64,000 nt of DNA from positions 1,364,001-1,428,000 of the forward strand of contig NZ_PGFI01000011.1 in assembly GCF_002797755.1 (NCBI RefSeq). The letters are read 5' to 3'. The position numbers and the translations under genes are program-made. The stretch's first letter is position 1; the number at the start of each line of letters is the position of its first letter. Positions 1 through 64,000 of the stretch are shown piece after piece. Under the pieces are notes generated by a model that did no database searches, was not told the origin of the DNA, and saw nothing but the letters and a program-made list of their open reading frames with translations. The DNA comes from Brevirhabdus pacifica. GTDB taxonomy: Bacteria; Pseudomonadota; Alphaproteobacteria; Rhodobacterales; Rhodobacteraceae.

Positions 1-616
1 AAGCGCCGATCAGCGTCACCACCACGGCCTGGCCCAGGACGCCCAGGCGCAGGATCCAGTCCCAGCGCCGGGTGATCGTGTTGGACCGGAGGTGGTCCTG
101 GTAGGTCCGGCCCACCGCCTTGACGGTATAGTAGATGCCCGCGCCGACAGTCAGCGCGCCGGCGATGCCCACCATCTGGATCCCGGCCGGCAGCGACATG
201 ATCTTGGCCGTCCATTCCGCGATGGTGGATCCCGATCCGGGCTTGTCAGTGTCGAAGCGGGTGAAGAGGACGGCCGCCGCGGCAAAGCCGATGGCCAGGT
301 GAATGAGCCCGGTGACGACCATGCCGATCCGGGCGATCACGCCCTTGATCTCGTGGCCGTAATCCTCAAGGTCGAACCAGGCGTCGACCAGCCGCCAGAC
401 TGCGTAGGCGGCCATGCCGGCCGCGATCAGGGCCAGAACGACAAGGCCCCAGGCGCTGGTCTCAAGTTTTTCCAAGGCCGATCCGGTGCCCTCGGCCCGC
501 TCACCCCGGGCGATGGCGAAAAGGGCAAAGCCCGCGATCACCAGATAGACAAGGCCGCGCCCGGCATAGCCCGCGCGCATGACGGGGGCGGTCCAGGACA
601 GATCGGGCGAGGACAT
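1..616 (-). CDS. DUF1206 family membrane protein (partial)
   Basis: Reads leftward from ATG 616 and is cut by the left window edge, so its C-terminus is not seen. The start is supported by an AAGGAG Shine-Dalgarno eight bases upstream. The visible 205 residues are a hydrophobic multi-pass protein with repeated Gly-rich helix pairs beginning GYAGRGLVYLVIAGFALFAI and GMVVTGLIHLAIGFAAAAVL, which is the internal-repeat pattern of DUF1206 proteins. These are inner-membrane proteins of unknown function. No operon partner is visible; the next gene is on the same strand about 130 bases upstream. Confidence 0.75.
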   Translation of the reverse strand, partial: MSSPDLSWTAPVMRAGYAGRGLVYLVIAGFALFAIARGERAEGTGSALEKLETSAWGLVVLALIAAGMAAYAVWRLVDAWFDLEDYGHEIKGVIARIGMVVTGLIHLAIGFAAAAVLFTRFDTDKPGSGSTIAEWTAKIMSLPAGIQMVGIAGALTVGAGIYYTVKAVGRTYQDHLRSNTITRRWDWILRLGVLGQAVVVTLIGA

Positions 617-743
617 GGGCAAGGCTCCTTGGGAGGGTCGGGAACGACTACTCATGGCCAACCGGTCCGGGGGCGGAATGTTCCCTGTCACCGCGTCATT
701 TGACACTTATCCCAAGGCCGGGCCTGCGGCGTCTGCCGCCCGA

Positions 744-2423
744 TCAGTCCTCGATCCCCAGCCGGTAGAGATGCAGCTCATACGTCGGGTGGGTTTCGGC
801 CCCCGAAACGCCCTTGCGCCAGTGTCGGAAGACCGAGCGCCAGTAGGGCTGAATGATGACGCCCTCCTCGCGCAGGATCTCTTCAAGCCGTCGCATCACG
901 CTGCGGCGGCGGTCGGCAACGGGCACGCCCAGCGCCTCGTTGAGGAGGCTGTCGAACTCCTTGTTGGAAAAGCCGCTCTCGTTCCAGGCGGCCCCGCTGC
1001 GATAGCCCAGCGCAAGCACCTGCACCCCCAGGGGGCGCATGTTCCAGTTGGTCGACGAAAAGGCATAGCTGGCCCAGTTGGGCGAGTAGATCGCGCCGGG
1101 GAGGCTGGTGCGGCGCACCTTGATCCCGGCATCGCGCAGCAGGGCCGCCACCGCGTCGGTGGTGGTCTTGCGCCAGTCGTCGTCGATCGAGACGAGCTCA
1201 TGCTCGAAATCGGCGAACCCGGCCTCGGTCATCAGCTCCAGCGCGCGCACCGGATCGAACTCGGCCGGGCCGATGTCGGCGTAATCGGGCTGCACCGGGC
1301 AGACGTGGTGGTTGGCGGCCACCAGCCCGCGGCCGCCATAGCCCAGCTCTAGACAGATCTCGTTGTCGACCGCCAGTGCCAGGGCGCGGCGCACGCGCGG
1401 GTCGGCATAGGGTTTGCGCCCGTCGATCTCGGCGCCCTGCTTGGCACGGATGACGATGGTGTTCGCTGTCAGTGTTTCGGATCGTTCCCACCCGATCTGG
1501 TCCATCAGTTCGATGAAATTGCCGACGCTTTCGTAAAGCATGTCGACCTCGCCGGCCTCGGCGGCGCGGGCCCAGGTCATGGGGTCCGTGCCGTAATCCA
1601 GAAACTCGATCCGGTCGAGGTGGGGGCCGCCGTATCCCGGCGTGTCGGCACCCCACCACCGGTGGGCCGTGTTGCGCACCAGCACGGCGCGGTGGTTCAG
1701 CTCGAAGCTTTCGGGAAGGAAGGGGCCGGTGCCGACGGGGCGGGTCAGGATCGCTTCGGGATCGAACCCCTCGGGGACGATCGCGGCGGGGTAATCGGCC
1801 ATGCCGGGGATGATCGAGACATCGGGGCGCGGCAGCACCAGCCGGACGGTCAGCGGATCCACCACCTCGGCGGCGCCATCCATCAACTGGCCCGTCGCGG
1901 GATCGATCAGGACCGACATGCGCCCGGCCATGGAATTGCCCTCAAGCGTGCTGTCGCACCAGAGCGCGATGTTGCGCAGCACATCGTCAGAGGTGAAGGG
2001 GCGTCCGTCGGACCATGTCACGTCGGGGCGGACGTGAAGAAGGTACTCGGTCGCGTCCTCGTTCACCTCCCAGCTTCTCAGCAACATGCCCCGGAAAGTG
2101 CCGTCGTGCTGATACTCGACCAGGTATTCCAGCCATCCGCGGGTGAAATTGGCGATCTGGCTCCAGTCGAAGAGGCGCGGGTCGAGGCCGGCGCGCACCT
2201 CTGTCTGGATGCGCAATGTCTTTCCTTGGGGGGCGGCCTCGTCGGTTTTCCGCTGGGCGATGGCGGGGGCGGTCAGGCCAAGGGCGCCATAGGCGGCCGC
2301 GCTGCTGGCGCCCAGCGCGGTGGCGCGGGCCAGGAATTCGCGCCGGGGCATCCCGCCGGCCCGGGTCTCCTCGGCAAGGGCGGCGATCAGCGGGTGCGTG
2401 GGGCGGGAATTGGGATCTGACAT
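744..2423 (-). CDS. Tat-exported ABC transporter substrate-binding protein, family 5
   Basis: Predicted periplasmic substrate-binding protein of the oligopeptide/dipeptide/nickel class (SBP_bac_5), 559 residues. The start at 2423 is chosen because AAGGAGAG lies just upstream; a longer reading to 2513 lacks this signal. The N-terminus has a twin-arginine signal (RREFLARA, residues 27-34) followed by a hydrophobic stretch and an APAIAQ cleavage region near residue 57. The body shows the family's lobe I/II pattern, e.g. [16 protein letters not shown] and [20 protein letters not shown]. No permease or ATPase gene is adjacent, so this is an orphan component or its transporter lies elsewhere. The ligand cannot be read from sequence. 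Confidence 0.85.
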
Positions 2424-2579
2424 CGGTCTCTCCTTGCTGGTGCGGCCGAACCCGGAGGGGCGCCCGAACGGCCCCCGACCAGCGCCCGGACCATACCCGA
2501 ACCTCACATCCAAATCAGAGCCGACATCCCGCCGGATTGCAACCGGACTCCCGACCGGCGGGGCCGGGTCGCGTCGTAT

Positions 2580-3527
2580 TCAGAACGGCACCACCGGGTG
2601 CCAGTTCCCCATCCGCGCCCGGAACCACGTCCGCTGGCGCTTGGCGTATTGGTGGGTGGCGATCTTGGCGCGCGCCACCGCCGTCGCCAGATCGATCTCG
2701 CCCTGCAGGTGGGCGATGAGTTCGGGCGCGCCGATTGCCCGCGACGACAGGGCCGCGGGATCCCAGCCGGGCAGGTTTGCCCGGGCCTCTTCCAGCGCGC
2801 CCTGATCCATCATCTGGTCGAACCGCAGGTCGATGCGGGCGTTGAGCGCGTCGCGCCCGGGGCTCAGGACGATGGGGAGAACCCGGTCGATCGGCAAAAG
2901 CGGGGCAGGGGTCGCGTCCTGCCAGGTGCGCAGGCCCCGACCGGTGGCGCGCAGGACCTCCAGCGCGCGCTGCACCCTTTTGGGGTTGGCCAGATCGATG
3001 CCGCCCGCGGTGGCCGGATCCTCGCGCACAAGCTCCGCCGCCAAGGCCGCAACGCCTTCCTCACGCAGGCGGGCGTCAAGTTCGGCGCGGAGGTCGGCGG
3101 GGGTCGCGGGGATGGGCGCCAGCCCCTCGGTCAGGGCGCGGAAATAAAGACCCGTGCCGCCCACCACAACCGGGCGGGGGGCGTTCGGCCCCTCCAGGAT
3201 CTCCGCCACCTCGCGCAGCCAGTGGCCGACCGAATAGCTGTCGCCGGCAGCCACGTGGCCGTAAAGGCGATGGGGCAGCGCGGCCTCTTCCCCGGCCGAA
3301 GGACGGGCGGTCAACAGCCGCCAGTTGCCATAGACCTGAAGCGCGTCGGCGTTGACGATGAGGCCGCCGCCCTCGCGCACGATCCGGGCGGCCAGCGCCG
3401 ATTTGCCCGATGCGGTCGGCCCCGCGATCAGCACCGGCCGATCGGGCGGCAGGTCGCGCAGCAGGCGGTCAACCTGCGCATCCACTGCGTCGGGGGCGGT
3501 ATCTGCGGGGCGGGGGGCAGTGTTCAT
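2580..3527 (-). CDS. miaA: tRNA dimethylallyltransferase MiaA
   Basis: Transfers dimethylallyl from DMAPP to A37 of UNN-decoding tRNAs, in the cytoplasm. The 315-residue product has the P-loop GPTASGKS (residues 36-43), the LQVY substrate region, the GGTGLYFRALTEGL motif and a C-terminal QRTWFRARMGNWHP segment, all MiaA hallmarks. ATG 3527 is chosen because GAAGG precedes it and the P-loop then falls at the usual distance; the frame stays open to 3695. It is divergent from pyrH, about 150 bases away. Confidence 0.93.
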   Translation of the reverse strand: MNTAPRPADTAPDAVDAQVDRLLRDLPPDRPVLIAGPTASGKSALAARIVREGGGLIVNADALQVYGNWRLLTARPSAGEEAALPHRLYGHVAAGDSYSVGHWLREVAEILEGPNAPRPVVVGGTGLYFRALTEGLAPIPATPADLRAELDARLREEGVAALAAELVREDPATAGGIDLANPKRVQRALEVLRATGRGLRTWQDATPAPLLPIDRVLPIVLSPGRDALNARIDLRFDQMMDQGALEEARANLPGWDPAALSSRAIGAPELIAHLQGEIDLATAVARAKIATHQYAKRQRTWFRARMGNWHPVVPF

Positions 3528-3676
3528 CAGGGTCCTTCGTGCAGCCGGCGTGCTGATCGTCCGGTCAGGGCGCCGCGTAATGCCGCCGCCGGCCGACGAC
3601 AAGCCGTTTAAGCGTTGAACGTGATCCTGTTTTGGCACATTGTCGCGTCGATTTTCCAGACAAGGAGCCCTCCCGC

Positions 3677-4414
3677 ATGACCGACCCCAATCCAAGCGAC
3701 CATCAGGTGTCCTACAAGCGGGTTCTGCTGAAGATCTCGGGAGAGGCGCTCATGGGGGACCAGGGTTACGGTCTGCATCCGCCGACGGTCGAGCGGATCG
3801 CCCAGGAGGTCAAGAGCGTCCATGACATGGGCGTCGAGATTGCCATGGTCATCGGCGGCGGCAACATCTTTCGCGGCCTGCAAGGCAGCGCCCAGGGGAT
3901 GGAGCGGACGACCGCCGACTACATGGGCATGCTGGCGACGGTGATGAACGCGCTGGCGATGCAGTCGGCGCTGGAGACCATCGGCGTCTTCACCCGGGTC
4001 ATCAGCGCCATCCCCATGGACCAGATCTGCGAGCCCTACATCCGCCGCCGCGCCGTCCGTCATCTGGAAAAGGGCCGCGTCTGCATCTTCGCCGCCGGCA
4101 CCGGCAATCCCTATTTCACCACCGACACCGCCGCCACGCTGCGCGCCAACGAAATGTCCTGCGAGGCGATCTTCAAGGGCACCAAGGTCGACGGCGTCTA
4201 TGACGCGGACCCGATGCTGGACCCCACCGCGACCCGCTATGACGAGGTCAGCTACGACGACGTGCTGCAAAAGCGGCTGAAGGTGATGGACGCCTCGGCC
4301 ATCGCACTTGCCCGCGACAACAGCCTGCCAATCATCGTCTTCTCGCTGGATGAGCCGGGCGGCTTCCGCACCATCCTCGAGGGCAAAGGCACCTATACCC
4401 GCGTTCACGGCTGA
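3677..4414 (+). CDS. pyrH: uridylate kinase PyrH
   Basis: Phosphorylates UMP to UDP in pyrimidine nucleotide synthesis. The 245-residue protein belongs to the amino-acid-kinase fold family: [19 protein letters not shown] at residues 14-32, GGGNIFRG, the acceptor segment [14 protein letters not shown], and the Lys/Asp-rich [14 protein letters not shown] block. ATG 3677 follows AAGGAGCCC. It heads the conserved pyrH-frr-uppS-cdsA-dxr-rseP-bamA order found across alphaproteobacteria, with a 173-base gap before frr that could hold a promoter. Confidence 0.95.
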
Positions 4415-4587
4415 GCGTCACGCGACCGGGCCCGGCGCCCCGTGGTGGGCCACAGGCCCGTCTGGGCGGGGCCGGCCGGGGGCGTCGATCGGGCGCCCGC
4501 CGGGCTTGAGCCTATACAAGCTCGGTCGCTTGACGTTATAGCTGTGCCAACCCAGTCAAATATCGACTAAAAAACGGATACCCAGAA

Positions 4588-5154
4588 ATGGCAGACAACG
4601 ATATCGAAATCGATCTGGACGATCTTGGCCATCGCATGGATGGCGCCATGACCGCGCTGCGCTCGGAATTCCAGAGCCTGCGCACCGGGCGGGCCTCGGC
4701 CTCGATGCTGGATACGATCACGGTCAACGCCTATGACACGGTCACCCCGCTCAACCAGGTGGGCACGGTTAACGTCCCCGAACCGCGGATGCTTACCGTC
4801 ACCGTCTGGGACAAGCAGCTGGTCAACAAGGTCGAAAAGGCGATCCGCGAGTCGGGGCTGGGGATCAACCCGGTCATGGACGGCACGGTCATCCGCCTGC
4901 CGATCCCCGAGCTGAACGAGGAACGCCGCCGCGAGCTGACCAAGATCGCCGCCCAATATGCCGAGGCCGCCCGCGTGGCGGTGCGCAACGTGCGCCGCGA
5001 CGGGATGGACCAGATCAAGAATGCCAAGTCCGCGGGCATGAGCGAGGACGACCAGAAGATCTGGTCCGGCGAGATCCAGGAGATGACGGACAAGCACATC
5101 GCCGCCATCGACGCGGCGCTGGAGTCCAAGCAGGCCGAGATCATGCAGGTCTGA
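4588..5154 (+). CDS. frr: ribosome recycling factor
   Basis: Splits post-termination 70S ribosomes together with EF-G. At 188 residues it has the family's usual length. Typical segments are [48 protein letters not shown] and the C-terminal helix ending near [16 protein letters not shown]. It follows pyrH and precedes uppS in the conserved alphaproteobacterial translation/envelope cluster. Confidence 0.95.
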
Positions 5155-5259
5155 TCACCGGGTGGGCGGCCGGGAGCCGCCCGCCGGCGCGCATGGCCCA
5201 TAGGCGGGCCCGGCGCGATCCGGTATAGTGTCCCAGGCGTAGCGTACAGGATATCCCGC

Positions 5260-5982
5260 GTGGCAGATGAAGCCCAAAAGAACCGGCCGAGACATGTGGC
5301 CATCATCATGGATGGCAACGGCCGCTGGGCGACCCAACGCAAGCGTCCGCGCCTGTTCGGGCACCAGGCCGGCGCGCGCCGTGTCCGCGAGATCGTGGAA
5401 GCCTGCCCAGAGCTGGGCGTGCATTACCTGACCATCTTCGCCTTCTCGACCGAGAACTGGAAACGCACCCAGTCCGAGGTTGCGGGGCTGATGTCGCTCT
5501 TTCGGCGTTATATCGCCAAGGAGATGCAGGAGTTCATGCGCCAGGGCGTGCGGGTCCGCTTCATCGGCGACCGGGTGCGGCTGGATGCCAAGCTCCGTGC
5601 CCTGATGGACGAGGTCGAGGCGCTGACGATCGCCAATGACCGCACCCACCTGACCATCGCCCTGAACTACGGCGGCCGCGACGAGGTGGCCCGCGCCACC
5701 CGGCGCTTAGCCCAGGAGGTCGCCGCCGACCGCCTGCACCCCGATGAGGTGGACGAAACGACGCTGGCGCGTTTCCTCGATACCTGCGTCCTTCCCGACC
5801 CCGACCTGGTGATCCGCACCAGCGGCGAGGCGCGGATCTCGAACTTCCTGCTGTGGCAATCGGCCTACGCGGAATATGAATTCATCGACACGCTCTGGCC
5901 TGACTTCACCCCCGAGGTGTTCGAGTCGGTGCTGGAAAATTTCGGAAACCGCGAACGGCGGTTCGGAGCAGTCCCTGCATGA
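5260..5982 (+). CDS. uppS: polyprenyl diphosphate synthase UppS
   Basis: Condenses isopentenyl diphosphate onto farnesyl diphosphate to make the undecaprenyl carrier for peptidoglycan and O-antigen. The 240-residue cis-prenyltransferase has MDGNGRWA with catalytic Asp18, the HQAGARRVREIVE block, FAFSTENWKR and the C-terminal RTSGEARISNFLLWQSAYAE. Its stop overlaps the cdsA start by four bases (ATGA), implying translational coupling and one operon. Confidence 0.95.
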   Translation: MADEAQKNRPRHVAIIMDGNGRWATQRKRPRLFGHQAGARRVREIVEACPELGVHYLTIFAFSTENWKRTQSEVAGLMSLFRRYIAKEMQEFMRQGVRVRFIGDRVRLDAKLRALMDEVEALTIANDRTHLTIALNYGGRDEVARATRRLAQEVAADRLHPDEVDETTLARFLDTCVLPDPDLVIRTSGEARISNFLLWQSAYAEYEFIDTLWPDFTPEVFESVLENFGNRERRFGAVPA

Positions 5983-6827
5983 GCGAGCTTTCGGCCTCGA
6001 CCACGACCCACCCGACGTCCCCTGCAAGCGCCGCCCCCAAGACAGGCGGACGCTGGGACGACCTGATGCCGCGCCTGATCTCGGGCGCCGTGATGGTCGG
6101 CGTCGGCGTCTTCGCGATCTGGATGGGCGGGATCTGGTTCCAGGCCCTGGTTTCCATCGCGACCGGGCTGATGATCTGGGAGCTGACCCGCATGGTCGCC
6201 CCGGAGGTTGCGGCCCGCGGCGTGCTGTTCGGCCAGTTTTCGGTCGCGCTGATCATGGCGGTGCCGCAGATCGGTGCCCTGTGGATCCTGCCTTGGGTGA
6301 TCGGCCTGGCGTTGGTGGCGACGCTGACCATGCCGCGCCGCTCGTCGATCTACGCGATCTTCTTTTCGGCCATCCTGATCGCGGGCTACGGGCTGGTGAC
6401 CTTCCGCAGCCTGAACGGCGTCACGTGGCTGTTCTGGATGGTGATCGTCGTCGTGGTGACGGATGTATTCGGATATTTCGCCGGCCGGTTCATCGGCGGG
6501 CCCAAGTTCTGGCCGCGTGTCAGCCCCAAGAAGACCTGGTCGGGCACCGTCGCGGGCTGGATCGGCGCGGGGCTGGTGGGGGCGATCTTCCTTGTCTACA
6601 CCACCGCCGGGCGCGATCTTATCTGGATCTCGATGCTGCTGTCCTTTGCCTCGCAGATGGGCGACGTGGCCGAATCGGCGCTCAAGCGCAGGGTAGGGGT
6701 CAAGGACAGCTCGAACCTGATCCCCGGGCACGGCGGGCTTTTCGACCGGTTCGACGGCCTTCTGGGCGCGGCGCTGTTCATGCTGCTCGTGGCCTCCCTG
6801 GTCGAGGTGCCCGAGGTCCGCTTTTGA
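5979..6827 (+). CDS. cdsA: phosphatidate cytidylyltransferase CdsA
   Basis: Makes CDP-diacylglycerol from phosphatidate and CTP at the inner membrane. The 282-residue polytopic protein carries the CDP-DAG synthase signature near its C-terminus: SALKRRVGVKDSSNLIPGHG followed by GLFDRFDGLL. A soluble N-terminal segment of about 30 residues precedes the first helix. It overlaps uppS upstream and dxr downstream by four bases each. Confidence 0.93.
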   Translation: MSELSASTTTHPTSPASAAPKTGGRWDDLMPRLISGAVMVGVGVFAIWMGGIWFQALVSIATGLMIWELTRMVAPEVAARGVLFGQFSVALIMAVPQIGALWILPWVIGLALVATLTMPRRSSIYAIFFSAILIAGYGLVTFRSLNGVTWLFWMVIVVVVTDVFGYFAGRFIGGPKFWPRVSPKKTWSGTVAGWIGAGLVGAIFLVYTTAGRDLIWISMLLSFASQMGDVAESALKRRVGVKDSSNLIPGHGGLFDRFDGLLGAALFMLLVASLVEVPEVRF

Positions 6828-8008
6828 CACGCAAGGTTTCGGTCTTTGGCGCGACGGGGTCCATCGGTGTCAGCACGGTGGATCTGCTGACGCGGGGCCG
6901 CGACGTTGATCCGTCCGCTTACGACGTGGTCGCGCTGACGGGCGGGGCCAACGTGGCGCTGCTGGCCCAACAGGCCCGGGCCCTTGATGCCAGCCTTGCC
7001 GTCACCGCCCATCCGTCCTGCCTGCCCGAGCTGCGCGAGCGGCTGGCGGGCACGCGCATCGAATGCGCCAGCGGCGCCGATGCAATCATCGAGGCCGCCC
7101 GCCGACCCGTCGACTGGGCCATGTCGGCCATCGTGGGCGCGGCCGGTCTGCCGCCGGGGCTTGCGGTGCTTGAGCAGGGCGCCACACTGGCGCTGGCCAA
7201 CAAGGAAAGCCTGGTGGCGGCCGGCCCGCTGATGATGGCCACGGCCCGGCGTCACGGCGCCACGCTGCTGCCCGTCGACAGCGAGCATTCGGGCATCTTC
7301 CAATGCCTTGGCCAGGAGGATCCGGCAGGGGTGGAGCGGGTGATCCTGACCGCCTCGGGCGGGCCGTTTCGCGACTGGAGCATGGAGCGGTTGCGCCAGG
7401 TGACCCCGGCCCAGGCCGCGACCCATCCCAACTGGGACATGGGCCAGCGGATCACCATCGACAGCGCCTCGATGTTCAACAAGGCGATGGAAATCATCGA
7501 GACCCATGAGTTTTTCGGTCTGGACCCGGCCCGGATCGAGGTGCTGGTCCATCCGCAATCGCTGGTCCACGCGCTGGTGGGCTTCCGGGACGGCGGGATC
7601 CTGGCGCACCTGGGCCCGGCCGACATGCGCCATGCCATCGGCTATGCGCTGCACTGGCCGGGGCGCGGTGACGTTCCCGTCGAGCGGCTGGACCTGGCCG
7701 CCCTGGGGCGACTGGATTTCGAAGCGCCTGACGAAAACCGCTTTCCCGCCCTGCGCCTGGCGCGCGAGGTGATGGAGGCCGGCGGCCTTGCGGGGGCCGC
7801 GTTCAACGCCGCCAAGGAAACGGCGCTGGACCTATTCATTGATAAACGTATCGGGTTTTTGGACATGGCTGTGCTTGTCGAACATGTGTTGGACACGCTT
7901 TCTGCCGAAACGAGACTTGGAAGTGCCGAGTTTAACCTTGATAACGTGCTGAACGTGGACCATCTGGCACGTAAGGCGGCGATCGATTCCGCCCGTGTCC
8001 GGGCGTAG
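6824..8008 (+). CDS. dxr: 1-deoxy-D-xylulose 5-phosphate reductoisomerase
   Basis: Second step of the MEP isoprenoid pathway: NADPH-dependent conversion of DXP to MEP. The start is a TTG at 6824 overlapping the cdsA stop (TTGA). It gives a 394-residue product beginning TRKVSVFGATGSIG, so the NADPH loop falls at the usual N-terminal position. Also visible are NKESLVAAG, the metal/substrate motif LPVDSEHSGIFQCL, and GQRITIDSASMFNKAMEIIE. No ATG fits the family's N-terminus, so the rare TTG start is well supported. Confidence 0.93.
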   Translation: MTRKVSVFGATGSIGVSTVDLLTRGRDVDPSAYDVVALTGGANVALLAQQARALDASLAVTAHPSCLPELRERLAGTRIECASGADAIIEAARRPVDWAMSAIVGAAGLPPGLAVLEQGATLALANKESLVAAGPLMMATARRHGATLLPVDSEHSGIFQCLGQEDPAGVERVILTASGGPFRDWSMERLRQVTPAQAATHPNWDMGQRITIDSASMFNKAMEIIETHEFFGLDPARIEVLVHPQSLVHALVGFRDGGILAHLGPADMRHAIGYALHWPGRGDVPVERLDLAALGRLDFEAPDENRFPALRLAREVMEAGGLAGAAFNAAKETALDLFIDKRIGFLDMAVLVEHVLDTLSAETRLGSAEFNLDNVLNVDHLARKAAIDSARVRA

Positions 8009-8020
8009 GAGAGTGTTGGT

Positions 8021-9349
8021 ATGATCGATATGTTGCCGTCTTTCGGCGGGTTTCTCGGAACTTTCGGGGCTTTCATCCTTGCCTTGAGCATCATCGTCGC
8101 CATTCACGAATATGGGCATTACATCGTCGGTCGCTGGTGCGGCATCCACGCCGAGGTCTTCTCGCTCGGATTCGGGCCGGTTCTCTTCTCGACCTTCGAC
8201 AAGCACGGCACGCGCTGGCAATTGGCCGCGCTGCCCTTCGGCGGCTACGTCAAGTTCCTGGGCGACGCCGACGCCGCCAGCGGCAAGGACGGCTCGCAGA
8301 TCTCCGAAATGACGCCGGAAGAGGCCAAGCGCACCATGCACGGTGCCGCCCTCTGGCGGCGCTCGGCCACGGTGGCGGCGGGGCCGGTCTTCAACTTCAT
8401 CCTGTCGATCGTGGTCTTCGCGGGCGTCATGTGGACCCAGGGCGTCGCGGTCGAAACACCGACCGTCGGCAGCCTCAAGACCCTGCCGCAGGAACAATCC
8501 GCCCTGCAGGAAGGCGACGAGATCCTGGCGGTCGATGGCAAGGAGGTCGCCGATTTCGGCGAACTTTTCACCCTGACCGACACGCTGGATCTGGGCCCGG
8601 TCGAATACACCGTGCGCCGTGACGGCGAGGTGACCGAGGTGACGGGTCCGTTCCCGATGCCCGCCCGCATCGACCAGATCCACCCCAAATCGGCCGCGAT
8701 GGACGTGGGCCTCGAGGTGGGGGATGTCATCCAAACCATCGAGGGCAAGCCCATCACCGCGTTCCGCGAGCTGCGCCAGATCGTCGAGGTTTCGGAAGGC
8801 CGCCCGCTTCTGATGAGCGTGTGGCGGGACGGCAAGACCTTCGACGTGACCCTCGTGCCCCAGCGCCGCGACCTGCCGCTGCCCGAGGGCGGGTTTGAGA
8901 CCCGCTATCTGATCGGGGTCTCGGGGGGGCTGTTCTTCGAGCCGCTGACCGAGACGCCGGGTCCGTTCGAGGCCGTGGGCTACGGCATCCAGCAGACCTG
9001 GTCGATCGTCAAATCCTCGCTTTCAGGGCTGGCGCATATCGTCACCGGCGCGATCAGCTCGTGCAACCTTCAGGGGCCGCTGGGCATCGCCGAGACCTCT
9101 GGCGCCGCTGCCAGCCAGGGCGTGCAGAGCTTCGTGTGGTTCATCGCCGTGCTGTCGACGGCCGTCGGCCTTCTGAACCTTTTCCCGGTGCCGGTTCTTG
9201 ATGGCGGACATCTGGTCTTCCACGCCTACGAGGCCGTGGTCGGCAAGCCGCCCACGGACCGGGCGCTGCGGGTTTTCTTCGCGGTGGGGCTGGCCTTCAT
9301 CGTGACGCTGATGGTCTTTGCGCTTAGCAACGACATCTTCTGCCCCTGA
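8021..9349 (+). CDS. rseP: site-2 protease RseP
   Basis: Membrane-embedded zinc metalloprotease (RIP family) that cleaves transmembrane segments such as anti-sigma factors. The 442-residue protein has HEYGH at residues 29-33 in the first helix, PDZ-type periplasmic segments (e.g. LEVGDVIQTIEGKPI) and the distal zinc ligand motif NLFPVPVLDGGH near residue 393. It sits between dxr and bamA, the standard position. Confidence 0.93.
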   Translation: MIDMLPSFGGFLGTFGAFILALSIIVAIHEYGHYIVGRWCGIHAEVFSLGFGPVLFSTFDKHGTRWQLAALPFGGYVKFLGDADAASGKDGSQISEMTPEEAKRTMHGAALWRRSATVAAGPVFNFILSIVVFAGVMWTQGVAVETPTVGSLKTLPQEQSALQEGDEILAVDGKEVADFGELFTLTDTLDLGPVEYTVRRDGEVTEVTGPFPMPARIDQIHPKSAAMDVGLEVGDVIQTIEGKPITAFRELRQIVEVSEGRPLLMSVWRDGKTFDVTLVPQRRDLPLPEGGFETRYLIGVSGGLFFEPLTETPGPFEAVGYGIQQTWSIVKSSLSGLAHIVTGAISSCNLQGPLGIAETSGAAASQGVQSFVWFIAVLSTAVGLLNLFPVPVLDGGHLVFHAYEAVVGKPPTDRALRVFFAVGLAFIVTLMVFALSNDIFCP

Positions 9350-9517
9350 TCCTTCCGGCCCCGTTGGGGGCCGGGGCGGCGCCCGATGGGGTCGCCCGAT
9401 CACGGCAATGCCATTCGAATTGTCACGAGATGGTCAGGCGCGTGCCGCATTTGCGCCAGATTTCGCCCCCACGATCCGAAGCCATATGCGTACCTCCGGC
9501 CACGAAAGGCTTCGACC

Positions 9518-9643
9518 ATGCAGATCATTTCTTCGGGATATCGCGGCGTGGCCCTTGTTCTGGGCCTGAACCTGGACCGCCTTCTGTGGCTTGCGACCAT
9601 CGGTGGCGCATTGGCGCTGAGCGCCTATATCGCCTCTCTCTGA
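9518..9643 (+). CDS. small single-pass membrane protein, 41 aa
   Basis: Short reading frame in the rseP-bamA gap. ATG 9518 has GAAAGG eight bases upstream. The product is a short polar N-terminus (MQIISSGYRG) followed by one hydrophobic helix covering most of residues 11-40. I recognise no family. Lying between two envelope-biogenesis genes suggests an envelope role, but that is inference. The initiation signal and one uninterrupted hydrophobic helix favour a real gene; it could still be a chance frame. Confidence 0.5.
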   Translation: MQIISSGYRGVALVLGLNLDRLLWLATIGGALALSAYIASL

Positions 9644-9771
9644 TCCCGGATCGATGCGCGCGGCACCCTGAAAGGGGTGGCGCGAACCAGCTTCCGCCCC
9701 CTGCTCGGCGCGGGGCGCCAGGCGGTGCCCGGCCGCTGTTGCGCAGATGCTGCATCGGGCGCGAGTTCGTT

Positions 9772-9809
9772 TTGACACGTTAGGGCTTTGCCGCTAGTCA
9801 GGCTATAAT
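9772..9809 (+). promoter_or_regulatory. candidate bamA promoter elements
   Basis: A consensus TTGACA (9772-9777) and a consensus TATAAT (9804-9809) lie just upstream of bamA, but 26 bases apart, too far for one sigma-70 promoter. TTGACA has a weak TAGTCA partner at 17 bases. Either element may belong to a promoter; which one is used cannot be decided here. Confidence 0.3.
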
Positions 9810-9833
9810 AAACCGACTGGCAAGGGGCCGAGC

Positions 9834-12191
9834 ATGCTTCCCTCAATCAAAAGCGCAGTGACGCTGCTGAATCACACGATCTTGTCCGGGACACCAGCGC
9901 GTATCCCACAGGTTGTGGCACTCTCTCTGGCAATCGGACTGGCCGCGCCGGCGGTCCATGCGCAGGATTACCGCTTCGACAGCGTCCGGATCGAGGGCAA
10001 CCAGCGCATCGAGACGGCGACCATCCTGACCTATGCCGGCATCCCGCGCGGGCAGGTCGTCAGGGCCGGTCAGGTGAACGAAGCCTACCAGCGTATCGCC
10101 GATACCGGGCTGTTCGAATCCGTCGAGATCGTGCCACAGGGCGGGCAGCTGGTCATCAAGGTGACCGAGTATCCGACGATCAACCGCGTCAGCTTCGAAG
10201 GCAACCGCCGCCTCAAGGACGAGGCGCTGGCCGAGCTGGTCACCTCGACCCCGCGGCGGGTCTTCTCGCCGGCCCAGGCCCAGCAGGACGCCGAGGCTAT
10301 CGCCGGCGCCTACCGCCAGGCCGGGCGACTTGCCGCCTCGGTCGATCCCAAGATCATCCGCCGTTCCAACAACCGCGTCGACCTGGTGTTCGAGATTACC
10401 GAGAGCGGCGTCGCCTCGACCGAGCGGATCAGCTTCGTGGGCAACCGCAATTTCTCGGACCGCCGCCTGCGCCGGGTTCTGGAATCCAAGCAGGCCGGTT
10501 TGCTGCGGGCGATCATCTCCTCGGACCAGTTCGTCGCCGAGCGGCTTGATTTCGACAAGCAGGTGCTGACCGACTTCTACCAGTCGCGCGGCTATGTCGA
10601 TTTCCGCATCCTCGACGTCACTTCCGAGCTGACGCGCGAGCGCAACGCCTTCTTCATCACGTTCAACGTCCAGGAAGGGCAATCCTTCGACTTCGGCAAG
10701 CTGACCGCAAGCAGCACTCTGCCAGGCGTCGATGCCCAGGAGTTCCTGGCCGTCAGCAAGATCGACAGCGGTGACACCTACTCGCCGACCGCGATCGAGA
10801 ACACCATCGCGCGGATGGAGCGGCTTGCCATCAAGAAGGGCCTGAACTTCGTCCGGGTCGAGCCGCAGATCACCCGCAACGACGCCGCCCAGACCCTGGA
10901 TGTGAATTTCCAGCTGTCGCGCGGCCCCCGCATCTTCGTCGAGCGGATCGATATCGAGGGCAACAACACCACGCTGGACAAGGTCATCCGGCGCGAATTC
11001 CGCGTGGTCGAGGGCGATCCCTTCAACCCGCGTGAGATCCGCCAGACCGCCGAGCGTATCCGCGCCCTCGACTATTTCGAGCAGGCGGATGTCTCGGCGC
11101 GCGAAGGCTCCTCGCCCCAGCAGGTCATCATCGACGTGGATGTCGAGGAAAAGCCCACCGGCAGCCTGTCCTTCGGTGCCAGCTATTCGACCGACTCCGG
11201 GATCGGGCTTGCGGTCTCCTTCTCCGAGCGGAACTTCCTGGGCCGCGGTCAGCAGATCGGCGCAACCATCAGCGCCGGCACCGACAACCAGCAATACAGC
11301 TTCAACTTCTCCGAGCCGCGCCTGCTGGACCGGGACCTGCGGTTCTCGTTCAACGCGACCTATGTCGAGACCGAGAAGGCCAATTCCGATTTCGACACCA
11401 CGCTGGCCCGCATCCAGCCGTCGATCGAGTTTCCGATCTCGGAGGATACGCGCCTGGAACTGCGCTACATCCTTAAGGAAGACCGGATCTACAACGTCAG
11501 CCCGAACTCGTCCGACATCCTCCACAAGGAGGCCGGATCGGTCCTGACCAGTGCCGTGGGCTACACGCTCAGCTATGACACCCGGCGCGTCGGGCTTGAC
11601 CCGAACTCGGGCATCCTTCTGCAATTCTCGCAGGATTTCGCAGGGGTTGGCGGCGACAACGAATACGTCAAATCGGTCGCCCGCGTGATCGGCGAGCGCA
11701 AGATCGCCCGCGAGGAGATCACCCTTCGCGCAGGTCTTGAGGCCGGCGCGTTGAACTCGCTTTCGGGCAATTCGCGCATCACCGACCGCTTCCAGCTGTC
11801 CTCGCGCCAGTTCCGGGGCTTTGAATCCTACTCGATCGGGCCGCGCGATCTGAACGCGACCAACCGGGACGCCCTTGGCGGCAACTACTACGCAGTCGCC
11901 CGGGTCGAGGCAGAGTTCCCCGTGGGCCTGCCCGAGGAATACGGCATCACCGGCGGCGTCTTCATGGACGTGGGCTCGGTCTGGGGCCTGGACAACACCA
12001 ACGGCGGGCCCCAGGGCGCGCCCATCGCCAACAGCGTCGACGACGAGGCGCACCTGCGCGCCTCGGTCGGTGTCTCGGTCTTCTGGCGGACGGTGATCGG
12101 GCCGCTGCGGTTCAACTTCTCGCGCCCCATCCAGAAAGAGAGCTACGACAAGTCGCAGTTCTTCGACTTCACGATCTCGACCGAGTTCTAG
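9834..12191 (+). CDS. bamA: outer membrane protein assembly factor BamA
   Basis: Core of the BAM complex that folds beta-barrels into the outer membrane. The 785-residue precursor has a signal peptide ending at ...AAPAVHA (about residue 43). Five POTRA-like repeats follow (e.g. VRIEGNQRIETATILTYAG, ISFVGNRNFSDRRLRRVL, IDIEGNNTTLDKVIRREF). The C-terminal barrel starts near residue 410 and ends in the aromatic FDFTISTEF. A conserved barrel element is RFQLSSRQFRGFESYSIGPR. It is followed one base later by the OmpH/Skp chaperone gene. Confidence 0.95.
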   Translation: MLPSIKSAVTLLNHTILSGTPARIPQVVALSLAIGLAAPAVHAQDYRFDSVRIEGNQRIETATILTYAGIPRGQVVRAGQVNEAYQRIADTGLFESVEIVPQGGQLVIKVTEYPTINRVSFEGNRRLKDEALAELVTSTPRRVFSPAQAQQDAEAIAGAYRQAGRLAASVDPKIIRRSNNRVDLVFEITESGVASTERISFVGNRNFSDRRLRRVLESKQAGLLRAIISSDQFVAERLDFDKQVLTDFYQSRGYVDFRILDVTSELTRERNAFFITFNVQEGQSFDFGKLTASSTLPGVDAQEFLAVSKIDSGDTYSPTAIENTIARMERLAIKKGLNFVRVEPQITRNDAAQTLDVNFQLSRGPRIFVERIDIEGNNTTLDKVIRREFRVVEGDPFNPREIRQTAERIRALDYFEQADVSAREGSSPQQVIIDVDVEEKPTGSLSFGASYSTDSGIGLAVSFSERNFLGRGQQIGATISAGTDNQQYSFNFSEPRLLDRDLRFSFNATYVETEKANSDFDTTLARIQPSIEFPISEDTRLELRYILKEDRIYNVSPNSSDILHKEAGSVLTSAVGYTLSYDTRRVGLDPNSGILLQFSQDFAGVGGDNEYVKSVARVIGERKIAREEITLRAGLEAGALNSLSGNSRITDRFQLSSRQFRGFESYSIGPRDLNATNRDALGGNYYAVARVEAEFPVGLPEEYGITGGVFMDVGSVWGLDNTNGGPQGAPIANSVDDEAHLRASVGVSVFWRTVIGPLRFNFSRPIQKESYDKSQFFDFTISTEF

Positions 12192-12192
12192 G

Positions 12193-12867
12193 ATGCGCGG
12201 CCTGCTGTCGCTGATCCTTGGAGGGGCTGTCCTGTGGGCGGCCCCTTCGGGTTTTGCGGTGCCCGCGGCGAAGGCCGCCGAACTGGGTGTGCCGCAATCG
12301 CCGCTGCTGACCATCGATCAGGATAAACTGTTTCGCAACAGTGCCTTCGGGCGACGTGTTGTGATGGAGATTGAGGCCGCGACCGCGCGCCTCTCCGACG
12401 AGAACCGCAAAATCGAGGAGCGTCTGGTCGCCGAGGAGAAGGACCTGACCGAACGCCGCTCGCGCATGAGCCCCGAGGAATTCCGCAAGCTGGCCGACGC
12501 CTTCGACGAGAAGGTCGTCGCCATCCGCCGCGCCCAGGACGGCAAGGAACGCAGCCTTGGCCGCGCCATGGACCAGCAGCGGCAGGCCTTCTTCGAGGGA
12601 AGTTTCGGCGTGCTGGCACAGCTTGTGCAGGAATCGGGTGCGGTCGCGATCCTGGACAGCCGCTCCATCGTGTTGTCGTCGAATGCGATCGACATCACCG
12701 AGATCGCGATCAAGCGCATCGATGCGGCCCTGGGAGACGGAAGCCGCCCGGCCGAGGCAGGTGACCCCGCGCCCGACACCACCCCCGAACCGGGCAAGGA
12801 TACCGAAGGCCCCAAGGACGACCCGGCGGTCTCGCCCCCCTCCGACACGGACCCCGAGGGGCGCTGA
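12193..12867 (+). CDS. OmpH/Skp family periplasmic chaperone
   Basis: Skp-type proteins hold unfolded outer-membrane proteins in the periplasm and deliver them to BamA. The 224-residue product has a signal peptide (about residues 1-28), then [19 protein letters not shown], a long charged coiled coil (about 50-130) and the [17 protein letters not shown] block typical of the family's C-terminal lobe. A Pro/Asp/Glu-rich tail of about 45 residues follows and is probably disordered. It begins one base after the bamA stop, so is probably co-translated. Confidence 0.85.
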
Positions 12868-13027
12868 CCGGCCCCGCGCCGCGGGCCCGCGCAACCCTTG
12901 CGACTGCGTTGCCGATTGGGCAACAGACTTGCCCGCACGCGGCGGCAAAGCGCGGGGGAACGCTTGTTCGCCTGCGCCGGGATTGCTAGCACGGGGGCAG
13001 ACAATGACCATTCCGAAGGACCAGTCC

Positions 13028-13507
13028 ATGACCGAAGAGATCCCCGCCACCGCCGACCTGGCGTTGATCAAGCGACTGATCCCGCACCGCTACCCCTTCC
13101 TGCTGATCGACAAGGTCGTCGACATCGTCGCCCATGAAAGCGCGGTCGGCATCAAGAACGTCACCTGCAACGAACCCCATTTCCAGGGCCACTTCCCCGA
13201 TCACCCGATCATGCCCGGCGTCACCATCGTCGAGGCCATGGCCCAGACCGCCGCCGTCGTGGTGGGCGTCTCGGCCAACCTCGCGGACAAGAACGCGCTG
13301 GTCTATTTCATGGGGATCGACAAGTGCAAGTTCCGCAACCCGGTCGTGCCGGGGGACGTGCTGCAGCTCAAGGTCACCAAGATTCGCGGTGGCGGCAAGA
13401 TCTGGAAATTCTCGGGCCGGGCCGAGGTCGAGGGCAAGCTTTGCGCCGAGGCCGAGTTCACCGCCATGATGGGTGTTCAGCCCGAAAACGCGGAGACCGC
13501 CAGGTGA
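13028..13507 (+). CDS. fabZ: 3-hydroxyacyl-ACP dehydratase FabZ
   Basis: Dehydrates 3-hydroxyacyl-ACP in fatty acid elongation. The 159-residue hot-dog-fold protein shows [14 protein letters not shown], the active-site stretch [14 protein letters not shown], and Glu in [17 protein letters not shown] 13028 is preferred over an in-frame ATG at 13004 because GAAGGA precedes it. The stop overlaps the GTG start of lpxA by four bases, in the usual fabZ-lpxA order. Confidence 0.93.
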
Positions 13508-14301
13508 GCATCGCGCCCAGCGCCCAGATCCACCCCAGCGCCGTCGTCGAGGAGGGCGCGCGCATCGGCGCCGACTGTCGTGTCGGCCCGTTCTGCGTCA
13601 TCGGCCCCGATGTCATCCTGGGCGAACGGGTCGAGATCAAGAGCCACGCCGTCGTCACCGGCTGGACCGAGATCGGCGACGAGACCGTGATCTACCCCTT
13701 CGCCGTTGTCGGCGAGGTGCCCCAGGACCTGAAATACGACGGGGAGAAGAGCCGCCTGATCGTCGGCAAGCGCAACCGCATCCGCGAGGGCGCGACGCTG
13801 AACCTCGGGACCAAGGGTGGCGGCGGCGTCACCCGCGTCGGCGACGACTGCCTGTTCATGACCGGCGCCCACGTGGGCCACGATGCCGTGGTCGGCAGCC
13901 GGGTCGTCATGGCCAACCAAGCCGCACTGGCCGGGCATTGCATTGTCGAGGATGACGTCATCATCGGCGGGCTGTCGGGCGTGCACCAGTTCGTTCGTCT
14001 GGGTCGCGGCGCCATCGTCGGCGCGGTCACCATGGTGACGAACGACGTGATCCCCTACGGCCTGGTGCAGGGCCCGCGCGGCGTCCTTGACGGGCTGAAC
14101 CTGGTCGGGCTGAAGCGGCGCGGCGTCGGGCGCGAGGATATCACCGCGCTGCGGGCGGCCTTCCAGATGCTCAAGCAGGGCGAAGGCGCCTTCCAGGACC
14201 GGGCCCGCCGTCTCGGGGACGAAAGCGACAGCGAATATGTCCGCGAGATTGTCCGCTTCATCCTGAGCGACTCGGACCGCTCGTTCCTGACGCCCAGCTG
14301 A
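13504..14301 (+). CDS. lpxA: UDP-N-acetylglucosamine acyltransferase LpxA
   Basis: First step of lipid A synthesis: 3-O-acylation of UDP-GlcNAc. The 265-residue product starts with GTG overlapping the fabZ stop (GTGA). It is built of left-handed beta-helix hexapeptide repeats ([20 protein letters not shown] and similar). It has the catalytic His region [13 protein letters not shown] and the C-terminal helical domain [20 protein letters not shown]. Next in line is lpxI. Confidence 0.93.
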
Positions 14302-14303
14302 CC

Positions 14304-15218
14304 ATGCTGGCGCTGATCGCAGGGCAGGGTGGCCTGCCGACCCTGATATGCCAACGTCTGGAGGAGCGGGGTGTCCCCTTCCTCGTGGCCGAATTGGAAG
14401 GGCACCCGGCCGATTGCGCCGAGGGGCGCGACGCCCTGCGGTTCCGGGTGGAGAAGCTGGGCGGTTTTTTCAAGACACTGGCCCGGCGGGGCGTAACCGA
14501 GGTGTGTTTTGCCGGCCGTGTCGCCCGCCCGGCCATCGATGCCAAAGCGCTGGACATGGCGACGATCCCGCTGGTCCCGCGCATGATGCGCGCCATCAAC
14601 TCGGGCGATGACGGGGTGCTGCGCGAGACCCTTGCGCTCTTCGAGGAGAAGGGGTTTGCCATCCGCCCGGTGCAGGATCTTCTGCCGGAATTGCTGCCGC
14701 CCGCCGGTGTGCTGACCGAGGCGGGACCGGATGACCGGGCGCGCCAGGACGCAAGGCGCGGCGAGGCGATCGTCGCCGCCCTCGGGGCCGCCGACATCGG
14801 CCAGGCCTGCGTGGTGGCACGGGGCCAGGCGCTGGCGATCGAGGCGCTGGCGGGCACCGACTGGATGTTGCGCTCCCTCTCGGGGCGCGGTGATGCGGCC
14901 CGCATAGCCATTGGCAATCTGCCGGCTGCTTTGACCGAGGGGCTCGATCCTCCGCGTGCCGATGTGGACGGGCTAGACTATCCGCCTGACCTGCCGTCTG
15001 GCGGGATCCTGTTCAAGGCGCCAAAGCCGGCCCAGGACCGCCGCGTCGATCTGCCGGCCATCGGGCCCCAGACGGTTCTGCTGGCCGCCGCCGCCGGGCT
15101 TGACGGCGTGGTCATCGAAGCCGGGGGCGTCATGGTGCTGGAGCGTGATCGGGTGCTGGAGCTGGCCGAACGCCTAGGTCTTTTCCTGTGGGTCCGCCCC
15201 GCGGGCCTGGCGTCATGA
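14304..15218 (+). CDS. lpxI: UDP-2,3-diacylglucosamine diphosphatase LpxI
   Basis: Hydrolyses UDP-2,3-diacylglucosamine to lipid X and UMP; alphaproteobacteria use LpxI in place of the metallo-enzyme LpxH. The 304-residue protein has the DUF1009/LpxI pattern: LIAGQGGLPTLICQRL, FFKTLARRGVTEVCFAGRVARP, INSGDDGVLRETLALFEEKG, and a C-terminal KAPKPAQDRRVDLPAIGPQT segment. Its position between lpxA and lpxB, with an ATGA overlap to lpxB, fits the assignment. Confidence 0.92.
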   Translation: MLALIAGQGGLPTLICQRLEERGVPFLVAELEGHPADCAEGRDALRFRVEKLGGFFKTLARRGVTEVCFAGRVARPAIDAKALDMATIPLVPRMMRAINSGDDGVLRETLALFEEKGFAIRPVQDLLPELLPPAGVLTEAGPDDRARQDARRGEAIVAALGAADIGQACVVARGQALAIEALAGTDWMLRSLSGRGDAARIAIGNLPAALTEGLDPPRADVDGLDYPPDLPSGGILFKAPKPAQDRRVDLPAIGPQTVLLAAAAGLDGVVIEAGGVMVLERDRVLELAERLGLFLWVRPAGLAS

Positions 15219-16402
15219 GGTATTTCCTGATCGCTGGGGAGCCTTCGGGCGACCGCCTGGGCGCGTCGCTCATGGCCGGCCTGCGTGCCCTTGATCCTGA
15301 CGCCAGCTTTGCCGGGGTCGGCGGCGCGTTGATGGAGGATGCGGGGCTGACCAGCCTCTTCCCGATGGAGGAGCTGTCGGTCATGGGCATTGCCGAGGTG
15401 CTGCCCAAATATCGCCAGTTGAAACGTCGCATTGGCCAAACGGCACGCGAAATTCTGCAAGATCCGCCCGATGTGCTCATCACCATCGACAGCCCCGATT
15501 TCTGCCTGCGCGTGGCGCGGCTGGTGCGGGCCGAAAGCCGGATCAGGACGGTACATTACGTGGCGCCGACCGTCTGGGCCTGGCGTCCGGGACGGGCCAC
15601 CAAGATGGCGCCGCTGATCGACCAGGTGCTGGCCCTTTTCCCGTTCGAGCCGCCCTACATGGAGGCCGCGGGCATGCGGTGCGATTTCGTCGGGCACCCG
15701 GTGGTCGCCGAGCCCCGGGTCTCGGCCGATGAGCGGCAGGCGATGCGCGACGGGCTGGGCGTGGCCGATGGCGCGCCGCTGATCGTCTTGCTGCCCGGCT
15801 CGCGCCGGGGGGAGATCAGCCGGCTGCTGCCCGTCTTCGGCGCGGCGCTGGAGAAGGTGCTTTCCCGCCATCCCGACGCCCGCGTCGTCCTGCCCGCCGG
15901 ACGCCAGGTCGCGGGGATGGTCGCCGAGGCCTGCGCTGACTGGAAAGTTCGCCCGATCATCCTGGATCCCCGGGGAATGGAGCCCGACGCCGCCGAGGCG
16001 CGAAAGCGCGCGGCATTGGCGGCGGCGGACGTGGCGCTGGCGGCTTCGGGGACGGTCTCGCTTGAACTGGCGGCGGCGGACACGCCCATGGTGATTGCCT
16101 ATGATATGAATTGGCTGAGCCGGCGGATCATGCTGCCGATGCTGCGCACGGACACGGTGACCCTGGTCAACTTGGTCGCCGAAAGCCGCACCATCCCCGA
16201 GTTTCTGGCCGACGACTGCCGGCCGGGCCCCATCGCCGAGGCGCTGGTGAATCTGATGGATGATCCGGCCGCCCGCGACGGCCAGCAGGGCGCTATGGCC
16301 CTGACGATGGAGCGGTTGGGCCGGGGCGGCGAGGATCCGGGCCTGCGCGCGGCCCGCGCCGTTCTGGACGGGCTGCGTGAGCGCCGGTCAGGCGGCGCCT
16401 AG
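15215..16402 (+). CDS. lpxB: lipid-A-disaccharide synthase LpxB
   Basis: Condenses lipid X with UDP-diacylglucosamine at the inner membrane. The 395-residue GT19 glycosyltransferase begins [19 protein letters not shown]. It continues with the family blocks [44 protein letters not shown] and [18 protein letters not shown]. It overlaps lpxI by four bases. Its stop codon overlaps the convergent mnmA stop by four bases, leaving no room for a separate terminator. Confidence 0.94.
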
Positions 16403-17547
16403 TAGCCGCGCCAGATCCAGCCGCCGCCGAAGATGCGGCTACTTTCGGTATCGTAGAACACGCAGGCCTGTCCCGGACTCACGCCTTCCTCGGCCTCCGC
16501 CAGCTCGACCGTGGCGGTGGTGGGCGAAAGTGGCCGGATCACCGCCGGCGTCGGCGGCCGGGTTGAGCGGACCTTGACCGCCACGTGCCACTCCTCGCGG
16601 CTGTCGAAAGGCGCTTCGCCCAGCCAGTTGATCTCGCGCACCGGGACCTGCCGCGTGGCAAGGTCCGATTTCGGCCCGACCACCACGCGCTTGTTGTCGA
16701 CATCCAGCTTGACCACGTAAAGCGGATCGCTGAGCCCGCCGATGCCCAGGCCGCGCCGCTGGCCGATCGTGTAATGGATAACGCCCCGGTGGGTGCCCAA
16801 GACGCGGCCCTCGGTATCGACGATCTCGCCCGGCTCGGCCGCGCCAGGGCGCAGTTTCTCGATGACGCTTGCGTAATTGCCGTCGGGCACGAAGCAGATG
16901 TCCTGACTGTCGGGCTTGTCGGCCACCATCAGCCCGTATTTCGCGGCCAGCGCCCGGGTCTCGGCCTTGCTTTTCAGATGGCCCAACGGAAAACGCAGGA
17001 AGGACAGCTGTTCGGGCGTGGTCGAGAACAGGAAATAGCTCTGGTCGCGGGCCGGGTCGGCGGCGCTGTGCAATTCGGGGCCGCCGGGGCCGTCGGCACG
17101 GGCGATGTAATGGCCGGTGGCCATGCAGTCGGCTTCGAGGTCCTTGGCGGTTTCCAGCAGGTCCTTGAACTTCACCCGCTCGTTGCAGCGGATGCAGGGC
17201 ACGGGCGTCGCACCGCCCAGATAGCTGTCGGCAAACTCGTCCATCACCGCGTCGCGGAAGACATTTTCATAATCCAGCACGTAATGGGGAAAGCCCATCG
17301 CCTCGGCCACGCGGCGGGCATCATGGATGTCGCGCCCCGCACAGCAGGCGCCTTTCTTGGCCAAGGCGGCCCCGTGATCGTAAAGCTGCAGCGTGACGCC
17401 CACCACGTCATAGCCTTCCTCGGCCAGCATCGCGGCCACGACCGAGCTGTCGACGCCGCCCGACATGGCGACCACGACCCGTGTTTCCGAGGGCGGCTTG
17501 GCAAAGCCCAGCGAATTGATCGGGTGGGCGGGGGTATCGAGGGGCAT
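16399..17547 (-). CDS. mnmA: tRNA-specific 2-thiouridylase MnmA
   Basis: Thiolates U34 of Lys, Glu and Gln tRNAs. The 382-residue PP-loop enzyme has [15 protein letters not shown] near residue 28, the catalytic Cys in [11 protein letters not shown], the second Cys in [13 protein letters not shown], and the C-terminal barrel [11 protein letters not shown]...PGQACVFYD. Start 17547 gives the normal length; the frame is open upstream to 17841 but that extension has no family character. Confidence 0.93.
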
Positions 17548-17707
17548 TGAAAGACCTCTGGTCCGGGAGGGGGACGGAAGTGGCGCAGAATATAAGAAAA
17601 TGCCCGCTATTCTCAACCCCCGGTTTTCACCACTTCTAAACGCGCCCGGGGAAGGCTTTGACCCACACCGGGCAATTTCGGCCCGGCCGGAATAGGGAGG
17701 ATCCGCC

Positions 17708-17968
17708 ATGCAAATAGAAAAGGAAATCACGGAGGAGGAAGATGCTGCGGGTGACGGTGCCGCGGGGCTGCCACCCCGCTCTGTCCGGCGCTGGGTCGCC
17801 AGCCGCAAGGCGGCGGTGGTGCACGCGGTCCTGGGCGGCAAGCTGACGGCCGAACAGGCATGCCGATCCTACGACCTGTCCGGGGAGGAGTTGCAGGGCT
17901 GGATCGCGGCCGTCAGGAACCACGGGGAGGGGGCGCTGAAGGCCACGAGCCTGCGCAAGTTTAGATAA
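17708..17968 (+). CDS. sciP: SciP-type CtrA inhibitor (DUF1153)
   Basis: Small DNA-binding protein that in Caulobacter represses CtrA-activated promoters in G1. The 86-residue product matches the DUF1153 helix-turn-helix pattern: [39 protein letters not shown] and KATSLRKF at the C-terminus. ATG 17708 has a good upstream signal (AATAGGGAGG). Location directly before ctrA, same strand, matches Rhodobacteraceae gene order and supports a joint cell-cycle/motility regulatory role. Confidence 0.85.
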
Positions 17969-18070
17969 TTTCTTGGACGCAGAACGACCCATCCTTGTAG
18001 CCTTGCATTGGTAACTAGCCATTAACCGTTTTCTGCAAAGTATTTGTGAGTGCCTCAGTAGGAGAGTCCG
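17969..18070 (+). promoter_or_regulatory. sciP-ctrA intergenic control region
   Basis: The 102-base gap is AT-richer than its flanks and contains TTAACC at 18022-18027, matching one half of the CtrA recognition sequence (TTAA-N7-TTAA). The second half is absent, so this is a half-site at best. Autoregulation of ctrA through it is inference. AGGAGAG near 18060 is the ctrA ribosome binding site. Confidence 0.35.
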
Positions 18071-18787
18071 ATGCGCGTTCTGCTAGTCGAAGACGACCCG
18101 ACCACAACCAAGAGCATCGAGTTGATGCTCAGCCATGCCAACCTCAACGTCTACTCGACCACGCTGGGCGAAGAGGGGATCGATCTGGCCAGGTTATACG
18201 ATTACGACCTGATCCTGCTGGATCTGAACCTTCCGGACATGAGCGGGCACGAGGTGCTGCGCCAGCTTCGTCTGGCCAGGATCGAAACGCCGATCCTGAT
18301 CCTGTCGGGATCGGCCGATACCGAGAACAAGATCAAGGGCTTCGGCTTTGGTGCGGATGACTACCTCACCAAGCCCTTCCACCGGGAGGAGCTGGTGGCG
18401 CGCATCCACGCGATCATCCGCCGGTCCAAGGGCCATTCGCAATCGATCATCAAGACCGGCTGCATCGAGGTGAACCTCGACGCCAAGACGGTGGCCGCCG
18501 ACGGCAAGGCGGTGCACCTGACGGGCAAGGAATACCAGATGCTGGAACTGCTGAGCCTGCGCAAGGGCACGACCCTGACCAAGGAGATGTTCCTCAACCA
18601 TCTCTATGGGGGCATGGACGAGCCGGAGTTGAAGATCATCGATGTCTTCATCTGCAAGCTTCGCAAGAAACTCTCGCAGGCCACGGACGGGCAAAGTTTT
18701 ATCGAGACGGTGTGGGGGCGCGGCTACGTACTGCGCGACCCGGTGCCGGCCGAGGATGACACGCCCGGCCGCGAGGCGGTTGCCTGA
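18071..18787 (+). CDS. ctrA: cell-cycle response regulator CtrA
   Basis: OmpR/PhoB-class transcription factor phosphorylated through the CckA-ChpT relay. In Rhodobacteraceae it controls motility and gene transfer agents rather than viability. The 238-residue protein has receiver residues Asp9/Asp10, phosphoacceptor Asp51 ([13 protein letters not shown]) and Lys101 (YLTKPF). The winged-helix domain at 125-230 contains [17 protein letters not shown] and [10 protein letters not shown]...VWGRGYVL. It is preceded by sciP. Confidence 0.94.
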
Positions 18788-21387
<2,600 letters not shown>

Positions 21388-21392
21388 GGCGC

Positions 21393-23483
21393 GTGGCGGG
21401 CCGTCCCCCCATCCTGTTCCCGCTGTTTGCGGGCTTGGAGACCCTTGAGGGGGTGGGCGAGAAGACCGCGCGTACCTTCGCCGCGCTGGACATCGAAAGC
21501 CCGCGCGATTTGCTGATGACCCTGCCCACGGGCGGCATCGACAGGCGCCCGCGCGACAGCGTCAAGGGCGCGCCCGTGCCCTCGGTCGTGACGGTCGAGG
21601 TGACGGTCGATCGCCACGATCCCCCCTCGGGGCGGGGGCGGCCGCACCGGGTCAGCGTCTCGGACGCGCATGCCGAATTCCGCATCATCTTCTTTCATGC
21701 GCGCGGCGATTACGTTCAGAAATTGCTGCCCAACGGGCAGAAGCGCATCGTTTCGGGCCGGATCGAGCTTTTCGACGGGATGGTGCAGATGGCCCACCCC
21801 GATCACGTCATCCGCCCGGAGGAGGCCGGCACGATCCCGGCGTTCGAGCCGGTCTACCCTCTGACCGCCGGCCTGACCCTGCGCGGATTTACCAAGGCCG
21901 TGGCGGCGGCCCTTCCCCGGGTGCCCGAGCTGGCCGAGTGGATTGACCCGGGCCAGAAGGCCCGTGCCCACTGGCCTGACTGGCACCAGGCGATGGCCGA
22001 GGCCCACGCCCCCCAGAACGCCGCCGACCTGCAACCCCTGACCCCGGCCCGCGAACGGCTGGCCTATGACGAGCTTCTGGCGCATCAGCTGACGCTGGCG
22101 CTGGCGCGGGCCTCTCAGCGGCGCAAGAGCGGCCGCGCCTCGACCGGCGACGGTCGCTTGCAGGACAAGGTGCTGGCCGAATTGCCCTTCCGCCCGACCG
22201 GGGCGCAGATCCGCGCCATCTCGGAGATCGCGGGCGACATGGGGGCCGCGCATCGGATGAACCGGCTGCTTCAGGGCGATGTAGGTTCTGGCAAGACCTT
22301 GGTGGCGTTGATGGCGCTGCTGATCGCGGTCGAGGCGGGCGGGCAGGGGGTGATGATGGCCCCGACCGAGATCCTGGCGCGCCAGCACCTGGAAGGGCTT
22401 GAGCCGCTCGCACGCTCGGCCGGCGTGCGGCTTGAGATCCTGACGGGCCGCGACCGGGGTGCCGAGCGGCGCCGCAAGCTCGAGGATCTGGCCGCGGGGC
22501 GGATCGACATTCTGGTCGGCACCCACGCTGTTTTCCAGAAGGACGTGGAATTCGCCGACCTGCGGCTTGCGATCATCGACGAGCAGCACCGCTTCGGGGT
22601 GCGCCAGCGCATGGACCTGGGCGCCAAGGGGCGGTGGGTGGATGTGCTGGTGATGACGGCCACGCCGATCCCGCGCTCTCTGGCGCTGTCGCAATACGGC
22701 GACATGGATGTCTCCATCCTCGATGAGAAGCCGCCCGGACGGACGCCCGTGAAAACCGCCCTCGTGTCGTTCGAGCGGATGGCAGAGGTGATCGACCGTC
22801 TGCGCCGCGCCGTCGACGAAGGGCGGCAGGCCTATTGGGTCTGCCCGTTGGTGGATGAGAGCGAACAAAGCGACCTGACTGCCGCGGAAGAGCGGTTCAA
22901 GGCCCTGCGGGCCATCTTCGGCGGCGACAAGGTTGGGCTGGTCCACGGCCAGATGCCGGCTGCCGAGAAGGATGCCGCCATGGCCAATTTCGTGGCCGGG
23001 CGCAGCCGGATCCTGGTCGCGACGACGGTGATCGAGGTCGGGGTCAACGTGCCCAACGCCTCGATCATGGTGGTCGAGCGGGCCGAGATCTTTGGCCTGG
23101 CGCAGCTTCACCAGCTTCGCGGTCGGGTCGGGCGCGGCTCCGAGGCTTCGACCTGCCTGCTGATGTTCGGCGAGCCGCTCAGCGAGGCCGGGCGCAAGCG
23201 GCTGTCGATCCTTCGCGAGACCGAGGACGGGTTTCGCATCGCCGAGGCGGACCTGGCCATGCGCGGCGCGGGCGACCTGATCGGCACCGCCCAGTCGGGC
23301 CTGCCACGTTTCCGCATCGCCGATATCGAACGCCAAGCCGACCTGATGCAGGTGGCCCAATCGGACGCCCGCAAGCTGCTGGCCGAGGATTCGGACCTGA
23401 CCGGACCCCGTGGGCAGGCGGCGCGGGTGCTGTTGTGGCTGATGAAACAGGACAGCGCGATCCGTTTGATTTCAGTCGGTTAG
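21393..23483 (+). CDS. recG: ATP-dependent DNA helicase RecG
   Basis: Remodels stalled replication forks and Holliday junctions. The 696-residue product is read from GTG 21393; the upstream signal is weak, but family alignment to LFPLFAGLETLEGVGEKTA supports this start. It shows Walker A GDVGSGKT near residue 296, Walker B IIDEQHRFGV near 395, motif MTATPIPRSLALSQYGDMD, and C-terminal QLHQLRGRVGRGSEASTC. It is likely in one transcript with ligA. Confidence 0.94.
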   Translation: MAGRPPILFPLFAGLETLEGVGEKTARTFAALDIESPRDLLMTLPTGGIDRRPRDSVKGAPVPSVVTVEVTVDRHDPPSGRGRPHRVSVSDAHAEFRIIFFHARGDYVQKLLPNGQKRIVSGRIELFDGMVQMAHPDHVIRPEEAGTIPAFEPVYPLTAGLTLRGFTKAVAAALPRVPELAEWIDPGQKARAHWPDWHQAMAEAHAPQNAADLQPLTPARERLAYDELLAHQLTLALARASQRRKSGRASTGDGRLQDKVLAELPFRPTGAQIRAISEIAGDMGAAHRMNRLLQGDVGSGKTLVALMALLIAVEAGGQGVMMAPTEILARQHLEGLEPLARSAGVRLEILTGRDRGAERRRKLEDLAAGRIDILVGTHAVFQKDVEFADLRLAIIDEQHRFGVRQRMDLGAKGRWVDVLVMTATPIPRSLALSQYGDMDVSILDEKPPGRTPVKTALVSFERMAEVIDRLRRAVDEGRQAYWVCPLVDESEQSDLTAAEERFKALRAIFGGDKVGLVHGQMPAAEKDAAMANFVAGRSRILVATTVIEVGVNVPNASIMVVERAEIFGLAQLHQLRGRVGRGSEASTCLLMFGEPLSEAGRKRLSILRETEDGFRIAEADLAMRGAGDLIGTAQSGLPRFRIADIERQADLMQVAQSDARKLLAEDSDLTGPRGQAARVLLWLMKQDSAIRLISVG

Positions 23484-23586
23484 GCCGAGTTGGCAACAAA
23501 TGTTCCGGAATGTTCCCATAAAGTTCTTTACTTCGGGGCCGCGAAATGAGAACAAAGTGGCAACAGAAGTCAGAAAGGAACGCATC

Positions 23587-23709
23587 ATGACCGAGATTGT
23601 CCGGATTGCCGTCGCCCGCTCCCCGGCGAGTTTCGCCAAGGACGCGATCGGCGGGTTCGCCCTGGTTGTGATCCTTCTAGGCGGGCTCAGCCTGCCGGGC
23701 TTCGGTTGA
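23587..23709 (+). CDS. small membrane protein, 40 aa
   Basis: Short frame after recG, with AGAAAGGA six bases before ATG 23587. The product has a polar N-terminal half (MTEIVRIAVARSPASFAKD) and one hydrophobic segment (AIGGFALVVILLGGLSLPGF) with Gly and Pro near the end. No family is recognised. An AT-rich leader (about 23500-23580) suggests its own promoter. Probably a real single-pass small protein. Confidence 0.5.
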   Translation: MTEIVRIAVARSPASFAKDAIGGFALVVILLGGLSLPGFG

Positions 23710-23835
23710 CACTGCCTGCGGTCTTGTCCGGCCCGACGCTCTGTTTCCCCAAGACATGACGTCACCGCCCCGCCCGGGGCACCTGCCTGGGATCGGTCAC
23801 CCCCCCGATCACGCCGGATGCAACAGACCCTACTT

Positions 23836-23872
23836 CCGCCGCCTCCTTCCCCGGAGCGCGGCGGTTTTTTTT
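23836..23872 (+). terminator. intrinsic terminator
   Basis: Seven-base-pair stem CCGCCGC/GCGGCGG followed by eight T residues (23865-23872). It ends rightward transcription coming from recG and the small gene at 23587, just before the convergent gene ending at 23920. Confidence 0.8.
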
Positions 23873-23919
23873 GTCATCAATGTAAGAGAAGGGAGCGCGA
23901 CAGGCGCCCCGCGCGGCTG

Positions 23920-24372
23920 TCAGGCGCAGGCCGAGTTCACGGCCTGGTCCATCGCCTCGCAGATCGCCTCGAACGCCAGCATGATCGACGCATGGCGGTT
24001 CTTGTAGTCGCGGGCCGGCAGCAGGACCTCAAGCCCGTCGAAAGGGGGCTCGGGCACGGGACCGTCCGATTTCAGCATGGCCAGAAGCTGGTCGCGGCCG
24101 GCGCGGATCTCGGCCCGGTCGCGGCCGATCACATTCGCCGCCACCACCGAGGCCGCCGCCTGCCCCAGGGCACAGGCCTTCACGTCCTGGCCGAAATCGA
24201 CCAGGCGCTCACCCTCGACGCGCACGTCCACCGCAACCGTCGAGCCGCAAAGCGGCGAGCGGCGCTTGACCGTGGCATCGGGATTTTCAAGGCGGTCGGT
24301 GTGGGGGATGTCGGCGGCCAGCGCCAGGATCCGGTCCGAGTAGAGTTTGATGAGGTCGGTTTCGGCGGTCAT
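23920..24372 (-). CDS. NifU/IscU-like iron-sulfur scaffold family protein
   Basis: 150 residues, matching the NifU N-terminal (IscU) fold: RRSPLCGSTVAVDV with Cys42 and KACALGQAAASVVAANVIG with Cys68. Classical scaffolds have a third cluster ligand Cys near the C-terminus. Here the equivalent stretch reads KNRHASIMLAFEAI with Ala at about 128, so it may bind clusters differently or not at all. Two other Cys (about 138 and 149) occur at the C-terminus. It is divergent from hisI, with starts 67 bases apart. Confidence 0.8.
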   Translation of the reverse strand: MTAETDLIKLYSDRILALAADIPHTDRLENPDATVKRRSPLCGSTVAVDVRVEGERLVDFGQDVKACALGQAAASVVAANVIGRDRAEIRAGRDQLLAMLKSDGPVPEPPFDGLEVLLPARDYKNRHASIMLAFEAICEAMDQAVNSACA

Positions 24373-24438
24373 GGGTTTCTCTTTCGGTTCTGTCCCCTTA
24401 GATAAACCCGGCTGCACGGATTGCAAAGGACGAGGCAC

Positions 24439-24798
24439 ATGGAATTCGATCCCAAATCGCTGCGATACGACGATCGGGGCCTGATCCCCGCCATCGCGCA
24501 GGACGCCGACAGCGGCGAGGTGCTGATGATGGCCTGGATGAACGCCGAATCCCTGGCCCGCACGCTGGACACCGGCCGCGTCACCTATTGGTCCCGGTCA
24601 CGCCAGAGCTTCTGGATCAAGGGCGAAAGCAGCGGTCACGTGCAGGAGCTTGTGGACCTGCGGGTCGATTGCGACCGCGATTGCCTGCTGCTGCGGGTGC
24701 GCCAGACGGGACCCGCCTGCCACACCAACCGCCGCAGCTGTTTCTACACCGCAGTGCGCGAGGGCGCAGAGGTCGAGCTGATGGCGCCCGAGGCCTGA
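24439..24798 (+). CDS. hisI: phosphoribosyl-AMP cyclohydrolase HisI
   Basis: Third step of histidine synthesis: opening of the adenine ring of PR-AMP. The 119-residue single-domain form has YWSRSRQSFWIKGESSGH, metal-binding DCDRDCLLL and HTNRRSCFY. There is no fused HisE domain, as usual in alphaproteobacteria. It is not in a his operon here; its stop lies 13 bases from the convergent gluQRS stop. Confidence 0.94.
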   Translation: MEFDPKSLRYDDRGLIPAIAQDADSGEVLMMAWMNAESLARTLDTGRVTYWSRSRQSFWIKGESSGHVQELVDLRVDCDRDCLLLRVRQTGPACHTNRRSCFYTAVREGAEVELMAPEA

Positions 24799-24811
24799 GG
24801 CCCGGCGTGGC

Positions 24812-25717
24812 TTAATCAAGCCCGACCATGCGGCGGATGTCGGCGGGGGAAAGCCCCGCATCGCGATAGGTCGCAAGGGCCCGGGCATCGTCACGCTTTG
24901 CCAGCCGCTTGCCCGCCTCGTCCCGGATAAGGCCGTGGTGGTGATAGGCCGGATGCGGCAGGCCCAGAAGCCGTTGCAGCAGCACGTGGATCGCGGTCGC
25001 ATCGAACAGATCGGCGCCGCGCACCACCTCGCTTACCCCTTGGGCCGCATCATCCACCACCACCGCCAGGTGATAGGCCGCCTGCATGTCGCGCCGGGCC
25101 AGCACCACGTCGCCGACCCCTTCGATCAAGTCCTGCGGCGTAACCTCGATCCGGCCGCTTTGCCCATCGGGGGAGGCGCCGCTTTCATCGAACCATAGCG
25201 GATCCATCCCGGCGGTGGCCCGGACCATGTCGAGGCGCAGGGCGCAATCGGTCGGACGCGGGCCGGGGGGAACCTGCGGCGCGGCGGGCCGGCATGTGCC
25301 CGGGTAGATCAACCCGTCGGGCCCGAAACGCGGTGCGCCCTCCTGGGGGGCATCGGCGGCGGCGCGGATATCGGCGCGCGAACAGCGGCAAGGGTAAAGC
25401 AGGCCGCGCGCCCATAGCTGGTCGAGCGCCGCGCCATAGGCATCCAGCCGCTCGGACTGTCGCCATGCGGGGCGGGGCCAGTCGATGCCAAGCCACGAAA
25501 GGTCCCACATCAACAGCTCCTCCCACTCGGGGCGGGACCGGGCCTGGTCCAGATCCTCGATCCGCAACAGGAAGGTGCCGCCCCGCGCCTGGGCGCGCCG
25601 GTATCCGATCAATGCCGAATAGGCATGGCCCAGGTGCAGCGGCCCTGTCGGGGAGGGCGCGAAGCGGGTGACATAGGCGCCGGGCGCCGGGTGTTCGTCA
25701 GGCCGGTTCGGGCACAT
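24812..25717 (-). CDS. gluQRS: glutamyl-Q tRNA(Asp) synthetase
   Basis: Attaches glutamate to queuosine-34 of tRNA-Asp. The 301-residue protein is a truncated GluRS lacking the anticodon-binding domain: [20 protein letters not shown] (HIGH motif), zinc ligands in [10 protein letters not shown] and a later TC of YPGTCR, and a KMSKS-like KRLAKRDDA. Its start overlaps the 3' end of trmFO by 20 bases, so the two tRNA-modification genes form one leftward operon. Confidence 0.92.
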
Positions 25718-27050
25718 GGGCCAGCCAGGCGCTGTAATCGGCCTTGGCGCGGTCGGTATAGGCCTTGTAGCGATCCTTGCGGTTGCGCCGCCCGCCCTTG
25801 ACGTCCGTCAGCGGCGGGAAAAGACCGAAGTTGACGTTCATCGGCTGGAAGGTCTTGGCCTCGGCACCGCCGGTGATGTGGTGGATCAGTGCGCCGGTCG
25901 CGGTCTGAGGCGGCGGCGGGGGCAGGTCACGCCCGAGGATCTGGGCCGCGGCCATGCGGCCGGCCAGAAGGCCCATCGCCGCCGATTCCACATACCCCTC
26001 GACGCCGGTGATCTGGCCGGCAAAGCGGATGTGCGGATGCGTTTTCAGCCGCATCCGGTCGTCCAGCAGCGTGGGCGAGTTGAGGAACGTGTTGCGATGA
26101 ATGCCCCCCAGCCGCGCGAAACCGGCCTTCTCGAGGCCCGGGATCATGCGGAACACCTCGGTCTGGGCGCCGTATTTCATCTTCGTCTGGAAACCGACGA
26201 TGTTGTAGAGCGTGCCAAGCGCGTTGTCGCGGCGCAGCTGCACCACCGCGTAGGGTTTGACATCGGGCTGGTGCGCGTTTGTCAGACCCACGGGTTTCAT
26301 TGGACCGAAGCGCAAAGTTTCGCGGCCGCGTTCGGCCATCACCTCGATCGGCAGGCAGCCATCGAAATATCCGGCCGTCTCGCCGGGCTTGAACTCGGTC
26401 TTGTCGGCGGCCAGCAGGGCGTCGATGAAGGCCTCGTACTGGTCGCGGGTCATGGGGCAGTTGAGGTAGGCGGTCCGCTCTTCCTCTGTCTCGCCCTTGT
26501 CATAGCGGGACTGAAGCCAGGCCGTGTCCATATCCACCGTGTCGGCGTAGACGATGGGCGCGATGGCGTCGAAGAAGGCCAGCGACTGCTGGCCGGTGAC
26601 GCCGCGGATCGCCTCGGCCAGGTTGCCGGAGGTCAGCGGCCCGGTCGCGATGATCCAGGTGCCGTCGTCGGGCAGGGTGGTGATCTCGGCCGGCTCGACC
26701 TTGACCAGGGGATGGGCGCGCAGCCGCTCGGTCACCGCGGCCGAGAAGGCATCGCGGTCCACCGCCAGCGCGCCGCCGGCCGGAAGGGAGTGGCGGTCTG
26801 CCATTTCCATGATCAGCCCGTCGGCCGCACGCATTTCCCAATGCAGCAGCCCCACGGCGTTGGCCTCGTCATCATCCGAGCGGAAGCTGTTGGAGCACAC
26901 CATCTCGGCCAGATCGCCGGTCTTGTGGGCGAATGTCTCGACGCCCGGGCGCATCTCGTGAATGGTGACGGGCACGCCCATGTTGACGGCCTGCCAGGCG
27001 GCTTCCGAGCCGGCCATTCCGCCGCCCACGATGTTCAGTCTTTTTTCCAT
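25698..27050 (-). CDS. trmFO: folate/FAD-dependent tRNA uracil-54 methyltransferase TrmFO
   Basis: Makes m5U54 in tRNA using methylenetetrahydrofolate and FAD. The 450-residue protein begins [19 protein letters not shown] (FAD-binding). It continues with [61 protein letters not shown] and [10 protein letters not shown], all diagnostic. gluQRS follows in the same transcript. Confidence 0.94.
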
Positions 27051-27122
27051 GGCCGGGATTTAGTGGATGCGGCGCACATTGGGAAGGGGCCAGAACCCAC
27101 GATCGCGACCGGCAGCCCGGGT

Positions 27123-27578
27123 TCAGCCCGCCCGTTCGTCCTTGGGCGAGCCCATCACGATGTAGGAGGTCAGCGCGTTGACATGGGAGCGGGTGCCAAG
27201 CACCTCGGTGTGGAAGCGCTTGTATTCGCCCAGATCCGCGCTTTCGACACGGAGGATATATTCGAAGGCGCCGGCGATATTGTGGCATTCGACCACCTCG
27301 GGGGCGACGGCCATCGCGCGTTCGAACCCTTCTTGGGCAGCCTTGGTGTGGGACGACAGGCCCACCATCACATAGGCCACGAATCCCCGGCCCATTCGCT
27401 CGGGGTCGGTGACGACCCGGTAGCCGCGGATGACGCCGATCCGCTCCAGTTCTTGCACCCGGCGCAGACAGGCCGAGGGCGACAGGCCGACCCGCTCGGC
27501 CAGGGCCACGTTGCTGATGCGACCATCGCGGCGAAGCTCGCGCAATATTTTCTGTTCCAGGGCGTCCATGTTGGTCAT
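27123..27578 (-). CDS. Lrp/AsnC family transcriptional regulator
   Basis: 151 residues: N-terminal helix-turn-helix (LDALEQKIL-type start, RISNVALAERVGLSPSACLRRVQELE) and a C-terminal RAM ligand-binding domain (FVAYVMVGLSSH, VVECHNIAGAFEYILRVE). Start 27578 or 27569 are both possible; neither has a strong upstream signal. It is divergent from a LysE-family exporter 97 bases away, a common pairing in which the regulator senses the exported amino acid. That specific regulation is inference. Confidence 0.85.
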   Translation of the reverse strand: MTNMDALEQKILRELRRDGRISNVALAERVGLSPSACLRRVQELERIGVIRGYRVVTDPERMGRGFVAYVMVGLSSHTKAAQEGFERAMAVAPEVVECHNIAGAFEYILRVESADLGEYKRFHTEVLGTRSHVNALTSYIVMGSPKDERAG

Positions 27579-27675
27579 TCGTTGTCCAATCTGTGGTAGT
27601 GGCGCCATCTTAGGCGGAACATTGCGCCATATATGACCTATTGTTGCGGTCAATCAACCAAAGGCCTCCCCCTAA

Positions 27676-28275
27676 ATGAGTATCGCTGTCCTGACCGCTC
27701 TCGTGGGCTTTGCTTTCGTTGCCACCGTCACCCCGGGGCCCAACAACCTGATGCTGATGGCATCGGGTGCCAATTACGGCTTCCGCCGCACCCTGCCGCA
27801 CATGCTTGGCATTGTCGGCGGTGTGACGGCGATGGCGCTGCTGGTGGGCGCGGGTCTGATGGCGCTGTTCGACGCCATGCCTGTGCTGGGCACCGTTCTT
27901 CAGGTGGTCTCGGTCATCTATCTTCTGTGGCTGGCCGCGCGGATCGCCATGGCGGCCCCGGTCCAGCAGGGTGAGATCGACGGTCGCCCGATGAGCTTTT
28001 TTCAGGCGCTGGCGTTCCAGTGGGTCAATCCCAAGGCCTGGGCCATGTGCCTGACGGCGGTCACGCTTTACGCACCGGACCGCTCGCTGGTCTCGGTCGG
28101 GATCGTCGCCGGGGCCTTCGCGCTGGTCAGCTTTCCCGCGATCTCGGTCTGGGCCTGGCTGGGCACCGTACTGCGCCAGTGGTTGTCGAACGCAACGCGC
28201 TTGCGGGTCTTCAACGTCAGCATGGCGGCGCTTCTGGTGGCCTCACTCTACCCCGTGCTGCGCATGCACAGCTGA
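27676..28275 (+). CDS. LysE/RhtB family amino-acid exporter
   Basis: 199-residue inner-membrane protein with about six helices and the family's N-terminal signature ATVTPGPNNLMLMASGANYGFRRT, followed by FQWVNPKAWAMCLTAVTLY. Family members export lysine, threonine, homoserine and related amino acids; the substrate here is unknown. The adjacent divergent Lrp-type regulator is its likely controller. A strong terminator follows 31 bases after the stop. Confidence 0.88.
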   Translation: MSIAVLTALVGFAFVATVTPGPNNLMLMASGANYGFRRTLPHMLGIVGGVTAMALLVGAGLMALFDAMPVLGTVLQVVSVIYLLWLAARIAMAAPVQQGEIDGRPMSFFQALAFQWVNPKAWAMCLTAVTLYAPDRSLVSVGIVAGAFALVSFPAISVWAWLGTVLRQWLSNATRLRVFNVSMAALLVASLYPVLRMHS

Positions 28276-28306
28276 GCGGGGCGCGACAAACGCTTCTGCA
28301 CAAAAG

Positions 28307-28336
28307 AAAAGACCGGCTGCGAACAGCCGGTCTTTT
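28307..28336. terminator. bidirectional intrinsic terminator
   Basis: Perfect 13-bp inverted repeat, AAAAGACCGGCTG and its complement around a CGAA loop, with T run on either strand. It separates the convergent lysE-type gene and the DoxX-like gene and can stop transcription from both sides. Confidence 0.9.
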
Positions 28337-28357
28337 CCCGTGGAAAACTGTGATGTG

Positions 28358-28756
28358 TCAGAGAACGCCCTGCCAACCCTTCTTGTACATCGAGTACTGC
28401 CCGCCACCGAACGCGACCAGCGGGGCCGCCAGGATCGCGACCAGCAGGACGGGGACCGACACGTCTGTCGGCACGATCTCGGCGCTGGCGTGATAGAGGG
28501 AGTAGCTGACGTAGAGAAGCGAACCGGTCAGGGCCACGACCCGGGTGCGCACGCCAAAGAACAGCCAGATGCTGATGATCAACAGCAGCCCGTTCAGGGC
28601 GAGCGACGCGAAGGTCGGAAGGTGACCGGAGGAAACGACAGAGCTTGCGTTGGCGGAAAAGGCCGGGGAGATCAGCGTGGCGGTGGAATGGCTGAAAAGC
28701 ACCAGGCCAAGCCCGACTCGGAATCCGCACTGGAGGGTAGAGAGAAGTGTGCTCAT
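28358..28756 (-). CDS. DoxX-like four-helix membrane protein
   Basis: 132 residues with four predicted membrane helices (about 8-30, 45-65, 70-88, 100-120). The layout GFRVGLGLVLFSHSTATL...NGLLLIISIWLFFGVRTRVV resembles DoxX/DoxD-type small proteins, but I see no diagnostic residues, so the family call is tentative. ATG 28756 is taken as the start. It lies downstream of two LysR genes on the same strand and may be regulated by them. Confidence 0.5.
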   Translation of the reverse strand: MSTLLSTLQCGFRVGLGLVLFSHSTATLISPAFSANASSVVSSGHLPTFASLALNGLLLIISIWLFFGVRTRVVALTGSLLYVSYSLYHASAEIVPTDVSVPVLLVAILAAPLVAFGGGQYSMYKKGWQGVL

Positions 28757-28861
28757 GGGTGTACTGCCTATATAATCGCAGTTTTCTACTGCGTTATGGT
28801 TAACGATACACAACTTATGAGTGACAACAATGTCCCAGAACGCAAACCGGCCTTTGCACTT

Positions 28862-29707
28862 TCAGGTATCCGACTTTTGTACAGACTTCCGAATGGACGA
28901 AATCACCCACTCGACAAGCAGGTCGATGACCGGGTCATGACGCCTGGTCTGGTGGTAGCATAGCCAGAACTGGATCTGCACCATCTGGGCCGGCGGCGTA
29001 AGCTCGACCAGGTCGTCGTGGCTGCGTCCGATGAAGCTGGGAAGGGGCCCCGGCATGCCGGTTTTTAGGATCCCTTCCAGCACCGAGTTGAAGTGATCCA
29101 TGCGGATCGTCGGCGGTTCGCGGAAGTAGTTCATCGCCATCTGGTGCTGGGGGCTGCGTTCGTTTTCCTTTTGCAGACCGATCCACGGCCCGGTGCGCGA
29201 TCCGCCCTTCTTGCCATAGACACCGACCATGATGGTGCCGGCCTTGCGGGTGATCAGACGCCCGCGCTTCGGCGGCCAGGGCACGACCACAATGTCGTTG
29301 TCGCCCAGCCCTTCCTCGAAGAACCGGTGGTAAAGCTCGACCGTCACGTTCGGAAGCGCGTCCAGCAGGTCCTTGATGTATGGCGTGAACATATAGGTCG
29401 AAAACGCGATCGGCGCACCGATGCGCACGGGCACCCGGGTATCGGGCGCCGAGAAGAGCATGCGGTTCTGTTCACGCTTGAGTTCGTGGCTGAAGGCCGA
29501 GGCCGAGGCGATCATCCCCTCGACCTCGGGGTTGGCGATCCAGCCGTCGGGCGTCTTGATCAGCACCTCGACCTCAAGCTTCTGGCTCAGCCGGTCGATG
29601 CGGCGCGAGACCGTGGCGACGTTGGTGTTCAGCGCCCGCGCGGCACCCGACATGGTGCCGGCGTCATTGACCGCCAGAAGGAACTTCAGATCGTCCCAGT
29701 AGTCCAT
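28862..29707 (-). CDS. LysR-type transcriptional regulator (paralog 1)
   Basis: 281 residues. N-terminal winged helix: MDYWDDLKFLLAVNDAGTMS, then ALNTNVATVSRRIDRLSQKL; the rest is an effector-binding domain. ATG 29707 is chosen over an in-frame GTG at 29725 because AAGG lies eight bases upstream and the start then matches its neighbour's MDNWDDFRFLLAL. It begins ten bases after the stop of the paralogous regulator upstream. The effector is unknown. Confidence 0.8.
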   Translation of the reverse strand: MDYWDDLKFLLAVNDAGTMSGAARALNTNVATVSRRIDRLSQKLEVEVLIKTPDGWIANPEVEGMIASASAFSHELKREQNRMLFSAPDTRVPVRIGAPIAFSTYMFTPYIKDLLDALPNVTVELYHRFFEEGLGDNDIVVVPWPPKRGRLITRKAGTIMVGVYGKKGGSRTGPWIGLQKENERSPQHQMAMNYFREPPTIRMDHFNSVLEGILKTGMPGPLPSFIGRSHDDLVELTPPAQMVQIQFWLCYHQTRRHDPVIDLLVEWVISSIRKSVQKSDT

Positions 29708-29717
29708 TGTTTGACCT

Positions 29718-30626
29718 TCAGGCACTGATTTCGCTCTCCGGTCCTGATGTGTCGTCGGGCTGATCGCCGGACGCGCTTTCGATGTCGGCGCGGTTCAGAC
29801 CGCTGCGGCGGAAGCAATGCACCAGCCATTCGACGGTCGCGGCGATGGCAACGTCCTGCCGGCGGGTGTCGTGGTAGGCGACCCACACGTCGAGGCGCAG
29901 CGACTCGTCATCCTGGTCGATGGGAACGATGTCGGGCTGCACATCGGCGATCCAGTCGGGCAGGATCGCCTGCATGCCGGTCGACCGCATGATCGCGAAT
30001 TTCTGCTCGTAAAGCTCGGCCGTGACACGCGGCTGGGTGCCGAAACGGCGCTGGCCAAAGCGCGCCTGGGGCGCCAGGTCGTATTTCTTGCCCAGCGAAA
30101 CCCAGCCATCGACCGGGTTGGGGCAGGCGGTGGAGCGGTAGGCGCGATAGGTCACCTCGCCCAGGCGACGGGTGATGAGGCGCCCCTGCACCGGCCGCTC
30201 GTAGCGGATCATGATGTCGGCATCCCCCAGCCCCTGGACATTCACCCGGTTGATGAGGTTGAGCGACAGGTTCGGATGCTGGCTGAGGATGTTGTGCATC
30301 TGCGGGATGAGGATACCCGTGAAGACCATGGGCGGTGCCGCGAGGGTCAGGGTCGCGCTGATGCCGTCACGCGACCGGCGGTTGTTGCGGTCGGTCTCAA
30401 GCGCGGCCTCAAGCCGTTCGGCGAGCGGAAGGAAAAGCTGCCCGGTTTCGGTAAGCTGCCAGCCGTTGCCGGTCTTCTTGAAGGTCGGTGCGCCGATGCT
30501 TTCGTTCAACCGCTCGATCCGGCGGGACACCGTGGTGATGTTCGTGCCGAGATCCTGCGCCGCCGCCCCCATGGTCTGGGAACGGTGCAGCGCAAGCAGG
30601 AAACGAAAATCGTCCCAGTTGTCCAT
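29718..30626 (-). CDS. LysR-type transcriptional regulator (paralog 2)
   Basis: 302 residues, same architecture as the next gene downstream: MDNWDDFRFLLALHRSQTMG, LGTNITTVSRRIERLNESI, and an effector-binding domain. Shared landmarks along both proteins (GRLITR, a WVAYH/WLCYH element near the C-terminus with a following DTRRQD/QTRRHD) indicate tandem duplication. Its C-terminus has about 25 extra acidic residues. It follows gyrA after 137 bases. Confidence 0.8.
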   Translation of the reverse strand: MDNWDDFRFLLALHRSQTMGAAAQDLGTNITTVSRRIERLNESIGAPTFKKTGNGWQLTETGQLFLPLAERLEAALETDRNNRRSRDGISATLTLAAPPMVFTGILIPQMHNILSQHPNLSLNLINRVNVQGLGDADIMIRYERPVQGRLITRRLGEVTYRAYRSTACPNPVDGWVSLGKKYDLAPQARFGQRRFGTQPRVTAELYEQKFAIMRSTGMQAILPDWIADVQPDIVPIDQDDESLRLDVWVAYHDTRRQDVAIAATVEWLVHCFRRSGLNRADIESASGDQPDDTSGPESEISA

Positions 30627-30763
30627 GAACGGGCAGTCCCCTCGGTAAGCAGCCAAGGCCGGGGCCTCGCGCTGGAATGGCACAGGTTAAACCAGCTATC
30701 AGTCACATTTCACGGTATCGGCGGACCCGGGCAGGCTGTGGCGCCCGGCTCCGCCGATGAAAC

Positions 30764-33586
30764 TTATTCCAGGTCGTTCGACCCCTCGACGGACGGGGTG
30801 TCGCCGCCGCCGTTATCGGTGCCGCCATCCTCGACCTCGCCATCGATCGCGTCGACGGCCTCGTCACCCTGATCGGCGATCCACGCGACCGAGACGACCT
30901 TTTCCTTCTTGGCGGTGTCGAAGACCTTGACGCCACCGGCGCTGCGCGAGCGGAACGAGATCCCTTCGACCGGGCAGCGGATCGACTGTCCTGTGGAGGT
31001 GGCCAGCATGATCTGGTCCTGGATCTCCACCGGGAAGCTTGCGACCAGCTGGCCGCCGCGCATCGCACGGTCCATCGCCGCGACACCCTGGCCACCGCGA
31101 CCGCGCACCGGGTAGTCGTGGGACGAGGACAGCTTGCCCGCGCCATTCTCGGTGATGGTCAGGATCAGGTCTTCGGCCGCGGACATGGCGGCGTATTGCT
31201 CTTGCGTGAACTCGCGATCCGCGACCGCGGCCTCGCCGGCGTCATCCTCGTCGGTGCTGTCGGCATCGTCGGCCAGACCGGCCACGGCGCGACGCATCTT
31301 GAGGTAGGCCGCGCGCTCCTCGGCGCTGGCCTCGAAGTGGCGGATCACGGCCATCGAGACGACGCGATCGCCCTCGGCCAGGCGGATGCCCCGCACGCCG
31401 GTGGAATCGCGGCCCTTGAAGACGCGCACGTCGGTGGTGCGGAAACGGATGGCGCGGCCGCCGGCGGTGACCAGCATGACATCGTCATCCTCGGTCGAGA
31501 TGCGCGCGTTCACCAGTTCCACGCCCTCGGGCAGCTTCATGGCGATCTTGCCGTTGGATTTCACGTTGGTGAAGTCCGACAGGCGGTTGCGGCGCACGTC
31601 ACCCGCAGAGGTGGCGAAGAAGATCTGAAGATCCGACCAGGCATCCTCGGGCGCATCGACGGGCATTGTCGCCGCGATGGAAACGCCTTGCGGAATTGGC
31701 AGGATGTTGATGATCGCCTTGCCCTTGGCATTGCGTCCGCCCTGGGGCAGGCGCCATGTCTTCAGCTTGTAGACCATGCCGTCGGTGGTGAAGAACAACA
31801 GCGGCGTGTGGGTGTTGGCCACGAAAAGGGTGGTGACGACATCGTCCTCTTTCGTGGACATGCCCGACAGGCCCTTGCCGCCGCGCCGCTGGGCGCGGAA
31901 ATCGTTCAGCGGGGTGCGCTTGATGTAGCCGCCCGAGGTGACGGTGACGACCATGTCCTCGCGCTCGATCAGGTCTTCGTCGTCCATGTCGCCGGACCAG
32001 TTGACGATGGTCGTGCGACGGGGGACCGCGAACTGATCGCGGATCTCGGTCAGCTCGGCGGCGATGATGCCCATGATGCGTTCGCGGCTGGCGAGGATCT
32101 CGAGGTATTCGCGGATCTTGCCGGCCAGGTCCTGAAGCTCGTCCGTGACCTCGTTGACGCCAAGCTGGGTCAGACGCTGGAGGCGCAGGTCAAGGATGGC
32201 GCGGGCCTGGATCTCGGACAGGTTGTAGGTGCCGTCCTCGTTCACGGTGTGGGTCGGATCGTCGATCAGCCGGATGTAGGAGGCGATGTCGCCCGCGGGC
32301 CAACGCCGTTCCATCAGCTTGGCGCGGGCCTCGGCGGCATCGGCCGAGGCGCGGATAGTCGCGACCACTTCGTCGACATTCGAGACGGCGACCGCCAGAC
32401 CGCATAGCACGTGGCTGCGTTCGCGGGCCTTGCGAAGCTCAAACGCCGTGCGGCGGGCCACAACCTCTTCGCGGAAGGCGATGAAGCTGGTCAGGAAACG
32501 GCGCAGGGTCAGCTGCTCGGGCCGGCCGCCATTCAGGGCAAGCATGTTGCAGCCGAAATAGGTCTGCATCGGGGTGAAGCGGTAAAGTTGGTTCAGCACC
32601 ACCTCGGCGGTGGCGTCGCGCTTCAGCTCGACCACCACGCGGACGCCGTTGCGGTCGGATTCGTCCTGAACGTGGCTGACGCCCTCGATCTTCTTTTCGC
32701 GCACCATTTCGGCGATCTTCTCGATCATGGTGGCCTTGTTCACCTGATAGGGAATCTCGTCCACGATGATCGCGTAGCGGTCCTTGCGGATCTCCTCGAT
32801 CCGGGTCTTGGCCCGCAGGATGACCGAACCGCGCCCCTCAAGGTAGGCCTTCCGCGCGCCAGAGACGCCCAGGATGATACCGCCGGTGGGGAAGTCGGGG
32901 GCAGGCACGTATTCCATCAGGTCTTCCGACGTCAGGTCGGGATCCTCGATCAGTGCCAGTGTGGCGTCCACCACCTCACCGAGGTTGTGGGGCGGGATGT
33001 TGGTGGCCATGCCGACGGCGATGCCGCCCGCGCCGTTGACCAGCATGTTCGGGAAGCGCGCCGGCAGCACCGTCGGTTCCCGATCCTTGCCGTCATAGTT
33101 GTCCTGGAAGTTGACGGTTTCTTTCTCAATGTCGGCCAGCAAGGCATTGGCCGGCTTGGCCATTCTGACTTCGGTGTATCGCATGGCGGCGGCGTTGTCG
33201 CCGTCCATCGAGCCGAAGTTGCCCTGACCGTCCAGAAGCGGCAGCGACATCGAGAAGTCCTGCGCCATCCGCACCAGGGCGTCGTAGATCGCGCTGTCGC
33301 CATGGGGGTGATACTTGCCCATGACATCGCCAACGGGACGGGCAGACTTGCGGTAGGACTTGTCGAAGGTGTTTCCGGTTTCGTGCATCGCATAGAGGAT
33401 GCGCCGGTGGACCGGCTTCAGACCATCGCGCAGATCGGGAATCGCGCGGCTCACGATCACGCTCATCGCGTAATCGAGATAGGAGGTCTTCATCTCGTCG
33501 GTGATGTCGATGGTCGGGCCGTCGAAATGAGGGCGCTCGGGGGCGTTTTCATCCTCAATTTCAGGCGGTTGGGGTGTATCGCTCAT
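30764..33586 (-). CDS. gyrA: DNA gyrase subunit A
   Basis: Type IIA topoisomerase subunit that introduces negative supercoils with GyrB. The 940-residue protein has the winged-helix region around [15 protein letters not shown]. The quinolone-determining Ser98 and Asp102 (E. coli 83 and 87) are both wild type. The active-site Tyr137 lies in [10 protein letters not shown]. The C-terminal domain has GyrA-box-like QRRGGKGL at about residue 562 and further pinwheel blades. An acidic insertion (about residues 776-795) and an acidic C-terminal tail are present. Confidence 0.96.
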
Positions 33587-33781
33587 CCAGGGTTCCGATT
33601 GATCCAGAAACGTCTATATATTGTTGCCCCGACTATAACTTATCGCGGATGTAGGGTGCAATGCCCCCTTTGCATAAACGTCAAACGTGTCCTGCGGCGC
33701 AGCTCAAGAAGCTGTTTTAGTTGATTATTTTTAAATTCGCGGCATCATGATCCCATGTGACATCTTAGGCAGGAGGTTACG

Positions 33782-34048
33782 ATGGCAGAACGCGACAGCG
33801 AATTGATGCTCAGGGGATACGGCCTGACGACGGCCGAATTCTTTTACCGGATGCCGGATTTCAGGAGTGTGCTGAACAGTTTCGTCTGGCAGGCGATGGA
33901 CCTTGCACCGGATTACCCCGAGCTGTTCCGGTTCATCGAATTCTGGCACGAGCGGATCGAGGGGCCGCTCCATTCGGTCCGTTTCACCCATCGGCGCATG
34001 ATCGGCCCCGGCGAATGGCGCAACCAGGTGGGTGAATTCACGGTCTGA
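33782..34048 (+). CDS. Usg family protein
   Basis: 88 residues matching the Usg-like family found almost only in alphaproteobacteria: LMLRGYGLTTAEFFYRMPDF, then a short amphipathic core, then EFWHERIEGPLHSVRFTH and the terminal MIGPGEWR. Function is unknown. AGGAGG precedes ATG 33782. It is divergent from gyrA, with 195 bases between starts. Confidence 0.82.
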   Translation: MAERDSELMLRGYGLTTAEFFYRMPDFRSVLNSFVWQAMDLAPDYPELFRFIEFWHERIEGPLHSVRFTHRRMIGPGEWRNQVGEFTV

Positions 34049-34099
34049 TCCGAACCGCAGGAAGCAGGGGCCCGCTCCGGACGGGCCGGGCCCGCGTGC

Positions 34100-34561
34100 T
34101 CAGCGGCTGCGGCGGATGGCAGCCACCCACAGGGCAGCCAGCCCGAGCGACAGGATGGCGTTCCACGAGGCCATGGAGAGGCCTGCGAAGCTCCAGGCGA
34201 TCTCGTCGCAGCGTACGAGCGGCGCGGTCATGATCTGCTCCATCAGCTGCTCGGGTGTCAGGCTGCCGACCGGACCGGATGTGCAGGTGTCGGGACCTTC
34301 CCACCACGTCAACTCGACCCCAGCGTGGTAGAGACCGACCGCCGCGGTGGTCAGCGCGGCCAGCAGCCCCGCCAGCGGCAGCCAGATGCCGGGGATCAGC
34401 AAGGCGCCCGCGCCCGCGACCGCCGCCGCCACGTGGGGCCAGCGTTGCACGATGCACAGTTTGCAGGGCGCAAGACCGCCCAGGTACTGGAAGGCCAACG
34501 CCCCCAGCAGAAGTGCTACGGAGCCGCCGGCGGCCAGAAGGATCAGGGTTTTGCGGGTCAC
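34100..34561 (-). CDS. DsbB-like disulfide bond formation protein
   Basis: Inner-membrane oxidase that passes electrons from DsbA-type thiols to quinone. The 153-residue product, read from GTG 34561, has four membrane helices, the periplasmic CxxC pair Cys33/Cys36 (APCKLCIVQR) and the second pair Cys93 and Cys118 (DTCTSGP, VRCDEIAW). These are the four cysteines DsbB needs. The GTG overlaps the stop of the upstream YqaA-family gene (GTGA), implying coupled translation. Confidence 0.88.
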   Translation of the reverse strand: MTRKTLILLAAGGSVALLLGALAFQYLGGLAPCKLCIVQRWPHVAAAVAGAGALLIPGIWLPLAGLLAALTTAAVGLYHAGVELTWWEGPDTCTSGPVGSLTPEQLMEQIMTAPLVRCDEIAWSFAGLSMASWNAILSLGLAALWVAAIRRSR

Positions 34562-35175
34562 AGGAACCTCACCAGATAAAAGCCGCCAATCAGGATGACG
34601 AAGAACAGGATGAACATCAGGCCCAGCCTGCGTTCGATGAAGTCGCGCACCGGCGGGCCGAACCAGCGCAGAAGTGCCGCCACCAGGTAGAAGCGCACCC
34701 CGCGGGCGATGATGCTGGCGGCGATGAAGACCGGCAGCGACAGGCCGGTCGATCCCGACAGGATCGTGATGACCTTGAACGGGAAGGGCGTGATCCCGGC
34801 GATCAGCACGGCCCAGGCGCCCCATTCATTGTAGCGCGTGGCGAACTCGTCGAAATATCCGGTCTTGCCGTAAAGCTCCAGCACCGGCAGGCCGACCGTG
34901 TCGAACAGCACCGCGCCGATGAAATAGCCCAGCAGCGCCCCCGCGACCGAGGCCAGCAGGCACACCAGCGCGATCAGCCAGGCCTTGGCGGGCCGGGCCA
35001 GGATCATCGGGATCATCAGTACATCGGGAGGGATCGGAAAGACCGAACTTTCCAGGAAAGACACCCCGGCCAGCACCCAGATCGCATAAGGCGACACGGC
35101 TTGCCGAACCATCCAGTCATACAGGCGTTGGATCAAGCTGGCCCCGCTCGGTCGGTTTGAATTGCACTCATGCAT
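34558..35175 (-). CDS. YqaA/DedA-type (VTT domain) membrane protein
   Basis: About 200-residue inner-membrane protein with the VTT-domain layout: re-entrant hairpin FLESSVFPIPPDVLMIPMIL, GYFIGAVLFDTVG, then AGITPFPFKVITILSGSTGL and a C-terminal helix. YqaA-family members are relatives of DedA flippases. The start is uncertain (ATG 35178, 35175 or a later TTG in front of IQRLYDWM); no clear ribosome site marks any of them. It is in an operon with the downstream dsbB-like gene. Confidence 0.82.
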   Translation of the reverse strand: MHECNSNRPSGASLIQRLYDWMVRQAVSPYAIWVLAGVSFLESSVFPIPPDVLMIPMILARPAKAWLIALVCLLASVAGALLGYFIGAVLFDTVGLPVLELYGKTGYFDEFATRYNEWGAWAVLIAGITPFPFKVITILSGSTGLSLPVFIAASIIARGVRFYLVAALLRWFGPPVRDFIERRLGLMFILFFVILIGGFYLVRFL

Positions 35176-35278
35176 CACGCGCAGCAGTCAAGGTCAAGTC
35201 ACGAGCAGTCAAGTCGGGCGGGGGATCGGCGTGGCATTGTGGCGCGAGGGCGCATTGAAGAATTGAAGGAGTATCGTG

Positions 35279-36142
35279 ATGCGGTGGCAAGGCAGACGTG
35301 GCAGCAGCAACATCGAGGATCGGCGCGGCATGCGCAGCGCGGGCATCGGCCGGGTCGGCGGGGCCGGGGGGCTGGGCATCCTGGCCGTGGTGGTCGTGGG
35401 CTATTTCCTGGGGGTGGACTTGACGCCCCTGCTGGGCGGCGGGGGCGGCGGCTTCGCCCCGGTCCAGAGCGGCGGCGGGCAGATCACCGAAGCCGACCGC
35501 CAGGCCGGCGAATTCGTTTCGGTCACCCTGGCGGATACCGAGGAGGTCTGGGCCAACGTCTTTTCCGAACAGGTCAACCGGCCCTACCAGCCGGCGACGC
35601 TGGTGCTGTTCAAGGGCGTGACCCAAAGCCCCTGTGGCGGCGCCAGCGGCGCGACGGGCCCCTTCTACTGTCCGACGGACCAGAAGATCTACCTCGACAC
35701 GGCGTTCTTCACCACCATGCGCCAGCAGCTTGGCGCAGGTGGCGATTTCGCCGCCGCCTACGTGGTCGGCCACGAAGTTGCCCACCACGTCCAGAACGAG
35801 CTGGGGATCCTGGAGCGGACCACCCGGGCACGGCAGGGCGCAAGCGAGACCCAGTCGAACGCCATCTCGGTGCGCACCGAGCTTCAGGCCGACTGCCTCT
35901 CGGGTCTCTGGGCGCGGCGGGCCGAGGCTCGGTTCGGCTCGCTTGAGCCGGGCGATATCGAGGAGGCGATGAACGCCGCCGGCAGGATCGGCGACGATGC
36001 GCTGCAACGGGGTGCGGGCCGGGTGCCGATGCCCGATTCCTTTACCCACGGCACCTCGGAGCAGCGGCAGCGCTGGTTCTCGCGCGGCTACGAGTCGCCC
36101 AAGCTCGAAACCTGCGACACCTTCAACGCCCGCCAGCTTTGA
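35279..36142 (+). CDS. YpfJ-family neutral zinc metallopeptidase
   Basis: 287 residues, one N-terminal transmembrane helix (about 24-44), a Gly-rich linker, then a metallopeptidase domain with HEVAH at 165-169 and the third-ligand region RTELQADCLSG. The Cys119/Cys131 pair around SGATGPFYCPTDQKIYLD is conserved in the family. ATG 35279 has AAGGAG seven bases upstream. Its substrate is unknown; it acts outside the cytoplasm if the helix is a membrane anchor. Confidence 0.88.
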   Translation: MRWQGRRGSSNIEDRRGMRSAGIGRVGGAGGLGILAVVVVGYFLGVDLTPLLGGGGGGFAPVQSGGGQITEADRQAGEFVSVTLADTEEVWANVFSEQVNRPYQPATLVLFKGVTQSPCGGASGATGPFYCPTDQKIYLDTAFFTTMRQQLGAGGDFAAAYVVGHEVAHHVQNELGILERTTRARQGASETQSNAISVRTELQADCLSGLWARRAEARFGSLEPGDIEEAMNAAGRIGDDALQRGAGRVPMPDSFTHGTSEQRQRWFSRGYESPKLETCDTFNARQL

Positions 36143-36310
36143 CGAGGGCTTGATCGCGGGGCCGGGAGGGCGGGTCGCGCCACTGGCACCGGGGGTCGGT
36201 TTTACCGAAAGGGCGCGATTTGCCCCTTTACCCCCGGCGCGGGCTGAGGCATCAAAACACCGGCCCGCGCGCCTTGGCGCCCGGGCCGGCAGCCGGCCCC
36301 GGCACGGCAT

Positions 36311-36394
36311 GCCCGAGTGGCGGAATGGTAGACGCAGGGGATTCAAAATCCCCCGCCGCAAGGCGTGTGGGTTCGAATCCCACCTCGGGCACCA
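36311..36394 (+). tRNA. tRNA-Leu (CAA)
   Basis: Full cloverleaf with encoded CCA: acceptor GCCCGAG/CTCGGGC, anticodon stem GGGGA/TCCCC with loop TTCAAAA (anticodon CAA at 36344-36346), a long variable arm CGCCGCAAGGCG typical of class II tRNAs, and T arm GTGGGTTCGAATCCCAC. The phage integrase gene starts about 100 bases beyond the 3' end, making this the prophage attachment gene. Confidence 0.96.
36371..36394 (+). other. probable attL (tRNA-Leu 3' end)
   Basis: The T arm and 3' acceptor strand of tRNA-Leu(CAA) mark the chromosome/prophage junction; phage-type leftward genes begin immediately after. The exact core cannot be fixed because attR lies outside the window. The tRNA is intact, so the phage must carry the same 3' end. 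Confidence 0.65.
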
Positions 36395-36495
36395 CATTGA
36401 ATTATAAGACGTTTTTGCCGAATAGCCCAGCGTGAATTAGTGCGAATTTTCGAGTGTGTCACAGTGGCGAGTCACAGTGTCCGCTTTCGTTCGTG

Positions 36496-37530
36496 TCATG
36501 TTCTCCGCTCCTGCGCGGCCTTCGACAGGCGCCGCCGGCTGGCTTTTACCCGATAATAGGCGACGATGGGCGCGCTCTGTCCGGTCACGGCCTGGATCTC
36601 CGCGTCACTCGCCCCGGCCTCGGCCAGTTCGATGATCGCCAGCTTGCGCAGACCGTGCAGCGAGTATGGCAGGGCCTTGTCGCCCAGCGACTTTCGCCAC
36701 GCCCGGAACGCCCGCTCTACGGCGTCATAGCCCACAGGCTGCGTCAGGTTCCGGGGGATGAAGTGCGCCCCGCGCGGCGTCAGGCCGGTGGCGAAGCTGC
36801 GCAGCGGGGCAGGGCAGTAGACTTCCAGCTCCTGCCCGCCCTTCTCGTCAACGACCGTCATCCAGTCGCCGTCGATCTGGTCCCGGCGCATCGTGATGGC
36901 TGCGGTCGGGCGCTGGCCGGTGTAGCGGATCAGGTTCGCGGCGACCCGCACCGATTCCGGCGCGGTGCCCAGCTTGGCGATCATCCACGCGGGCCACGGC
37001 TTGTAGGGGTTCGCGGCCCTATGGGCACCCAGACCGGCGGCGGGGTTCGGCCCCATCGGCCAGTCCAGTTCCCGAGCGGCGAAGTTCCACAGCAGCGAGA
37101 TTGTCTGAGCATATCGGCTTGCCTTGCGGGGCATGTCCGACCACTTTGCCAGCGCGGCCTTGACCGCCTGCCGGGTGGTGCGCCGCATGTCCTTGTCGCC
37201 GTTCTTCTCCATGATCACGTCCATGACGCGCCGATATTGCTTGCGCGTGGAGAGGGCCAGCTTGGCCGACTGCGGATCGACCCGCCACGCCTCGATGCAG
37301 GCCCGCCAGGAATACCGCTCTCGGGTCTTCTGCGCCTCGTGCTTGCCGCCCTGAGCCAGCCAGTAGAGCCGGTCCAGCTCCTTCGGGTCGCCCTTCCAGT
37401 CGAGGGTGATCTCCTTGGATCGCTGCTTGCCGGCCTCAGTCCACGTCACGCGATGTCGGGGCACCCATTTTCCACGGGTCCAGCGCCAGACAAGGCGGGG
37501 CTTGGTGATCCGGGGCTTGGGCGGGTTCAC
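36496..37530 (-). CDS. int: tyrosine recombinase (phage integrase)
   Basis: 344 residues read from GTG 37530, which overlaps the stop of the excisionase-like gene (GTGA). An N-terminal arm- and core-binding region is followed by the catalytic domain with Arg207 (YTGQRPTAA), His292-x-x-Arg295 (LHGLRK), and the nucleophile Tyr325 or Tyr326 (GQSAPIVAYYRV). It is oriented toward the attL junction 100 bases away and should recombine attP with the tRNA-Leu site. Confidence 0.93.
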   Translation of the reverse strand: MNPPKPRITKPRLVWRWTRGKWVPRHRVTWTEAGKQRSKEITLDWKGDPKELDRLYWLAQGGKHEAQKTRERYSWRACIEAWRVDPQSAKLALSTRKQYRRVMDVIMEKNGDKDMRRTTRQAVKAALAKWSDMPRKASRYAQTISLLWNFAARELDWPMGPNPAAGLGAHRAANPYKPWPAWMIAKLGTAPESVRVAANLIRYTGQRPTAAITMRRDQIDGDWMTVVDEKGGQELEVYCPAPLRSFATGLTPRGAHFIPRNLTQPVGYDAVERAFRAWRKSLGDKALPYSLHGLRKLAIIELAEAGASDAEIQAVTGQSAPIVAYYRVKASRRRLSKAAQERRT

Positions 37531-37748
37531 AGGTCGAAGTCCTCTTTCGGCAGGGCGGCCTCCCCGCTGCGAAGGTCGTCCAGTTCGGACACCCACCACC
37601 GTTCATAGGGTCCGATCCGGTGCGGCGGCGGGATGGCGCCTTGTGACACCAAATCGCGAAACTCAGTGGGGCGCAAGCGCAGCATCCGCGCGGCCTCGGT
37701 GTCGGGCACCGCGATTGCGTCGATCTGTTTGGGCCGGCCGACGCCCAT
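37527..37748 (-). CDS. excisionase-like DNA-binding protein
   Basis: 73 residues with a MerR/Xis-type winged-helix pattern: TEAARMLRLRPTEFRDLVSQ then IPPPHRIGPYERWWVSELDDL, where the aromatic-rich wing follows the recognition helix. AAGGAGG precedes ATG 37748. Position directly upstream of, and overlapping, int supports a role in directing excision. Family membership is inferred from this pattern and context only. Confidence 0.6.
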   Translation of the reverse strand: MGVGRPKQIDAIAVPDTEAARMLRLRPTEFRDLVSQGAIPPPHRIGPYERWWVSELDDLRSGEAALPKEDFDL

Positions 37749-37751
37749 GTC

Positions 37752-38048
37752 TCAGCCCTCCTTCTCGATCAGGGCGAGGATGGCGGACTTGATGGAATCC
37801 GCTTTCACACGCGCTGCTAGGGGACGGTCTGGACGGTGGTCATCACAGAGAGCCGCCGCCTCCCGCAGCGCCTCGGCGCGGGCGGTGTTCCGCTCGGCTT
37901 CCAGATCAGCAATGCGAGCGGCTTGGAAATAGATCATTATCTCCGCATCGTTGGCTATTCCCTGAAATCCATCGGGAAACGGCGTTGATCCGATACGCTT
38001 GAGCATCGTGCGAACAGCCGCGGGCGATATGTCTGTCTTCCCGCTCAT
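37752..38048 (-). CDS. phage hypothetical protein, 98 aa
   Basis: Soluble, mainly helical protein; residues about 40-68 (YFQAARIADLEAERNTARAE) look like a coiled coil. The N-terminal ISPAAVRTMLKRI could be a short DNA-binding helix. No family recognised. ATG 38048 overlaps the stop of the upstream small membrane gene (ATGA), so it is part of the leftward early operon. Confidence 0.65.
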   Translation of the reverse strand: MSGKTDISPAAVRTMLKRIGSTPFPDGFQGIANDAEIMIYFQAARIADLEAERNTARAEALREAAALCDDHRPDRPLAARVKADSIKSAILALIEKEG

Positions 38049-38221
38049 TGGGAATCCTCCTGGTCCGGGCCTGTGACGACCAGGCCGATTGCGATTGTCC
38101 AGCCGATCCCGCCAAGGATCAGCGATAGCCAGTCGCTCTGTGACGCGATGAACTGGCCGATGAACAGCCCGCCCAAGAAGGCAAAGCCGAGAACCTCTAC
38201 GGCGTGGATCGTGGGGGTCAT
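38045..38221 (-). CDS. phage small membrane protein, 58 aa
   Basis: ATG 38221 and stop 38045 both lie in four-base ATGA overlaps with the flanking genes, which makes it very likely translated. Two hydrophobic helices (about VLGFAFLGGLFIGQFIA and LSLILGGIGWTIAIGLVVTG) and an acidic C-terminus. No family recognised. Small two-helix proteins of early phage operons are sometimes holin- or exclusion-related, but nothing here decides that. Confidence 0.65.
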   Translation of the reverse strand: MTPTIHAVEVLGFAFLGGLFIGQFIASQSDWLSLILGGIGWTIAIGLVVTGPDQEDSQ

Positions 38222-38568
38222 GCCTTGTCCTCCCCAGCTATGGCGCGGAGGGCGGCGTCAAATTTGTAAACCTTGATGCGGTTTTCACAGGCGTCGTAGA
38301 CCTCCTTGCGCCCACCGTTTTCGTCGTGCCTCAGCAGCACCTTCGCCGCTTCCTGCGGGGTGGGTTGGGTGGCGGCGAAGGCGGCGTTGATGGCGTTCGA
38401 TATGACACCGGCCAAGCGTTCTTGAAACGCCTTCTCGCGCAGTTCGTCGGCCTGACATAGAAAGGCGATCTGCCCGAGCATTTGGCCGCGCTCGTTGAAC
38501 AGCAGGACGCCGCTACCGACAACACTGGAATATGCCATGACTTCGGCTTTCAATTCATGTGGTGCCAT
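38218..38568 (-). CDS. phage hypothetical protein, 116 aa
   Basis: Soluble protein with an N-terminal beta-rich part (VMAYSSVVGSGVLLFNERGQ) and a helical C-terminal half containing AGVISNAINAAFAATQPTPQ. No family recognised. It is coupled to both neighbours: its start shares one base with the stop of the upstream gene, and its stop overlaps the next start by four. Confidence 0.6.
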   Translation of the reverse strand: MAPHELKAEVMAYSSVVGSGVLLFNERGQMLGQIAFLCQADELREKAFQERLAGVISNAINAAFAATQPTPQEAAKVLLRHDENGGRKEVYDACENRIKVYKFDAALRAIAGEDKA

Positions 38569-38762
38569 CAGATCGGCCCCTTATCCAGCGCCAGCCATTC
38601 GGGCAGCGTCACGGTTTCGATCCCGCCGACACCGGACGGATCGATCTCGATCTTGGACAGGGCCAGCCAAACCCCGTTGTCGGGAACATCCAGCGTAACC
38701 AGCACGGCCTTCTCGGTGCGGTGCAGAACTTGAACGTCGATATCGATGATGTCGGATTTCAT
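38568..38762 (-). CDS. phage hypothetical protein, 64 aa
   Basis: Predicted all-beta small protein (DIDVQVLHRTEKAVLVTLDV, then VWLALSKIEIDPS). The pattern resembles small single-domain phage proteins that bind nucleic acid or protein, but no family is recognised. It is coupled to the next leftward gene through TGATG. Confidence 0.55.
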   Translation of the reverse strand: MKSDIIDIDVQVLHRTEKAVLVTLDVPDNGVWLALSKIEIDPSGVGGIETVTLPEWLALDKGPI

Positions 38763-38810
38763 TGTCTCAATCTCCCAAGGTTATGCCGATGAAGCGGAGG
38801 ATGCGGCGGA

Positions 38811-38975
38811 TCACAGCGGCCACCGGATCGCGAGGATGCTGGATACCGTGACCACAAGGCCCAAGCCCGTCAGCGCGGCGAGGAACCAGCCGAGAAGGCA
38901 GTCGCGGAACATCTGGGGCGCGTTCATCCGCTCGAACAGGCGGCGCATCTGGGATCTCTCAAGGGGGTGGGTCAT
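38811..38975 (-). CDS. phage small membrane protein, 54 aa
   Basis: ATG 38975 is preceded by AGGAG, which decides this start over a longer frame to 39029. A basic N-terminal half (MTHPLERSQMRRLFERM) is followed by one hydrophobic helix (LLGWFLAALTGLGLVVTVSS), giving a type II single-pass topology. No family recognised. Confidence 0.55.
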   Translation of the reverse strand: MTHPLERSQMRRLFERMNAPQMFRDCLLGWFLAALTGLGLVVTVSSILAIRWPL

Positions 38976-38983
38976 GTCGGCTC

Positions 38984-39622
38984 CTATGCTGCGGCTTCGA
39001 GGGCGTGATCGCCCCATTGGTCGGCCCAAGCCGCGGCCATGCCGGGGAACGTCTTGCTGCGGATCTTCCAGCGGTCAGGCCCCGGAGGGGCGCGGTGGAT
39101 TGCGGACCACGCCTTGTGGGCATCCGTCCCGGGCAACGGCGGGATCAGCCGGTCGGTCGCGGTCAGGGGCGGCAGGCCGCGCAGGTAAAGGCCGGTGGCC
39201 TTGAATGCTTGATCCCCGAACCACCAGGGCTGGACGATCTGCGGCTTGATCCAGTTGCGGATACGCTCCTTGGCGTAGCGGTGCATGACGGGATTCTCGA
39301 CAGCCACCCGCGCGATCGGCGCGTTCAGGCAGTCGCTGAACAGCGCAGCGCCCTCATCAAGTTCCCGCCACATATCCTCCGGCGTCCTGCCAGCGGGCGG
39401 CTTGCTCAGCCAGCGCACCCCGCTGTTGCAGAGCCTGGTGCAGGGCGGATTGGCGACCATCAGATCCCACCCACGCCCCAGCACGTTGCGGATGTCGTCC
39501 TGAATGTGCCGGTTCGTCGGCTCGTCGGCCGGCAGGATGTCGCACTGCCATGCGTCGTGGCCCCGGGCGAGGAAGGCGTCGAGAGCAACGCAGCTTGTGG
39601 CGCATCCGATCAGCACTTTCAT
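38984..39622 (-). CDS. phage DNA cytosine methyltransferase-like protein
   Basis: 212 residues. N-terminal MKVLIGCATSCVALDAFLAR resembles the AdoMet-binding motif I region, and WDLMVANPPCTRLCNSGVRW contains the Pro-Cys of C5-methyltransferase motif IV; VAVENPVMHRYAKERI resembles motif VI (ENV/ENP). A recognisable target-recognition domain is not obvious. Phages carry many such short proteins, annotated as cytosine methyltransferases. Activity and target are unknown; protection from restriction would be a reasonable role. Start 39622 follows AAGGA. Confidence 0.6.
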   Translation of the reverse strand: MKVLIGCATSCVALDAFLARGHDAWQCDILPADEPTNRHIQDDIRNVLGRGWDLMVANPPCTRLCNSGVRWLSKPPAGRTPEDMWRELDEGAALFSDCLNAPIARVAVENPVMHRYAKERIRNWIKPQIVQPWWFGDQAFKATGLYLRGLPPLTATDRLIPPLPGTDAHKAWSAIHRAPPGPDRWKIRSKTFPGMAAAWADQWGDHALEAAA

Positions 39623-39719
39623 CTGGCTCGTCCTTGTCTCAGGTGCCCCCGCCGCTTGGGAGGATTGGGAGGGGTAGCGGCGGGGACTCACGCTCCGTGA
39701 GTGGGGCGTGTTCATGGGG

Positions 39720-40076
39720 TCATTTCCAAACCGGCGTGTTGTCGAACTTCCGGTAGGGGATTTTCTTCTTCGGGCGGTCCAGCCCCAGCGCCTTCTTGCG
39801 CACCCGGGCGGTCTTGGCCTTGATCCTCACGTCCTCTCGGGTCTTCGGGACGTGGCAGGGGTGGCGCAGGGCTTGGATGTTGCTTTCCCGGTTCTCGCCG
39901 CCGTTGATGAGGGCGACCCGGTGGTCAAAGTCGATCCGCTCCCCGGCCATGCCCAGCTTGACGCCACAGCCGCAGGCGCAGAGGCCGCCTTGGGCTTCGA
40001 TGACACGAACCTTGACGCGGGGCGGAATGGCCGTGTCGTCGGTCTTGCCGATCCATTCGGAGACTGCGCGGCTCAT
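39720..40076 (-). CDS. phage HNH endonuclease
   Basis: 118 residues. Zinc-binding LCACGCGVKL is followed by the HNH core IDFDHRVALINGGENRESNI and a Lys/Arg-rich tail (KKALGLDRPKKKIPYRKF). Start 40076 overlaps the stop of the upstream gene (ATGA), so it belongs to the leftward operon rather than being a free-standing insertion. It probably acts in phage DNA processing. Confidence 0.78.
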   Translation of the reverse strand: MSRAVSEWIGKTDDTAIPPRVKVRVIEAQGGLCACGCGVKLGMAGERIDFDHRVALINGGENRESNIQALRHPCHVPKTREDVRIKAKTARVRKKALGLDRPKKKIPYRKFDNTPVWK

Positions 40077-40528
40077 GCGAACTCCTCCTCGTATTTCAGC
40101 GCCTCGGGGTCCGTCAGGCGGAAACCGCGCTGCGTCCACGTCCGCTGTATTTCGTCCATGAAGGCCGTCATCTGCTTGGCGGTCATCAGGCGCGTGACGG
40201 GCAGATCGAACGCCTTCACCGCAGCCAGCTTTTCCTCATAGGGCAGGTGCTTCATGGTGCTGTCGTAGGACTGGCGGAACGCCTCGTTCTCGGCTCGCAG
40301 GATCGGCACTCCGAAGTGCAGCTTGCATTCGGCCCGCACGTCTTCGTGGGTTCGGTCGCCAAGTTGGCGGGCGATGTCGGTGAACCACCGCTGCGCCAGC
40401 CTGTTCTGAGCCTTGGATTGGGCCGCCCCTTGCGTGATTGTGACGGTCAGGGGAAACTTGGTCCGGGCCGACAGGAAGCTGGACAGCTTGGCGATGTCCT
40501 CTGGCGCTCGGATCACGCGGGTCGCCAT
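40073..40528 (-). CDS. NinB-like phage recombination protein
   Basis: 151 residues. The N-terminal beta segment FPLTVTITQGAAQSKAQNRL followed by QRWFTDIARQLGDRTHEDVR resembles the NinB/YbcN-type pattern of short beta strands then QNR and a helical part. Further conserved landmarks are CKLHFGVPIL and LPVTRLMTAKQMTAFMDEI. NinB-type proteins bind single-stranded DNA in recombination. Location next to bet fits; the family call is moderate. Confidence 0.55.
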   Translation of the reverse strand: MATRVIRAPEDIAKLSSFLSARTKFPLTVTITQGAAQSKAQNRLAQRWFTDIARQLGDRTHEDVRAECKLHFGVPILRAENEAFRQSYDSTMKHLPYEEKLAAVKAFDLPVTRLMTAKQMTAFMDEIQRTWTQRGFRLTDPEALKYEEEFA

Positions 40529-40695
40529 CACACGCCCTCCCGCTGGAACTCAGCCTTGAGCGAGTCCTTCGTCGCCCGGACCTTGGGATCGCGCTGTGCG
40601 TCCACTCCGAAGCTGTCCCAGACCCGTGCCAACCCAGCCAGATCGGCGGCGCTGGTGAGGCGGTGGATGCAGAAGCCGCGGGACTCGGGGGTCAT
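40528..40695 (-). CDS. phage hypothetical protein, 55 aa
   Basis: Short charged helical protein (MTPESRGFCIHRLTSAADLA...KDSLKAEFQREGV). Its ATG overlaps the bet stop (ATGA) and its stop overlaps the next start (GTGATG), so coupled translation is likely. No family recognised. Confidence 0.6.
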   Translation of the reverse strand: MTPESRGFCIHRLTSAADLAGLARVWDSFGVDAQRDPKVRATKDSLKAEFQREGV

Positions 40696-41612
40696 GCTGC
40701 TTGGCCCGGCTTGAAATCGGCCTCTTTGCCCTCGATCAGCTTCTTGATCTCCAGTGCTGCGCCCTTGTCGTGGACCCAGAAGTCCCGAAGCGCATGCTCA
40801 TTGCGGACGCGAAAGACGTGGGCTTCCTCGGGCGTGGCTGTGCGCAGGAAGTCGGCGCAGCGATCGTGGACCATACCCATCGGGACCTTTTCCAGCTTCA
40901 TGGTGTCGTCAAAGACCATGAGAATGCCGGCCCCGCCGACGCGGGCCTCCCGTTCCGCTTGCTCCAGTTCGTGCAGCGCTTCGGATGCCGTGGTGTCGGT
41001 CTTGAGGCGTTCCATTTCCTCTTCGGAGTAGATGTTTCCGAACTGGTCGGGCCAGCCCGCGCGAAGCGCTTGGCTCTCGGCGCACTTCGTCAGCATAACG
41101 ATGGGCATCTTCGCCCAGTTGCCGGACTGGTCGAGGGTCTTGCGCCCGGTCGGCTGGCGCTTTCCGGCCTCCTTGTCGAAGGCCCATTCGTCCATGACCG
41201 GGGCAAACTCGTCCCAATAAGCCTCTCCGATCACCGGATACCATTCGCCGCGGTTGTCCTGCTTCCACAGGCGGACAGTGGCGGACACGATCCCCTTGGG
41301 GTTGGTCGGTCCGGCCAGCGCCTCGTCGTGGACGATCTGCGCCGGTTCGCTGGCCGGCCGGTAGTCGCGGCAGCGCTGTGCGAGAACACGGAGGCCGTCC
41401 CGGCTGACGATGATGCTCATCTTGCGGCGGTCCGGGCGATCCTTCGAGTAGACCACGGCATGGATCTGTTTGCGGAACGGGTCCAGGCCGTAGGATCGGC
41501 AGGCTTCCATGAACAGGTCGAACTCGGTCTCGTTGGTGTCCTTCGCGACCGTCTGCTTGATCGTGCGGATCTGCGCGGGGGTGTATCCGCTGAGGGTGAC
41601 TGCGTTGCTCAT
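40692..41612 (-). CDS. bet: phage recombination protein Bet (RecT/Redbeta superfamily)
   Basis: 306-residue single-strand annealing protein for homologous recombination. Diagnostic stretches: EFDLFMEACRSYGLDPFRKQ, IHAVVYSKDRPDRRKMSIIV, RLWKQDNRGEWYPV and MLTKCAESQALRAGWPD. ATG 41612 follows AAGGAG. No exonuclease gene is obvious beside it; the Gp157 gene upstream and NinB-like gene downstream complete a compact recombination module. Confidence 0.9.
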   Translation of the reverse strand: MSNAVTLSGYTPAQIRTIKQTVAKDTNETEFDLFMEACRSYGLDPFRKQIHAVVYSKDRPDRRKMSIIVSRDGLRVLAQRCRDYRPASEPAQIVHDEALAGPTNPKGIVSATVRLWKQDNRGEWYPVIGEAYWDEFAPVMDEWAFDKEAGKRQPTGRKTLDQSGNWAKMPIVMLTKCAESQALRAGWPDQFGNIYSEEEMERLKTDTTASEALHELEQAEREARVGGAGILMVFDDTMKLEKVPMGMVHDRCADFLRTATPEEAHVFRVRNEHALRDFWVHDKGAALEIKKLIEGKEADFKPGQAA

Positions 41613-42118
41613 CACTTGCTCCTTATGGTCAGGCTGGTGCTTCCGTTGGTCATGGAGACGCCGGGAACTGTTTCGTCGTTGTCGATGGCGTCCTTGATCG
41701 CCTTGAGGTCGATCACCGGGTCGCGGGGCTTCCAGAACTTGGCCGGGATGGACGCCTCATCTGTGACAACAGGTTTCGGCTTGAGGTTGGAGACGGACAG
41801 GGTGGCGGTCGGTCGGCGGATCGCGCCTTCGATCTGACTGACGACAATCGCCTGCTCGATCAGTCCGCGCAGCCGCTCGATGCGTCGCTGTGAGCGCTCG
41901 CGGCGCTCGGCAAATACCGCCTCTTTGGCCTTGCAGCCCTCGACAATCACCTGGCACTCGTCAATCTCGGCAAGGGCCGCGTCAAATGCCTCGAACAGCG
42001 AGGTCTCGCCTTCGACCATATCGTGGTTCAGGCGCTCGTCGTCGGAAGCAAGCGCCGCGATAAGGTCCTTGGCGGCAACCGCCTCACGGCTCAGTTCATT
42101 GGCGCGGTCGTCCTTCAT
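41612..42118 (-). CDS. siphovirus Gp157 family protein
   Basis: 168 residues. N-terminal helical coiled-coil half (CKAKEAVFAERRERSQRRIE) and the conserved C-terminal part IRRPTATLSVSNLKPKPVVT, ASIPAKFWKPRDPVIDLKAI, VPGVSMTNGSTSLTIR that identifies the Gp157 family. This family was first linked to phage resistance in Streptococcus thermophilus phage; its biochemical role is unsettled. It usually neighbours recombinases, as here. ATG 42118 gives proper spacing to GGAGG. Confidence 0.85.
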   Translation of the reverse strand: MKDDRANELSREAVAAKDLIAALASDDERLNHDMVEGETSLFEAFDAALAEIDECQVIVEGCKAKEAVFAERRERSQRRIERLRGLIEQAIVVSQIEGAIRRPTATLSVSNLKPKPVVTDEASIPAKFWKPRDPVIDLKAIKDAIDNDETVPGVSMTNGSTSLTIRSK

Positions 42119-42127
42119 CATTACCTC

Positions 42128-42256
42128 CTATCGGCAGTCCGCTCCCCGCTCACATGCGAGGGCGTAGGTGATTGCGGTGTCCCGGATGATGCTGTCGAAC
42201 GCGGCGTAGAGAGGGGCGCTGGACAGCAGACCGGCGGTGAGGATCAGCAGCTTCAT
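42128..42256 (-). CDS. small exported phage peptide, 42 aa
   Basis: ATG 42256 overlaps the stop of the upstream gene (ATGA). The N-terminus MKLLILTAGLLSSAPLYAAF is a typical signal peptide, leaving a mature region of about 25 residues with two cysteines (ACERGADC). No family recognised. An exported peptide in an early recombination operon is odd. Confidence 0.55.
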   Translation of the reverse strand: MKLLILTAGLLSSAPLYAAFDSIIRDTAITYALACERGADCR

Positions 42257-42522
42257 GCCGCAGTCCCCCCGTCCATCTCGTCGGCGCGGGCTTCGATGTC
42301 GCGCATCAGCGGGCTGACGTTCTCGCCCAGATCATCGCTGGCCATGCGCAGTTCCGACGGGTCGTCCCGCAGGCCGCTGAGGTTGCGGTCGATGTCCTTC
42401 AGGTTGGCAAGAACGCGGCGCATTTCCTCGGTGGGGGCGTTGCGGATCAGGTCGGCATAGAGGGCCTGCGTGTTGACGCCCTGGGTGCGCCCGGCGGTCG
42501 GGGTGATGCGGTGGACGCTCAT
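42253..42522 (-). CDS. phage hypothetical protein, 89 aa
   Basis: Soluble acidic helical protein (NAPTEEMRRVLANLKDIDRN, ASDDLGENVSPLMRDIEARA). Start 42522 overlaps the stop of the preceding gene by four bases. No family recognised. Confidence 0.6.
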   Translation of the reverse strand: MSVHRITPTAGRTQGVNTQALYADLIRNAPTEEMRRVLANLKDIDRNLSGLRDDPSELRMASDDLGENVSPLMRDIEARADEMDGGTAA

Positions 42523-42875
42523 GCTGCTTCCTCCGGCTGGCCGCTTAGGTGCGCCATAGCGTTCTCTAAGGCGCTCCAATGGCGGCGGTTATGGGAGGGG
42601 TTGGATGCCATGATGAGGGCGCAGACGGCGCTGTCCTCGTGGGTCATGCGTCCGTCGGCAAGGATGGTGAACGTGTCCCCGTCGCTGCGCGTGATCTCGC
42701 ACCCGGCGTATTCGGTGTAGCCAGCGCCGGCGAGTTCATCGAGGGCGCGGATGAAGGGGCCGTCGATGTGGTGGATGTCGCCGTCGCGCATGCCCTCGAA
42801 GATCGCGGCTGCCTCGGACACGGTGAGGTCATGCCTCGGATCGGCGGCGATGTTGGCGAAGTGGTCGGGGGTCAT
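42519..42875 (-). CDS. phage hypothetical protein, 118 aa
   Basis: Soluble protein with an N-terminal helical part (VSEAAAIFEGMRDGDI) and a central beta part (YAGCEITRSDGDTFTILADG) followed by helices. No family recognised. Coupled by ATGA to the next leftward gene; a 55-base gap separates it from the first gene of the operon. Confidence 0.6.
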   Translation of the reverse strand: MTPDHFANIAADPRHDLTVSEAAAIFEGMRDGDIHHIDGPFIRALDELAGAGYTEYAGCEITRSDGDTFTILADGRMTHEDSAVCALIMASNPSHNRRHWSALENAMAHLSGQPEEAA

Positions 42876-42930
42876 GTCTCGTCTCCCTCTGTCCCGCTGG
42901 GCGGGGTGGGTTCAGGTGGTGGGGGTGGGG

Positions 42931-43569
42931 TTAGACAGCTTCTGCCGTTTGCATGATCGTGCGCGCGGCAGAGAGCAGGCGGTGGAAGTGCGCGATGGAT
43001 TCCGGCCCTTCCCGCGCGGCCATTGCGCGGAGGCGTTCGGCGCCAGCTTCGAAGCCCGCGCCGATCTCGTCAGGCGAAGCGCGGCGGCCCTTGGTCCACC
43101 ACTCGATAGTGGACGGATGGCCCAAATGGATCAGGCCGTCCCGGATTGTGATATTGTCGGTGACATAGACCGCGCAAAGTCCTGGGTTCGTCAGGACGGG
43201 GGTGCCGGGGGTGTCGTGATCCCGCTCCATCTCGGGTCGCTTTGCCAGCGGGCGCGACAGGAACGGGCAGACCCGCGCCGACCAACGCGCCGTTTCCAGC
43301 CGCACCGGCGGGTCGGACGCGACCCTGTTGATGATGCACATCGGGCCGATTACGAAGGCCATGTGTCGCCCAAGGGGCTCGCCCGTCACCCAGTCGAGGC
43401 GAGAACGCAAGGCGCGCGCCCGTCGCTCGTAGGTGACGATGCCGAAGTCCCAAAGACCCGCCTCGTTCTTCTCCGTGACGAACCACGGGACATAGAAGCC
43501 GCGATGGTCGATCGGGCGCTTCTTCATGGCGACGGGGGCATCGGCCATATCGGGTCTCGGGTGGTCCAT
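42931..43569 (-). CDS. conserved phage protein, first gene of leftward operon
   Basis: 212 residues. Landmarks KKRPIDHRGFYVPWFVTEKN, LGRHMAFVIGPMCIINRVAS and ARVCPFLSRPLAK recall a conserved protein common in phages and prophages of Rhizobiales and Rhodobacterales, but its function is not known to me. ATG 43569 follows GGAGG. It is the first gene behind the operator-containing leftward promoter, hence probably the earliest expressed. Confidence 0.7.
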   Translation of the reverse strand: MDHPRPDMADAPVAMKKRPIDHRGFYVPWFVTEKNEAGLWDFGIVTYERRARALRSRLDWVTGEPLGRHMAFVIGPMCIINRVASDPPVRLETARWSARVCPFLSRPLAKRPEMERDHDTPGTPVLTNPGLCAVYVTDNITIRDGLIHLGHPSTIEWWTKGRRASPDEIGAGFEAGAERLRAMAAREGPESIAHFHRLLSAARTIMQTAEAV

Positions 43570-43600
43570 CGTGCATCCTCCAAGTGGTGTGCTTGGGGAT

Positions 43601-43629
43601 GAAATACAAGAAAACTAGTATTCGGTCAA
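43601..43629 (-). promoter_or_regulatory. leftward early promoter (PL-like)
   Basis: Read on the minus strand: -35 TTGACC (43629-43624), 17-base spacer, -10 TATTTC (43606-43601). One operator copy (43604-43621) fills the spacer and part of the -10, an arrangement where repressor binding would block RNA polymerase. It would drive the operon 43569-36496. Confidence 0.65.
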
Positions 43630-43653
43630 CATGGAAAACAAGAAAACTAGTAG
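43604..43653. promoter_or_regulatory. OL-like operator pair
   Basis: Two copies of the 18-bp phage operator: ATACAAGAAAACTAGTAT (43604-43621) and AAACAAGAAAACTAGTAG (43636-43653). The same sequence, as a perfect palindrome, lies at the cI/cro switch. The first copy overlaps the leftward promoter; the second lies inside the first codons of the RelA/SpoT gene (start 43631). Confidence 0.75.
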
Positions 43654-44854
43654 TAACGGAATCGATGTGCTACACCGTCCCTGTCAGCGCGGGACGGTCG
43701 CGCACCTGATCGCAGGGACAACGTCATTGCAGAATCACTTAGTACTCGGTTGCATCTACCCGGAGACAGCGGGGGTGATTGCCGTGGCGGACTATCCGAC
43801 CAGAGAGTGGTCCAAGCGGGAAATCAAAGACGCGGGGCGAATGCTGGGCAGGACGGTGCCTTATGACAGCGACATGGCAGGTGCAGTCGCCGCATTTAAT
43901 GTTGCCCACAACTGGCGTGCCGCTCATGCTTATCCGCTCATGCGGGAGCGCATCAGACTGACCACCATATCCAAGGGGCTGACCGCCGGTCGTATCAAGA
44001 GGATGGACTCCATAAGGAAGAAGCTTCGGCGCTCTCCAATCTCCTTGGACAGAATGCAGGACCTGGCGGGGATCAGGGCCATTCTGCCTACGATGGAAGA
44101 TGTGAACCGAGTTCGCCGCCGCTACTCTGAAGACCTCCGAACATCAGACTATGTCGCCGAGCCAAAGCCCGGAGGATACCGCAGCATCCACCTGATAAAG
44201 CCGTTCGATGAAGCGGGAGCAGGGGCCATGTATCGCGGCCAGAAAGTCGAAATTCAGTTGCGCACCCACCTTCAACACGTATGGGCGACCGCTGTCGAAG
44301 CGATCGGCAATATGCGCGGAGAGGACCTGAAGGCTGGGGAGGGGAATCGCGGTTGGCTGCGGCTGTTAACCCTGATGTCTGGCGTTATCGCCGAACGGGA
44401 AGGCTTGCCGCAGGGCGCGGACGTGCCGATGGATCAAGCGGAACGCAATGCTGAGTTGCGCGACCTCTGCCACAGCCTGTCGGCGATTGCGGCGCTTACG
44501 TCGTTTCGTTCGGTAGTTCGTGAAACCGAAAGCCGGTCCGGATCAGGATTCTACCTTGTCCAGATGAACGCGGAGACAGGCGAAGTTACGGTGTCAGCGC
44601 AATCTTCATTCCGGATGGGAGAGTCCAGCTATAATAGCATGGTCGATAGCGGGGAGCGTCAGCAGAGCATTCTGGTTGCCGTTGACAGCATGGCGGCGCT
44701 ACGAGCGGCTTACCCAAACTACTTTCTGGACGTGGCGACCTTCATTGAGCTTCTGGCGGATGCGACCAACATAAATATGGGGCTGACGGCCCCTATTCCG
44801 ACTTCAGCGATAGACAGGCTGTCACTGGATTTTCTCAAAGCATGGAAGCGGTAA
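43631..44854 (+). CDS. RelA/SpoT-domain alarmone synthetase-like protein
   Basis: 407 residues; central RelA/SpoT nucleotidyltransferase domain (about 105-235). Visible: the basic SIRKKLRR, SLDRMQDLAGIRAIL with the metal-binding Asp144, DYVAEPKPGGYRSIHL (173-188) and KVEIQLRTHLQHVWATAVEA with Glu207. These are the residues an active (p)ppGpp/ppApp synthetase needs. There is no HD hydrolase domain or TGS/ACT region. About 100 residues precede and 170 follow, with no recognised domain. Longer than housekeeping small synthetases, so a ToxSAS-type growth inhibitor or anti-phage protein is plausible. It is opposite to its neighbours, lower in GC, and starts on a phage operator without a Shine-Dalgarno. 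Confidence 0.8.
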   Translation: MENKKTSSNGIDVLHRPCQRGTVAHLIAGTTSLQNHLVLGCIYPETAGVIAVADYPTREWSKREIKDAGRMLGRTVPYDSDMAGAVAAFNVAHNWRAAHAYPLMRERIRLTTISKGLTAGRIKRMDSIRKKLRRSPISLDRMQDLAGIRAILPTMEDVNRVRRRYSEDLRTSDYVAEPKPGGYRSIHLIKPFDEAGAGAMYRGQKVEIQLRTHLQHVWATAVEAIGNMRGEDLKAGEGNRGWLRLLTLMSGVIAEREGLPQGADVPMDQAERNAELRDLCHSLSAIAALTSFRSVVRETESRSGSGFYLVQMNAETGEVTVSAQSSFRMGESSYNSMVDSGERQQSILVAVDSMAALRAAYPNYFLDVATFIELLADATNINMGLTAPIPTSAIDRLSLDFLKAWKR

Positions 44855-44867
44855 TCGGCTGCGGTGC

Positions 44868-44894
44868 AAAAAAGCCCGCCGGTGAGGGCGGGCT
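44868..44894 (-). terminator. leftward intrinsic terminator
   Basis: On the minus strand an AGCCCGCC/GGCGGGCT stem is followed by a run of T (44873-44868). It ends the leftward transcript of the three small genes downstream of cI, 26 bases after the last stop, and prevents read-through into the convergent RelA/SpoT gene. Confidence 0.88.
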
Positions 44895-44919
44895 GGGGCA
44901 GGACTGCGGGGAAAAAGAC

Positions 44920-45249
44920 TTACGGGGCGGTCGGGATCATAGCGGCAATGCGCGGCCCAAAAATTGCTGCCGCCATCAGTCCGCCGACGACGAAGAACAC
45001 GACCTGCGCCATGTCCCATTTCGACGGTATCTTGTCCTCGATACGATCAAGCCGGGTGTCGAGGCCATCGAACCGATGTTCAACATTTCCGATCTGTGCT
45101 TCAAGTGCGGCTACGCGTTCCATGGGTGGCTTGCCTCCTCCTCCATCATATGGGCCACCGCCCCCGGTTGACAAGGCACTATCCCTGACGTGCTTCAGAA
45201 GCTCTTCCATGGCTCGATCTTGACCGGTCATATCATGAACCTCACTCAT
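44920..45249 (-). CDS. coiled-coil protein with C-terminal membrane anchor
   Basis: 109 residues: Gly-rich linker (STGGGGPYDGGGGKPP), a heptad coiled coil (VAALEAQIGNVEHRFDGLDT) and a C-terminal transmembrane helix (VVFFVVGGLMAAAIFGPRIA). The layout resembles XhlA-like or spanin-accessory phage proteins, but also RexB-style exclusion proteins; sequence alone does not decide. It is the last gene of the leftward set behind cI and overlaps the previous gene by eight bases. Confidence 0.65.
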   Translation of the reverse strand: MSEVHDMTGQDRAMEELLKHVRDSALSTGGGGPYDGGGGKPPMERVAALEAQIGNVEHRFDGLDTRLDRIEDKIPSKWDMAQVVFFVVGGLMAAAIFGPRIAAMIPTAP

Positions 45250-45472
45250 TTTTACCGATCTCACGATCATAGTGCAGAATGGTCTTTAGCTCGCCGTATG
45301 TCGTGGTGAAGTCTTTAAGGGCTTTCTTGCGCCTCTCTGGCTCATCGTCGAACACGATTGCGGTCATTGCCTCGATTGTCATTCCTTGCAGATGGACCAG
45401 GCCAGATCGCAATAGTCGCACCTCGGACTCCAGCGCCGCCACTTTCTCACGCAGATCAGCGATTTCATCCAT
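45242..45472 (-). CDS. phage coiled-coil protein, 76 aa
   Basis: Starts MDEIADLREKVAALESEVRL, a clear leucine-zipper-like heptad pattern, then a charged helical C-terminus (RRKKALKDFTTTYGELKTIL). ATG 45472 is preferred over the adjacent GTG because AGGAAGG lies at a suitable distance. It could pair with the coiled coil of the next gene. No family recognised. Confidence 0.6.
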   Translation of the reverse strand: MDEIADLREKVAALESEVRLLRSGLVHLQGMTIEAMTAIVFDDEPERRKKALKDFTTTYGELKTILHYDREIGKNE

Positions 45473-45518
45473 CACGTCACCTTCCTCACTAGTTCAGGCG
45501 GTAGGTTGAACCGGGACA

Positions 45519-45827
45519 TCAGCGGCCAGCCCGCATCGCGGGTTCCCGGCGCAGCGCCGCGTCCGAAGCAGGTTCGGCGCGTGGTTTCGGCGGGGCGTCC
45601 TGGCCATCCGCAATGCGTCTCAGCAGTTGGTTGTTCTGGATGACCAGCGCCAATGTCCCGAACGTGAAGATCACCAATAGAGGACCTGCGACAAGAGCAA
45701 GCCAAGCCTGCCAGCCTCCGCCGGTCGAGATCCAAGCGGCCACCCCAAAGATCACTGACGCAATCAGCGCCAACCCGGCGATGAAGCCTACCATGTGCTT
45801 GAATGCTTCTGCGATGAAATTGATCAT
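45519..45827 (-). CDS. phage two-helix membrane protein, 102 aa
   Basis: Two hydrophobic helices (about MVGFIAGLALIASVIFGVAA and AWLALVAGPLLVIFTFGTLA) and a polar, probably cytoplasmic C-terminal tail of about 40 residues. AAGGAAGCA precedes the start. No family recognised. It is first of three leftward genes between cI and the terminator. Confidence 0.6.
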   Translation of the reverse strand: MINFIAEAFKHMVGFIAGLALIASVIFGVAAWISTGGGWQAWLALVAGPLLVIFTFGTLALVIQNNQLLRRIADGQDAPPKPRAEPASDAALRREPAMRAGR

Positions 45828-45927
45828 GGACTGCTTCCTTCGCGATTAAATGGGGGTGGCGCTTTATGTTGACCCCGATCCGAAACTGAATGTAGCGTGA
45901 ACGAAGTGAGAACATCTGGAGTTGTAT

Positions 45928-46089
45928 ATGGAAATTCGGAATCGCATATTGGCGAAGGCCGATACTCTCCCGCCTGAGCAAATTAGAGCGTTCATTGAGT
46001 GCTACCGCGCTGTCGCGACAAAAGGAAATCAAGGTAATCGTCTAGCAGACGCAATTGATTTACATCGTTCGATTCAACAATTTGAGTGA
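45928..46089 (+). CDS. possible small ORF antisense to cI 3' end
   Basis: 53 codons from ATG 45928 with GGAG six bases upstream (MEIRNRILAKADTLPPEQIR...LHRSIQQFE). It overlaps the last 98 bases of the cI-like gene on the other strand, which argues against it; its initiation signal and helical, charged composition argue for it. Left as a candidate only. Confidence 0.3.
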   Translation: MEIRNRILAKADTLPPEQIRAFIECYRAVATKGNQGNRLADAIDLHRSIQQFE

Positions 46090-46324
46090 ACTTTTCCCGC
46101 ACCTCATCACCGCCTCCGGGGACGTTTGGACGGTAGGCAGGGTCCAAGTCGTGAACTGCACATCCAAGCCCCTCGGCGATCTTCGGTAGCTTCTTGCTGC
46201 TCGTGTTTTCGCCGCGCTCAAGCTGAGAAATCAACTGCTGGCCGACCCCGGCTTTTTCTGCCAGCGTCTTCTGCGACATTCCGCTCGCTTTGCGGAGTCT
46301 CCTGAGGTTCTCGGCGATGCTCAT
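45992..46324 (-). CDS. cI-like phage repressor (XRE family)
   Basis: 110 residues. N-terminal helix-turn-helix: MSIAENLRRLRKASGMSQKT, LAEKAGVGQQLISQLERGEN. The C-terminal half (EVREKFTQIVESNDVNQLRL) is a short dimerisation-type region without a LexA-like peptidase, so induction probably does not use RecA-stimulated self-cleavage. Start 46324 is the ATG of the domain. It faces the cro-like gene across the operator region, the classic immunity arrangement, so it is the expected binder of the 18-bp operators. Confidence 0.82.
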   Translation of the reverse strand: MSIAENLRRLRKASGMSQKTLAEKAGVGQQLISQLERGENTSSKKLPKIAEGLGCAVHDLDPAYRPNVPGGGDEVREKFTQIVESNDVNQLRLLDDYLDFLLSRQRGSTQ

Positions 46325-46360
46325 ATCGCGCGTAGCATACCAGCGTCCTTGTTGGCCGCT

Positions 46361-46412
46361 AGACAAGTTTCCTAGTTGACTGGCGAGTGCCGTCATACTA
46401 GAAAACTAGTAT
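46361..46412. promoter_or_regulatory. OR-like operator pair
   Basis: Two copies of the phage operator between cI and cro: AGACAAGTTTCCTAGTTG (46361-46378) and the perfect palindrome ATACTAGAAAACTAGTAT (46395-46412). They flank the rightward promoter. The same motif recurs at 43604-43653. Repressor and Cro are expected to compete here. Confidence 0.78.
46376..46404 (+). promoter_or_regulatory. rightward early promoter (PR-like)
   Basis: -35 TTGACT (46376-46381), 17-base spacer, -10 TAGAAA (46399-46404). Transcription should begin near 46411, two or three bases before the cro ATG at 46414, so the first mRNA is probably leaderless. Operators overlap both promoter elements. Confidence 0.6.
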
Positions 46413-46413
46413 T

Positions 46414-46644
46414 ATGAGCATCAGAAAACACATCGAGCGAGCTGTTAAACACCATGGCTCTCAGGCGAGGCTCGCCGAGGCGATTGGGTGTTCGCAACAG
46501 CAAATATCCTACCTTCTCAAGGCCAAGGGTATCACCGCCGACATGGCAATGAAGGTTGACGCTGCCACCGATGGGGCGGTGTCCAAGCATGAACTGCGCC
46601 CGGACATCTTCGGAGAACCTGAGCGCACCACGGACGCCGCCTGA
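46414..46644 (+). CDS. Cro-like YdaS-type regulator
   Basis: 76 residues with a compact helix-turn-helix: MSIRKHIERAVKHHGSQARL, AEAIGCSQQQISYLLKAKGI, typical of YdaS/Cro antirepressors. The start codon lies one base after an operator palindrome and there is no Shine-Dalgarno sequence, consistent with a leaderless message. First gene of the rightward early operon; the next gene starts at its last base. Confidence 0.8.
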   Translation: MSIRKHIERAVKHHGSQARLAEAIGCSQQQISYLLKAKGITADMAMKVDAATDGAVSKHELRPDIFGEPERTTDAA

Positions 46645-47078
46645 TGCCCCGGGACGCATCACCCATCCCCTCGTGGGAAGAGTGCGCGGACGCTGGCATG
46701 AGCGCCGCCGAGGCTGCCGAGGCGCGGGGGGTGAGCATCTGGGCCGCAAGAGAGGCCACCAAAAGGCACGGGGTGAAATTCCGTGACGCCCGCAAGGACC
46801 CCGAGTTCGCCGCCGCTAATGCCGAGCGGATGAAGCGACGCTACGCCGACCCCGAGTTCGCCGCCGCTAATGCCGAGCGGTTGCGCAAGATGAGCCACGA
46901 CCCCCAGATTGCCGCCGCCCGCGCCAAGGCCATGCGCCGCCTTCATCGTGATCCCGCCTTCAACCCGCTGGCCGCGCTCACCGCTGAGGAACGCGCGGAC
47001 TACGATCTGATGAAGCGAAACAAACTCACCCGGAATGAAGCCCTCACCGCCATTGGGCGCAAGGACCTCATCCGATGA
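46644..47078 (+). CDS. phage repeat protein, 144 aa
   Basis: N-terminal helix-turn-helix-like part (SAAEAAEARGVSIWAAREAT) followed by tandem 17-residue repeats beginning DPEFAAANAER, DPEFAAANAER, DPQIAAARAKA and DPAF. The first two repeats are identical at DNA level over 33 bases. The positively charged repeats suggest a DNA-binding array. It lies in the second position of the rightward operon, where early regulators occur. No family recognised. Confidence 0.65.
   Translation: MPRDASPIPSWEECADAGMSAAEAAEARGVSIWAAREATKRHGVKFRDARKDPEFAAANAERMKRRYADPEFAAANAERLRKMSHDPQIAAARAKAMRRLHRDPAFNPLAALTAEERADYDLMKRNKLTRNEALTAIGRKDLIR
46797..46880 (+). repeat. 51-base tandem repeat unit inside coding sequence
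   Basis: The 33 bases at 46797-46829 recur exactly at 46848-46880, a period of 51 bases or 17 codons. Exact identity including wobble positions implies a recent duplication within the gene. Confidence 0.85.
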
Positions 47079-47156
47079 TCCTTTCTCTGCATCTGCGTCT
47101 TCCATGCTCCGAACATGGGGCAGGGGGCGTCAACCACAAAATGAATGAGGTTTACG

Positions 47157-47639
47157 ATGGCTGACCGTCTTCGCGCTGAGATGTTCCGCGCCCTGATCGC
47201 CCGCACTGGCGGGTTCGACGCTGCCTGCGCTGTTATCGAGGCCGCGACAGGCGAGGCCCCCCACAGGTCCACAGTCTCGCAGGTCCAGAACGGCAACGCG
47301 ATGGTGCCTGGGCACTGGGCCGAGATCCTCGAAAACGCCTCGGGCTATTTCCCGTTCTTCAACATGCGCCGCCGTGAATTGGAGCAACGCGCGGAGGACG
47401 GGGCTTCCAGCCCTTTGGACCTGTCGTCGGCAGCGGCGAAGGAGGGCGGTGAAGCCATATCGTGGGGCCTTAAGGCGATCGCGTCGGGCAAGGCCGGTGA
47501 TGCGGCCCGCGCCGCCGTGGAGCATCGCGAGGCAGCAGACGCCCACACCCGCTGCGCCAACCATTTCGAGACGCAGGGCACCGCGACAGTCACCCCGGTC
47601 TCAGGCAAGGCGACGCCTCTCCGCGAGGTGTCCCGATGA
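47157..47639 (+). CDS. CII-position phage regulator-like protein, 160 aa
   Basis: N-terminal region AEMFRALIARTGGFDAACAV, HRSTVSQVQNGNAMVPGHWA looks like a helix-turn-helix of the CII/lambda-repressor-like type, and the location downstream of cro is where CII genes lie. The C-terminal 80 residues are Ala-rich helices. The role as a CII-like activator is inferred. ATG 47157 follows GAGGT. Its stop overlaps the next start (ATGA). Confidence 0.55.
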   Translation: MADRLRAEMFRALIARTGGFDAACAVIEAATGEAPHRSTVSQVQNGNAMVPGHWAEILENASGYFPFFNMRRRELEQRAEDGASSPLDLSSAAAKEGGEAISWGLKAIASGKAGDAARAAVEHREAADAHTRCANHFETQGTATVTPVSGKATPLREVSR

Positions 47640-47947
47640 GCAGACAAGCCGCCACAGAACGCGGCCAACTCCCGTCCCCGGTGCCGCCTGACCGGGGGCG
47701 GGCTTTTCCAACAGGCAGCATGATCGAGCATAGCCGTGAACACGACCTGCGCGACCTGACGATCCTGCACATGGTCGAGAACGAGGGGCGCACGTTGAAC
47801 GAGGCGGGCCGGTTGAACGGGGTATCCCGCAGCACGGCCTCCGGCCTGCGTCGGCGCGTCCGTCTGGCCTGTGGCAAGCATCCCTGCGCCTGCGAGAAGC
47901 CCGAGAACATGGACGGCGGTATGCCCCCGCTCTGGTGGGACGTATGA
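47636..47947 (+). CDS. phage helix-turn-helix protein, 103 aa
   Basis: Disordered Pro/Arg-rich N-terminus, then TILHMVENEGRTLNEAGRLN, GVSRSTASGLRRRVRL, a good recognition-helix pattern resembling sigma region 4 or transposase-type HTHs, then a Cys-rich tail (ACGKHPCACEKP) and terminal PPLWWDV. Probably a transcription regulator in the early operon; no family is certain. Confidence 0.55.
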   Translation: MSRQAATERGQLPSPVPPDRGRAFPTGSMIEHSREHDLRDLTILHMVENEGRTLNEAGRLNGVSRSTASGLRRRVRLACGKHPCACEKPENMDGGMPPLWWDV

Positions 47948-48315
47948 CCATTTCCCTGAACCTGCCGTTCCCCGTGCCCCTCAGCGCCTGCTTCCACAAC
48001 GTCCGGGGCAGGGGGAGGGCGACCACCCCGCGCTACGCTGCATACCAGCGCGAGGCCGGCAAGATGATCCTCGCGCAAGGCAGCCCGAAGGTGGCTGGCC
48101 CCGTCGTTCTGGAGGTCGATTTCACCGCCCCCGATCGGAGGGCACGAGACGGCGACAACCTGCTGAAATGCGTCTTCGACACGCTGGTCAAGGCCGGGGT
48201 GATCGAGGACGACAACAACCGCGTCATCGTCGCGTCCTCGTTCCGCTGGGTGCATGATCAGACCCCCTGCCGGGTCACTGTGCGCCCTGTCGCGGCTTCT
48301 GTGGGGGCAGCATGA
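47944..48315 (+). CDS. rusA: RusA-family Holliday junction resolvase
   Basis: 123 residues. Active-site acidic residues of the RusA family are all present: Asp69 and Asp71 in RARDGDNLLKCVFDTL, and Asp89/Asp90 in GVIEDDNNRV. N-terminal LNLPFPVPLSACFHN and the basic RGRGRATTPRYAAYQ are typical. It cleaves four-way junctions in phage recombination and replication. It overlaps both neighbours by four bases. Confidence 0.9.
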   Translation: MTISLNLPFPVPLSACFHNVRGRGRATTPRYAAYQREAGKMILAQGSPKVAGPVVLEVDFTAPDRRARDGDNLLKCVFDTLVKAGVIEDDNNRVIVASSFRWVHDQTPCRVTVRPVAASVGAA

Positions 48316-48869
48316 GCCACAAGGCGACATCCTGGCTGGCGGGGCTTCGAGATTTGCGACCCGGCGAATTCGTCGTCCTGTTCCATCTGTGCGACTGCCA
48401 CAACCCGTCGCTGGGGTGCTTCCCTTCCCAGGAGTACCTGATGGACCGCGCCAACGTCTCCAATGGCTCCCTGAACAACCACCTGAACGCACTGGAGGCC
48501 CGCGGGCTTATTCGGCGTGTCCGGGCGATTGATGACCGTACCAAACGGCAGCGCCCGACGCGCTACATCTTGGGCTTTGAGATTGGCGAGGCACAGGGGC
48601 CGTCTACAGGAAATGGAGACGGAAATCCGCCCGACCTGACTCCAGAAGATGGAGGCGGAGCCGTCTCCAAAAAACAGGCCGACCCGTCTCCAAAAAACGG
48701 GCCGACCCGTCTCCAGAAATTGGAGACTAACCTTGTAAAGGGAACCCGTAAGGGAACCACCCCCCTTAGCCCCCCCACGGGGGGGCGGAGAAGGAATTCA
48801 CATTCATTCGGTGTTTCGGAAGCTGTGAAGCGCCGACTGCTGCCGGAGGATTATCCCGATGAAGTATGA
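48312..48869 (+). CDS. O-like winged-helix replication protein
   Basis: 185 residues. The N-terminal winged helix (RPGEFVVLFHLCDCHNPSLG, FPSQEYLMDRANVSNGSLNN, HLNALEARGLIRRVR) is of the type in phage replisome organisers. The centre (about 100-145) is low-complexity polar sequence encoded by DNA iterons. A short C-terminal module follows (SEAVKRRLLPEDYPDEV). Gene order with a possible loader downstream parallels lambda O/P. Origin binding is inferred. Confidence 0.65.
   Translation: MSHKATSWLAGLRDLRPGEFVVLFHLCDCHNPSLGCFPSQEYLMDRANVSNGSLNNHLNALEARGLIRRVRAIDDRTKRQRPTRYILGFEIGEAQGPSTGNGDGNPPDLTPEDGGGAVSKKQADPSPKNGPTRLQKLETNLVKGTRKGTTPLSPPTGGRRRNSHSFGVSEAVKRRLLPEDYPDEV
48615..48727 (+). repeat. 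23-bp iterons: candidate phage replication origin
   Basis: CCGTCTCC occurs at 48661, 48684 and 48707, exactly 23 bases apart; the first two are followed by AAAAAAC and the third by an A-rich variant. An inverted copy GGAGACGG is at 48615-48622. The third iteron forms a perfect palindrome GTCTCCAGAAATTGGAGAC (48709-48727). Iterons inside the replication gene are the lambda O plan. Confidence 0.65.
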
Positions 48870-49404
48870 GCAACGAATAGCGATCATACGCCGTGAACTG
48901 ATCGAGCTTCTCAGCCGCTTCTCAGCCCCTCGGGGGATGACCGAGGAGGGGCAGGGGCAGATGGTCGAGAGCATCGCCGATGCGCTGAACCGCAAGCTGC
49001 CCGTCGGCAACGAGGATCAGTTCCGCGAAAACCTGAGCCTGACGTTCGCCGCCGTGCTGGATGGGCACGACAGCTACGCCTGGCCGCCGCAGGCCTCGTT
49101 TGTGAAGCACATCTCCCGGCGCGGCGCGGCCCCGGTCAAGGCCCCCGAGACGTTCGCGGCATCAAGCCGTGACGAGAGCGCGGCAAAGCTGATGCGGGAG
49201 GGCGCCGCCGTTCCCGAGGCTTTCGTCTGGGGGCCGGCCAGCGGTCGCCTCCTGAGCGGGCTGGTCGATCGCGCCACCCTCGACCGATACCGGGAAGGCA
49301 GCGTCCGCCAGTATCTCGACCTCTACCGCAGCGATGCGGCGAAGGTCATGGAGGGCCGCTTTGGCGCAGTCGTTCACAGCTATTTCGGGAGGGACGCCGC
49401 ATGA
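48859..49404 (+). CDS. phage protein in helicase-loader position
   Basis: 181 residues, soluble. A helical N-terminal half (RRELIELLSRFSAPRGMTEE) resembles P-type replication proteins only in position. The middle has SYAWPPQASFVKHI and the C-terminal part is helical. It overlaps the O-like gene by 11 bases and the DnaA-like gene by four. A role loading the host DnaB helicase is inferred from gene order; no motif proves it. Confidence 0.55.
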   Translation: MKYEQRIAIIRRELIELLSRFSAPRGMTEEGQGQMVESIADALNRKLPVGNEDQFRENLSLTFAAVLDGHDSYAWPPQASFVKHISRRGAAPVKAPETFAASSRDESAAKLMREGAAVPEAFVWGPASGRLLSGLVDRATLDRYREGSVRQYLDLYRSDAAKVMEGRFGAVVHSYFGRDAA

Positions 49405-49670
49405 CCCTTCCCGATTTCCTCGCCCCGCGCCAGAAGCGGGCCGACCAGATCGTCATGGATGTCGCCGCAGAGACCGGCATCCCGATCAGCAAGATTTTCA
49501 GCGCAAATCGGACCCGCCAGATCTACCGCGCCCGCCAGTATGCCCAATGGCGGATCTACCGGGAAACCGGAATGAGCCTGCTCAGCATCGGGCGGATGTT
49601 CGGCCGGGACCACACGAGCGTCCTCAACAGCATTCGCAGGATCGACACACTCATGAAGGAGGCCAAGTAG
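49401..49670 (+). CDS. stand-alone DnaA domain IV-like DNA-binding protein
   Basis: 89 residues. C-terminal half reproduces the DnaA signature: MSLLSIGRMFGRDHTSVLNS, IRRIDTL, matching the GRDHTTVLHACRKI basic-loop and recognition helix of DnaA domain IV. The AAA+ and N-terminal domains of DnaA are absent. It should bind DnaA-box-like DNA without ATP control and could compete with host DnaA or act at the phage origin. Its last codons hold the ribosome site of the next gene. Confidence 0.75.
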   Translation: MTLPDFLAPRQKRADQIVMDVAAETGIPISKIFSANRTRQIYRARQYAQWRIYRETGMSLLSIGRMFGRDHTSVLNSIRRIDTLMKEAK

Positions 49671-50015
49671 ATGACGTGCAAGTGCATAAGCTACAACCAG
49701 CCGCAGCCGTGGCAGACAGTTGGTAGCCGGATACTGACGTGTCCGGAGTGGGCAAGTGAGCATGAGAACGCCCGCGCTACCATCTGCGTTGACGAGTGCA
49801 TCGCGGATACCGTGCTGGCGCTATGGTCCGAGCGCATTTGGACCTACGGGGCCTGCTGTGGGCATGGCGATCCGGGAAATCGGTCAATCATCATCGACCG
49901 CCACGACCGGGAAGCTGCCCGCAAGGTCCTCGACCGGATTGATCCCGCAACCCACCTCGGCGCGTGGGAACTGGTCTTCGACGCACCCGGAATTTCACAT
50001 CAGGAGGCCAAGTAG
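49671..50015 (+). CDS. phage cysteine-rich hypothetical protein, 114 aa
   Basis: Contains CKC near the start, then TC..., VDEC and ACCGHGDPGNRSIIIDRHDR, which could form a metal site. The C-terminal half is alpha/beta (AARKVLDRID). No family recognised. It begins right after the shared junction AGGAGGCCAAGTAGATG and ends in QEAK, again encoding the next ribosome site. Confidence 0.55.
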   Translation: MTCKCISYNQPQPWQTVGSRILTCPEWASEHENARATICVDECIADTVLALWSERIWTYGACCGHGDPGNRSIIIDRHDREAARKVLDRIDPATHLGAWELVFDAPGISHQEAK

Positions 50016-50255
50016 ATGCCCGATGTGTCCCTGCACGGTAACGGCGAGGACTGCCCAGCTTGCGCTCTGCGCCGCGAAGGTCTGCGCGAGGTGAAAGCAA
50101 TGAAACAGGCGGTTTCATGCAACTTCTGCGGCGGCACCGGTCGCGTAGGGCGAGCAGTGCGCGAGATCATCCGGGAGGCTGTCGAGTGGGCAGCCGAGAA
50201 TTACTGGCCCGAGCGCGAGGCGCGGTGGCAGCAACCCAACAAGGAGGCCAAGTAG
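50016..50255 (+). CDS. phage zinc-finger-like protein, 79 aa
   Basis: Two CxxC pairs, DCPAC (residue ~13) and CNFCGGTGR (~35-43), suggest a small zinc ribbon of the DnaJ-like CxxCxGxG type; the C-terminal half is a helix (EIIREAVEWAAENYWPEREA). It lies in the junction-sharing gene series and ends in KEAK. Function unknown. Confidence 0.55.
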   Translation: MPDVSLHGNGEDCPACALRREGLREVKAMKQAVSCNFCGGTGRVGRAVREIIREAVEWAAENYWPEREARWQQPNKEAK

Positions 50256-50504
50256 ATGGCAGATCAAACCTACCGCGTCACAGCGGACGAACTGCGCCAG
50301 TTTATCGAGCGCTACGAGCGGCTGGAACAGGAAAAGAAGGACCTGGCCGACCAGCAAAAAGAGGTCATGGCAGAGGCCAAAGGGCGCGGCTACGACACCG
50401 CCGTCATGCGCAAGGTGATCGCCCTGCGCAAGCGCGACAAGGACGACATCGCCGAGGAAGAGGCGGTGCTGGACCTCTACAAGCAAGCGCTGGGGATGGA
50501 CTGA
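50256..50504 (+). CDS. GapR family (DUF2312) DNA-binding protein
   Basis: 82 residues matching the family over its full length: DELRQFIERYERLEQEKKDL, then AEAKGRGYDTAVMRKVIALR and EEEAVLDLYKQALGMD. In Caulobacter GapR is a nucleoid-associated protein that wraps overtwisted DNA ahead of forks and stimulates topoisomerases. A phage copy may support phage replication or remodel host chromosome topology; that role is inference. Confidence 0.85.
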   Translation: MADQTYRVTADELRQFIERYERLEQEKKDLADQQKEVMAEAKGRGYDTAVMRKVIALRKRDKDDIAEEEAVLDLYKQALGMD

Positions 50505-50677
50505 TGGGAGCGACTGAAGGGGAAATCACATTCCGAGAGTTCGAGGTGAAGCTGCGGGCCGCCGTAGAACATTGGCTTCTGAACTGGGTCGAGAACAACA
50601 GAGACATGCCAGACGAATATCCCATGTCGATGGGCGAGGGCGACTGGTGGGAACAATTCGTGGCGGAGAACTTCTGA
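50504..50677 (+). CDS. phage hypothetical protein, 57 aa
   Basis: Acidic small protein rich in Trp and Glu (EHWLLNWVENNRDMPDEYPM, DWWEQFVAENF). Start and stop overlap the neighbouring genes by three and one bases. The acidic aromatic composition is seen in DNA-mimic or inhibitor proteins, but no family is recognised. Confidence 0.6.
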   Translation: MGATEGEITFREFEVKLRAAVEHWLLNWVENNRDMPDEYPMSMGEGDWWEQFVAENF

Positions 50678-50823
50678 TGGCCGGATCACTGAATCGCGTA
50701 ATGCTGATCGGAAACCTCGGAGCCGATCCTGAAATTCGGACATTCCAGAACGGGGGCAAGGTCTGCAACCTGCGCATTGCCACCTCCGAGAACTGGAAGG
50801 GGGCCGATTATGCCCTCTCCTGA
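50677..50823 (+). pseudogene. 5' remnant of ssb interrupted by homing endonuclease
   Basis: 48 codons encoding the N-terminus of a single-stranded DNA-binding protein ([35 protein letters not shown]), then seven unrelated residues and a stop. Over the 35 residues from Asn to Trp it shares 27 identities with the full SSB at 51300, though their DNA differs at most wobble positions. The break coincides with the start of the HNH gene at 50810. Its high GC matches the surrounding phage genes, so it is the original exon. Confidence 0.85.
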
Positions 50824-51298
50824 AGCCCCTTACCTCCGGTTTCTTAAGGGCTTTGTCGTCAGCCCCGACACTGGATGTTGGCTGTGGGAAGGATCAACAT
50901 ATCAAAACGGATATGGGTGGTTGAAGGTTTTCGGCAGCGTAGTTTCCGCGCATCGATTCTCGTATGAGCTTCATAAGGGGACGATTCCCGATGGCTTGGA
51001 AATTTTACACTCTTGCGATGTGAAGCATTGTGTCAACCCAGACCACCTGAGGGCGGGAAGCCACGCGGAAAACATGGCAGAGGCGGCGGAGCGCGGGCGA
51101 ATGCGCAGCGGCGCTGACCACCCCCAATTTGGAAAACTGCAACAACGTCCTAAGCAGGCTAAGCCCGTCCGGGTCTTAGGGAAAGACTACGAGAGCATAA
51201 AGGCGGCTGAGAGGGCTTTAGGTCTGGGGGGCGGGACCGTCCGTTACTGGCTAAACCATAACCCCTATCGCGCGCAATTAATCGAAAAAGGAAGATGA
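50810..51298 (+). CDS. HNH-NUMOD1 homing endonuclease
   Basis: 162 residues. Contains a GCWLWEG-type start, the HNH core ([34 protein letters not shown]) and a C-terminal NUMOD1-like DNA-binding helix pair ([20 protein letters not shown]). ATG 50810 has AAGGGGG upstream and lies inside the tail of the ssb stump. GC content is clearly lower than in flanking phage genes (e.g. 50990-51060). It presumably cut an endonuclease-free ssb allele and moved into it. Confidence 0.88.
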
Positions 51299-51299
51299 G

Positions 51300-51755
51300 A
51301 TGTCGTCGGTAAATAAAGTCATTTTGGTAGGGAACCTGGGCCGAGATCCTGAGGTAAGGACCTTTCAAAGCGGGGGTAAGGTCTGCAACTTAAGACTTGC
51401 CACAAGTGAAAAATGGACCACGAAAGACGGCGAACGCAAGGAGCGGACCGAGTGGCATTCCGTTGCGATCTTCTCCGAACCCCTGGCTCGCATCGCCGAG
51501 CAATACCTGCGGAAGGGTTCCAAGGTCTATCTCGAGGGTCAGCTTGAAACCCGCAAATGGCAGGACCAGTCCGGTCAGGACCGCTATTCGACCGAGGTTG
51601 TCCTGCGCCCCTACAAGGGTGAGCTGACGCTGCTGGACAGCCGTGGCGGTGAAGGCGGCGGCGGTGGCGGCTACATGGCCGACCAGTCGGGGGGTGACGC
51701 TCCGGCGGGGGGATACGGCGGCGGGGATCTTGATGACTCGGAGATCCCGTTCTGA
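51300..51755 (+). CDS. ssb: single-stranded DNA-binding protein SSB
   Basis: 151 residues: OB fold [20 protein letters not shown] through [13 protein letters not shown], Gly-rich linker, and the acidic tip DDSEIPF that recruits replication proteins. Bases 51300 to about 51415 are AT-richer and use AAA, TTA, GTA and AGA codons; from about 51420 the usage is GC-rich like other phage genes. The gene is therefore a hybrid with an imported 5' exon and the original 3' exon. AAGGA before ATG 51300 lies in the end of the endonuclease gene. Confidence 0.93.
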
Positions 51756-52051
51756 TGCACGTCACCAGCCACTTCCGAGAGCGCGTGGCGCAGCGAGTTG
51801 GGGGCGCACTTGACCCTGAAGAACTGGCTGCGGCGCTCGACTGGGCCATCAGCGAAAACAGATCGGACCTGGTCGAGTATGTCGGGCGCCGCAACAGGCG
51901 GGGCGTTCGGGTGTTCCGGTTCCGGGCGGCGCCGGACGGTCGGATGTTCTTGGCCGTGATCGACACGCAAGCGGGTGCGGCAATCACCCTATACGAAGAT
52001 CAGGGGGCAGGAACATGGGGCAACGAGACCGGGAGGTTCGCGGCAGAATGA
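51755..52051 (+). CDS. phage hypothetical protein, 98 aa
   Basis: Alpha/beta protein: [20 protein letters not shown] (helix), VEYVGRRNRRGVRVFRFRAA and RMFLAVIDTQAGAAITLYED (strands). The layout faintly recalls small RelE/HigB-like or DUF4258 folds, but key residues are not clear. Start overlaps the ssb stop by one base; stop overlaps the next ATG. Confidence 0.55.
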   Translation: MHVTSHFRERVAQRVGGALDPEELAAALDWAISENRSDLVEYVGRRNRRGVRVFRFRAAPDGRMFLAVIDTQAGAAITLYEDQGAGTWGNETGRFAAE

Positions 52052-52263
52052 CCACCGCCCGCCTCACCGAGCAAGTCGAGACACAGGCCGCAAGCCTCAA
52101 GGCGGCATGGCTGGATCTATCCCGCCTTCGGAGCCGCTGCGAGACCCTACAGGGCATGGTGGACTGGCAGCGGGCGCGGATCACAGAACTTGAGGCACAA
52201 CTGACAGACAGCGCCATCGCAGAGCGCATATTCGGGGGCAGACATGGGCAAGATCAAGGCTAA
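52048..52263 (+). CDS. phage coiled-coil protein, 71 aa
   Basis: Almost entirely helical with heptads (LTEQVETQAASLKAAWLDLS, MVDWQRARITELEAQLTDSA). ATG 52048 overlaps the previous stop (ATGA). No family recognised; overlaps the next gene by 20 bases. Confidence 0.55.
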   Translation: MTTARLTEQVETQAASLKAAWLDLSRLRSRCETLQGMVDWQRARITELEAQLTDSAIAERIFGGRHGQDQG

Positions 52264-52783
52264 GAAGCGGGCACCGTACACCCCGCCGACCACGTGGGAC
52301 GCAGGGCCGGACACCGCAGCACAGCGGGCCGGTCGGATCATCGAGGACGTTACCGAGACCGATCCGGAGACAGGCAAGCGGGTCAACCCCAACGGCATCA
52401 AGAGGGCACGCCGTATCGACCTTATTGAGCACTACCGGATCATTGGCGTAATTACCCAGGCCGAGTTCACCGCGCTCATGGCCCTGCGCATGGCCTACGA
52501 GAAAACGCAGCGTGGCCCTCCGGCCATTCAGGAACTCCAGGTAGACACCAGCTCGAAGCCTGATCACGCGGTCGCGATCCTCATGGATCGGCTCAGCAGA
52601 TACTCCCAGATGATGGCCCACGTTCGCCCCGAGCATCGGCGGGTTATCACCTGTGTCGTGCTGGATAATCAGACGGTGATGCGGATAGGGTTCAAGGGGC
52701 GGCGCTATCAGGCGGGCATGGACCTGTTCAAGGCCGCGGCCGTCGCATTCGAGGCCTCAGTCAATCGGCACAGCGCCCCTTGA
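52244..52783 (+). CDS. phage protein at late-regulator position, 179 aa
   Basis: Basic N-terminus (MGKIKAKKRAPYTPP), then PNGIKRARRIDLIEHYRIIG, VITQAEFTALMALRMAYEKT and a C-terminal RRVITCVVLDNQTVMRIGFK with helices. It is the last early gene, directly before a terminator and the terminase genes, where Q, RinA or ArpU-type late activators sit. No motif confirms that; the role is an inference from position. Confidence 0.55.
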   Translation: MGKIKAKKRAPYTPPTTWDAGPDTAAQRAGRIIEDVTETDPETGKRVNPNGIKRARRIDLIEHYRIIGVITQAEFTALMALRMAYEKTQRGPPAIQELQVDTSSKPDHAVAILMDRLSRYSQMMAHVRPEHRRVITCVVLDNQTVMRIGFKGRRYQAGMDLFKAAAVAFEASVNRHSAP

Positions 52784-52852
52784 CCGGAAATGGAAAAGGT
52801 GCGATCTTGGCATCATCGGAGTAGTCCGACACAGAATACAGACAAGACACAG

Positions 52853-52876
52853 GGCGTCCTTCGGGGCGCCTTTTTT
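52853..52876 (+). terminator. terminator with UUCG tetraloop
   Basis: Seven-pair stem GGCGTCC/GGGCGCC closed by a C(TTCG)G tetraloop, followed by six T (52871-52876). It separates the early operon from terminase, a site where a late antiterminator would act. Confidence 0.88.
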
Positions 52877-52952
52877 CGTTGCCGCATTCAGCAGGCTGGC
52901 AAACCAGAGGGCGGGAAGCCCTTCACATATTCATCACAGACGGGAAGTCACG

Positions 52953-53351
52953 ATGACGCTCACGGCGAAACAGGAGCGTTTCGTCCAGGAGTATCTGAAG
53001 GACGGCAACGCCACCCGCGCTGCCAAGGACGCGGGATACAGCCATAAGACGGCATATTCGGTCGGCGCGGAAAACCTGAGGAAACCCCAGATCGCTGCCG
53101 CCCTTGCAAAGGCCAAGGCAGAACGGACGGAGCGGACACAGGTCACGATGGATTACGTCATCGGCAGGCTCGTCATAGAGGCCGAGCGCGACGACGAGAA
53201 ATCCAGCCACTCGGCCCGCATTGCGGCGCTGACCCAGCTGCGCCAGCATCTCGAGGGAGTGGGCGACCCGGACGCCGCAGCCCCGCTGTCGATCAACATC
53301 TCGACGGTCGAGGCCGTCAGGGAAGTCCGTGTCACACGATCTAAGGCTTAA
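52953..53351 (+). CDS. terS: terminase small subunit
   Basis: 132 residues, Terminase_2 type: KQERFVQEYLKDGNATRAAK, DAGYSHKTAYSVGAENLRKP is the DNA-binding helix-turn-helix that recognises the packaging site. The C-terminal part is helical (HSARIAALTQLRQHLEG). It overlaps terL by 23 bases. The leader 52880-52950 may contain the pac/cos site. Confidence 0.88.
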   Translation: MTLTAKQERFVQEYLKDGNATRAAKDAGYSHKTAYSVGAENLRKPQIAAALAKAKAERTERTQVTMDYVIGRLVIEAERDDEKSSHSARIAALTQLRQHLEGVGDPDAAAPLSINISTVEAVREVRVTRSKA

Positions 53352-54591
53352 CGCCGCGCAGTCGCTGTTCCTGAACGCCAACGGGAACGGGCTGGATACC
53401 AAATTCAGGGCCTATGTCGCGGGCTTCGGTGGGGGCAAGACCTTCGTCGGGTGCCTGGACCTGTTGCTGTTCATGGGCATGCACCCAAGCTTGGTGCAAG
53501 GCTACTTCGGGCCGACATACCCGAGCATTCGGGACGTGTTCTACCCCACGTTCTCCGAGGCCGCCGAGATGCTTGGCTTTCGCGTGGCTATCCGCGAGGC
53601 CAACAAGGAAGTCCATGTCTATCGGGGGCGGGCCTTCTACGGGACCGTGATCTGTCGATCGATGGAGAGAGCCGAGGCCATCGTGGGCTTCAAGATCGCC
53701 CGCGCCTTGGTGGACGAGATCGACACGCTCAAGACCGAAAAAGCGCAGGCCGCTTGGAACAAGATCATCGCGCGTCTGCGCTTGCAGGTGCCCGGTGTGG
53801 TCAATGGAATCGGAGTAACGACGACGCCGGAGGGGTTCCGCTTCGTATACAGGGCCTTCGCGGACAACCCAAAGCGGGATTACAGCATGGTGCAGGCCAG
53901 CACCTACGAAAACGCATGGTCGCTGCCGCCCGACTACATTCCGTCCCTGCTGGACACCTACCCGCAGGAACTCATCAGCGCGTATCTCGAAGGGCAGTTC
54001 GTCAACCTGACGAGCGGCACGGTCTATCGCAGCTACAACAGGGCCGCGAACGACAGCACCGAGGAAATCCGGGCCGGTGAACCATTGCGGGTCGGGATGG
54101 ATTTCAACGTCGGCAACATGGCCGCCTCTGTGTTCGTGGATCGCGAAGACGGCTGGCACTGCGTCGATGAGATCAAACGCGGCATCGACACGCCGGCAAT
54201 GATCGAGACGCTTGCCGAGCGGTATGACGGGCACGTCCTGACGATCTACCCGGACGCCAGCGGCAAGAACGCCAGCAGCAAGGGCGCCAGCGTGTCGGAC
54301 ATCGGTCTTCTCAGGAAGGCGGGGCACAAGATCCGGGCCAAGGACAGCAATCCGCGGGTCCGCGATCGGGTGCTTGCGGTCAACAAGGCGTTCGAGCGCA
54401 AGGCGATCTGGGTCAATGCCCGTCGCTGCCCGGAAACGGCCAAGTGCCTTGAGCAACAGGCCTACGACGACAACGGCGAGCCTGACAAATCGTCGGGCCT
54501 CGACCACCAGAATGATGCGTTCGGCTACCCTGTGGCGTTTGAAATGCCCGTGGTGAAGCCGACCTTCCGCAGTTCGGAGCTTCGTATATGA
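53329..54591 (+). CDS. terL: terminase large subunit
   Basis: 420 residues from GTG 53329. ATPase domain with Walker A-like GFGGGKT (32-38) and Walker B ARALVDEID (124-132); C-terminal nuclease with LRVGMDFNVG (Asp258), TIYPDASG and LDHQNDAFGYPVAFEM. Pumps phage DNA into proheads and cuts it. Translation is probably coupled to terS. Confidence 0.92.
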   Translation: MSHDLRLNAAQSLFLNANGNGLDTKFRAYVAGFGGGKTFVGCLDLLLFMGMHPSLVQGYFGPTYPSIRDVFYPTFSEAAEMLGFRVAIREANKEVHVYRGRAFYGTVICRSMERAEAIVGFKIARALVDEIDTLKTEKAQAAWNKIIARLRLQVPGVVNGIGVTTTPEGFRFVYRAFADNPKRDYSMVQASTYENAWSLPPDYIPSLLDTYPQELISAYLEGQFVNLTSGTVYRSYNRAANDSTEEIRAGEPLRVGMDFNVGNMAASVFVDREDGWHCVDEIKRGIDTPAMIETLAERYDGHVLTIYPDASGKNASSKGASVSDIGLLRKAGHKIRAKDSNPRVRDRVLAVNKAFERKAIWVNARRCPETAKCLEQQAYDDNGEPDKSSGLDHQNDAFGYPVAFEMPVVKPTFRSSELRI

Positions 54592-55976
54592 GCGACAGCG
54601 TAGCCAAGCGTTCCCAAGCCAGCGCCGCGATGGTTGCGTCGGCGGCCAAGGGCAGGGCGCTCATGGGCGGCTCGGACGCAATGCGGCAGGCGGGCGAGAC
54701 GTACCTGCCCAAGTTCCCCAGCGAAAGCCTGGAGGCTTACCGGGCGCGGAAGGATTCTTCGTGGCTGTTCAACGGCTATCGCAAAACCGTGCGCGACATG
54801 ACGGGCCGGGTCTTCGACAAGCCGGTCGAGCTGGGCGAGGAAGCGCCGGCGGCCGTCAAGAGGTGGGTCGAGAACATCGACATGGAGGGCCGCGACCTTT
54901 CCACCTTCGCGCGTCAGGTGTTCGAGGATGCAATGGCAGGCCCCGGCATCAGCTTCATCATGGTGGACGCACCGCAGCGCGACGGGGATGTGACGAGGGC
55001 ACAAGCCGAGGCGGGCGGCATGCGCCCCTACTTCGTGCATCTGCGTGTCGAGGATATTCTGGGCTGGAAGACGGCCACCGTGAACAATGCGACCGTGCTG
55101 TCGCAGGTCCGCATCATGGAGGAGATCAAGGAGCCTGACCCCGATGACGAATTCGCGGAGATCGCCACCGAGCAGGTGCGGGTTCTGGACCGATCTGAAG
55201 GAGGGGTGCAGACGCGGATCTACCGCAAGGTCAAATCGAAGTGGCTTGAGGTGCCTGAGATGGCGTCCACCAGCCAGTTGAGCGAAATCACCATCATCCC
55301 GTTCTACGCCAACCGGGCGGGGTTCTTCACGGGCGCCCCGCTGCTGGATGACCTGTCGGACGTGAACATCGCCCACTGGCAGAGCCAGAGCGACCAGCGC
55401 AACATCCTGCACTTCGCACGGGTGCCGATCCTGTTCGCCGCCGGCATGACCACTGAGGAAGGCCCGCTGGTTATCAGCTCGGGCGCCGCAACCACGGCAA
55501 CCGATGCGAACGCCAAGCTGGAGTGGGTCGAGCATACCGGAAAGGCGATTGATGCGGGCCGTCAAGACCTCAAGGATCTGGAATTCCAGATGGAGACGCA
55601 CGGATTGCAGCTTCTGGTGGTAAAGGGGCAGCAATCAGCGACAGGGGAAGCTCTGGACGCGGCCAAGGAGACATCCACGCTGTCGATGACCGCCGACCAA
55701 CTGAAGGACGCCCTGGAACAGGCTATGGACTGGCTTGGCAAATACGGCGGGCAGACGTTCGAGCCGTCCGTCACGGTCAACAAGGACTTCGGCGTTCACA
55801 TGATGGGCGCACAAGAGCTTACGGCGATGCTGACGGCGGTCAACACCGGCAACATGAGCCGCGAGACCTTCCTGCGCGAAATGGCGCGGCGGGGCATGAT
55901 CCGGTCCGACATCGACGTCGAGGACGAGATCGAGCGGATCGAAGCCGAGGGCAACGTGATGGAAGACGCGGAATGA
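54588..55976 (+). CDS. portal protein (DUF4055 family)
   Basis: 462 residues. Family landmarks: YLPKFPSESLEAYRARKDSS, NGYRKTVRDMTGRVFDKPVE, GPGISFIMVDAP, RPYFVHLRVEDILGWK, and DVNIAHWQSQSDQRNILHFA. Forms the dodecameric ring through which DNA enters. Overlaps terL by four bases and is followed by an HslV-like gene. Confidence 0.88.
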   Translation: MSDSVAKRSQASAAMVASAAKGRALMGGSDAMRQAGETYLPKFPSESLEAYRARKDSSWLFNGYRKTVRDMTGRVFDKPVELGEEAPAAVKRWVENIDMEGRDLSTFARQVFEDAMAGPGISFIMVDAPQRDGDVTRAQAEAGGMRPYFVHLRVEDILGWKTATVNNATVLSQVRIMEEIKEPDPDDEFAEIATEQVRVLDRSEGGVQTRIYRKVKSKWLEVPEMASTSQLSEITIIPFYANRAGFFTGAPLLDDLSDVNIAHWQSQSDQRNILHFARVPILFAAGMTTEEGPLVISSGAATTATDANAKLEWVEHTGKAIDAGRQDLKDLEFQMETHGLQLLVVKGQQSATGEALDAAKETSTLSMTADQLKDALEQAMDWLGKYGGQTFEPSVTVNKDFGVHMMGAQELTAMLTAVNTGNMSRETFLREMARRGMIRSDIDVEDEIERIEAEGNVMEDAE

Positions 55977-56410
55977 CGGTCATTGCAGTCCGGGATGGCG
56001 TGATCGCGGCTGACCGGCTGGTCACATGCGGGTCTGGTCGGAGCGGCGAGGTCCGAAAGATCGTTGCTGTGCCGGATCATGTTGGTGGTGGTTTTGCGGG
56101 GGCCAGCGGCAATCTGGCGCCGGCACAGGCCGCTCTCGAAAAGATGGGCGCGGGACGTCCCGAAGAGGTTGATGGCGGCGATTACGAGGTCATCTGGCTT
56201 CTCGGCGATGGCACGGTGCGCAATTATGAGGGCGGCGGATGGTTCAGCCTCGAAGCACCTTTTCAGGCCATCGGGTCGGGGGCAGAGATTGCCCTCGGGG
56301 CGCTGCATGTCGGGGCCGATGCTGAGACGGCGGTTCGCGCCGCCTGTGCATTGCATACCGGCTGCGGAGGCACGGCAGACATAGAGCGGGTGTGCTGTGT
56401 CGTTGAATGA
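55973..56410 (+). CDS. HslV-like Ntn-hydrolase fold protein
   Basis: 145 residues. MTVIAVRDGVIAADRLVTCG followed by GEVRKIVAVPDHVGGGFAGA and GSGAEIALGALHVGADAETA matches the fold and spacing of HslV/proteasome beta subunits, with Thr2 as potential N-terminal nucleophile after Met removal. Phages carry such proteins near capsid genes; a role in head maturation is possible but unproven. No separate classical prohead protease is seen in this head module. Confidence 0.7.
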   Translation: MTVIAVRDGVIAADRLVTCGSGRSGEVRKIVAVPDHVGGGFAGASGNLAPAQAALEKMGAGRPEEVDGGDYEVIWLLGDGTVRNYEGGGWFSLEAPFQAIGSGAEIALGALHVGADAETAVRAACALHTGCGGTADIERVCCVVE

Positions 56411-57452
56411 CGACATCGCCGACGCGCAGATCGCCCACAGCATCGGGCTACAACGCCTCAGCACCGCCACGGTAAGGAAGATCGTCGCACGGCTGCGCCG
56501 GTCGGAGGGCCGCATTCTGGCGCGGCTGGCACGGGATGACCTGTCGGCCCTGAGCCGGGCACGGCAAGAGCGTCTGTTGAAGGATCTGGAGGCCATCCTT
56601 GAGACGGTCAAGGCGGACACGCTGGGTCGCCTGACCATCGACCTTGAGGCGCTGGCGGAATACGAAGTGGAATATCAGCTCGACCTGTTCGAGAACGTCG
56701 CCCCGGTGCGCTTGGATTTCGTGCGGCCGCCATCAAGCCAGATCGTGGCCGTGGTGAACAGCCGCCCGTTCCAAGGCAGATTCCTGCGGGAGTGGTTTGA
56801 CGAGATCGAGACCGGGGCCTACCGGAGGCTGCGCAACACCATCCGCGGGGGTATCGTGGAAGGGCGCACGACCGACCAGATGATCCGAGAAATCCGGGGC
56901 ACGGCGGCGCAGGGCTACAAGGACGGCATACTGAACCGCACCCGCCGCGATGTGGAGGTGGTTGTCAGAACAGCGGTTGCGCACACGGCGCAGGCGGCCC
57001 GCACGGACCTCTACGCCCGCAACAGCGCCCTGATAAAGGCGGTGCAGTGGACATCCACGCTTGACGGTCGCACGAGCGCGATCTGTCGTGCCCGTGACAA
57101 CAAGGTGTTCCCGGTCGATAGCGGCCCGCGCCCCCCGGCGCATCCGAGTTGCCGATCGAGCGTCGTGCCAGTGCTGAAAAGCTGGCGGGAAATGGGCCTC
57201 AAGGGCCTGCCGGAAAGCACACGGGCCAGCATGAACGGGCAGGTGCCGGCGGATCAGACATACAGCACCTGGCTGCGCAAACAGTCGGTGGCTTTCCAGA
57301 ACGAGGTTTTGGGAGTAAAAAAGGCCACCTTGTTCCGAAGGGGTAGCGTTGATCTGGATCGGTTCGTGGACCGGGCCGGGAATGAATTGACCTTGGACGA
57401 ACTGCGCAAGCGGGAATCCGAAGCATGGACGAAAGCAGGCCTAAATTCCTGA
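56397..57452 (+). CDS. MuF-like minor head protein
   Basis: 351 residues from GTG 56397. Long helical N-terminal part, then the MuF domain: RTAVAHTAQAARTDLYARNS, VQWTSTLDGRTSAICRARDN, FPVDSGPRPPAHPSCRSSVV, the conserved C-x-H motif set. MuF proteins join portal and capsid and are ejected with DNA in some phages. It overlaps the preceding and following genes. Confidence 0.88.
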   Translation: MSLNDDIADAQIAHSIGLQRLSTATVRKIVARLRRSEGRILARLARDDLSALSRARQERLLKDLEAILETVKADTLGRLTIDLEALAEYEVEYQLDLFENVAPVRLDFVRPPSSQIVAVVNSRPFQGRFLREWFDEIETGAYRRLRNTIRGGIVEGRTTDQMIREIRGTAAQGYKDGILNRTRRDVEVVVRTAVAHTAQAARTDLYARNSALIKAVQWTSTLDGRTSAICRARDNKVFPVDSGPRPPAHPSCRSSVVPVLKSWREMGLKGLPESTRASMNGQVPADQTYSTWLRKQSVAFQNEVLGVKKATLFRRGSVDLDRFVDRAGNELTLDELRKRESEAWTKAGLNS

Positions 57453-57640
57453 AACTGGTGTCCAACCAGAAGCAGAAGCAACGGCCGCTCGACTCCGGGA
57501 CACCCATCGTTTGCAAGCGATGCAACAACAACCCGAACCTGATCGAGACGAGGCGACCACGGTTCAAGGATGGCCGTGTGGTCAAGGGGAAGGGGTCTGT
57601 ATGGCTCTGTCCCTACTGCATGAACATCGTCTGGCCATAG
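57425..57640 (+). CDS. phage zinc-ribbon protein, 71 aa
   Basis: Two CxxC pairs (VCKRCNNN and LCPYCMN) 30 residues apart define a zinc ribbon; the loop between is basic (ETRRPRFKDGRVVKGKGS). It overlaps the MuF gene by 28 bases and ends before a terminator. No named family; such small ribbons often bind nucleic acid. Confidence 0.65.
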   Translation: MDESRPKFLKLVSNQKQKQRPLDSGTPIVCKRCNNNPNLIETRRPRFKDGRVVKGKGSVWLCPYCMNIVWP

Positions 57641-57663
57641 GCCGCACCAAATCGACCTAACCG

Positions 57664-57689
57664 GGCCTCGCATCTTGCGGGGCCTTTTT
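57664..57689 (+). terminator. intrinsic terminator before scaffold gene
   Basis: Eight-pair stem GGCCTCGC/GCGGGGCC (one G-U) with an ATCTT loop and five T (57685-57689). It may lower read-through or process mRNA between the packaging genes and the highly expressed scaffold/capsid genes. Confidence 0.78.
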
Positions 57690-57730
57690 CGTTGGCGGGA
57701 AGCCAACTTTCAACAGCGGGAAGCTGCAAA

Positions 57731-58462
57731 ATGGCTATTGCCTATCAACTGGACACACTCGACGGCATCGAAAACGACGCGATCAAGGACCTCTACAAGG
57801 AAGCGAACGGGAAGTTCGTCTTGGACGTGGAGGGCGTGGAGCCTGCGGAGGCTGTCAACGGCCTCAAGACGGCTCTGGTGAAGGAGCGCGAGAACGCGGC
57901 CGCCTACAAGAAGCTGGGCACGGCCGACGAGATCGCCGCCAAGATCGCCGAACTCGAGGACAAGGCGTCGAAGGGCGGCAAGGCAAGCGCCGACCAGCAG
58001 GCCATCATCGACCAGTTGAAGGCCGATTACGAGGGCAAGCTGAAGGAGCGCGACGACAAGATCGCCCAGACATGGCAGCGGCAAGCGTCGTCGGACCTCA
58101 AGGCGGAACTGGCCAAGGCCGGGGTTGTTCCCGAGGGCCTTGACCTTCTGGCGGGGTTCGCAGCCTCGCGCATCAAGTTCAACGACGATGGCACCCCGAA
58201 GGTTCTGTCGTCTGACGGGTCGCAGCCGATGATCGGCAGCGGCGCGAACGGGGGGGCCACCCTCTCCGACCTCGCCAAGGAACTGGCGGGCAGTATTCCG
58301 CACCTCGTCAAGGACGGTGGAGCGGGGGGCGGCGGGAAGCAGCCCGGATCACAAGGCGGGAAGCCTGAAGCAAAGACAGTAACGCGGGCCGTCTTCGACG
58401 GAATGTCTCAGGTCGAGCGGTCCGACTTCTCCAAATCAGGCGGCAAGGTCACTGACGGCTAG
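57731..58462 (+). CDS. capsid scaffolding protein
   Basis: 243 residues, acidic and helical with coiled coil in the middle (KIAELEDKASKGGKASADQQ, QLKADYEGKLKERDDKI), a Gly-rich hinge and a C-terminal helix region (VTRAVFDGMSQVERSDFSKS) of the type that binds coat. Immediately upstream of the coat gene, the standard place for a scaffold. Start 57731 gives MAIAYQLDTLDGI. Confidence 0.8.
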   Translation: MAIAYQLDTLDGIENDAIKDLYKEANGKFVLDVEGVEPAEAVNGLKTALVKERENAAAYKKLGTADEIAAKIAELEDKASKGGKASADQQAIIDQLKADYEGKLKERDDKIAQTWQRQASSDLKAELAKAGVVPEGLDLLAGFAASRIKFNDDGTPKVLSSDGSQPMIGSGANGGATLSDLAKELAGSIPHLVKDGGAGGGGKQPGSQGGKPEAKTVTRAVFDGMSQVERSDFSKSGGKVTDG

Positions 58463-58487
58463 CCCGCGAAAAAGAAGGAATTGAGGA

Positions 58488-59657
58488 ATGGCAAACGTCC
58501 TCACTGATCTGGCGGCTGACATCTACAAAGCCGCTGACATCGTAGGCCGCGAACTCGTCGGCTTCATCCCCTCCGTTACCCTGAACGCTGGCGCCGAAGC
58601 GGCTGCGCAGGGCGACACCGTGCGGTCGCACTTCACCCGCTCGGCAACCGTCAACACCTCGGCAACGCCGAGCATGACCATCCCGGAAGGCGATGACCAG
58701 ACGGTTGACAACAAGACCATGACCGTCTCGCAGATCGCCTCCGTCCGCATCCCGTGGACCGGCGAAGACATCAAGCATGTCGGCAACGGCTCCGGTTTCG
58801 AGACCATCTACGGCGACCAGATCGCGCAGGCCATGCGCGGCATCACCAACGCCATCGAAACCAAGGTCGCCAGCACGGCCTACGTCGCGGCTTCGCGGGC
58901 GGCCGGCACTGCCGGGACGGTTCCCTTCGCGTCCGCTCATGGCGTCGTCAACGACGTGCGCAAGATCCTGGTGGACAACGGAATGCCGGTGGACGACGGG
59001 CGCGTGTCGCTGGTGATGAACACCGAGGCAGGCGTCAACTTCCGCAACCTCTCGAACCTCTACAAGGTGAACGAGGCCGGTGATAGCCGCCTGCTGCGTC
59101 AGGGCGTTCTAACGGACATCTCGGGCATCATGATGCGTGAAAGCGCACAGGTGCAGAGCCACACCGCAGGGACCGTGACCGGCACCGTGACCGTCACGGG
59201 CGTGAACGCGATCGGGACCACTGCCATCGGCGTGACGACCGCTGCCGGTGCGTCGGTTTCGCTCAGCGCCGGCGACGTTGTTACCTTCGCGGGTGACAGC
59301 AACAAGTACGTGGTGGCGTCGGACGTCACCATCGGCGCATCCACCACCGGGACCATCACCATCGCGTCCCCCGGTCTGCGCGAGGCAACCGCCGGCTCCG
59401 AAGCTGTCTCCGTGGGCGCCAGCTACACGGGCCACGTCGGCCTGCACCAGTCGGCTGTCGAGCTGGTGGTCCGTCCGCTGGCAAAGCCGCTCGGTGGCGA
59501 TGCTGCGGTCGATGTGATGACCGTGCAGGACCCCAAGTCGGGCCTGGTGTTCCAGCTGAGCGCCTACAAGGGCTACAACAAGGCGATGATCGACATCACC
59601 ACGCTTTACGACGCGAAAGCGTGGAAGCCCGATGCGATCGCTGCCCTGCTGGGCTGA
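58488..59657 (+). CDS. major capsid protein (P22 coat-like)
   Basis: 389 residues. N-terminal DLAADIYKAADIVGRELVGF, IPWTGEDIKH, and IYGDQIAQAMRGITNAIETK resemble the P22 gp5 coat family; LVMNTEAGVNFRNL and LLRQGVLTDISGI are further landmarks. Residues about 220-320 (TGTVTVTGVNAIGTTAIGVT ... AGDVVTFAGDS) form a Thr/Ala/Gly-rich beta insertion comparable to the P22 I-domain. GAAGGAATTGAGG precedes the start. Confidence 0.85.
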   Translation: MANVLTDLAADIYKAADIVGRELVGFIPSVTLNAGAEAAAQGDTVRSHFTRSATVNTSATPSMTIPEGDDQTVDNKTMTVSQIASVRIPWTGEDIKHVGNGSGFETIYGDQIAQAMRGITNAIETKVASTAYVAASRAAGTAGTVPFASAHGVVNDVRKILVDNGMPVDDGRVSLVMNTEAGVNFRNLSNLYKVNEAGDSRLLRQGVLTDISGIMMRESAQVQSHTAGTVTGTVTVTGVNAIGTTAIGVTTAAGASVSLSAGDVVTFAGDSNKYVVASDVTIGASTTGTITIASPGLREATAGSEAVSVGASYTGHVGLHQSAVELVVRPLAKPLGGDAAVDVMTVQDPKSGLVFQLSAYKGYNKAMIDITTLYDAKAWKPDAIAALLG

Positions 59658-59717
59658 TCTTTCTGAGGGGGCGGGCCATGTTCGCCCCCTTTCCCAAGAT
59701 CAGCAAAGGAGAACAGC

Positions 59718-59843
59718 ATGAAACTCCCCACCGTGAAAATCGCGACCGAAGATGGCTATGCCATCATCAACGAAGCGGACTACGACCCGAAGAAGCACAA
59801 GCCGTTCGAGCAGAAGACGACCCCGAAGAAAAAGCAGAAGTGA
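59718..59843 (+). CDS. small phage structural-region protein, 41 aa
   Basis: MKLPTVKIATEDGYAIINEA then a Lys-rich tail (KKHKPFEQKTTPKKKQK). AAAGGAGAACAGC precedes the start. Such short basic proteins often follow coat genes. No family name is certain. Confidence 0.65.
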   Translation: MKLPTVKIATEDGYAIINEADYDPKKHKPFEQKTTPKKKQK

Positions 59844-59851
59844 CCTGACCA

Positions 59852-60343
59852 ATGGCCCTTGATACCACAGTCGGCGGCGCATCGTCGGACAGCTACGACA
59901 CGCTGGCGGCCTATCAGGCGTATGGCTCGGACATGGGCTGGACCCTTGCCGCAGATGCGGCCAATGAGGCGAACCTACGCCGCGCCGCTCAGGTCATCGA
60001 CCGGCAATATGCGTTCAAGGGCTACCGCGCGTCCTCTACCCAAGCGCTCCAGTGGCCGCGCGACATCAACGACCTGATCGAGGGCTATGCCGTGTCTTCC
60101 ACGACGATCCCGCAGGCGATCATCTATGCCCAGTTCGAGATGGCCTACCTGATCCAGAACGGAGCGGACCCCTTTGCCACGATTGCAGGGGTGGTGGCGT
60201 CAACGCGGAGCAAGGCGGGGCCGGTCGAGACGGAGACCACCTACCAAGGCGGCAAGGGCCGCGCGTCCTATGTGGCTATTTCCGGGCTGCTGGCACCCTA
60301 TCTGACCCAAGGGCGAGGCCAGCGCCCGATGGTGCGTGGTTAG
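59852..60343 (+). CDS. head-tail connector (adaptor) protein
   Basis: 163 residues, helical: SSDSYDTLAAYQAYGSDMGW, NEANLRRAAQVIDRQYAFKG, STTIPQAIIYAQFEMAYLIQ. This matches the short helical adaptors placed after the coat gene that dock on the portal (sometimes annotated DnaT-like). A conserved W-P-R (LQWPRDINDL) is visible. Confidence 0.72.
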   Translation: MALDTTVGGASSDSYDTLAAYQAYGSDMGWTLAADAANEANLRRAAQVIDRQYAFKGYRASSTQALQWPRDINDLIEGYAVSSTTIPQAIIYAQFEMAYLIQNGADPFATIAGVVASTRSKAGPVETETTYQGGKGRASYVAISGLLAPYLTQGRGQRPMVRG

Positions 60344-60717
60344 GGCAGGGGGCTTCCGTCTACGCCCCGCGCTTCGGTCACAGTGACCCTGTAGGTGAGG
60401 CGAGCCGGGTCGGCGCGTTCGGAGACGGCGGGGAATTGCAGGAGGATGCGGATCGTCTCGGCAGGCTCGATGCCGCCCGCTACCTGATACTGATACATCG
60501 CTCGGCTTGAGAGGCTGTCGGTATCCACCCACGGCACCGCGCGGCCTTCTTCGGACACCAGGACCGTGTAGGAAAACTCGGCGACCGCTTCGGTATTCCG
60601 GTTTGTGAAATCGCACTCCAGCAAGCCGGGGTCGATGGGGTCGCAGTTCGCCACAGTGACACCGCCGGCAAAGGCGGGGCTGGCGGCGAGGAAGAAGGCA
60701 AAGATCGCGTGTCGCAT
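60340..60717 (-). CDS. secreted moron protein, 125 aa
   Basis: Opposite strand to all neighbouring head-tail genes. ATG 60717 follows AAAGGAG. The N-terminus MRHAIFAFFLAASPAFAGG is a signal peptide; the mature part has two Cys (NCDPIDPGLLECDF) that could pair and a beta-rich body (YTVLVSEEGRAVPWVDTDSL, ARLTYRVTVTEARG). A periplasmic lysogenic-conversion product is plausible. No family recognised. Confidence 0.7.
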   Translation of the reverse strand: MRHAIFAFFLAASPAFAGGVTVANCDPIDPGLLECDFTNRNTEAVAEFSYTVLVSEEGRAVPWVDTDSLSSRAMYQYQVAGGIEPAETIRILLQFPAVSERADPARLTYRVTVTEARGVDGSPLP

Positions 60718-60757
60718 GGGGACTCCTTTGCCGGCAGAATGCTGAAAGGTCACTCAC

Positions 60758-61129
60758 ATGGCAACCACCGTTGCAGAAATCGCCGCCGAGGCATTCACCG
60801 CGGTCGCGGCGGAAATCACCGACGCCATCCAGTCGGCCACCATCAGCTATGACACCCAAGGGGCCTACAACGCCACCACCGGCACCTACGCCACCACGAC
60901 CACCACGCTGACCGGGCGATCCGTGGTCGATCAGGTCACGCCGGCGCGGGACATCTTTCCCGACTATGTGATCGGGCCGCGCGACGAAATGGTCCTGCTG
61001 GAGGGCTTCACCACGGTCCCGAAGGAGACGTGGACGCTGACTTTCTCCGGCAAGGATCACACCATCATGGCGGTGCAGGACATCGTGTCCGCCGGCACCC
61101 TGTTCTATGTGATCGTGAGGCGCAAATGA
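60758..61129 (+). CDS. head-closure (stopper) protein
   Basis: 123 residues: an N-terminal helix (TTVAEIAAEAFTAVAAEITD), then a beta-barrel pattern (ATTTTTLTGRSVVDQVTPAR, DEMVLLEGFTTVPKETW). Gene order adaptor, stopper, tail completion, tail terminator fits head-closure proteins of siphoviruses. Overlaps the next start by four bases. Confidence 0.65.
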   Translation: MATTVAEIAAEAFTAVAAEITDAIQSATISYDTQGAYNATTGTYATTTTTLTGRSVVDQVTPARDIFPDYVIGPRDEMVLLEGFTTVPKETWTLTFSGKDHTIMAVQDIVSAGTLFYVIVRRK

Positions 61130-61530
61130 CCGCGCGGGAATTCTCGCTGCAACTGGATCGGGAGTGGGCCGAAAAGGTCGATGACCTGCACGAGTTCGTG
61201 TCGCTTGTGGGTCTGACGGCCCTTCGCGCGTTGGTGCAGAAATCCCCGGTCGATACCGGGCGCTTCAAGGGCAACTGGCAACTGTCCATCGGGACGCCGG
61301 AGGCGGGGCAACTGGAGACCACCGACCCGAGCGGCGGCGCAACCCTCGCCAAGGGCAGCACCGCAATCGCGCCTTATGCGGGCCTGAAGAACTTCCCGCC
61401 GGTCTGGATCGTCAACAACCTGCCCTATTCGGAGCGGCTTGAGGACGGCTATTCCAAGCAGGCACCGGGCGGGATGGTCGGGCTGACCGTGGCGGAGTTG
61501 CAGACGATGTTCAACGGCGAGGACGTGTGA
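61126..61530 (+). CDS. HK97 gp10-like head-tail/tail completion protein
   Basis: 134 residues with the diagnostic KSPVDTGRFKGNWQLSIG block and NNLPYSERLEDGYSKQAPGG near the C-terminus, both typical of HK97 gp10-type proteins that join head and tail. ATG 61126 overlaps the upstream stop. Confidence 0.82.
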   Translation: MTAREFSLQLDREWAEKVDDLHEFVSLVGLTALRALVQKSPVDTGRFKGNWQLSIGTPEAGQLETTDPSGGATLAKGSTAIAPYAGLKNFPPVWIVNNLPYSERLEDGYSKQAPGGMVGLTVAELQTMFNGEDV

Positions 61531-61982
61531 TGAGCTACGCCAACGAACGCAAGGCGATCGAGACCTATTTCATCGCCCAGTGGGCGGGGGCAACGACTGT
61601 CATTCCTGACGGGCAGACCGGAGAGCCAACCCCCGATAGTGTGCGCCTGACCATCAACAGCGGCGCTGTCCTTCAGGGCAGCATCGGGCGCACCAGCAAC
61701 CGCCACGATCACATCGGAACGCTTGTGGTCGGCATATACACCGATGGGGCGCTCGGGTCGGCTGCGTGGCGGGCCTATGCGGACACGATCATCGGCTTCC
61801 TGACCGAGGTTACGCTGAACAGTAGCGGCGCGGTCATCAGCACGACAGCAGAGGCGTTTCTGCGCTTTTCGCCGCCGGAAATGGGGGAGGGACGGCACCC
61901 CTACATCTCGGCTTCGTTCAAGGACGCGCCGTTCCACGTCACCAACATCACGGCGCCGTTCGTGCGCTATTCCTACAGCTAA
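61530..61982 (+). CDS. tail terminator protein
   Basis: 150 residues: MSYANERKAIETYFIAQWAG, RTSNRHDHIGTLVVGIYTDG, AYADTIIGFLTEV. The helix-beta layout and the location directly before the tail tube gene match tail-terminator proteins (DUF4128-like) that cap the tail tube. ATG 61530 is preferred to GTG 61527. Confidence 0.75.
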   Translation: MSYANERKAIETYFIAQWAGATTVIPDGQTGEPTPDSVRLTINSGAVLQGSIGRTSNRHDHIGTLVVGIYTDGALGSAAWRAYADTIIGFLTEVTLNSSGAVISTTAEAFLRFSPPEMGEGRHPYISASFKDAPFHVTNITAPFVRYSYS

Positions 61983-61994
61983 GGAGGCCCGTCC

Positions 61995-62936
61995 ATGACC
62001 GGCACTGCATCCAGCCAAATGCGTTCGGCCTACGTGGCCGAAACCACCGCGGGCACGATTCCCGCCCTCCCCGGATTCACCACCCTGCACCAACCGGCGC
62101 GGATGACCGCAGCGGTGGAGCCGATTTCCGGCCGGTCCCTTGTCGCCAGCGGCGCCCGCATGGGCCACGGCATCCAGGGGATCAGCGTGTCGGGATCGCT
62201 GGAAAGCCCGCTGATCTACGGCGTCTACGACACGCTTCTGGCAACCCTCCTTCAAGGCTCGTGGGCGACCAACGTGCTGAAGGACGGCAAGGCCGTTTCC
62301 ACCGTCGCCATCGAGAACACGCTTCCGGCTGGCGTGGGCGGCACCTCGACCATGCTGCGGTTCCGGGGCGTGGAGGCGACCGGCGGCACCCTATCCCTGC
62401 AATCGAAGTCGGCGGCGCAGCTGTCCCTGACGCTGGCGGGCATGGGGTCCGACGACGCGACCACGACAGCCATCACGGGTGCTACCTATACCGACCCGAC
62501 CGAGGCCGACCCCCTGTCCAGCGGGACGGATGTCGGAACCATCGCCTTCTCGGGCTATACGCTCGACTGCATGCAGGCGCTGGAAATTGCGCTGACCTAC
62601 GAGAGCCGGGAGCCGCAAAACCAGATCGGGTCGGATGACCTGTGCGGGCACACGCGGGGCGACCTGCTGCCCGAGCTGACGGCAAACATCCTGATCGAGG
62701 GAAACTTCCTCGCGATCTACAACGCCATCCGGTCGCGGACCCACGCGGCGTTCTCCGTCACCGTCCCGCTCGGCTCCGTGTCGGGGGAGAAATACACGAT
62801 GGTCTTCCCGTCCTGTCACTTCGGCATGGGCGAGATCGACACATCCGGTGCGCAGGCGCTCCAGAAGGTGACGATCCTGCCCCAGTACGACACCACCGAG
62901 GACGCCGTGGTCAAGATCACGCGGGCCGTCGCATGA
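61995..62936 (+). CDS. major tail tube protein
   Basis: 313 residues, beta-rich: SQMRSAYVAETTAGTIPALP at the start, VSGSLESPLIYGVYDTLLAT, and IGSDDLCGHTRGDLLPELTA are typical of long siphovirus tail-tube proteins with two similar halves. AAGGAGG precedes ATG 61995. Confidence 0.82.
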   Translation: MTGTASSQMRSAYVAETTAGTIPALPGFTTLHQPARMTAAVEPISGRSLVASGARMGHGIQGISVSGSLESPLIYGVYDTLLATLLQGSWATNVLKDGKAVSTVAIENTLPAGVGGTSTMLRFRGVEATGGTLSLQSKSAAQLSLTLAGMGSDDATTTAITGATYTDPTEADPLSSGTDVGTIAFSGYTLDCMQALEIALTYESREPQNQIGSDDLCGHTRGDLLPELTANILIEGNFLAIYNAIRSRTHAAFSVTVPLGSVSGEKYTMVFPSCHFGMGEIDTSGAQALQKVTILPQYDTTEDAVVKITRAVA

Positions 62937-63058
62937 TCGCCCTGAAACGCTTCGTCGGCGTGATTGACGGCAAGGAGCGCCGGTTCGAGAAGGGCGACAA
63001 GATCACCAAGGCCGAAGCCGAGGCGATGGATCTCGTCAGGAAGGGGCTGGCGAAATGA
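62933..63058 (+). CDS. small phage tail-region protein, 41 aa
   Basis: Starts and ends in ATGA overlaps with flanking tail genes. Sequence MIALKRFVGVIDGKERRFEK then KAEAEAMDLVRKGLAK resembles the short C-terminal modules often found between tail tube and chaperone genes. Function unknown. Confidence 0.65.
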   Translation: MIALKRFVGVIDGKERRFEKGDKITKAEAEAMDLVRKGLAK

Positions 63059-63519
63059 AGCTGAACCAACGCGAACTGCCGCTGGTCAACTTCCGCCGCG
63101 TCCTGCCCGAATTCCTCGGCCCCGGCGGCGAGTGCTTTCTGGAGGTGGATGCGCGGCCCGGCGGGTCGATCAACCCGGCCTATATCGCAGGCGCCGAAGC
63201 GTTGATGCTTCGCGGCAGCGTGGCGCAGCGGCGTCTGGAGCGCGAGACCGACGACGAGGCCTATGTTTCGCAGGGCTACAAGGCGGCGCAGGAAATCACC
63301 CTCGAACGGCTTGGCCTGCTCTATGACGCCTGCGTGATCGAGTGGCGCACCAACATCCAGGACGACGGCAAGGATCTGGTCTGCGACCGGGCCAACTTCC
63401 TCGCCCTGTGCGAAGCGCGGGTGCCCGAGATCGCGGAAGCCGTGGCCGACCTTGAGGGGGCGTTGGTCGAAGCAGCCGATGATGTGGATGCATCGGACAA
63501 GGCCACGGAAAAAAACTGA
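63055..63519 (+). CDS. tail assembly chaperone (gpG-like)
   Basis: 154 residues: LPLVNFRRVLPEFLGPGGEC, YKAAQEITLERLGLLYDACV, acidic C-terminus. Located between tail tube and tape measure, as lambda G. Ends at A-AAA-AAC-TGA, a slippery heptamer allowing a -1 shift into the overlapping frame and a longer gpGT-like product. Confidence 0.8.
   Translation: MKLNQRELPLVNFRRVLPEFLGPGGECFLEVDARPGGSINPAYIAGAEALMLRGSVAQRRLERETDDEAYVSQGYKAAQEITLERLGLLYDACVIEWRTNIQDDGKDLVCDRANFLALCEARVPEIAEAVADLEGALVEAADDVDASDKATEKN
63508..63516 (+). other. -1 frameshift slippery site A-AAA-AAC
   Basis: In frame the codons read GAA AAA AAC TGA. The heptamer A AAA AAC (63510-63516) permits both tRNAs to slip back one base, after which translation continues CTG ATC GCG into the 63516-63812 frame. 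Position at the end of the G-like gene matches the programmed shift of tailed phages. Confidence 0.75.
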
Positions 63520-63812
63520 TCGCGGCCCTTGAGTTTTCGCTGACCTATTCCGCCGACGAGCTGGAGTATCTGCGAAACAAGGGGGCCGTGATCGAAGCGC
63601 CAGACCCCGGCAATTGGCTGGCTTGGCGGGCTTTCAACATGCTCCGAGGCTCAAGAGGTCTGGGCGCGACCATACCATTTTCAGAGATCGCGGCGAATTG
63701 CGACTTCTTCGGGCTGACCTGCCCGGTGCAGCGGCAACGCCATGTGCGGTTCATCGTGGCTCTGGATAACGCGGAGGCGGCATATCATGGCAAATCTTCG
63801 CCTCAACCTTGA
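63516..63812 (+). CDS. frameshift extension of tail chaperone (gpT-like)
   Basis: 98 codons reached by the -1 shift, giving a total fusion of about 252 residues. Contains LEFSLTYSADELEYLRNKGA and PFSEIAANCDFFGLTCPVQR. Apart from an internal GTG at 63588 it has no start codon with a ribosome site, which supports expression by frameshifting only. Overlaps the tape-measure start by 26 bases. Confidence 0.72.
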   Translation: MIAALEFSLTYSADELEYLRNKGAVIEAPDPGNWLAWRAFNMLRGSRGLGATIPFSEIAANCDFFGLTCPVQRQRHVRFIVALDNAEAAYHGKSSPQP

Positions 63813-64000
63813 CCCGAGGCCCCTTGAAACGGGCGCCGACCGCGCGGAGCGGTCGCTGGAAGGGGTCAAGACCAGCGCATTTCGTGCCGAGAGCGCTGTG
63901 GAGCGCCTGGGGCGGGGCGTCAGGCGCGGTTCGCGGCGGTTGAGCGAGGGAACCAGCGTCAATCGCAACTTCGGACGCAGCGTCCAGAACGTGTCGTTCC
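63787..64000 (+). CDS. tape measure protein (partial, N-terminus)
   Basis: First 71 codons before the right edge: MANLRLNLDPRPLETGADRA then Arg/Ser-rich helical sequence (AESAVERLGRGVRRGSRRLS). The place after the chaperone frameshift pair is that of the tape-measure gene, which sets tail length. The remainder lies outside the window. Confidence 0.75.
   Translation, partial: MANLRLNLDPRPLETGADRAERSLEGVKTSAFRAESAVERLGRGVRRGSRRLSEGTSVNRNFGRSVQNVSF

Follow-up and report, generated by a model that had tools for sequence, protein, structure and literature searches.

The question raised by this locus is how a complete ssb gene has come to lie behind a truncated copy of its own 5' end, with a gene for an HNH endonuclease between the two. 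Such an arrangement had been proposed in the original prediction for the window (the whole stretch of 64,000 nucleotides that was analysed), and ORF and Pfam analysis recovered the ssb stump, the HNH_3 nuclease and the full ssb where it had placed them, tightly packed and all on the plus strand (Table 1). The stump matches positions 1–38 of the Pfam SSB profile (E 1.7e-11) and the complete gene matches Pfam SSB with E 6.4e-37; the HNH gene starts inside the stump and its stop codon lies one base ahead of the ssb start. Upstream of the stump are a GapR-like gene and a 57-codon ORF, the stop of which overlaps the stump start codon. An IMG/VR viral contig (2728369741_000001, 41,334 bp) is identical to the window across the 6,486 bases compared, and the locus is therefore read as part of a prophage; from the contig coordinates, the left end of this contig would map near window position 36,500. 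The contig is probably the same genome as the window and hence no independent case. The likeness between the stump and the new N-terminus of ssb that had been claimed is present, but a recount gave 28 of 40 residues in common (71% of 41 by tblastn) instead of 27 of 35.

Table 1. Features of the ssb locus, with positions given in the window
Feature	Position	Strand	Remarks
ssb stump	50677..50823	+	48 codons, ~41 of them ssb; Pfam SSB
Inserted block	50801..51427	+	627 bp; edges set by the loss and return of identity to the host ssb; holds, in order, ~9 bp, the HNH gene, a single base and the foreign ssb 5' exon
HNH_3 endonuclease gene	50810..51298	+	162 aa; Pfam; relatives at ssb in other phages
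Foreign replacement 5' exon of ssb	51300..51427	+	~codons 1–43; GC3 0.53; 84/129 to host ssb
Complete chimeric ssb	51300..51755	+	151 aa; host-like from 51428 to ~51690

The strongest indication of what has happened here comes from a second ssb in the same genome. This gene is chromosomal (G000:C1:1362454-1362882, locus L021) and lies ~1.1 kb outside the left end of the window, separated from the prophage ssb by some 52 kb. When the stump is compared with it, 35 of the first 58 bases are identical, followed by 66 out of 66 (bases 59–124) up to position 50800, and the likeness then breaks off abruptly from base 125. The complete prophage ssb shows the complementary pattern, with poor identity over its first 129 bases (Table 1) and 259/267 thereafter, exact identity beginning at 51428 and extending for 60 bases. 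Together these host-like pieces form a single tract, with no overlap and with 10 host bases lost between them. One host-like ssb has therefore been split by a block of 627 bp (50801–51427), which carries the nuclease gene and a foreign 5' exon. The right piece has 98% identity to its own chromosome (over 260 bases) and at most 88% to other genomes (8 passing E ≤ 1e-75, of 394 in the family), and the stump has 95% identity to its own chromosome over 77 bases and at most 88% to others among the matches listed. As judged from its 3% divergence from the present host gene, the split would be fairly recent. Since neither the first 58 bases of the stump nor the far 3' end of ssb is host-like, the resident ssb is to be seen as a phage–host mosaic. 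The empty site that had been predicted, in which ~50800 would be joined to ~51428, is preserved by the host chromosomal ssb, where 10 bp separate these positions, and 75 phage ssb genes with no HNH gene directly upstream are likewise uninterrupted there. The host chromosomal ssb thus retains the presumed target site intact despite the presence of the nuclease in its prophage; the nuclease may lack activity, be silent in the lysogen or have a narrower specificity.

Base composition also varies along the locus. GC3 falls from 0.71 in the stump to 0.58 in the HNH gene and 0.53 in codons 1–43 of the complete ssb and is back at 0.75 in the remaining codons of that gene, which bears out the claim that the endonuclease and the new 5' part of ssb are AT-richer. 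That the composition switches inside ssb also holds, but the switch, which had been put at 51415–51425, lies a few bases further on, at 51428, when defined by identity to the host ssb. The drop in GC3 of codons 1–43 relative to codons 44–110 was equalled by one of 77 other viral ssb genes; these controls, from which L191 and the short L184 were excluded, were picked for their likeness to the stump, and as they include L189, which has an HNH gene directly upstream, the set is not wholly HNH-free. Among eight other HNH-linked ssb genes, a comparable drop was present in L105 only (2/77 of the controls being as low) and absent from L010, L011, L012, L014, L025, L191 and L222. Instead of the recoded, uncleavable target that had been suggested, the replacement exon may simply be the ssb allele of an AT-richer phage. 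No close donor was found in the phage records searched, which yielded three weak matches.

Uninterrupted relatives bear both on the origin of the exon and on the possibility of a duplication. When 80 viral loci were selected by similarity to the stump, 76 had a single intact ssb ORF (139–182 aa) at the match, and the remainder consisted of two loci that run off their contigs, one short ORF (110 aa) and the window's own locus. Relatives with two full-length ssb genes, which had been named as the mark of a plain duplication, did not occur among these 80. A fairer set was formed by 79 viral ssb loci chosen by the 3' part of the gene only, with the own locus excluded; the two sets overlap and contain duplicates. 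All 79 have an N-terminus of the expected length in direct continuity with the 3' part. Of the two 5' ends, that of the stump is the closer one in 61 loci, or in 60 of the 75 that have no HNH gene directly upstream, the four loci that do have one being L277, L288, L289 and L291. As the stump is not closer in the remaining loci, the set chosen by the 3' part favours replacement of the 5' exon and yet is not clean. A nuclease-free relative carrying the 51300-type N-terminus had been named as evidence against such a replacement, and none was encountered: in the 75 phage ssb genes with no HNH gene directly upstream, identity to this exon is 88/123 (72%) at best, and the top values of all, 89–90/123, belong to the HNH-linked L288, L289 and L291.

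The protein encoded between the two ssb ORFs matches Pfam HNH_3 with E 2e-12, in agreement with its original assignment as an HNH endonuclease. His67, Asn76 and His79 are among the invariant columns in an alignment of five relatives and, on this basis, would be the catalytic positions. NUMOD1 gave no Pfam match in the nuclease at E ≤ 1; the structural model of the protein, which has a mean pLDDT of 54 and is confident solely in its C-terminal part (blocks with pLDDT 80–90), makes a NUMOD1-like module plausible in that part. Likeness to a solved homing endonuclease was weak (1u3e, E 0.2), the structure in question being annotated as an HNH homing endonuclease, which we take to be I-HmuI. Among bacterial genomes, matches were obtained in three of 394 genomes of the family and in two of 385 of the class, the own genome included in each case, and a pattern scan of genome contigs based on the HNH alignment produced 98 hits, none of which was a relative.

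In viral sequences, a search with the HNH alignment yielded at least 80 loci. The close clade (at least 56% identity) contains, among the matches listed, eight loci including that of the window, which represent seven distinct ones; L028 and L029 stem from the contigs of L012 and L013, with which they share 6,486 identical bases. In six of the seven, the nuclease gene lies directly 5' of ssb, and in the seventh (L031) it lies behind an ssb stump. At the other 72 of the 80 HNH loci listed, tblastn detected no ssb within 500 bp, some of the flanks ending at contig ends, and outside the close clade L032 and L078 have ssb within 1 kb of the HNH gene. Stumps precede the nuclease in three of the seven clade loci, namely the window (~41 ssb codons), L012 (27 codons) and L031 (~22 codons, the nuclease match here being spread over two frames), and are absent from L010, L011, L014 and L025. 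The notion that the stump of L012 ends at the same ssb position as that of the window was abandoned, as its alignment stops at base 80.

The association with the 5' end of ssb extends to other HNH types. In L191, which represents a second type, the nuclease begins with MAGSLNKV, the same eight residues with which the downstream complete ssb starts, four of the eight codons differing between nuclease and ssb. In L105, a further type, the nuclease start (MSSVNKA) resembles the ssb start (MSGSVNKV) and the nuclease gene overlaps the complete ssb that follows, so that in these two types the nuclease N-terminus carries 6–8 ssb start residues. L222 (58% identity to the L191 nuclease) and L288 (L105-like) lie ahead of ssb and have no stump. 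Given that the nuclease of the window starts inside the stump, and that those of L191 and L105 apparently use the ssb start codon, nuclease expression would ride on the ssb translation signals. At the ten loci measured, the distance from nuclease stop to ssb start ranges from a 20 bp overlap to a 3 bp gap, and the 25 bases ahead of the nuclease start appear unrelated by eye. The right end is variable, a whole ssb without a break following in L010, L012 and L025 and a different ORF in L031. Therefore, whereas the proposal of a mobile unit made up of endonuclease and ssb 5' exon stands, the unit lacks a fixed right end; moreover, the arrangement, which had been called uncommon, recurs at ssb with three HNH types.

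Several of these loci have features of their own. The ORF that stands in place of ssb in L031, after the stump and the HNH gene (L031:2666-2994), has 109 codons and ends in EDSDIPF; its relatives occur at 24 other viral loci, mostly as unnamed or uncharacterized viral models, and it falls into no Pfam family and matches no PDB fold at E ≤ 0.001. Its acidic IPF tail is the one SSB-like feature, and it is possibly an unrecognized phage ssDNA-binding protein. On the contig of L277, a GapR-like gene is cut after ~20 codons and continues in frame into an HNH_3 nuclease (L189:843-1496), a fusion that has a weak AP2 match and lies directly 5' of ssb; in this case the neighbour gene of ssb is struck in the same way. 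L011 has a second HNH gene of the same kind (L011:5033-5287; 53% identity over 85 residues) ~1.1 kb 3' of ssb. PHROG 25370 (48 positions, function unknown) matches only ssb residues 4–50 (51300–51446 in the window) and may have been assembled from ssb stumps.

In our view, the locus is probably the product of an invasion of the prophage ssb by a free-standing HNH homing endonuclease gene and a diverged ssb 5' exon, joined end to end. The earlier reading, in which a nuclease together with an ssb 5' exon invades ssb and restores the gene, is supported by the comparison with the host ssb and by recurrence. Our working model is that the enzyme would cut an uninterrupted ssb near codon 41–45, whereupon the right broken end would pair with the donor ssb and copying would proceed leftwards through the donor 5' exon and then the nuclease gene, while the left end, which lacks homology, would be attached to the 5' end of the nuclease gene by illegitimate joining. 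The outcome would be a stump, the nuclease and a chimeric complete ssb, and the new ssb is predicted to be shielded from cutting by sequence divergence around the cut. Stump length varies (41, 27 and ~22 codons, and 6–8 in two other HNH types) and the nuclease end is constant, which fits homology at the right end alone; one-sided, microhomology-joined repair has been described for T4 homing in the part of a published account available to us (PMC2988022). Counting against homing are the uncut chromosomal ssb of the lysogen, the failure to find a close exon donor, the lack of a GC3 break in most other HNH-linked ssb genes, the four of seven clade loci that have no stump, the weakness of the 1u3e match and the poor HNH protein model. 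A wider reading, which we offer tentatively and regard as somewhat doubtful, is that phage ssb is a recurrent target of at least three HNH types that are joined to the ssb 5' end and move, through one-sided repair of a break, with a replacement N-terminal exon, the left join falling anywhere in ssb and the right recombination anywhere in or beyond it. The left join would then at times hand the nuclease the start codon of ssb itself, recombination at the right end may even swap ssb for a different ORF (as in L031), and the host-like flanks may be a patch copied from a bacterial ssb in repair of an earlier cut.

The sequence alone is also compatible with a purely passive history, in which a phage HNH–ssb pair was joined illegitimately with the resident ssb by mosaic recombination and the nuclease was a passenger, not the cutter. 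The stump-less loci L010, L011, L014, L025, L222 and L288 are readable as ordinary gene neighbourhoods, and the uncut host ssb fits such a history, but an interrupted ssb accompanied by a nuclease is seen with three HNH types, and among the matches listed the members of the close HNH clade occur solely at ssb; we therefore consider passive recombination unlikely.

The two ssb 5' ends in tandem might also call to mind a tandem duplication of ssb with subsequent HNH insertion and decay of the first copy. In that event the host-like tract should not be divided without overlap and with the loss of 10 bp, nor should the second 5' end be foreign, and two complete adjacent ssb genes were absent from every relative among the loci examined, which makes a duplication very improbable. 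We give practically no credence to a nuclease residing in an intron or intein, with the stump spliced to ssb, even though HNH nucleases of this kind are found in introns too and the weak structure match is to 1u3e. The nuclease is not in a group I intron, as Rfam returned no intron family and the ORFs are separate; the Rfam search of 49800–52300 gave a single irrelevant sub-threshold match at E ≤ 5. Splicing would moreover duplicate the N-terminus, because the downstream ssb is already complete, and the nuclease frame and stops exclude an in-frame intein between the parts. An assembly artefact was set aside, the same arrangement being present in contigs of other studies.

Mobile ORFs that bring a foreign exon are known from fungal mitochondria, where a C-terminal exon accompanies them in atp6, atp9, cox2 and nad3 of Glomus and in atp6 of Allomyces macrogynus (PMC3630166, available part). 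As far as that part describes them, these ORFs share with the ssb locus an endonuclease ORF linked to a piece of the target gene that is foreign, has diverged synonymously and restores the reading frame, and likewise leave behind a native piece that is nearer to close relatives than the inserted one (PMC3630166). However, they replace the 3' (C-terminal) exon of mitochondrial genes and mostly encode LAGLIDADG enzymes, whereas in the prophage ssb the 5' exon is concerned and the enzyme is of the HNH type (PMC3630166). By this comparison, the ssb element would work like the fungal exon-replacing ORFs and not be a member of them, the replaced part being the 5' exon. On the available parts of both sources, the fungal ORFs are the closest in mechanism and SegG of phage T4 the closest in choice of gene. 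SegG resembles the ssb element in being free-standing, in its intronless homing and in acting in the region of an ssDNA-binding protein, its target being gene 32, and differs from it in being a GIY-YIG enzyme located between genes 32 and 59 (PMC2988022); neither a stump nor a replacement exon is described for SegG in the part of that account at hand (PMC2988022). According to the same part, mobE in nrdA of Aeromonas phage Aeh1 and mobA in gene 60 of T4 are also free-standing endonuclease genes inside important phage genes, but there the gene stays split, whereas in the prophage a complete ssb is restored by the foreign 5' exon (PMC2988022). An HNH gene with a replacement 5' exon of ssb was unreported in the titles and abstract openings of the literature searched, which lay mostly outside subscription journals. 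We regard the ssb element, on this analysis, as a 5'-exon phage variant of the kind known from fungal mitochondria.

As the host ssb preserves the empty site, it is directly testable where the enzyme cuts and whether the divergence of the exon is protective. The locus would provide a base-resolved case of a homing endonuclease that enters a conserved phage gene with neither intron nor intein and repairs the damage with an exon of its own, and would point to a route by which in-frame chimeric ssb genes and stray ssb N-terminal ORFs arise in phage genomes.
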